Part shown: positions 1 to 33,881 of the stretch, one piece after another
Numbering within the stretch: position 1 is the stretch's first letter
How the letters are laid out: the number at the start of each line of letters is the position of its first letter
Assembly: GCA_947467315.1 (NCBI GenBank)
Contig: CANIID010000014.1
Span: forward strand, 1 to 33,881
Length of the DNA stretch: 33,881 nucleotides
Reading direction: 5' to 3'
DNA from: Betaproteobacteria bacterium
GTDB taxonomy: Bacteria > Pseudomonadota > Gammaproteobacteria > Burkholderiales > SG8-41
Notes under the pieces: generated by a model
Told to the model about the DNA's origin: nothing
What the model saw: the letters and a program-made list of their open reading frames with translations, nothing else
Databases searched by the model: none
Position numbers and translations under genes: made by a program

Positions 1-2
1 AG

Positions 3-248
3 CTGCAACACGAAATCCTGCGCGTCGAAAGCGGCTATATGGGGCAGGCGCTGCTCGATCCGTACGCCATGTTGTCGCCCGACAGCGTGATGCGCAATCT
101 CGCCGCCGAAATCGCCAGCATCAAACGCGCCATCCGCGACGTGAAAAGAGACCTGCTTGCCTTCGCGGATATCCAGCAAGTCAAGGCGTGGCTCAAGACC
201 CTGCGCAAATCCCGCCGGCGCGATGCGTTTGACGACATGCTGTTTTGA
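3..248 (+). CDS. C-terminal end of an unidentified protein (5' truncated by window edge)
   Basis: Frame stays open from base 3 (LQHEILRVESGYMGQALLDPYAML...) to TGA at 246-248; coding frame runs upstream of the ATG at 39. Confidence 0.55.
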   Translation: MQHEILRVESGYMGQALLDPYAMLSPDSVMRNLAAEIASIKRAIRDVKRDLLAFADIQQVKAWLKTLRKSRRRDAFDDMLF

Positions 249-298
249 TCCGCGCTCGAACCGTGCTTCATACTCCATCTGTTTCTCAGGCCACTTAA

Positions 299-1381
299 AT
301 GACCACCCGTCCCGTCATCGTCGTCGAAGACGACCCCTTCCCGCGCATGTTGAAGGCGTTTCTCGATCCCACCATCGAGCCGCAACGCCTCGCCGCCCTC
401 GCGGATTTTTTTGCCCATGACCTGCCGGATTTCGCCGGCTGGCTGGCGAATTTGCGCGCGATGGCCGGGCCGCTCTACCCGGCCGATGTGCGGCTGGTGG
501 CGAATCAGGATGCCTTGCGCGCGCAGTTGCCCGAGGCGGGCGCAGTGGTCAGCGAATCGCTCGACATCGGCGCGGATGAAATTGCCCTCGCGCCCAAACT
601 CAAGGTAGTGCAGAAATACGGCATGCTGCTGCGCGGTATCGACGTCGCCGCCTGCGCAGCGCGCGGCATCACGGTACTGCCCCTGCGCCGCCGCGCCAAC
701 ATCTCGTGCGCCGAGCATGCGCTGATGCTGATGCTCGCGCTGTCAAAAAAACTGCATCGCCTGCACGGCAAAATCAGCATCGCGCAATTGCAGGCCGCCG
801 GCTACCAACCGAAGATGTTCGACAGCGGCTACACGCCAGGCTCCGGCTGGCCGCGCGTGCCGGGACTGAGCATTCTCTATGGCACGACGCTGGGCATTAT
901 CGGCTTCGGCGAAATCGGCCGCGAGATCGCGTTACGCGCGCACGCTTTCGGCATGCGCGTGATCTGCACGCAGCGCACACCCATGAGCGACGCAGAGCAA
1001 CGCGAATGGCACGTCGAATATCGCGAACGCGACGCGTTGTTGCAGGAAAGCGATTGGCTGTGCATTCAGCTTCCCGCCAACGCCGGCACACGCAACTATC
1101 TCGATCACGCCCAGTTCGCACAGATGAAGCCCGGCGCGAAACTCATCAACGTGTCGCGTGCGCAAGTGATGAATCGCGACGCGCTGCTCGCGGCGCTGCG
1201 ATCCGGCCAGCTCGGCGGTTTTGCGCTCGACCCGCAATACGAAGAGCCGGGGCGCGCCGATGACGAACTACTGGGCTTTGAAAACGTGATCCTTACGCCG
1301 CACGTGGCGGCGATGCCGCGCCAAAACGGCTTGAATGACTTTGAAGACCTGGTGCGTGGCGTGGCGGGATGTTTAAAATAA
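299..1381 (+). CDS. D-isomer-specific 2-hydroxyacid dehydrogenase, NAD-binding
   Basis: Rossmann motif LGIIGFGEIGREIA, INVSRAQVMN, ALDPQYEEP and ILTPHVAA, as in the D-2-hydroxyacid dehydrogenase family. Confidence 0.85.
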   Translation: MTTRPVIVVEDDPFPRMLKAFLDPTIEPQRLAALADFFAHDLPDFAGWLANLRAMAGPLYPADVRLVANQDALRAQLPEAGAVVSESLDIGADEIALAPKLKVVQKYGMLLRGIDVAACAARGITVLPLRRRANISCAEHALMLMLALSKKLHRLHGKISIAQLQAAGYQPKMFDSGYTPGSGWPRVPGLSILYGTTLGIIGFGEIGREIALRAHAFGMRVICTQRTPMSDAEQREWHVEYRERDALLQESDWLCIQLPANAGTRNYLDHAQFAQMKPGAKLINVSRAQVMNRDALLAALRSGQLGGFALDPQYEEPGRADDELLGFENVILTPHVAAMPRQNGLNDFEDLVRGVAGCLK

Positions 1382-1495
1382 TTCAATAAAAACAAACAGT
1401 TACAATAATACAGCCTTGGCGACAAAAAACCGGTCACACTCCGCGCTACAATAATTTTTGCGTTTTTTAATTCGTCAACAAGGAGGATCACCTTC

Positions 1496-1825
1496 ATGAG
1501 CCACACTTACGATGAACTGAAACACATGACCGTTGTGCAGTTGCGCGAAATCGCCAAGGCCGAAGAAGCCAATCACGAATCGCTCAAGGGCTACACGCAA
1601 CTGAACAAGGATCATCTGATCACCGCGTTGTGCAAGGCGCTGAATCTGCCGATGCATGCGCATCACGAAGCGCGCGGCATCGACAAGGCTGCGCTCAAGG
1701 CCAAAATCCGCGAACTCAAGAAACAGCGCGTCGATGCGCTGGCGGCGCACGATCACGCCAAACTCAAAGTCATCCGGCGCACCATCCACGCTTACAACCG
1801 GCGCATCCACGCGGCGATGGTATAG
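1496..1825 (+). CDS. Small basic protein with N-terminal Rho_N/SAP-like segment
   Basis: 109 aa; AGGAGG at 1481-1486; N-terminus DELKHMTVVQLREIAKAE...KDHLITALCKAL resembles Rho_N/SAP helix-extended-helix; Lys/Arg/His-rich C-terminus. Confidence 0.7.
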   Translation: MSHTYDELKHMTVVQLREIAKAEEANHESLKGYTQLNKDHLITALCKALNLPMHAHHEARGIDKAALKAKIRELKKQRVDALAAHDHAKLKVIRRTIHAYNRRIHAAMV

Positions 1826-1853
1826 GTATACCCATCGCCTTTGCGTCTCAGGC

Positions 1854-2216
1854 TCAGGTTTTTTTATCGCCGCCGGGCGCCGAATCCTGCACCTGAGTCT
1901 GCGTCTGCGTCGGCTCGCCGGTGATCTCTTCCGCCGGCGGATCCATACCCATGGCACGCAACACCCACGAGATGGCGAAGCCTGCCACCAGCGGCCACCA
2001 GTGCGTCATCACCACCGCCAGCACGCCAGCCGACACGAAGGTCAGTCCCAGCAACAGCAGACCAGAATGCTTGCTGCGGCTGTAGGCAAAAAACAGCGCC
2101 AGGCCCCAAAAGCAAAACATCACCGCGAAGCTGTACACCACCCACACCATCGGCACGCGCCCGGAATACACCGCGCCCACCACTGCCAGTATCAACCCGC
2201 CAACGATCCACTTCAT
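1854..2216 (-). CDS. Small integral membrane protein of unknown function
   Basis: 120 aa with several hydrophobic segments (WIVGGLILAVVGAVYSG, VVYSFAVMFCFWGLALFFAYS, GLLLLGLTFVSAGVLAVVM); convergent with the 1496 CDS. Confidence 0.65.
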   Translation of the reverse strand: MKWIVGGLILAVVGAVYSGRVPMVWVVYSFAVMFCFWGLALFFAYSRSKHSGLLLLGLTFVSAGVLAVVMTHWWPLVAGFAISWVLRAMGMDPPAEEITGEPTQTQTQVQDSAPGGDKKT

Positions 2217-2280
2217 ATCACGGCCCGTTCGAAAATAAAGTGCGATTCTACACTGCCGCGCGCCGTGTTATAACGCATCC

Positions 2281-3489
2281 ATGTCCGGCGCCAGCCCCAG
2301 CAGCAGCAATCCCAGCCGCACCCTGAAAACCTGCTGCGGCGCGCATATCGTGCATGACGGCCTGTCGGACGTGAGCTACGTATTGCTGCCGCTGCTGGCG
2401 CAGGCTTTCGGACTGAGTCTCGCGCAAGTCGGCATGATTCGCACCGCGCATCGCGTGGCGATGGCGGCGTTTCAGTTGCCCGCCGGGTTGATCGCGGAGC
2501 GCTTTGGCGAACGCAATTTGCTGGCGTTGGGCACCCTGCTCTCCGGACTGGCGTTTATCGCGCTGGGCTACGCCAACGGCTTCTGGATGATCCTCATTGC
2601 ACTGTTTTTCGCGGGCATGGGTTCGGCGGTGCAGCATCCCTTGTCGTCTACCATCATCTCGCATGCGTATCCGGGCGAAGGCCGACGCACCGCGCTCGGC
2701 ACCTATAACTTCGCCGGTGACGTGGGCAAATTCGTCTTCGGCGGCATCGTCAGCCTGTGTGTGCTGGCGGGGATTTCATGGCAAGCGCCGGTGGTGGGGT
2801 TCGGTGTCGCGGCCCTCGTCACCGCGATGATCGTGTTCGTGTGGATTGCCAATACGCACGCGCACGCATCGACGAACCCAAAACCAAAAATTCACGGCTG
2901 GGGCATCCGCAATAAACCCGCCTTCGCGGCGCTGTGCATGGTGGATATCGTCGATAGCATGACGCGCACCGGCTTCCTCACGTTCATTGCATTCCTGCTG
3001 ATCGCCAAAGGCGTGCCCGACGGCTGGGCGGCGCTGGCGGTGCCGCTGGTGTTGATCGGCGGCATGGCGGGGAAATATTTCTGCGGCGTGCTGGCCGAAA
3101 AACTGGGCGTCATCCGCACCATCGTCGTCACCGAAATTGCCACCGGCGCGGGCATACTCGCCACGCTCGCGCTGCCGGGCATGGCGACGTTTTTTCTGCT
3201 GCCCTTTGTGGGGGTTGCGTTACAAGGCACCTCGTCGGTGATCTACGGCACCGTCGGCGAGTTGGTCGAATCCGACAAACTGCCGCGTGCTTTCGGTCTG
3301 GTCTACACCACCGGCGCAGTGTGCGGCATCATCGCTCCCATCGGCTATGGCTTACTGGGTGACGCTATCGGCATTGAAAAAACCATCGCCATCGCGGGCG
3401 GTGTAGTCTTACTCACTTTACCGCTGGCGCTGGTGCTGCGTTCAGCCATTGCACGCGGGCATCCGTCTGCTGCGACGGTAGTAAAATAA
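2281..3489 (+). CDS. MFS transporter (Fsr-like)
   Basis: 402 aa, about 12 hydrophobic segments, MFS-type loop GLIAERFGERNLL and second-half repeat GVLAEKLGVIRT. Confidence 0.8.
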   Translation: MSGASPSSSNPSRTLKTCCGAHIVHDGLSDVSYVLLPLLAQAFGLSLAQVGMIRTAHRVAMAAFQLPAGLIAERFGERNLLALGTLLSGLAFIALGYANGFWMILIALFFAGMGSAVQHPLSSTIISHAYPGEGRRTALGTYNFAGDVGKFVFGGIVSLCVLAGISWQAPVVGFGVAALVTAMIVFVWIANTHAHASTNPKPKIHGWGIRNKPAFAALCMVDIVDSMTRTGFLTFIAFLLIAKGVPDGWAALAVPLVLIGGMAGKYFCGVLAEKLGVIRTIVVTEIATGAGILATLALPGMATFFLLPFVGVALQGTSSVIYGTVGELVESDKLPRAFGLVYTTGAVCGIIAPIGYGLLGDAIGIEKTIAIAGGVVLLTLPLALVLRSAIARGHPSAATVVK

Positions 3490-3518
3490 TCACATCACGC
3501 ATTCCCAAGGAATCCCTC

Positions 3519-4190
3519 ATGGCCAAACCCCGCATCAGCTATATTCCCCTCGAACAAATGACGCCCGAAATGCGCGTCGAGATGGAGCGTTGCGCGCGCG
3601 AAGGCACGCCGCGTCCGGAAAGCTCGGCCGTGCGCGCGCATGTACAGGCGTGCTTCTGGTTTTTTGCCAATTCATGGCGCGATATTTTCAAGAACGGCGT
3701 GCTCGAACATGCCATCAAGGAACTGTGCCGCGTCTACGTCTCACGCTCGGTAATCTGCGAATTTTGCGGCAATCAGCGCTCGATCAAAGGCGCCGCCGAA
3801 GGGCTGAAAGAAACCCACTACGACGATCTGGTGGAGTTTGAAAAATCCACCCAATACAACGACCGCCAGAAAGCCGCGCTCACCCTGGCCGAAGCCATCG
3901 TATGGCGGCTCGATACCGATGACGCCTTCTGGGCGCGTCTGCACAAACATTTCACCGAACCGCAAATCGTCGAGCTCGGCTGCGCCATTGGGCTGACCCA
4001 CGGCCAGCAAAGTTTTATCCGCCTGCTCAACATTGACCACCATCAGGTGATGCCGGGCACCTCGGCATCCATGGCGCCCGGCACCGAAACCGCAGAAGCC
4101 CTGGCGAAGCTCAAAGCCTCGCCGAGCTATTGGGCCAATCGTGGCACTGGGAGTGCCGGTAGTACCGGGGCGAAGAAAAACACCGCCTGA
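3519..4190 (+). CDS. Carboxymuconolactone decarboxylase / AhpD-like family protein
   Basis: KELCRVYVSRSVICEFCGNQRS gives E-x11-C-x2-C spacing typical of AhpD-like proteins; AGGAA upstream of ATG. Confidence 0.75.
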   Translation: MAKPRISYIPLEQMTPEMRVEMERCAREGTPRPESSAVRAHVQACFWFFANSWRDIFKNGVLEHAIKELCRVYVSRSVICEFCGNQRSIKGAAEGLKETHYDDLVEFEKSTQYNDRQKAALTLAEAIVWRLDTDDAFWARLHKHFTEPQIVELGCAIGLTHGQQSFIRLLNIDHHQVMPGTSASMAPGTETAEALAKLKASPSYWANRGTGSAGSTGAKKNTA

Positions 4191-4231
4191 TTACTGCGCT
4201 TATCGCCCATGGATTGCATAACTATTTGTTT

Positions 4232-4924
4232 TTAAACAGATTTCCACAGGCACTTGCCGCCACTGGCCTTGTCGATCTCGGCCACCTGTTGCTCATGCGC
4301 AGCCAGTTCCTCCGCGCTCGCGCGCAGTACCGTAATTTCCACTGCGCCACGCTCGCTGTCCTCCACGCGCACCAAGGTGGCCGGGCCTGAATCGATCATC
4401 AAACTGCCCTGCCCGCGCGTCATCGCCAGATAAACTTCCGCCAGCAACTGCGCGTCGAGCAATGCACCGTGCAGCGTGCGGCCCGCGTTATTGATTTGAT
4501 AGCGTTCGCACAGTGCATCGAGGTTGTTGCGTTTGCCGGGATGCAGTTCGCGCGCTTTTTTCAGGGTATCGATGACGCTGGGGCAAACGTCCTTCATCGG
4601 CTTCATGTCGAGCAGCCGCAGCTCGTGATTTAAAAAGGCGAGGTCGAACGGCGCGTTGTGAATCACCAGTTCCGCGTCGGCCACGTAATCGAGAAACTCC
4701 TGCGCGATCTCGCGAAACTTGGGTTTGTCCGCGAGAAACTCGCTGGTGATGCCATGCACCTGCAGCGCGCCTTCTTCGCTTTCGCGCTCGGGATTGATGT
4801 AGCGATGAAAATGTTTGCCGGTCGGCTGGCGATCAACAATTTCCACGCCGCCGATTTCGAGGATGCGATTGCCCAGCGCCGGGTCGAGGCCGGTGGTTTC
4901 GGTGTCGAGAATGATTTGCCGCAT
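4232..4924 (-). CDS. dnaQ: DNA polymerase III epsilon subunit (3'-5' exonuclease)
   Basis: MRQIILDTETTGLDPALGNRILEIGG; Exo motifs DTETTG, HNAPFDLAFL, HGALLDAQLLAEVYL; preferred start at 4924 just after rnhA stop (track ORF starts at 4954). Confidence 0.95.
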   Translation of the reverse strand: MRQIILDTETTGLDPALGNRILEIGGVEIVDRQPTGKHFHRYINPERESEEGALQVHGITSEFLADKPKFREIAQEFLDYVADAELVIHNAPFDLAFLNHELRLLDMKPMKDVCPSVIDTLKKARELHPGKRNNLDALCERYQINNAGRTLHGALLDAQLLAEVYLAMTRGQGSLMIDSGPATLVRVEDSERGAVEITVLRASAEELAAHEQQVAEIDKASGGKCLWKSV

Positions 4925-4925
4925 C

Positions 4926-5408
4926 TCAGCGCTCCTGGCCGACGCTTCCGACACTTTCCACGCCGCGATTAGCCAACTCGTCGGCGCGTTCGTTGCCGTG
5001 GTGTCCCGCGTGCCCTTTCACCCACAGCCACTGGATGTCGTGCTGCTGCGCGAGCGCATCGAGTGCTTTCCACAGGTCGTCGTTCTTCACCGGCTTTTTG
5101 GCCGAGGTGCGCCAGCCGTTTTTTTTCCAGCCGTGGATCCACTCCGAAATTCCCTGCTGCACGTATTTGGAGTCGGTATGCAGTTGCACGGTGCAGCGGC
5201 GCGTTAACGCCTCCAGCGCGCGGATCACAGCCAACATTTCCATGCGGTTGTTGGTGGTGAGACGCTCGCCGCCGAATAACTCTTTTTCGGTGCCGTTGAT
5301 TTCCAGTAACGCGCCCCAGCCGCCGACACCGGGATTGCCCTTGCAGGCGCCATCGGTATAAATTTTTACCACGCTGTCCGTTATAGTCATTGTGCTCGCT
5401 GCGCTCAT
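4926..5408 (-). CDS. rnhA: Ribonuclease HI
   Basis: [45 protein letters not shown]: RNase HI catalytic motifs. Confidence 0.96.
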
Positions 5409-6178
5409 TTTCTTATTGTACCTTCTACTTTCCGGCGTTCCCGCGCGGCCAGTTGATCTTCCTGTTTCTGCGGTGCCGCCACCAGGTGCTTGTTACGCGC
5501 CTGCTGCGGCCAACGCGGCGTGATCACGCGCATGCCGTGCACCCGCTTGATCGCATGCAAAAACGTCACCGCACCGCTGAACGGCCACCAGCGGTCGCCT
5601 GCGGCTTCCATGAATTTGAAGCGGTCAATCCATTTTTGACTGGCACAGGGCGGCACGTAACATCCCATTGCGCCGCCCGCCATCTCAAAACCCAGCAGCG
5701 CCAGCCAGTCTTTCAAGCGCAGCAAGTGGATAAACCGCCCGCGCCACGGATAACTGCCGCTCTGGGCAAAGGAATGCCACGCGCCCCACAGGCTCATAGG
5801 ATTAAAGACGGTGAGCACCAGATGCCCGTCGGGCACCAACACGCGCTCGACTTCGCGCAGGATTTGGTGCGGGTTTTCCGAAAACTCAAGCACGTGCGGC
5901 AGCAATACCAGATCGACGCTGGCGCTGACCACCGGCAACGCCGCGCCGTCCGCACGCAATTGCGCGCCAGTGGCACGGTCCACCGTGGCGCGCAGGGGCA
6001 TGCGATTGGCGCGCAACAAGTCAATTTCCGGAAAGCCTATTTGCAGCGCGTTGTAACCGAAGAGATCGGTGACGGTGCGGTCAATGTAGGCGCGCTCGCG
6101 CTCCAGCAAATACCGCCCCAGCGGGGTTTGCATCCACGCGGCGGCGGACCATTCAACTGAGGGATTTTCGATTGACAC
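5405..6178 (-). CDS. SAM-dependent class I methyltransferase (YafS-like by position)
   Basis: [38 protein letters not shown]; 4-bp ATGA overlap with rnhA; same context as E. coli gloB-yafS-rnhA-dnaQ. Confidence 0.85.
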
Positions 6179-6241
6179 GTGCGAAGTTTAAATCAAATAA
6201 TGCGTTTGCTGTAATTGCTGCAATTGCATGAGGGAATCCCC

Positions 6242-7021
6242 ATGAGCCATTATCAAATAGTCCCGCTGCGGGCGTTCAACGACAACTATATCTGGACCCT
6301 CCGCGACGCCACGCACGCCATCGTGGTAGATCCGGGCGACGCCCAGCCGGTGCTCGACTATCTTGCCACCGAAAAACTCGCGCTTGCCGCCATCATCATC
6401 ACCCATCATCACGCCGATCACATCGGCGGCGTAAAAGAACTGATCGCGGGCCGCGACATTCCCGTCTACGGCCCGCACGATCCGCGCGTGCCCGACGCCA
6501 CGCAGCGGCTATCCGAGGGCGAATCGATCACGCTGCCGCATTTCGGCATCCAGCTCAAGGTGCTGGAAGTGCCCGGCCACACCACCAGCCACATCGCCTA
6601 TTACAGCAACCCCAGCGAGAACATCCTGTTTTGCGGTGACACCTTGTTCGCCGCCGGTTGCGGCCGCCTGTTTGAGGGCACGCCGGCGCAGATGCATGAG
6701 TCGCTAGGCAAGTTCATGCGCCTGCCCGACACCACGCGCGCTTATTGCACGCACGAATACACGCTATCAAACATACGCTTCGCCCGCGCCGCCGATCCGG
6801 CGAACAGCGCGCTGATGGATTGGGAGGCGCGCGCCAAAGCCCTGCGCGAAGTCGATACGCCCACGGTGCCCACCACCATCGCGCTCGAACGCGCGACCAA
6901 TCCGTTCGTGCGCTGCGCCGAAGCCGGCGTGATTGCCAGCGCCAGCCGGCACGCGGGAAAACCGCTGGCCGATCCCGTCAGCGTGCTCGCCGCGATACGC
7001 GAATGGAAGAATAATTTCTAA
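6242..7021 (+). CDS. gloB: Hydroxyacylglutathione hydrolase (glyoxalase II)
   Basis: THHHADHIGG metal-binding motif, GHTTSHIAYY, FCGDTLFAAGCGRLFEG; preferred start at 6242 with upstream GAGGGAA (track ORF starts at 6215). Confidence 0.95.
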   Translation: MSHYQIVPLRAFNDNYIWTLRDATHAIVVDPGDAQPVLDYLATEKLALAAIIITHHHADHIGGVKELIAGRDIPVYGPHDPRVPDATQRLSEGESITLPHFGIQLKVLEVPGHTTSHIAYYSNPSENILFCGDTLFAAGCGRLFEGTPAQMHESLGKFMRLPDTTRAYCTHEYTLSNIRFARAADPANSALMDWEARAKALREVDTPTVPTTIALERATNPFVRCAEAGVIASASRHAGKPLADPVSVLAAIREWKNNF

Positions 7022-7069
7022 AAATTAAGTCTTTGTGACAGCACCTCCTTAACGGCCTCAATTTAATGT

Positions 7070-7098
7070 AAAAAGCCCTTGATTTTTAAGGACTTTTT
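7070..7098 (+). terminator. Putative stem-loop terminator after gloB
   Basis: AAAAAG-C-CCTT / GATTTTT / AAGG-A-CTTTTT imperfect inverted repeat ending in a T-run. Confidence 0.45.
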
Positions 7099-7161
7099 AA
7101 ATTGACGCCAAGCGCCGCAGCCGTTACCATGCGTGCGTTAATTTGAGCGGAGCAATACCTC

Positions 7162-8634
7162 ATGGCCGAACTTCCGTGCAGGACTGGTTTGATCTCAATG
7201 TTCTTGCTCACCGCCGCCCTGTTCAGCGCCGGTTGCGCCCAACTCCCCCAAACTTCAGCTACCGCACCGTCCGGCATGCAGAGTGCCGCGCCCCTTGCAG
7301 ACTGGCCAACCCCCAACCTTGCGGATACCGTCCCGCCGAAACCGCCGGAGCCGACAATTTTGCCGCGCGCAGAACGTCCGGCTGATAAGGTTCCCGAAAT
7401 TTTGCGCACGCCACGCCGCACTGCCGGCGGCGCCTCGCGCGGCGCCGACGCCACCCAGCCGCAAGACGCCTGGCAGCGTATCCGCAATGGCTTCCAGATG
7501 GCGCCGCTGGACAGCGCGCTTATCAGCGACTGGGAGACCTACTACGCCAGCCGCCCCGAATATTTTGCGAAAATCATCGAAAACAGCCGCCCGTTCCTGT
7601 ACCACGTCATCACCCAGGTCGAACGCCGCGGCATGCCGGCCGAAATCGCCTTGCTGCCGATCATCGAATCCGCCTACAACCCGGTGGCGTACTCCAGCGC
7701 GGCAGCGTCCGGCATCTGGCAGTTCATTCCGTCCACCGGCAAGAATTACGGCCTCAAGCAAAACAGTTGGTACGACGGCCGACGTGATGTGATCGCCGCC
7801 ACCAGCGCCGCGCTGGACTACCTGCAAAACCTGCACGGCATGTTCAAGGATTGGGAACTTGCGTTGGCCTCTTACAACTGGGGTGAAGGCGCGGTGCAGC
7901 GCGCGGTGGATAGAAACCAAGCCAAGGGTCTATCGGCCAACTACACGAGCCTGACCAACATGCCGGCGGAGACACGCAACTATCTGCCCAAATTGATGGC
8001 GGTCAAAAACATCATCGCCGACCCCGCGCGTTTCGGCATCACACTCGCCAGCGTGCCGAATGAATCCTACCTCGAGGTCATCACTGTCAAGCGGCACATC
8101 GACGTGGCGGTGGCGGCAAAGTTCGCCGAAATGACCACCGATGAGTTCAAGTTCCTCAACCCGGCGCACAGCAAGCCGGTGATTAACAGCAATTCCACCG
8201 AAACCGTCTTGTTGCCCAAGCACAAGGTGGCGGTGTTCATGGCCAACCTGCAGCAGAATCAGGATAAGCCGGTAGCCTCCCTGAAAACCCATACAGTACG
8301 GGCTGGAGAACGTCCCGAAACCATCGCGGCGGAATATGGCATATCCGTAGCCGAACTGAACCAGGTGAATAACATCGGCGGCCGCCGGCGTATCGCCACA
8401 GGGCAGACCATACTGGTGCCGGCTGGCGGAGAACTGCAACCCACGCTTTCCGAAGTCAGCGCGCCGGCCTTTGCTCCGGTGGCGGCCGTGCGCGGGCCGC
8501 AGCACGCCGTGGCGCGTGGCGCCGCTGGCCGTAAAGCCGCTCCGCCCGCCCGGGTGGTTACCCGCGTGCCGCAGCGACCCGCCGCCGCCAAGCAGCCCGC
8601 ACGCAAACCCATCGCACGCACGGCCAGCCGTTAG
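7162..8634 (+). CDS. mltD: Membrane-bound lytic murein transglycosylase D with LysM domain
   Basis: PIIESAYNPVAYSSAAASGIWQFIPSTGKNYGL (SLT catalytic region); LysM HTVRAGERPETIAAEYGISVAELNQVNNI; hydrophobic N-terminus ending AGC. Confidence 0.9.
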   Translation: MAELPCRTGLISMFLLTAALFSAGCAQLPQTSATAPSGMQSAAPLADWPTPNLADTVPPKPPEPTILPRAERPADKVPEILRTPRRTAGGASRGADATQPQDAWQRIRNGFQMAPLDSALISDWETYYASRPEYFAKIIENSRPFLYHVITQVERRGMPAEIALLPIIESAYNPVAYSSAAASGIWQFIPSTGKNYGLKQNSWYDGRRDVIAATSAALDYLQNLHGMFKDWELALASYNWGEGAVQRAVDRNQAKGLSANYTSLTNMPAETRNYLPKLMAVKNIIADPARFGITLASVPNESYLEVITVKRHIDVAVAAKFAEMTTDEFKFLNPAHSKPVINSNSTETVLLPKHKVAVFMANLQQNQDKPVASLKTHTVRAGERPETIAAEYGISVAELNQVNNIGGRRRIATGQTILVPAGGELQPTLSEVSAPAFAPVAAVRGPQHAVARGAAGRKAAPPARVVTRVPQRPAAAKQPARKPIARTASR

Positions 8635-8672
8635 TTGCGGTGCCGTTGTTCGATGCGCTGCCGTTAGACGTG

Positions 8673-10259
8673 CTACGCGGGCAGCCCTGCTTCCACTAGC
8701 GTGCGCGTGTAATCGGACTGCGGTCGCGTCACGATGTCGTCGAACGACCCACTCTCGACCACGCAACTGTCCTTCATCACCATCACCCGATGCGCCATCG
8801 CGCGCACCACGTCGATGTCGTGGGTGACCAGGATATAACTCAGACCGTACTTGCGCTGTAGCTCACCGAGCAGTTCCAGCACCTGCTTCTGGATTGTCAC
8901 ATCCAGCGCGCTGGTGGGTTCGTCCAGCACCACCACCTGCGGCCTCACAATCAGCGCTCGCGCAATCGCAATACGCTGACGCTGCCCGCCGGAGAACTCA
9001 TGCGGGTAGCGCTGGAGCAGCGGCGCCACTTCGCCGTTTTCGGTCAGGCCCACGTCCTGCAAGGCCTGCACCACACGTTCCCGGCGCTGCGCTTCGCTTA
9101 ATCCCGGCTCGTGAATTTCCAGGCCTTCGCCAACGATAGCCTCCACGGTTAAACGCGGCGACAGCGACGATAAGGGATCCTGAAACACCACTTGTATCTT
9201 GCGCCGCAGCGCGCGGCGGGCGTTCTTATCCGCACCGAGCCACGGCGCGCCGCCGATGTGTATCTCGCCCTGCGCCGCCACCAGATTCAGCACCGCCAGC
9301 GCCATCGTGGTTTTACCGGAACCGGATTCGCCGATCACGCCCAGCGTCTCGCCCGGCGCCAAGTCAAAATCGACATCGCGCACCGCCGTAAACTTGCCCT
9401 TTTTAAACCAGCCCTGAAACCCGGGCAGCCGCACCGGATAATCCACCTGCACGCGCTTCGCGGACACAATGCGACGCTCGCCCACCGGCGATACCGCGCG
9501 CTCAGGGCGGCTATTCAACAATTTTTTCGTATATGCGTGTTGCGGTCGCTGCGTGACCTCGGCGGTGATGCCCTGCTCCACGATCACGCCGCGCTCCATC
9601 ACCGCCACGCGATCCGAAAAACGCCGCACCAGATTCAGGTCATGCGTAATCAACAGCAATGCCATGCCGGACTCTGATCTTAATTTATCAATTAAATCAA
9701 GTATTTGCAGTCGTATCGAGACATCCAGTGCGGTGGTGGGCTCATCCGCGATCAGCAGCCGCGGATTGCACGCCAGCGCCATCGCGATCATCGCGCGCTG
9801 GCGCTGCCCGCCAGAGAGTTGATGCGGATAACTGCGCGCACGCACGTCAGGTTCAGTAATGCCGACACGTGCCAGCGCAGCCACGGCTCCCTCAGCCGCC
9901 TTCGCGTTGTCCATGCCCATATGCAATTGCAACGACTCAGCGATTTGCCGGCCCACTGGATAAATCGGGTTCAGTGCCGTCATCGGCTCCTGAAAAATCA
10001 CCGCGATGTCGCGGCCACGCATGGCCTGCAACGCCTCCGTTTGCATCTGCAATACGCCCTTGCCATCGAAAAATATTTCGCCGGAAAGCCGTGCGGTCTC
10101 GACCAAACGCAACAGCGACAGTGCCGTGACCGTTTTACCCGAGCCCGATTCGCCCACCAGCGCCAGCTTTTCGCCGGCGTTGAGTGAAAACGACACGCGG
10201 TCCACCACGCGGCGCGTGCCGAAGTCGATAGACAGATCGCGCACTTCCAGCAGGCTCAT
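8673..10259 (-). CDS. yejF: Peptide ABC transporter, fused double ATPase (YejF-like)
   Basis: Two Walker A (GESGSGKT) and two signature motifs (LSGGQRQR, FSGGQRQR); start MSLLEVRDLSIDFG at 10259 overlaps permease stop by 4 bp. Confidence 0.88.
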   Translation of the reverse strand: MSLLEVRDLSIDFGTRRVVDRVSFSLNAGEKLALVGESGSGKTVTALSLLRLVETARLSGEIFFDGKGVLQMQTEALQAMRGRDIAVIFQEPMTALNPIYPVGRQIAESLQLHMGMDNAKAAEGAVAALARVGITEPDVRARSYPHQLSGGQRQRAMIAMALACNPRLLIADEPTTALDVSIRLQILDLIDKLRSESGMALLLITHDLNLVRRFSDRVAVMERGVIVEQGITAEVTQRPQHAYTKKLLNSRPERAVSPVGERRIVSAKRVQVDYPVRLPGFQGWFKKGKFTAVRDVDFDLAPGETLGVIGESGSGKTTMALAVLNLVAAQGEIHIGGAPWLGADKNARRALRRKIQVVFQDPLSSLSPRLTVEAIVGEGLEIHEPGLSEAQRRERVVQALQDVGLTENGEVAPLLQRYPHEFSGGQRQRIAIARALIVRPQVVVLDEPTSALDVTIQKQVLELLGELQRKYGLSYILVTHDIDVVRAMAHRVMVMKDSCVVESGSFDDIVTRPQSDYTRTLVEAGLPA

Positions 10260-11338
10260 GGTGCATCGCCTTCTAACACCTTGCGCGGATCCAAGGCATC
10301 GCGCAACGCATCGCCAATCAGGATCAGCAGCAACAACAGCACCACCAATACACCAAACGTGCTGAGCGAAATCCACCACGCGTCGAGATTTTCTTTGCCC
10401 TGATTCAGCAATTCCCCCAGGCTCGGTGTGCCCGGCGGCACGCCCAGGCCGAGAAAATCCAGACTGGTCAGCGCGCCGATGGCACCCGCCATTTCAAAGG
10501 GAATCAGCGTCACCACGGGCGTCATGCTGTTGGGCAGAATATGCCGCCACATGATTTTCCGGTCGCTCTGCCCCAGCGCTTTTGCGGCGCGCACATAGTC
10601 GAGCGTGCGATTCTTCAGAAACTCCGCACGCACGTACGCCGCGACCCCCAGCCAGCCGAACAGCGACAGCAGTATCACCAGTAGCGCAAAACTCGGCGCA
10701 AACAGCGCCGACAAAATAATCAGCAAATACAACTTGGGCATCGCCCCCCAAATCTCGTTAAAGCGCTCCATCGCGATGTCCACCCACCCCGCGAAGTAAC
10801 CCTGGATCGCGCCATACAACACACCCAGCACCGTGCATACCGCGGCCACGATCAGTGCAAAAAATACCGAAATACGAAAGCCATACAGCAGCCGCGCCAA
10901 CAGGTCGCGCCCCTTGTCGTCCGTGCCCAGCACGTTGTCGCTATCCGGCCGCGACGGGTTCGGATTCTTCGCGAAGTAGTTGATCGTTTGGTAGTGATAC
11001 GGGTTGGGCGGATACCACGCAAAATTGCCGGACGTGGTGATATTCGTGCGTATCAGCGGATCGAGATAATCCGTCGGGCTCGGAAAATCACCGCCGAAGG
11101 TGGTTTCCGGCAGCGTCTGTACGATGGGGAAGTACCACTGCCCGTTGTAACGCACCACCAGCGGCTTATCGTTGGAGAGTAATTCCGCGCACAGACTCAC
11201 GGCAAAAATAACGATAAAAATCAATAAGCTGCGATAGCCCAGCCGGTTCGAACGGAACCTCCGCCAGGCACGCCGGGTGGGGCTCTCGGCCTTGGCCGAC
11301 TTTGGTTTTGGAAGCGTTGTGGTATCAGCCATAGTCAA
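10256..11338 (-). CDS. yejE: Peptide ABC transporter permease (YejE-like)
   Basis: GTDDKGRDLLARLLYGFRIS; EAA-like loop VRAAKALGQSDRKIMWRHILPN; long loop between TM1 and TM2. Confidence 0.85.
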   Translation of the reverse strand: MTMADTTTLPKPKSAKAESPTRRAWRRFRSNRLGYRSLLIFIVIFAVSLCAELLSNDKPLVVRYNGQWYFPIVQTLPETTFGGDFPSPTDYLDPLIRTNITTSGNFAWYPPNPYHYQTINYFAKNPNPSRPDSDNVLGTDDKGRDLLARLLYGFRISVFFALIVAAVCTVLGVLYGAIQGYFAGWVDIAMERFNEIWGAMPKLYLLIILSALFAPSFALLVILLSLFGWLGVAAYVRAEFLKNRTLDYVRAAKALGQSDRKIMWRHILPNSMTPVVTLIPFEMAGAIGALTSLDFLGLGVPPGTPSLGELLNQGKENLDAWWISLSTFGVLVVLLLLLILIGDALRDALDPRKVLEGDAP

Positions 11339-12378
11339 TCGAACTTCACGCGCGGATCGAGCAGCGGATAGCTCAGGTCACGCAATAAGTGCGCGATCAG
11401 GCCCAGCAGGGTAAAGATGAACAGCGTGCCAAACACCACCGGGTAATCACGTCGTATCACCGATTCGTACGACAGCAGCCCCAGCCCATCCAGCGAAAAT
11501 AGCGTTTCGATCAGCAAGGCACCGGTGAAGAACGCGCTGAGAAATGCCGCCGGAAAGCCGGTGGCCACCGGTATCATGGCATTGCGAAACACATGCCGCC
11601 ACAGCACCTTGTTTTCCGGCACGCCTTTCGCGCGTGCAGTCATCACATACTGCTTGCGGATTTCCTCGAGCATTGAGTTCTTGGTGAGCACAGTGATAAA
11701 GGCAAACCCGCCCAGCACAATGGCCGACACCGGCAGCACGATATGATGCAGGTAATCCACTGCCTTGTCCCATGCGCCCAATTCCGCCCAGTTAGTTGAG
11801 GTGATGCCGCGTAGCGGGAACCACTGTACAAAGCTGCCGCCGGCGAAATAGACCAGCAATATCACACCCACCACAAAGCTGGGGATCGCGTAACCCAGCA
11901 GGATCACGAACGTGGTCGCGGTATCAAACGGCGTTCCGGCGCGCACCGCCTTGGCAATGCCCAGCGGGATGGAAATCGAATACACCAGTATGAACGACCA
12001 CAGCCCCAGCGTGATCGACACCGGCAATTTCTCTTTGATCAGCGACCACACATCCTTGTTGTGAAAAAAACTCTTGCCCAGATCAAAGCGCGCGAACTGC
12101 CCCAGCATCTGTAAAAAGCGTTCGTGTGCGGGCTTGTCGAAGCCGTAAAGTTTTTTGATTTCCTCGATCTTGGCGGCATCCACACCCTGCCGCCCGCGGT
12201 AATTGCTTTCCGTGGGCGCGGCCCCCGCTTCGCCACCCGCATCGCGCCCCTGCAGTTGCGACACCATCTGCTCCACCGGCCCGCCGGGCACGAATTGAAT
12301 GATGGTGAACGTGATCAGCAAAATGCCGATCAGCGTCGGGATCATCAGCAGCAACCGCTTGAGGATGTAGGCCCACAT
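11335..12378 (-). CDS. yejB: Peptide ABC transporter permease (YejB-like)
   Basis: MWAYILKRLLLMIPTLIGILLITFTIIQFVPGGPVEQ; EAA loop MTARAKGVPENKVLWRHVFRN; preferred start at 12378. Confidence 0.87.
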   Translation of the reverse strand: MWAYILKRLLLMIPTLIGILLITFTIIQFVPGGPVEQMVSQLQGRDAGGEAGAAPTESNYRGRQGVDAAKIEEIKKLYGFDKPAHERFLQMLGQFARFDLGKSFFHNKDVWSLIKEKLPVSITLGLWSFILVYSISIPLGIAKAVRAGTPFDTATTFVILLGYAIPSFVVGVILLVYFAGGSFVQWFPLRGITSTNWAELGAWDKAVDYLHHIVLPVSAIVLGGFAFITVLTKNSMLEEIRKQYVMTARAKGVPENKVLWRHVFRNAMIPVATGFPAAFLSAFFTGALLIETLFSLDGLGLLSYESVIRRDYPVVFGTLFIFTLLGLIAHLLRDLSYPLLDPRVKFD

Positions 12379-12380
12379 GG

Positions 12381-14186
12381 TTATTGTTTGCTCCACCAGG
12401 TACGCAGCACCCAGTCTTCGGGCTGATAATACTGCGGCGCGACCGACGGCTGCTCAAACTTACCCGCGCGATACGCCACGCGAAACCCTTCGGCATACCA
12501 TTGCGGCACAACGTAGTGCCCATGCCGCAGCACGCGATCCAGCGCCTTCAGGCGCGCGACCAGTTCCGGCCGCGTTCTGGATGCGACAGCCAGATCCAGC
12601 AGGGCATCCACAGCCGCATCCCGCACGCCGACCATATTGCTCGACCCTTGCGTCTCGGCGGATTTCGATCCATAGCGGTCGAGCAACTCGCTGCCGGGCG
12701 CCTCCGAGCCGCGGATGCGCACGGTGGTGAGATCAAAGTCAAACACGTCCCAGCGCTTTTGGATCAGCGCAAAATCCGCGCGGCGGTAACGCGCATCAAT
12801 GCCCAGTTTGGCCAGCGCCTGCGCATACGGCGTAAAGGTGCGCTCCCCGCCCGAACCGCCATCGAGATACTCCATCACAAAGGCGTCGCCCTTGGCGTTG
12901 CGCAATGCGCCGTCGCGGTACGTCCACCCCGCCGCGTCGAGCAGCGCTTTGGCTTTACGCAAGTTATCGCGCAAACCACCTGGCGCCGCGGTGGACGGCG
13001 GCAGCGGCACCGGTTCGGAGAAAATGTATGCCGGCAGCTTGTCGCGCAACGGCTCCAGCACCAGCAGTTCATCCACGCCGGGCCGGCCCTTGGCCTCGAA
13101 ATCACTGCCGACAAAAAATCCGCGTATACGCGCGTAGGAGTTGTAGAACAACTGGCGATTCATCCACTCGTAATCCATCGCCAGGGCGAGCGCTTCGCGC
13201 ACGCGTGAGTCTTTGAATTTGTCGCGCCGCGTGTTGATGATGTAACCCTGAAAATCTCCGGCGTTCTTCGATTTCAAATGCGCACGTATCAACTCGCCGC
13301 TGTCGAATTTTTTGCCGGTATAGGCCCGCGCCCAGTCACGCGCCGAGAATACCTGCACGTAGTCGAACTCGCCGGCCTTGAACGCCTCGGTTTGCGCCGT
13401 GCCATCCTTGTAGATCTTGAAAGTGATGCGGCTGAAGTTGAACATCCCGCGGCGCACGTTCAAATCGCGCGCCCAGTAATTGGGATCGCGGTCATAGGTG
13501 ATATCGCGGCCGAAATTCATGCGGCCAATCTTGTAGGGACCGCTGGCGATAGGCTTGTCGGTAATAATTTCGTTAAACGGTTTTCCCGCGCCCCACGCCT
13601 TGCTGAATACCGGCAAGCTGCCCACCAGCAGCGGCAACTCCGCACTCGCGCGTTTGAAGTCAAAGCGCACGGTGAGTTCGCCCGTCACCACCGCCTGCTT
13701 CACATCACCAAACACCGTACGGTATTGGGGCGCGGCAGCCTTGCTCATCAGGGTGTCAAACGTGTGCTTCACGTCCACCGCTGTTACCGGCGTGCCATCC
13801 TGAAACTTCGCGCGTGGGTTCAGGCGAAACGTGACCGACAGCCGGTCATCGGCGACGTCGATATCCTCCGCCAGCAGGCCGTACGCGGTGTTGGGTTCGT
13901 CGTAGGTGCCCGTCATCAGCGTCTCGAACACCAGCGTGTTTAGCATCGGCGGCGCGGCGCCTTTTAAGGTATACGGATTGAACTTGTCGAAGTTGGTTAG
14001 CCGGGTCGGCGCCACCAGCGCAATCTCGCCGCGCTTGGGCGCATTGGCGTTCGCCCATTCGAAACTGAAAAACCCCGGCGGGTATTTGATATCGCCGAAC
14101 TGCGCGTACGCGTGCGCCGCATGCGCCATGCCACTACACGCACTGGCTACCGCGCATACGCATCCGATAAGCGCGCGCAACATCAT
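12381..14186 (-). CDS. yejA: Extracellular solute-binding protein, family 5 (YejA-like)
   Basis: Hydrophobic N-terminal signal region; LNPRAKFQDGTPVTAVDVKHTFDTL, typical of the SBP_bac_5 family. Confidence 0.85.
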   Translation of the reverse strand: MMLRALIGCVCAVASACSGMAHAAHAYAQFGDIKYPPGFFSFEWANANAPKRGEIALVAPTRLTNFDKFNPYTLKGAAPPMLNTLVFETLMTGTYDEPNTAYGLLAEDIDVADDRLSVTFRLNPRAKFQDGTPVTAVDVKHTFDTLMSKAAAPQYRTVFGDVKQAVVTGELTVRFDFKRASAELPLLVGSLPVFSKAWGAGKPFNEIITDKPIASGPYKIGRMNFGRDITYDRDPNYWARDLNVRRGMFNFSRITFKIYKDGTAQTEAFKAGEFDYVQVFSARDWARAYTGKKFDSGELIRAHLKSKNAGDFQGYIINTRRDKFKDSRVREALALAMDYEWMNRQLFYNSYARIRGFFVGSDFEAKGRPGVDELLVLEPLRDKLPAYIFSEPVPLPPSTAAPGGLRDNLRKAKALLDAAGWTYRDGALRNAKGDAFVMEYLDGGSGGERTFTPYAQALAKLGIDARYRRADFALIQKRWDVFDFDLTTVRIRGSEAPGSELLDRYGSKSAETQGSSNMVGVRDAAVDALLDLAVASRTRPELVARLKALDRVLRHGHYVVPQWYAEGFRVAYRAGKFEQPSVAPQYYQPEDWVLRTWWSKQ

Positions 14187-15886
14187 GCAGCAGTAGCCTT
14201 CATACCGGGCATGGCCGCAAGTAATTGTTTTGTATAGTCATTCTGTGGATTAGCGTAAATTGCATCGGCGTTGTTCACCTCTACAATTTCGCCGTCTTTC
14301 ATCACCATGATTTCGTCGGACATGTATTTCACCACCGCCAAGTCGTGCGAAATAAAAATGTAGCTCATGCCGAACTCGTCCTGCAAATCCTGCAACAGAT
14401 TCAGCAACTGCGCCTGCACCGACAGGTCGAGCGCGGATACCGCCTCATCACAAATCAACACCTCCGGCTGCATCGTCAAACATCGCGCAATGGCGATGCG
14501 CTGCCGCTGCCCGCCGGAGAATTCGTGAGGATACTTGAAGAACGCCGATTCCGGCAGCCCTACTTTGCGCAGCAGCGCCATCGCCATTTGCACGCGCGCC
14601 GGCTCGTCGGCGCCGATCGCGTGTATGTGCATCGGCTCCATCAGACTCTGCCCGGCAGTCAAGCGCGGATTGAGCGAGGCGTACGGATTCTGGAACACGA
14701 TTTGTATACGTCGCTTGTAGGGCATGGCCTCATGCGCAGTGAGCTGGAGCAAGTCGCGGCCCTCGAACAGCGCCGTGCCGCTGGACGCTGCTGTCAGTCG
14801 CATGAGCGTAAGCGCCATAGTGGTTTTACCCGAACCCGATTCGCCCACCACGCCCAGTGTTTTACCCTTGGCCAGCTTGAAACTGGCGTTTTTCAACGCC
14901 TTGGACTCACGCCGGGAAAACAAGCCTTCGCTAAAGTGAAAGCTTTTCGACAACGCACTGACCTCGAGCACGAGCGCTTCGTCGCCGCGCAAACCGCGCG
15001 CCCGCTCCGTGGTATCGATAGACGTGGCGGTGTGGTCGAGAAAATCCTCCACCACCGGTAGCCGTTTCGGGCGGCGATTTAACGGCGGGCGGCACGCCAG
15101 CAGCGCCTGCGTGTACGCATCTTTGGGCGCTGAAAAAATTTCCTCGACACTGCCCTGCTCGCGAATTTCGCCGTCGCGCATCACCACCACGTGATCCGCC
15201 ATTTCCGCCACCAGGCCCAGATCGTGGGTGATGAACAGCACTGCCATGCGGCGTCGCAGCTGGAGTTCCGAAATCAATCCAAGCACTTGTTTTTGAACGG
15301 TAACATCCAATGCCGTGGTGGGCTCATCGGCGATCAGCAAGCGCGGCTCACAGGCTATCGCCATGGCGATCATCACGCGTTGCTGCTGCCCGCCCGAGAG
15401 TTGATGCGGATACGCATCGACGCGGGTGTGCGGGTCGGGAATCCCCACCTCATCCAACAGCGCAATCGCACGTTCACGCGCTTTTTTACCGCTGAGTCCC
15501 ACATGTTTTTTCAGCACTTCGATCAATTGAAAGCCGATGCTGAACACCGGGTTCAGTGAACTCATGGGGTCCTGAAACACCATCGAAATTTCAGCGCCGC
15601 GCAGCGCCGTCATCTCGCGCGGCGTGAGGTGCAGCAAATCACGGCCACGGTAATGAATGGCGCTACCGGGCAACACGCTCGCGTTGGCGGCGGGCAACAA
15701 ATTCAATATCGCCAATGCACTCACCGATTTGCCGCTGCCCGATTCACCCACCAGTGCGACGGTCCCTTGGGCGGGGATGTCAAAGCTGATGCCTCTGACA
15801 GCGTTCAATACCGCGCCATCGTCGAGGCGAAAATCGACTTTGAGGTTGCGCACGGCGAGCAAAATCTCTTGGTTCGCGGCGCTCAT
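14183..15886 (-). CDS. Peptide ABC transporter, fused double ATPase (second system)
   Basis: Two Walker A motifs (GESGSGKS, GESGSGKT) and two signature motifs (LSGGQQQR, FSGGQRQR). Confidence 0.88.
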   Translation of the reverse strand: MSAANQEILLAVRNLKVDFRLDDGAVLNAVRGISFDIPAQGTVALVGESGSGKSVSALAILNLLPAANASVLPGSAIHYRGRDLLHLTPREMTALRGAEISMVFQDPMSSLNPVFSIGFQLIEVLKKHVGLSGKKARERAIALLDEVGIPDPHTRVDAYPHQLSGGQQQRVMIAMAIACEPRLLIADEPTTALDVTVQKQVLGLISELQLRRRMAVLFITHDLGLVAEMADHVVVMRDGEIREQGSVEEIFSAPKDAYTQALLACRPPLNRRPKRLPVVEDFLDHTATSIDTTERARGLRGDEALVLEVSALSKSFHFSEGLFSRRESKALKNASFKLAKGKTLGVVGESGSGKTTMALTLMRLTAASSGTALFEGRDLLQLTAHEAMPYKRRIQIVFQNPYASLNPRLTAGQSLMEPMHIHAIGADEPARVQMAMALLRKVGLPESAFFKYPHEFSGGQRQRIAIARCLTMQPEVLICDEAVSALDLSVQAQLLNLLQDLQDEFGMSYIFISHDLAVVKYMSDEIMVMKDGEIVEVNNADAIYANPQNDYTKQLLAAMPGMKATAA

Positions 15887-16911
15887 TTCAACCTCGGGTC
15901 CAGCGCATCGCGCAAAGCATCGGTAAACAAACTAAACGCCGTCACCAGCACCGCCATGGCGGCAGTGGCCGCCGCCAACTGCCACCACTTGCCGAGGATC
16001 AGTTCCGACTGCGCCTCGTTCAGCATACTGCCCCATGACACGGTATCCACACCCACGCCAAACCCCAGAAAACTCAGGATCACTTCGGACTTGATAAACA
16101 GCACCACGTGCAGCGACAACTGCACCAGCACCACGTGACTTACGTTGGGAAAAATATGCGCGAACATGCGCCGCGCGTGCGAGGCGCCGATGGCATCCGC
16201 CGCCAGCACGTATTCGCGCGTGCGGTGCTTGAGATACTCCGCGCGCACCAGTCTGAAAATGCCGGTCCAGCCGGTTAAGCCGAGGATCAGAATCACCGTC
16301 AGCGTGCCCTTTTGATTCAGCACGGCGGCTATCGCCAGCACCAGCAGCAAATACGGAATGGAAGTGAATACGCTGTAGAGCCAATTCAAAAAGTCATCCA
16401 TGCGCCCGCCGTAGTAGCCCGCATACGCGCCGAGCACGGCGCCGATCAACACCGCCAACAATGCGGCGACCAGACCGACAATAAGCGAGGTCTGCGCGCC
16501 CTTGATGGTTTTTTTCAACACATCGCGGCCCCACTTATCGCCGCCCAATGGCAGCGTGGCGGCGCGAGCTTGGACCTCGGGGGCTGCGCCCTGCGCTTTG
16601 CGCAATGCGGTTAACACATCCGCCAACGGATCAACGATGGCCGGTTCATCGGGCAATGCCTGCGCGGGTGGGTGAGCTATTATTGTCTCGGTGGCGGGCG
16701 CGTCTACTGTCGCCCCGGCAAAGCCTGGCGGCGCGTAGTTCACACCGGCCTCGCGCGGCCAGTCCGCGGCAATCCAGCCCACGGCCGCCGCCGCCACAAT
16801 CAGCAGATACACCGCCACCAGCGCCAGCGACACCATCGCCACGCGGTCACGGCGCAGGCGCCGCCACGCCAGCACCCACAGTCCCGGTGAGCTCACTTGC
16901 GCAGCGCTCAT
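15883..16911 (-). CDS. Peptide ABC transporter permease (OppC-like, second system)
   Basis: LGGDKWGRDVLKKTIKGAQTSLIVGLVAALLAVLIGAVLGAYAGYYGG; EAA loop LAADAIGASHARRMFAHIFPN. Confidence 0.86.
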   Translation of the reverse strand: MSAAQVSSPGLWVLAWRRLRRDRVAMVSLALVAVYLLIVAAAAVGWIAADWPREAGVNYAPPGFAGATVDAPATETIIAHPPAQALPDEPAIVDPLADVLTALRKAQGAAPEVQARAATLPLGGDKWGRDVLKKTIKGAQTSLIVGLVAALLAVLIGAVLGAYAGYYGGRMDDFLNWLYSVFTSIPYLLLVLAIAAVLNQKGTLTVILILGLTGWTGIFRLVRAEYLKHRTREYVLAADAIGASHARRMFAHIFPNVSHVVLVQLSLHVVLFIKSEVILSFLGFGVGVDTVSWGSMLNEAQSELILGKWWQLAAATAAMAVLVTAFSLFTDALRDALDPRLK

Positions 16912-17846
16912 TTGAGTTGCACCCGCGGATCAACCGCCTTGTACAAAATATCCGCCAGCAGGTTAAACACCAGCGTGGCCACCGCGACATACACCGTCAC
17001 CGCCTTGATCACCGGAAAGTCGCTGCGCTCCACCGCCAGCAACACTTCGCGGCCGATGCCCGGTATGGAAAAAAACCGCTCTATCAAAAACGCGCCCGCC
17101 AACAGACCGGGCAATTGAATCATCACATTGGTGACGATGGGAATCGCGGCGTTGCGCAGTACATGCACGCCCATCACGCGCGTCTCAGACATGCCCTTCG
17201 CACGTGCGGTGCGCACATAGTCCTGATGAATTTCATCGAGAAAAAACGTACGGTACAGCCGCGTATCGGGTGCCAACGACACCGCCACACCCACTACGAT
17301 CGGCAGCGCGCTGAATTTCACCAGATTGGTAATGAAATCCTGCCCCCAACCCTGCACCGGAAACCAGCCTAACTGGTAGGCAAAAACATATTGAAAAACA
17401 ACAATATAGACCAGGATACTGATCGACTGCCCAACAGTGCAGCCGATCATCACCGCACGATCCGTCAGCGAACCGCGCCGGTACGCCACCAGCAGCGCCA
17501 TCGCCATGGCCATTAATGTGCTGATGATGAGCATGGGCACCAGCACCGTCAGCGACGGTCCCAGCCGCGTGGCGAATATCGCGGAGACTTTTTCATTGGT
17601 GGCCCAGCTCACGCCGAAATCACCGGTGACAATTTGAGTGATGAATATCCACAGTTGCACGTAGAACGGTTGATCCACGCCGAGTTGCTTGCGGATGTTT
17701 TCAATTTGCTCTGGGTTCGACATTTTTCCGGCGAGCAAGTACGCCGGATCGCCGCCGATCCAGTTGAACAATATGAACACCAGCAACACCACGCCCAACA
17801 ACGTGGGGATGAACTGGAGCACACGGCGCAGGATGTAGCCGGTCAT
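16908..17846 (-). CDS. Peptide ABC transporter permease (OppB-like, second system)
   Basis: MTGYILRRVLQFIPTLLGVVLLVFILFNWIGGDPAYLLAG; EAA loop VRTARAKGMSETRVMGVHVLRN; preferred start at 17846. Confidence 0.87.
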   Translation of the reverse strand: MTGYILRRVLQFIPTLLGVVLLVFILFNWIGGDPAYLLAGKMSNPEQIENIRKQLGVDQPFYVQLWIFITQIVTGDFGVSWATNEKVSAIFATRLGPSLTVLVPMLIISTLMAMAMALLVAYRRGSLTDRAVMIGCTVGQSISILVYIVVFQYVFAYQLGWFPVQGWGQDFITNLVKFSALPIVVGVAVSLAPDTRLYRTFFLDEIHQDYVRTARAKGMSETRVMGVHVLRNAAIPIVTNVMIQLPGLLAGAFLIERFFSIPGIGREVLLAVERSDFPVIKAVTVYVAVATLVFNLLADILYKAVDPRVQLK

Positions 17847-17850
17847 GTGC

Positions 17851-19668
17851 TCACCGTGCGTCCAAATCCATATACAGCCACTCGTGCGAAAACACCGGAT
17901 GTTTTTTGTAGCCCACCACATACGGCTGCAACAACACATTGCGATAGCGGCTGTCGGTGAGCAGCCACGCGGTATCGACTTCCATTTGCCGCGTCATCTC
18001 GCGATAGAGTTTGTTGCGCTCGGCTCCATCGGGCAACTGGCGTGATTTTTCATAGCGTTTATCAAACTCGGCGGATTTGTAACACGCGGAGTTGCTTTGC
18101 CCGGCGTTGGCGCCGTAGAGCAGTTGCATGAAGTTATCGCCGTCGGGATAGTCGGCGATCCACGCCGAATGTTTCATCATCAGCCGGCACTGGTTCGCCA
18201 GCTTAATCAACTCGGCAAAGCGGTCTTTATGGATTTCAACGCGCACGCCGATCTTATCCATGGAGCGTTTCATCAGCTCATCGAACTGGCGATCCCGCTC
18301 CGTTGGCGTAGAATAATACTTTAAAAACAACAGGTTACCATCCGGCATCCGGCGGTAGCCATCAGGCCCGCGGGTGTAGCCAAACTGATCCAGCAAGGCG
18401 TTCGCCAGCGGCGGATCGTAAGCGATGCCGCTGCGAAAATTCGGCTCGTGCCCCGCCACGCCCGGCGGTATCGGGTAGTGCGCGCGTATCGCCTGCCCTT
18501 TGCGGATGATCTTGATTTGATCCTCGACGTTGTAGGCCATCGCAATCGCACGCCGCAGCGCAATCTTTTCAGCGCTGAAGCCGCCCAACGGATTGAGTTG
18601 ATCGCCGATGCGCTCCTGCGTATTGAAAAACAGATAAATGATTTCCGGATCAACGCTGCGATCCATGCGAATGCCTTGATCCGCGAACTCCGGCTTTAAG
18701 TCGCCCGCTGCAGTCATGAACTTGGGCGCGAGCTCCTCCAACTGGTATTCGATATCGGTTTCGCGCCGCTGAAACGCCAGCCAGCGGCTTTGCGCTTCGT
18801 CCATCACGCTGATTTCCACACGCTCGATCAGCGGCAATTTTTTGCCCTGCATGCGCGCGACGATATCTTGATCGGCGGGGTCGTTGCCGGGCGTCGCCTG
18901 CCAGCGCATGTCGCGAAACGCCGGGTTCTTCGCCAGCACCATCTTGGATGAACGCACGTAGCGTTGCAGGACATACGGCCCGGTGCCCACCGGATGCGCG
19001 TTGGTGTCGTCGCCATAGGCGGCGATGGTTTCGCGCGCCACCGCGCCCACCAACGGGAACGCCAGCACGTGCGAGAAATTGAAATCGGTTTCGTTCAGCC
19101 GGATGCGCAGGGTGTAGCGATCCGGCGTTTCAAAACCTGCCACGGCGGCATCGTAATCGAAACGACCGGATTTTTTGGCTTCCGCCGCAAGCTGATCCAG
19201 TCCCACGATTTTGCCTTCAAACAAAAACGCATACGGCGACCGGTTTTTCGGGTCCAGAAAGCGCTTGATCGAATACACGTAGTCAGCGGCGGTCAGCTCG
19301 CGTGACTGACCTTTGAATGCGGCATCCGGCGTGAAGTAGACACCACGCTTGAGCGTGAGCGTGTAGGTTTTGCCGTTGTCCGTGATCGCCGGCAACGCTG
19401 CCGCCACGTTGGAAACCAGTTTCGCCGGGCGCGCCAGATAATCGTAGGTGAGCAGCGGGTCAAAAATCGCGGCGATCACCACGCCGGAGTAGTAGTCGGA
19501 AACCTTCACCGGATCAAAACCGGTCTCGGCGGTTTGGAACGTGATGCGCAAGGTTTTCGCCGGCAGAGCGTCGCCAGTTGGCCCTGCAATGGGAAGCGAT
19601 GCCGGTTCACCGCAAGCCGCGAGGGCAGCAGCCAGCAACACAGCCATGAGCGCGCGAACAATAGTCAT
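17851..19668 (-). CDS. Peptide ABC transporter substrate-binding lipoprotein, family 5 (second system)
   Basis: Lipobox LAAALAACGEP; LKRGVYFTPDAAFKGQSRELTAADYVYSIKRFLDP; 605 aa. Confidence 0.86.
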   Translation of the reverse strand: MTIVRALMAVLLAAALAACGEPASLPIAGPTGDALPAKTLRITFQTAETGFDPVKVSDYYSGVVIAAIFDPLLTYDYLARPAKLVSNVAAALPAITDNGKTYTLTLKRGVYFTPDAAFKGQSRELTAADYVYSIKRFLDPKNRSPYAFLFEGKIVGLDQLAAEAKKSGRFDYDAAVAGFETPDRYTLRIRLNETDFNFSHVLAFPLVGAVARETIAAYGDDTNAHPVGTGPYVLQRYVRSSKMVLAKNPAFRDMRWQATPGNDPADQDIVARMQGKKLPLIERVEISVMDEAQSRWLAFQRRETDIEYQLEELAPKFMTAAGDLKPEFADQGIRMDRSVDPEIIYLFFNTQERIGDQLNPLGGFSAEKIALRRAIAMAYNVEDQIKIIRKGQAIRAHYPIPPGVAGHEPNFRSGIAYDPPLANALLDQFGYTRGPDGYRRMPDGNLLFLKYYSTPTERDRQFDELMKRSMDKIGVRVEIHKDRFAELIKLANQCRLMMKHSAWIADYPDGDNFMQLLYGANAGQSNSACYKSAEFDKRYEKSRQLPDGAERNKLYREMTRQMEVDTAWLLTDSRYRNVLLQPYVVGYKKHPVFSHEWLYMDLDAR

Positions 19669-19715
19669 CGCGCGCCAGTGTATCCGAAACGCTTCGTGGC
19701 CGTCAGCCGGGCGCT

Positions 19716-19724
19716 TGCTATAAT
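19716..19724 (+). promoter_or_regulatory. Extended -10 promoter element upstream of fabI (TGCTATAAT)
   Basis: TGn-TATAAT at 19716-19724, about 25 bp before the fabI ATG; AAGGAA SD in between; no clear -35. Confidence 0.6.
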
Positions 19725-19748
19725 CCGCCGCAAACCTAAGGAACCGCC

Positions 19749-20561
19749 ATGGCCCTGCTACAAGACAAAAAAATACTGATTACCGGCTTGCTGTCGAACC
19801 GCTCCATCGCCTATGGCATCGCACGCGCCGCGCATCGCGAAGGCGCCACGCTGGCGTTCACCTATCAGGGCGAAGACATCAAGGCCCGCGTGGTGGATCT
19901 CGCCAAGGACTTCGGCTCCGCAGAATTCGGCCCGGCAACGGTGCTGCCCTGTGACGTGGCAGACGATGCGCAAATCGCGAAGCTGTTCGACGATTTGCGC
20001 AGCCGGTGGGATGCTCTGGATGGCCTGGTTCACTCCATCGCTTTCGCTCCGCGCGAGGCACTGAAGGGCGAATTTCTCGACGGCCTGTCACGCGAGGCGT
20101 TCCGCGTCGCGCATGATGTCAGTTCGTATAGTCTGGCAGCGCTCGCCAAGGGTGCGTTGCCACTGATGGCCAATCGCAAATCGGCGTTGCTGACGCTAAC
20201 CTATCTCGGCGCGCAGCGCACGGTGCCGAATTACAATGTGATGGGCTTGGCGAAGGCCAGCCTCGAAGCTAACGTGCGCTATCTGGCGCAGAATCTCGGC
20301 CCGCAAGGTATTCGGGTCAATGGCATCTCGGCAGGCCCGATCAAAACGCTGGCGGCTGCGGGCATCAGCGGCTTTGGCAAGATACTCAAGTTCGTCGAGG
20401 AAAACGCGCCGTTGCGGCGCAATGTGACGATTGATGATGTCGGCAATGCCGCCGCGTTTTTGCTGTCGGAGTACGCCAGCGGCATCACCGGCGAAATTAC
20501 TTACGTGGATGCAGGTTTCAACACCGTGGTGGGCGGCATGGGCGGCACGGCGGCGGGGTAA
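19749..20561 (+). CDS. fabI: Enoyl-[acyl-carrier-protein] reductase (NADH)
   Basis: ILITGLLSNRSIAYGIARAAHREGA; YNVMGLAKASLEANVRYLAQNLGPQGIRVNGISAGPIKTLAAAGI. Confidence 0.96.
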   Translation: MALLQDKKILITGLLSNRSIAYGIARAAHREGATLAFTYQGEDIKARVVDLAKDFGSAEFGPATVLPCDVADDAQIAKLFDDLRSRWDALDGLVHSIAFAPREALKGEFLDGLSREAFRVAHDVSSYSLAALAKGALPLMANRKSALLTLTYLGAQRTVPNYNVMGLAKASLEANVRYLAQNLGPQGIRVNGISAGPIKTLAAAGISGFGKILKFVEENAPLRRNVTIDDVGNAAAFLLSEYASGITGEITYVDAGFNTVVGGMGGTAAG

Positions 20562-20563
20562 AA

Positions 20564-20616
20564 CTGTACTGCGGCTGTACTGCGCGCAGCACTGCACGTA
20601 GCACGAAGTGCAGTGC
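20564..20616. repeat. Short direct and inverted repeat cluster in the fabI/ppiD convergent gap
   Basis: CTGTACTGCG at 20564-20573 and 20575-20584; GCACTGCAC (20589-20597) / GTGCAGTGC (20608-20616), perfect 9-bp arms. Confidence 0.6.
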
Positions 20617-20622
20617 CGCTGC

Positions 20623-22530
20623 TTACTTGTCTTTCTCTTTCTTCTCGACCAACTGCTCCTTGCGAATCTTCACGTCGCCTTTCAGCTTCAGGCTGGCCAG
20701 ATACGCCGAGAATTGTTCCTGCCCCACCGCCTGCTGCATGGCTTGCGCGATATTTTTTTCCTTTTCCGCATCGAGCTTTTCGGGCTCGACCACGCGGGTG
20801 ATGCGTATCAGCGTATAGCCTGACGGCGATTCAACACCCGAGTAGCCCGGCAGCTTCGCCACATCCGCGCGCAGAATTTGCTTGCGCACCTCTTCGTTCA
20901 TGCCTTTGATCTGGCTGGAGAAATTAATCATCTGCGGCTCGCCCCAGGTGACTTCCGCGTCTTTGCCCTGACGCAGTTTTTCCAGGGCGGCGCGCCCTTC
21001 CTGCGCGGCCAGTTGCGTAGCGCGCTGGCGCTGCAATTTGGTGGAAATCTCGGCCTGCACGTTGTCGAACGGACGTACCGTCGAGGGCTGGTGCTCCAGC
21101 AAGCGCGCGGCCACCAGGGTACCGGGCGTCACTTCGACGGCCTCGGTGTTGCGTTTGTTTTTCAGCACCTCATCCGAGAATATGGCTTGCAGCAATTTGG
21201 GATTGTTCAGCCGTGCATCGGTCGCGGCATTGCGCGAGAACCACGCGCTTTGCTGCAAAGGCACTTTGGCAAGATCAGCCGCGGCCTTGAGGCTGTCCGA
21301 TTGCTCGAACGCGGCGTTATTGAACTGTTCCGCCAGTTCCGCAAATTTCTTGCCCGCGCGCTGGCGTTTCAGATCGGTTTCGAGCTGGCCGCGCATGGAT
21401 TCGAATGACGGGAGTTTTCCCTCGGTAATGCCGGTCAACTTGATGATGTGATAGCCGTATTCCGTTTCCACCGGGCCGGCGATGTCGCCAACTTTCATGT
21501 CATACGCCGCCGCCGAAAACGCCTTTACCATGTCCCCGCGCTTAAACGACCCAAGGTCGCCGCCTTTTTCAGCAGAGCCAGGGTCTTGTGAGTGCGCCTT
21601 GGCCAAATCCGCAAAGCTCGCGGGCTTCGCCTTGATCTGCTTGAGGAGGTCTTCGGCCTTCGCCTTGGCTTTTTGCTTTTCCTCGGCGGGCGCCTTGGCA
21701 TCCGCCGTAATCAAAATGTGGCTTGCCTGCCGCGACTCTTGCACCTGACTCTTACTGGCCACATCGTCGTAGGATTTTTTAACCTCTTCAGGATCCACCG
21801 TGGTCGATGGCAACAACGAATCTATCGTCAGCGCGACGTATTCAACGCGCACCTGCTCCGGCAGACGGAATTCATCCAGCCGGCTGTCGTAATATTTTTT
21901 CGCGGCGCCACCTTCGACGGTCGCTTTAGACTCAAAGCGTTCCGGCGCAAACGTAAAGGTGCTGACCTCACGCTGCGTTTCCGTCAGCTTCAGCATCCGC
22001 TGCACCACGGTGCGCGGCAGAAACGCAGATTCGGTATAGGCGTCATCCACTTGGCGCATCAGCAGATCGCGGCGCAATTCACCTTCAAACTCCAGTTCGC
22101 CTTTGCCGCGTGTCTTGAGATATTGCCGGTAGAGGTCCAGAGAAAATTTACCGTTGTCCTGAAACACTGGCGCCTGCTCCAGCATTGCACGCAGTTGCTG
22201 ATCGGTAGCCGTCAGGTTGGCGCGCGTGGCTTGCACCCACAGCAGCCGCTGATTCACCAACCCCTCGGCCACACCTAAACGCAGTTCGGGATTGTCGAGC
22301 ATGGCGGGGTCTATGCGACCGCCACTCATGCTTTGCAGGGATTCCTGACGCTCGCGCAGCGCGACGTTGAACTCCTGCTGCGTGATGGTTTGCCCGGCTA
22401 CGGTAGCGACCGGGGCGGTGGCGTCAGAACCCTTGAAGTAGGAATCCACGCCGACAAAGGCAAACGGCAAAAAAATGATCGCCAATACCACTTGCGCGAA
22501 TCGTCTGTTGTTATGTATCCAATCGAACAT
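20623..22530 (-). CDS. ppiD: Membrane-anchored periplasmic chaperone / PPIase PpiD
   Basis: N-terminal TM FAQVVLAIIFLPFAFVGVDSYF; SurA_N-like region; parvulin domain SHILITADAKAPAEEKQKAKAKAEDLLKQIK...YGYHIIKLTGI. Confidence 0.92.
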   Translation of the reverse strand: MFDWIHNNRRFAQVVLAIIFLPFAFVGVDSYFKGSDATAPVATVAGQTITQQEFNVALRERQESLQSMSGGRIDPAMLDNPELRLGVAEGLVNQRLLWVQATRANLTATDQQLRAMLEQAPVFQDNGKFSLDLYRQYLKTRGKGELEFEGELRRDLLMRQVDDAYTESAFLPRTVVQRMLKLTETQREVSTFTFAPERFESKATVEGGAAKKYYDSRLDEFRLPEQVRVEYVALTIDSLLPSTTVDPEEVKKSYDDVASKSQVQESRQASHILITADAKAPAEEKQKAKAKAEDLLKQIKAKPASFADLAKAHSQDPGSAEKGGDLGSFKRGDMVKAFSAAAYDMKVGDIAGPVETEYGYHIIKLTGITEGKLPSFESMRGQLETDLKRQRAGKKFAELAEQFNNAAFEQSDSLKAAADLAKVPLQQSAWFSRNAATDARLNNPKLLQAIFSDEVLKNKRNTEAVEVTPGTLVAARLLEHQPSTVRPFDNVQAEISTKLQRQRATQLAAQEGRAALEKLRQGKDAEVTWGEPQMINFSSQIKGMNEEVRKQILRADVAKLPGYSGVESPSGYTLIRITRVVEPEKLDAEKEKNIAQAMQQAVGQEQFSAYLASLKLKGDVKIRKEQLVEKKEKDK

Positions 22531-22549
22531 GATCGCATCGCTCTTAATT

Positions 22550-22577
22550 AAAAAGGGCGAACCGCAGTTCGCCCTTT
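22550..22577 (-). terminator. Rho-independent terminator downstream of tRNA-Asp, upstream of ppiD
   Basis: AAAGGGCGAAC-TGCG-GTTCGCCCTTT (11-bp perfect stem, minus strand) running into TTTTTAATTAAG. Confidence 0.82.
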
Positions 22578-22591
22578 CATTATCGCATTAT

Positions 22592-22668
22592 TGGCGGAGT
22601 GGACGGGACTCGAACCCGCGACCCCCGGCGTGACAGGCCGGTATTCTAACCAACTGAACTACCACTCC
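22592..22668 (-). tRNA. tRNA-Asp (GTC), CCA encoded
   Basis: Reverse complement GGAGTGGTAGTTCAGTTGGTTAGAATACCGGCCTGTCACGCCGGGGGTCGCGGGTTCGAGTCCCGTCCACTCCGCCA. Confidence 0.96.
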
Positions 22669-22691
22669 TCTACTGACTCTCCCCTCTTACC

Positions 22692-22767
22692 TGGTGGGTG
22701 CTGACGGGTTCGAACCGCCGACATTCGCCTTGTAAGGGCGACGCTCTACCAACTGAGCTAAGCACCC
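22692..22767 (-). tRNA. tRNA-Val (TAC), CCA encoded
   Basis: Reverse complement GGGTGCTTAGCTCAGTTGGTAGAGCGTCGCCCTTACAAGGCGAATGTCGGCGGTTCGAACCCGTCAGCACCCACCA. Confidence 0.96.
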
Positions 22768-22805
22768 GTAACCCCGGAGCGACCCGAAGCACAGCAAAGA
22801 CGACT

Positions 22806-22835
22806 ATTTTAGCGTAGTTCAGGGTATTTAGCCAA
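22806..22835 (-). promoter_or_regulatory. Putative sigma70 promoter for the tRNA-Val/tRNA-Asp unit
   Basis: Minus strand TTGGCT-N18-TAAAAT, about 39 bp before the tRNA-Val 5' end. Confidence 0.5.
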
Positions 22836-22892
22836 GGCCGGCGCGCAAAGAAACACTGCGCACCCGCACTCGACTAAGTACCGCCGTCCCAG

Positions 22893-25379
22893 CTAGTGCT
22901 TGACGGCTTCTGTAGCGGGCGCAGGTACCGGCGCAGCAGCGGCCGTCGCCGCAGGTTGTTCCGGCAACGGCTGGGGCTTGCGCTCCAGCGCCAGTTCCAA
23001 CGCGGTATCGATCCACTTGATCGGCTGTATGTCGAGCTTGTTCTTGATGTTGTCCGGAATCTCCACGAGATCTTTGACGTTTTCTTCGGGGATCAACACC
23101 ATCTTGATGCCGCCGCGATGCGCCGCCAGCAGTTTTTCTTTGAGGCCGCCGATGGGCAACACTTCGCCGCGCAGCGTGATTTCACCCGTCATGGCCACAT
23201 CCGCGCGCACCGGTATGCCGGTCAACATGGACACCATTGCGGTGCAGATACCCACGCCTGCGCTGGGGCCGTCCTTGGGCGTTGCGCCTTCCGGCAAGTG
23301 AATGTGGATGTCGCTCTTCTGATAAAAATCGGGATTGATGCCCAGACGCTCCGAGCGGTTGCGCACCACGGATAGCGCTGCCTGCACCGATTCCTGCATC
23401 ACTTCGCCGAGTTTGCCGGTAGTGGTCATTTTGCCTTTGCCGGGCATCATGATGGCTTCGATGGACAGCAACTCGCCGCCGACTTCGGTCCATGCCAGCC
23501 CATTAACCTGGCCGACCTGATTTTTCTTTTCGGCCATGCCATAGCTGTAACGACGCACACCGCAATACTTGTCGAGGTTGCGCGCGGATACGGTGATCTT
23601 GCGGGTTTTGTCCGACTTATCACCCTTCTCAGCCTTGTCAGCTTTGTCACCAGCGCCGACCGCTTTCACCAACTCCTTCACCACCTTGCGGCAGATTTTC
23701 GACAGCTCGCGTTCCAGCGCACGCACGCCGGCTTCGCGTGTGTAGTAGCGTACGATGTCGCGAATCGCGCTTTCGGACACGGCGATTTCCTCGGTCTTCA
23801 AGCCGTGATTTTTAATCAGCTTGGCGAGCAAATGGTTTTGCGCGATTTTGACTTTCTCGTCTTCGGTGTAACCCGATAGGCGGATCACCTCCATGCGGTC
23901 GAGCAGCGCCGGCGGAATATTCAGCGTGTTGGCGGTGGCCACGAACATCACGTCCGACAAATCGTATTCGACTTCGACGTAGTGATCGACAAATGTGTGG
24001 TTCTGTTCCGGATCGAGCACTTCGAGCAGTGCGCTCGACGGATCGCCGCGGAAATCCTGCCCCAGCTTGTCCACTTCATCCAATAAAAACAATGGGTTAC
24101 GTACAGCCACCTTGGACATGTTTTGCAGAATCTTGCCGGGCATGGAGCCGATATAAGTGCGGCGATGACCGCGAATTTCGGCTTCGTCGCGCACACCGCC
24201 GAGTGCCATGCGCACGAACTTGCGATTGGTCGCACGCGCAATCGATTGACCGAGCGAGGTCTTGCCCACGCCGGGCGCCCCCACCAGACACAGGATCGGC
24301 GCTTTCACTTTATCCACGCGCTGCTGCACCGCGAGGTACTCGATGATGCGTTCCTTGACCTTTTCCAGCCCGTCGTGATCTTCGTCAAGCACTTTTTCGG
24401 CGGCGGTCAGGTCGGTGCTGATTTTGCTTTTCTTGCGCCACGGCAACGACGTGATCGCATCGATGTAGTTGCGCACCACGGTGGCCTCGGCCGACATCGG
24501 CGACATCAACTTCAATTTTTTCAATTCAGCGTCGGCTTTTTTGCGTGCCTCTTTGGGCATGCGCGCGGCTTTGATGCGCTTGGCGATTTCGTCGTTGTCC
24601 GCGCCCTCTTCGCCCTCGCCCAGTTCTTTCTGGATCGCTTTGACTTGCTCGTTGAGGTAATACTCGCGCTGCGACTTTTCCATCTGACGCTTCACGCGGC
24701 CGCGGATGCGTTTTTCAACTTGAAGAATGTCGAGCTCGCCGTCCACCACTTTCAGCAGGTGATCCAGCCGCGCTTTGACATCGAACATTTCCAGCACTTC
24801 CTGCTTTTGTTCGAGCTTCAACGGCAGGTGTGCCGCGATCTGGTCAGCCAGACGGCTGGCCTCATCAATGCCCGCGATCGACGTCAGAATTTCCGGCGGA
24901 ATTTTTTTGTTGAGCTTCACGTATTGATCGAACTGCTGCACCATCGTACGGCGCATGGCCTCGACTTCGCGATCCTGATCGACCGGAATCACGATCGGCG
25001 TCACGGTCGTCATGAAGTGCGTTTTGACATCGGTCACTTCGCCGATGCGCGCACGCTGCCCGCCTTCGACCAGCACTTTGACTGTGCCGTCCGGCAGCTT
25101 GAGCATTTGCAAAATCGTCGCGATCGCGCCGATGGCGTAGAGGTCTTCCGGGCCCGGCTCGTCTTTCGCCGCCGAGCGTTGTGCTACCAGCATGATGCTC
25201 TTGCCCGATTCCATTGCGGCTTCAAGCGCCTTGATCGACTTGGGCCGCCCGACAAACAGCGGGATCACCATATGCGGAAACACCACCACGTCGCGCAACG
25301 GCAACAGCGGCATGTGTAACGGCAGCGCAGGTTGCTGCTCGGCTTGTGCGGGAGGAGTGGGCGTTGTCGGTTCAGTCAT
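22893..25379 (-). CDS. lon: ATP-dependent protease La (Lon)
   Basis: N-terminal LPLLPLRDVVVFPHMVIPLFVGR; Walker A GAPGVGKTSLG; catalytic Ser motif PKDGPSAG; GLKEKLLAAHRGG. Confidence 0.97.
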   Translation of the reverse strand: MTEPTTPTPPAQAEQQPALPLHMPLLPLRDVVVFPHMVIPLFVGRPKSIKALEAAMESGKSIMLVAQRSAAKDEPGPEDLYAIGAIATILQMLKLPDGTVKVLVEGGQRARIGEVTDVKTHFMTTVTPIVIPVDQDREVEAMRRTMVQQFDQYVKLNKKIPPEILTSIAGIDEASRLADQIAAHLPLKLEQKQEVLEMFDVKARLDHLLKVVDGELDILQVEKRIRGRVKRQMEKSQREYYLNEQVKAIQKELGEGEEGADNDEIAKRIKAARMPKEARKKADAELKKLKLMSPMSAEATVVRNYIDAITSLPWRKKSKISTDLTAAEKVLDEDHDGLEKVKERIIEYLAVQQRVDKVKAPILCLVGAPGVGKTSLGQSIARATNRKFVRMALGGVRDEAEIRGHRRTYIGSMPGKILQNMSKVAVRNPLFLLDEVDKLGQDFRGDPSSALLEVLDPEQNHTFVDHYVEVEYDLSDVMFVATANTLNIPPALLDRMEVIRLSGYTEDEKVKIAQNHLLAKLIKNHGLKTEEIAVSESAIRDIVRYYTREAGVRALERELSKICRKVVKELVKAVGAGDKADKAEKGDKSDKTRKITVSARNLDKYCGVRRYSYGMAEKKNQVGQVNGLAWTEVGGELLSIEAIMMPGKGKMTTTGKLGEVMQESVQAALSVVRNRSERLGINPDFYQKSDIHIHLPEGATPKDGPSAGVGICTAMVSMLTGIPVRADVAMTGEITLRGEVLPIGGLKEKLLAAHRGGIKMVLIPEENVKDLVEIPDNIKNKLDIQPIKWIDTALELALERKPQPLPEQPAATAAAAPVPAPATEAVKH

Positions 25380-25449
25380 GGTTTGTCACCTATAAAGTTA
25401 CTACGCCCGTAATGAATCACCACAAACATCAACTACTGGCATTTTCTAC

Positions 25450-25477
25450 ATATGGGGCGTTAAAACCAGCATTCAAC
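25450..25477 (-). promoter_or_regulatory. Putative sigma32 (heat-shock) promoter upstream of lon
   Basis: Minus strand GTTGAAT-N13-CCCCATAT, close to the sigma32 consensus CTTGAAA-N(11-15)-CCCCATnT; about 70 bp before the lon start. Confidence 0.7.
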
Positions 25478-25510
25478 CCCACAAATAATTCTTTAAAAAC
25501 AAATACTTAT

Positions 25511-26782
<1,272 letters not shown>

Positions 26783-26847
26783 TGGTTTAGATTCCCCTAG
26801 CTACGCTGTAGAAACGGTTACGCACATACGCATACGACACATCACCC

Positions 26848-27513
26848 CTACGCCGCCACCACATCCGCGCGGGATACCAGCACCTTGTCCACCAAACCGT
26901 ATTGCACCGACTGCTCCGCGCTCAGGAAATTATCGCGATCGGTGTCTTTGCCAATGGTATCTACGTCTTTCCCTGTGTGCTTGGCCATCAATTCATTGAG
27001 CCGCTGCTTGAGGTAGAGAATTTCCTTGGCGTGAATCTCGATATCCGACGCCTGGCCGCGGAATCCGCCCAGCGGCTGATGAATCATCACCCGCGAATTC
27101 GGCAGGCAGAAGCGTTTGCCCTTGGCGCCCGCGGTGAGCAACATCGCGCCCATGCTGGCCGCCTGCCCCACGCACAGCGTGCTGACATCCGGCTTGATGA
27201 ACTGCATGGTGTCGTAAATCGCCAGCCCCGCCGACACCGATCCGCCCGGCGAGTTGATGTAGAACGAAATATCCTTGTCGGGATTATCGGACTCCAAAAA
27301 CAACAGCTGCGCGACGATCAGATTGGCGGTGACTTCATTGACCTCGCCGACGAGAAACACCACGCGCTCTTTCAGCAGCCGCGAGTAAATGTCGTAGGCG
27401 CGCTCGCCGCGTCCGCTTTGCTCGACGACCATGGGTACCAGGCCCAGGGACTGCGGCTCCGAGCGTTCCATCGGCTCGTGAGCGTTACCGAATTGACTGC
27501 CGTACTGCATCAT
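26848..27513 (-). CDS. clpP: ATP-dependent Clp protease proteolytic subunit ClpP
   Basis: [42 protein letters not shown] (catalytic Ser) and MIHQPLGG (catalytic His). Confidence 0.97.
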
Positions 27514-28820
27514 TTGTTGTATCCCATTAATTCGTCAAAAGTGATGGTTTTATCTTCGGCCTTGGCCACGCTCAAGGCCCATTCCACCACATTTTCTTCA
27601 AGAACTATGGACTCGATATCGCGCAGACGATCCGGCTGGCTGTAGAACCACTTCACCACTTCCTGCGGATGCTCATAACTCTGCGCCTGCAATTCCACGG
27701 CCGCTTTCACCTGCTCCGGTTTGGCGTGCAAACCGTTGTTACGCACGACCTCACCAAGGATCAATCCCAGCGACACGCGGCGTTGCGCTTGCGCTTCGAA
27801 TATCTCGGCAGGCATCGGCATATCGTCCTTCACCGGCATGCCGCGCGCTGCCATGTTCTCTCGCGCCATGTTTTGAAGTGCCTGAATTTCCATATCAATC
27901 AATGACTTAGGCGTTACCAGCGGAGTACTATCCAACAGCGTCTGCATCACCTGATCTTTGGTCTTGGCTTTCAGGCGTTGCTTCACTTCACGCTCGAGAT
28001 TGGCTTTGACCTCGGCGCGCATTTTGGCCACGTCGCCGTCTTCCACGCCCAGCGTCTTGGCAAACTCGCCGTCCACCGGCGGCAGCTTGGGCGCGGCCAC
28101 TTCGCTGACGCTGACATCAAAGCGTGCGCTTTTACCGGCGACTTCCTTGCCGTGATAATCATCGGGGAATTTCAGATCAAACGACTTGGTCTCGCCAGAC
28201 TTCATGCCCGCGAGGCTTTTCTCGAAATCCGGCAACAAACGCCCTTCGCCCAGCACCACGTTCTGATTGTCGGCCTTGCCGCCGTCAAAGGGGACGCCAT
28301 CAATGGCGCCGGCGTAGCTGATTTGCAGACGATCGCCGTTTTCCGCGGCTTTATCCGCAGCATCAAACGTCACGCGCTGCTTGCGCATGATCTCCAGCGT
28401 TTTGTCGATTTCCGCATCACCCACGTCGAGCGCAACGCGGTCGATGGCTTTGCCGGTGATATCACCCACCTTGATCTCCGGGTACACCTCGAACGTGGCA
28501 CTGTACTGAAACTCGGCCGCACCGTCAGCCGGTGTCGCCGGATCGAATTTCGGATAGCCCGCGACGCGCAAATTCTGCTCGCGCACGGCGTCGCCAAAAC
28601 TTTTCTCAATAGTCGCGCCGAGGACTTCCTGACGCACTTGCGCCCCGTACTGTTGTTGCACCACTTTGAATGGCACCTTGCCGGGACGAAACCCCGGCAT
28701 TTTGGCGGTACGACCGATATGTTTAAGGCGCGACTGCACCTCGGTTTCAATTTCCGCCAGCGGCACGGCTACGCTCAGGCGCCGCTCCAGACCGCTTAAT
28801 GTTTCAAGATTCGCTTGCAT
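27510..28820 (-). CDS. tig: Trigger factor
   Basis: [40 protein letters not shown]; preferred start at 28820 because the longer track ORF begins inside tRNA-Leu. Confidence 0.96.
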
Positions 28821-28871
28821 GAACTGCCATCCCTTATATGATCGTCTTACGGTCGTTCGGTATGTGGTTCT

Positions 28872-28956
<85 letters not shown>

Positions 28957-29167
28957 TTTTGTTGCCGCCGTGTCACCTAATTTGCAATGCCACATGAAGC
29001 ACCGACGCTGAGAACCTCGTAAGCACCGCCATCGTCCTGCTCGTCCCGCCATCGCAACAGTGCGATTGTAATATACTCGCCACTTTAACGACACCCCGCA
29101 GTGCTTGCTATTTTTTTGAGATTTATAACGCAAGTTACTGTTTAAAATAGATGTTTTTGCAACATTA

Positions 29168-29974
29168 ATGGCTGTCGATCACTACGAGAACTTCCCGGTC
29201 GCCTCCATCCTGTTGCCTGCGCGCTTTCGGCGTCCGGTCGGCCTGATCTACCGATTTGCGCGCGAAGCCGACGATTTTGCCGATGAAGGCGACCTGCAAC
29301 CCGCCCAGCGTCTGGCCCTGCTCGACAACTTTAACCATCAACTCGACCACATTGAATCCGGCAAGCCACCCGACATTGCGTGGTTCGCTGATCTCGCGGA
29401 CATCATCCGCGAGCACGGCTTGCCGCTACAGCTCTTCCGCGACCTTTTGTCCGCCTTCGCCCAGGACGTGGTCAAGGCCCGTTACACCAACTACCCCGAA
29501 GTACTCGACTACTGCCGCCGCTCGGCGAATCCCATCGGCCGGTTGCTGCTGGTACTGTATGGTGCCGCCACGCCGCAAAACAATGCGTGGGGCGACGCGA
29601 TCTGCTCCAGCCTGCAACTCATCAATTTCTGGCAGGATGTCGCCATCGACTATCGCAAAGATCGCATTTACTTCCCTCAGGACGAAATGACGCACTACGG
29701 CATCACCGAAGCGCAAATTGCCGATGCCACCACTAACGACACGTGGCGCGCATTCTTGAGGTTTCAGGTCAATCGCACACGGCAAACCCTGCATTCCGGC
29801 GCACCGCTGGGACGTGTACTCAAAGGCCGTCTGGGCCTGGAAATGCGCATGATTATCGCGGGTGGCGAGCGCATTTTGCGCAAAATTGAAACCGTCAATT
29901 ACGATGTATTTCAGCGTCGGCCCGTGTTGAAGCCGCATGACTGGCTGTTGATGCTGGCAAAATCGGCCTTCTGA
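29168..29974 (+). CDS. hpnC: Squalene/phytoene synthase family protein HpnC
   Basis: FAREADDFADEGDL and LQLINFWQDVAIDYRKDRIYFP Asp-rich motifs; adjacent to hpnD. Confidence 0.88.
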   Translation: MAVDHYENFPVASILLPARFRRPVGLIYRFAREADDFADEGDLQPAQRLALLDNFNHQLDHIESGKPPDIAWFADLADIIREHGLPLQLFRDLLSAFAQDVVKARYTNYPEVLDYCRRSANPIGRLLLVLYGAATPQNNAWGDAICSSLQLINFWQDVAIDYRKDRIYFPQDEMTHYGITEAQIADATTNDTWRAFLRFQVNRTRQTLHSGAPLGRVLKGRLGLEMRMIIAGGERILRKIETVNYDVFQRRPVLKPHDWLLMLAKSAF

Positions 29975-29975
29975 A

Positions 29976-30074
29976 ATGACGCCTGACGAATACTGCCAAC
30001 AAAAGGCCGTGCGGTATTACGAGCACAGCAACGATGCCAACTACAACGGTTCTTACACGGGAAGCGCGACGTGA
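29976..30074 (+). CDS. Candidate leader micro-ORF (32 aa) repeating the HpnD N-terminus
   Basis: ATG at 29976 two bases after the hpnC stop; MTPDEYCQQKAVRYYEHSNDANYNGSYTGSAT*; first 12 residues identical to HpnD; TGA overlaps hpnD GTG. Confidence 0.5.
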   Translation: MTPDEYCQQKAVRYYEHSNDANYNGSYTGSAT

Positions 30075-30904
30075 CCCCTGACGAGTATTGCCAGCAAAAA
30101 GCCGTGCAGAGTGGCTCCAGCTTCTACTACAGCTTCCTGTTCCTGCCGCCCGAACGCCGCCGCGCCATCACCGCGCTTTATGCCTACTGCCGCGAAGTCG
30201 ATGATGTGGTCGACGAATGCAGCGACGCCGGCGTGGCGCGCACCAAGCTCCTGTGGTGGCGCGAGGAAGTCGGCAAGCTCTACGCAGGCACGCCGCAACA
30301 CCCCGTCACCCAGGCGCTCGCGCCTGCGATCGCGGCCTACGGCATTCAGCAACAGCACATGCTCGAACTCATTGACGGCATGGCGATGGATCTCGACTAC
30401 AACCGCTACCCCGATTTCGATACGCTAAAACTGTACTGTCACCGCGTCGCCGGCGTGGTCGGCCTGATGTCCGCCAGCATCTTCGGCTACTCGGATAAGC
30501 AAACGCTGGAATACGCGCCCGAACTCGGCCTCGCGTTCCAGCTCACCAACATCATTCGCGACGTGGGCGAAGACGCGCGCCGCAATCGTATTTATCTGCC
30601 GCTCGATGAACTCGAGAAGTTCGGCGTGGTCGAAGGCGACATACAAGCCGCGCGCGAAAGTGAAAACTTCCAAAAACTGATGGCCTTCCAAATCGAGCGC
30701 GCACTCGCCCATTACGACAGCGCCTTCGCCAAACTTCCGGCAGCAGACCGCAAACCGCAGATTCCCGGCATCATCATGTCGGGAATCTATCGAACGCTGC
30801 TCGAAGAAATTCGCGACGACGGCTGCCACGTGTTAAAACAGCGTACTTCGCTCACACCGGTACGCAAGCTATGGATTGCGTTCAAAACGTGGTTGAAAGG
30901 TTGA
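30071..30904 (+). CDS. hpnD: Presqualene diphosphate synthase HpnD
   Basis: GTG start; SGSSFYYSFLFLPPERRRAITALYAYCREVDDVVDE; LTNIIRDVGEDARRNRIYLP. Confidence 0.93.
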   Translation: MTPDEYCQQKAVQSGSSFYYSFLFLPPERRRAITALYAYCREVDDVVDECSDAGVARTKLLWWREEVGKLYAGTPQHPVTQALAPAIAAYGIQQQHMLELIDGMAMDLDYNRYPDFDTLKLYCHRVAGVVGLMSASIFGYSDKQTLEYAPELGLAFQLTNIIRDVGEDARRNRIYLPLDELEKFGVVEGDIQAARESENFQKLMAFQIERALAHYDSAFAKLPAADRKPQIPGIIMSGIYRTLLEEIRDDGCHVLKQRTSLTPVRKLWIAFKTWLKG

Positions 30905-30905
30905 T

Positions 30906-32237
30906 GTGATAACCAGGCAAAAGATTTTCTTCCCGGCACTAATCACAGCGGCACTGACCCTGTTCGCGCTGCCGGTGCAACCGCAAACACCCGCCGCGCC
31001 TGCCACGCCTAACGTAGCAGCGCAGGCCGTCCCGCCAGCCACCTCGGAAAACGCCCGCGACGTGCTCGCAAGAGTTCGCCCGGCTGTCATCCAGATCAAA
31101 GGTTTTTTCGGCACCAACACCGCACAGGCTTTTCACGGCACCGGCTTCGCCGTGGCTGCGGGTGGCGTGTTCATGACCAACTACCACGTGGTCGCGCAGC
31201 AGGTGCAGTTTCCCGACAAATACCGGCTTGAATACCGCACCACCGACGGCAAGACCGGCCCTATCGCCGTACTCGCCGTCGATGTGCGCCATGATCTCGC
31301 CGTAGTACGCGCGACGGGCTACACGCCGCCGCCGCTGAAACTGGAAGACGTGCCGCCGGTGAAAGGCGAACGCGCCTACGCCATCGGTTTTCCGCTGGAT
31401 GTCGGCCTCACCATCACCGAGGGCGTATCGAACGGACGCGTCGAAGACTCTTTCGATCCGCGCATTCATTACTCCGGCGCAATCAACGGCGGCATGTCGG
31501 GCGGCCCTGCCCTCAATGCCGCAGGCGATGTGATCGGCGTCAATGTCTCCGGCTATCGCTTCGAGCAATTGGTCAGCTTTCTCGTCCCGGCGGAACACGC
31601 GCAGACACTGCTCGACCGCGCCGGCAAATCCACGCCGCGCGCGGGTGGATTCAAAAATGACGTCACAGCGCAAATGCGCGCCCACGCCAGCGCCCTGCTC
31701 GACGGGCTCAAGGGCGAGATGCTCACACAGCCCACCGCCGGCTATCGCCTGCCCGCCAAGCTCGCACCCTTTATCGACTGCAACGCCGCCGGTGACCCCT
31801 CTCCGCAACAGCCCGCGCAGTTGGTGCAAATCAGTTGTGCGGCCAAGGCGGGGCTGTATGTGCAACAAGGCCTTTACAGTGGCGATCTGAAATATTCCCA
31901 TTTCGTGCTGACCACCGACAAGCTGGATGCGTGGCGATTCGCACACCGGCTGTCTCAAATGGCGACCGCCACGGGCGCCTACGGCTCTCGACGGCACGTC
32001 GGCCCCTTCTCCTGTGAAAACCGCAACGTGCGCCTTAAAGGCTTCGACGCCAGCGTCATGACCTGCGTGCGCGGCTATCGCAAGCTCGAAGGGCTGTATG
32101 ACTTCACCGTGCGCGTGAGCAGCCTGAACAGTTCCAAGCGCGGATTTGCCAGCCACCTCGACATGTATGGCCTGGAATTTGACGCCGGCATGGCCTTCAT
32201 AAAACGTTACGTCGCCACGATGGAGTACACCCCATGA
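30906..32237 (+). CDS. Exported trypsin-like serine protease with uncharacterised C-terminal region
   Basis: GTG start, N-terminal hydrophobic signal; triad motifs TNYHVV, RHDLAVV, NGGMSGGPAL; no obvious PDZ motif. Confidence 0.82.
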   Translation: MITRQKIFFPALITAALTLFALPVQPQTPAAPATPNVAAQAVPPATSENARDVLARVRPAVIQIKGFFGTNTAQAFHGTGFAVAAGGVFMTNYHVVAQQVQFPDKYRLEYRTTDGKTGPIAVLAVDVRHDLAVVRATGYTPPPLKLEDVPPVKGERAYAIGFPLDVGLTITEGVSNGRVEDSFDPRIHYSGAINGGMSGGPALNAAGDVIGVNVSGYRFEQLVSFLVPAEHAQTLLDRAGKSTPRAGGFKNDVTAQMRAHASALLDGLKGEMLTQPTAGYRLPAKLAPFIDCNAAGDPSPQQPAQLVQISCAAKAGLYVQQGLYSGDLKYSHFVLTTDKLDAWRFAHRLSQMATATGAYGSRRHVGPFSCENRNVRLKGFDASVMTCVRGYRKLEGLYDFTVRVSSLNSSKRGFASHLDMYGLEFDAGMAFIKRYVATMEYTP

Positions 32238-33250
32238 GCGCGGAAACGGTACTGATCGAAATTCTCGGCAGCCACGGTCGCGTGCAGACACGCGAGCGTG
32301 TCCCCCTCACCGCCGAGCAACGCACGTTCACCATAGGACGCAGTGTGGCGGCCGATGTCACACTGGATGATGCGCACGCTGCTGCGCTGCATGCCACCGT
32401 GGAAATCACGCCGGACGGTAAAATCCTGGCAACCGATCTTGGCTCGGTCAACGGCATTGTGATTGCCGGTAAACGCCATCAGCAGGCGCAAGGTCTCGAA
32501 CTCCCCGATGGCACGCTGCAAATTGGCCGCACACATCTCAAGATTCGCACCACGCATGAAAATCTCGCGGCCGAAAAACCCCATGCGTTACAACCATCAT
32601 CCCTGCTGGGCGATCCGGCGTGGATCGCCGGCGCCGGCGCGCTCGCGTGCGGCATGCAACTGGCCTACTCCAGTTGGCTCGGCGCGCCGCGCGATCTGGC
32701 TATTGTCGTCGTCACCACGCTGATTTCCGGGGTGCTCGCAACGGGCGCGTGGGTGGCCTTCTGGGCAATGCTCACGCGCGTGATGCAGGGCGAATGGCGC
32801 TGGCTGCGGCATGCCGCGATCTTTCTGGGCATTGCCGCGATATTCGTAGCCATCGAAGCCCTACTGGAACTCGGCTGGTTCGTATTTTCGCTTCCGCAAT
32901 GGAGCACACGCACGGCATGGCTGGGCGCGATCGCCTTTGCCTGCGCCCTGTATCTGCATCTGATGCATGCCTCCAACCTGACAGCGCGCCGCGCGGCGCT
33001 GATCGCCTGCATCTTGCCGGCGCTGTCGGGCGGCGTCGGTCACTGGTTACAGGCACGCAATCAAATGCGCGACGTCAATCACATCGCCGCCAGCCTGCGC
33101 ATCTATCCACCGTCGCTGCGCCTGCGCGCGGCAGGCACCACCGAAGACTACTTTCACAGTACTGCCGCGCTGCGCGACGCCGTAGACAAAGCGCGTAAAG
33201 CCATACGCGCGGATGATGATGATGAAGACGAATCCGCCGACGACGAATAA
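32234..33250 (+). CDS. FHA-domain membrane protein
   Basis: N-terminal FHA-like TFTIGRSVAADVTLDDAHAAALHATVEI...TDLGSVNGIVI; then several hydrophobic segments; 4-bp ATGA overlap with protease stop. Confidence 0.82.
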   Translation: MSAETVLIEILGSHGRVQTRERVPLTAEQRTFTIGRSVAADVTLDDAHAAALHATVEITPDGKILATDLGSVNGIVIAGKRHQQAQGLELPDGTLQIGRTHLKIRTTHENLAAEKPHALQPSSLLGDPAWIAGAGALACGMQLAYSSWLGAPRDLAIVVVTTLISGVLATGAWVAFWAMLTRVMQGEWRWLRHAAIFLGIAAIFVAIEALLELGWFVFSLPQWSTRTAWLGAIAFACALYLHLMHASNLTARRAALIACILPALSGGVGHWLQARNQMRDVNHIAASLRIYPPSLRLRAAGTTEDYFHSTAALRDAVDKARKAIRADDDDEDESADDE

Positions 33251-33265
33251 CCTGGAAGCCTTACC

Positions 33266-33881
33266 ATGAATTTACAACTTAACGATAAAACAGCACTCGT
33301 CACCGGCGCCAGCCAAGGCATAGGCCGCGCCATCGCCAAGGGCCTCGCCGCCGAAGGGGTGCAAACCTGCATCGTGGCGCGCCGCAAAAACCTGCTCGAT
33401 GAACTGGCTGCCGAAATCATCGCCGCAGGTGGGAAGAAACCCGAAATCATGATCTGCGACGTGATGGAAGCCGGCACATCCGAACGCATGGCACAAGCCG
33501 CCGAAAAAGCGCTGGGCAAAATCGACATCCTCATCAACAGCGCCGGCGGCAGCAAAGGCGCGATACACGTTGATACCCCCGACCTCGCGTGGGACGAATC
33601 GATGACGCTCAACTTCGTGCGCGTGCGCCAGCTCACACACGCCGTGTTGCCGGGCATGATGCAACGCCAATGGGGCCGCGTCATCAATATCAGCGGCAAA
33701 TCCGAACCCGAATCCATGATCGCCGCCACGCCCACCAAGGCCGCGATCCACGCCTGGTCCAAGGGCTTGTCACGCGAAGTCGGCCCGCACGGCGTCACCG
33801 TCAACTGCATACCGCCGGGACGCATCATGAGCGAACAAATCCGCCGCAAGTATTCGCCGGAGTTTCGCGCGGAACAATCGG
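33266..33881 (+). CDS. Short-chain dehydrogenase/reductase family protein (3' truncated by window end)
   Basis: MNLQLNDKTALVTGASQGIGRAIAKGLAAEG; ILINSAGGS; not in the ORF track because no stop lies within the window. Confidence 0.88.
   Translation, partial: MNLQLNDKTALVTGASQGIGRAIAKGLAAEGVQTCIVARRKNLLDELAAEIIAAGGKKPEIMICDVMEAGTSERMAQAAEKALGKIDILINSAGGSKGAIHVDTPDLAWDESMTLNFVRVRQLTHAVLPGMMQRQWGRVINISGKSEPESMIAATPTKAAIHAWSKGLSREVGPHGVTVNCIPPGRIMSEQIRRKYSPEFRAEQS

Follow-up and report, generated by a model that had tools for sequence, protein, structure and literature searches.

The hpnC-hpnD junction of the window (the whole 33,881-nt stretch of DNA analyzed) raises the question of why the first 12 codons of hpnD occur twice there, once at the start of the gene and once at the head of a 32-codon micro-ORF lying between these two hopanoid-lipid genes of a betaproteobacterium (Table 1). 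The hpnC stop codon (TGA 29972–29974) ends one base before the micro-ORF ATG. Both 12-codon copies translate to (M/V)TPDEYCQQKAV. Re-reading of the sequence agreed with the original prediction that the copies differ, outside the start codon, at five positions, all third-position and synonymous, with no amino acid changes, and that the micro-ORF TGA overlaps the hpnD GTG as GTGA. The micro-ORF translates to MTPDEYCQQKAVRYYEHSNDANYNGSYTGSAT before its stop codon; the TPDEYCQQK peptide in this product has non-HpnD flanks (e.g., AVRYYEHSNDANY), and family searches gave no protein-family match for it.

Table 1. Features of the hpnC-hpnD junction, in window coordinates.
Feature	Position	Strand	Evidence
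hpnC (squalene synthase HpnC)	29168–29974	+	NCBIfam TIGR03464 above cut-off, E 2.4e-103
Micro-ORF, 32 codons plus TGA 30072–30074 overlapping the hpnD start	29976–30074	+	Sequence; equivalents elsewhere
Upstream copy of hpnD codons 1–12	29976–30011	+	ATGACGCCTGACGAATACTGCCAACAAAAGGCCGTG; pN/pS 0.02 across four congeners
Spacer tail, 59 nt	30012–30070	+	pN/pS 0.91, unstructured (z about +1.2), without known source
Conserved block ACGAGCAC(A/G)GC in tail	30019–30029	+	All four congeners
Shine-Dalgarno-like GGGAAG for hpnD, within the micro-ORF	30059–30064	+	Duplex energy -4.3 kcal/mol
Downstream copy, hpnD's own codons 1–12, GTG start	30071–30106	+	GTGACCCCTGACGAGTATTGCCAGCAAAAAGCCGTG
hpnD (presqualene diphosphate synthase), 277 aa	30071–30904	+	NCBIfam TIGR03465 above cut-off, E 1.1e-117

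Around the junction, a tRNA gene (28875–28956, minus strand; Rfam tRNA, 55 bits) lies between tig and hpnC. A Trypsin_2/HtrA-like protease gene (30906–32237, plus strand) begins 1 nt past hpnD, and its stop codon overlaps the start (ATGA) of an ORF at 32234–33250 (plus strand) that is FHA-like by eye. Together the genes have the look of a single compact operon in which hpnD is not followed by hpnE.

Within a 434-kb sample of the assembly that included the window, hpnD was the sole ORF among 387 with its start repeated just upstream, and the similarity of the upstream copy exceeded that in all 1520 shuffled-peptide controls. A chance origin of the repeat is therefore excluded. Across 750 genes, drawn from these contigs together with 80 related loci, copies with a start codon were found for hpnD alone; the remaining matches were low-scoring and had no start codons. 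A general habit of the genome was rejected, since no other gene among the 387, and then the 750, had a repeated start. A mobile repeat was likewise rejected, as the insert was single-copy in its own genome and in congeners; searches of the genus (14 genomes), G309 and G130 brought up no convincing further copies of it.

The same arrangement was present in three other species of the genus, G010, G001 and G002, at offsets of 95, 95 and 91 nt, with the micro-ORF products MTPDEYCQQKAVRVYEHGNNARHYGSCEAYAT, MTPDEYCQQKAVAEHEHGNLFMCCGTPEVFES and MTPDEYCRQKAVRCHEHGAQYCRCTSHAVRHDA, respectively, each followed by a stop codon. With the window, these made four carriers among the 13 congeners with hpnD, and the carriers are non-sister species. 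In non-carrier congeners the hpnD ATG mostly lay 1–13 nt past the hpnC stop, the place that the upstream copy occupies in the window. Exceptions were G013, with a 51-nt gap that may be a scar, and G007, with a different gap of 161 nt. Carriers did not form a clade on hpnD, tig or rpoB trees, and inheritance within a single clade was rejected on this basis. Being confined to four of 13 congeners that are not a clade, the arrangement is therefore dispensable, and its patchy distribution probably involves losses. Recent horizontal spread of one allele was also rejected, since divergence among the upstream copies was no lower than in the hpnD body. Absence from close relatives, which the original prediction had named as evidence against itself, was thus seen in part: most congeners are without the micro-ORF, but non-sister congeners and another genus have it.

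Using a 99.9th-percentile cut-off from shuffled controls, an upstream copy of the hpnD start was called in 12 of 152 distinct hpnC-hpnD junctions. Besides the four carriers of the window's genus, the set comprised G451, G033 and G449 (genus g2, same family as the window; products beginning VTPDEYCQPKAAGFYERSF, MPPDEYCQQKAAGFTSAAD and MKPDPYCREKAAGSYERAF, respectively), G026 (same family; a decayed copy whose start changed from ATG to AGG, RNPHRYYRRRAEKP to the stop), G309 and G146 (family f23), G130, and L100. The G146 micro-ORF encodes the 32-aa product MTPDQYRRYKQKHKVGTPKTERSLYFVNQYFR up to its stop, at an offset of 95. In all 12 carriers the start copy lay 91–116 nt before hpnD, never at a multiple of 3. 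Exact-pattern scans of 398–399 genomes of the order found copies confined to offsets 86–116, with no matches at offsets 29–85 or 117–171 in 398 order genomes. The leader start lay 1–48 nt (mostly 1–27) past the hpnC stop, as does hpnD itself in many non-carriers. Of the 12 carriers, seven or eight had the micro-ORF stop at +4 relative to hpnD, and two had it at +11. Outside family f1, conservation of the copy spanned only about 6–8 codons, and in several carriers the Shine-Dalgarno sequence before hpnD was weak. Among relatives, hpnC and hpnD overlap in some cases and are more than 200 nt apart in others, and the junctions hold numerous palindromic or repeat inserts that are unrelated (L011, L061, L063, L102 and others); the junction seems often to tolerate insertions.

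Constraint on the copied codons was measured in the genus, a sample of four metagenome-assembled genomes compared as non-independent pairs. Codons 2–12 of the upstream copies had undergone at least 13 changes, only one of which altered an amino acid (P 5.6e-7 vs. neutral). Over the pooled pairs (NG86) these codons were nearly saturated synonymously (pS 0.94, pN 0.019, ratio 0.02), and their synonymous divergence was no lower than that of hpnD (pS 0.56). The pN/pS was 0.0 for the hpnD start itself, 0.15 for the hpnD body and 0.91 for codons 13–30 of the micro-ORF, so that the shift from constrained to unconstrained sequence coincided with the end of the repeat. Between the two copies within a genome there were up to eight synonymous changes and at most one amino acid change. 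These patterns indicate that in the window's genus the start copy is held by selection on its peptide. The original prediction of selection on the peptide since duplication thus stands for the 12-codon copy and fails for the remaining tail. A leader peptide was one possibility suggested there, but without protein conservation in the tail the micro-ORF is no ordinary leader of 32 sequence-specific residues.

The spacer tails of the four congeners share the block ACGAGCAC(A/G)GC (10 of 12 columns identical; 0 of 20000 shuffles), and a related TACGAGCGC occurs at the same place in two genus g2 carriers. The shared block supports descent of the arrangement from one ancestor in the genus and, probably, in the family. 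Because it indicates that the upstream copies of the four congeners are homologous, the constraint on them postdates the duplication. Apart from this block, the tail reads as spacer. Shuffled tails kept an open frame 38–73% of the time, making the open tail only mildly unexpected. No RNA structure was detected in the genus, where folds were weaker than those of shuffled sequences in all four congeners (z +1.0 to +1.3), and an Rfam search gave no match except one tRNA; an RNA element or attenuator was rejected for want of structure and of an Rfam match to the leader. Derivation of the tail from hpnD was rejected for the four congeners, whose tails did not align with hpnD 37–160 (p 0.14–0.98); only the G002 tail weakly matched hpnC (p 0.04 and 0.03, uncorrected). 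A frame-shifted N-terminal extension of HpnD was rejected as well, because the offset class differs (95 vs. 91) and the hpnD frame of G010 is open for only 12 codons upstream. Carriers of other families (G130, L100, G309) had hairpin-rich spacers, terminator-like in G130 and G309, unlike those of the window's genus. Since the inserts of G309 (z -4.0) and G130 (z -2.5) form hairpins, not all carriers need be the same thing.

The arrangement is real, recurrent and selected in the window's genus, and a leader ORF is the best reading of it. The chances are about even that hpnD has in the micro-ORF a translated leader ORF, built from a duplicated hpnD start, which passes ribosomes on from hpnC to hpnD through termination-reinitiation. 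The hpnD 5' end would have been duplicated, with a short spacer coming to separate the two copies. On finishing hpnC, ribosomes would begin again after a single base, at ATG 29976, translate the 32 codons and stop at the TGA overlapping the hpnD GTG, on which those same ribosomes, or 30S subunits helped by GGGAAG, could then reinitiate; translation, restart after hpnC and reinitiation on hpnD are steps that we infer. Selection would retain the amino acids of codons 1–12, as observed for the genus, and not the tail peptide; on weaker evidence, it also appears to retain the open frame, the spacing of about 95 nt and the stop on the hpnD start. Coupling would account for these three features. The suggestion of a coupling device made in the original prediction gains from the recurrence, in eight of the 12 carriers, of a stop/start overlap consistent with translational coupling. 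The relay does not by itself account for the 12 frozen amino acids, because it needs no particular peptide. The residues of MTPDEYCQQKAV stay fixed although the codons for them vary freely, possibly through a role of the copied peptide itself or through recombination with insertion-free alleles.

The GTGA at 30071–30074 is the stop/start overlap expected of termination-reinitiation pairs. Like the pairs with ATGA/TGATG overlaps, the micro-ORF and hpnD are co-directed in an operon with the upstream stop overlapping the downstream start, and in tests on 14 pairs of other genes, overlaps of this kind gave strict coupling in 13 (Huber et al., 2019; PMC6728339). Unlike in those pairs, the upstream frame here is a 32-codon ORF with an unconserved tail and a start copied from the downstream gene, inserted between two genes that are close together in many relatives. 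Bacterial leader ORFs or uORFs are known from attenuator leader peptides such as TrpL, which the micro-ORF resembles in being short, translated-looking and placed just before a structural gene. It differs from TrpL-type leaders in having no conserved terminator/antiterminator hairpin or regulatory codon run, in conserving its N-terminus rather than a C-terminal stalling region, and in being flanked by a gene on either side instead of opening an operon.

One alternative to a functional leader is an insertion without function, in which the former hpnD start persists as the upstream copy after insertion of a spacer and a new start, and looks conserved because it was recently the working start or is refreshed by recombination with insertion-free alleles. 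This account is unlikely, though it fits several observations: the copy occupies the position at which hpnD usually starts, sisters of carriers are without it, and inserts at the junction are common and varied, including the hairpins of G309 and G130. The two copies of G309 (L114) are identical over 36–38 nt, including bases before the ATG, and its insert looks homologous, as judged by eye, to that of its congener G146 (L194). The simplest reading of the G309 copies is gene conversion between them, which may also have frameshifted the G309 micro-ORF. In the window's genus, however, the tails are homologous and the synonymous divergence of the upstream copies at least equals that of hpnD, so the state is old; moreover, conversion copies nucleotides, yet the copies within a genome differ in the synonymous manner given above. 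Decay of a tandem copy of the hpnD 5' end, functionless and named in the original prediction as the main alternative, is distinctly improbable and is disfavored in this genus, where the tails are unlike hpnD and the start copy has not decayed over near-saturating synonymous divergence. It agrees better with the decayed appearance of G026, G449 and G130 and with the tails of L231 and L100, which weakly resemble hpnD (p 0.003 and 0.03, uncorrected). The hpnD 5' end is indeed present twice in tandem, as in a partial tandem gene duplication, but the first copy is under protein-level selection over 12 codons and the intervening 59 nt in the genus are not hpnD-derived.

A small trans-acting peptide mimicking the HpnD N-terminus could compete for its recognizer (a partner enzyme, protease adaptor or targeting factor) and so tune the hopanoid pathway. 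What is copied and frozen is exactly the 12 N-terminal residues preceding the conserved SGSSFYY block; Tyr6 and Cys7 are invariant across 152 HpnD N-termini, although the broad, general HpnD model leaves out the first nine residues, these two among them. Such a peptide is nonetheless improbable: it has no known partner and no family match, its presence is patchy, and the unconstrained tail would make up 60% of it. Very improbable is synthesis of HpnD from both starts, with ribosomes that begin upstream hopping between matched codons to the downstream copy, even though both copies, and only they, are protein-constrained, the repeats are codon-matched and a conserved block follows the first. Programmed ribosomal bypassing is known from T4 gene 60, which likewise has codon-matched flanks around a short non-conserved stretch, but here the downstream copy has its own start codon, making a hop unnecessary, and neither a takeoff hairpin (z about +1.2) nor another recoding structure was found. 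No precedent for such a layout was found.

Searches of the open-access literature returned no leader ORF between hpnC and hpnD and no start-duplicating leader elsewhere. A tentative and rather unlikely extension of the leader-ORF reading is that the hopanoid operons of this order use leaders mimicking the gene start, in which the nascent or released HpnD N-terminal peptide, under selection, controls HpnD synthesis or assembly; a short ORF copying the N-terminus of the following enzyme would then arise repeatedly or survive from an ancient event. What normally marks a leader ORF is conservation at its C-terminus or in the RNA. In this case conservation lies in an exact protein-level copy of the N-terminus of the enzyme encoded downstream, to which a free spacer and an overlapping stop and start are joined, and in several families the arrangement recurs at a single gene. 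Provided that it is translated and functional, the arrangement would represent a simple route from partial gene duplication to a regulator or coupling device and would offer a way into studying the balance between the hopanoid enzymes HpnC and HpnD.
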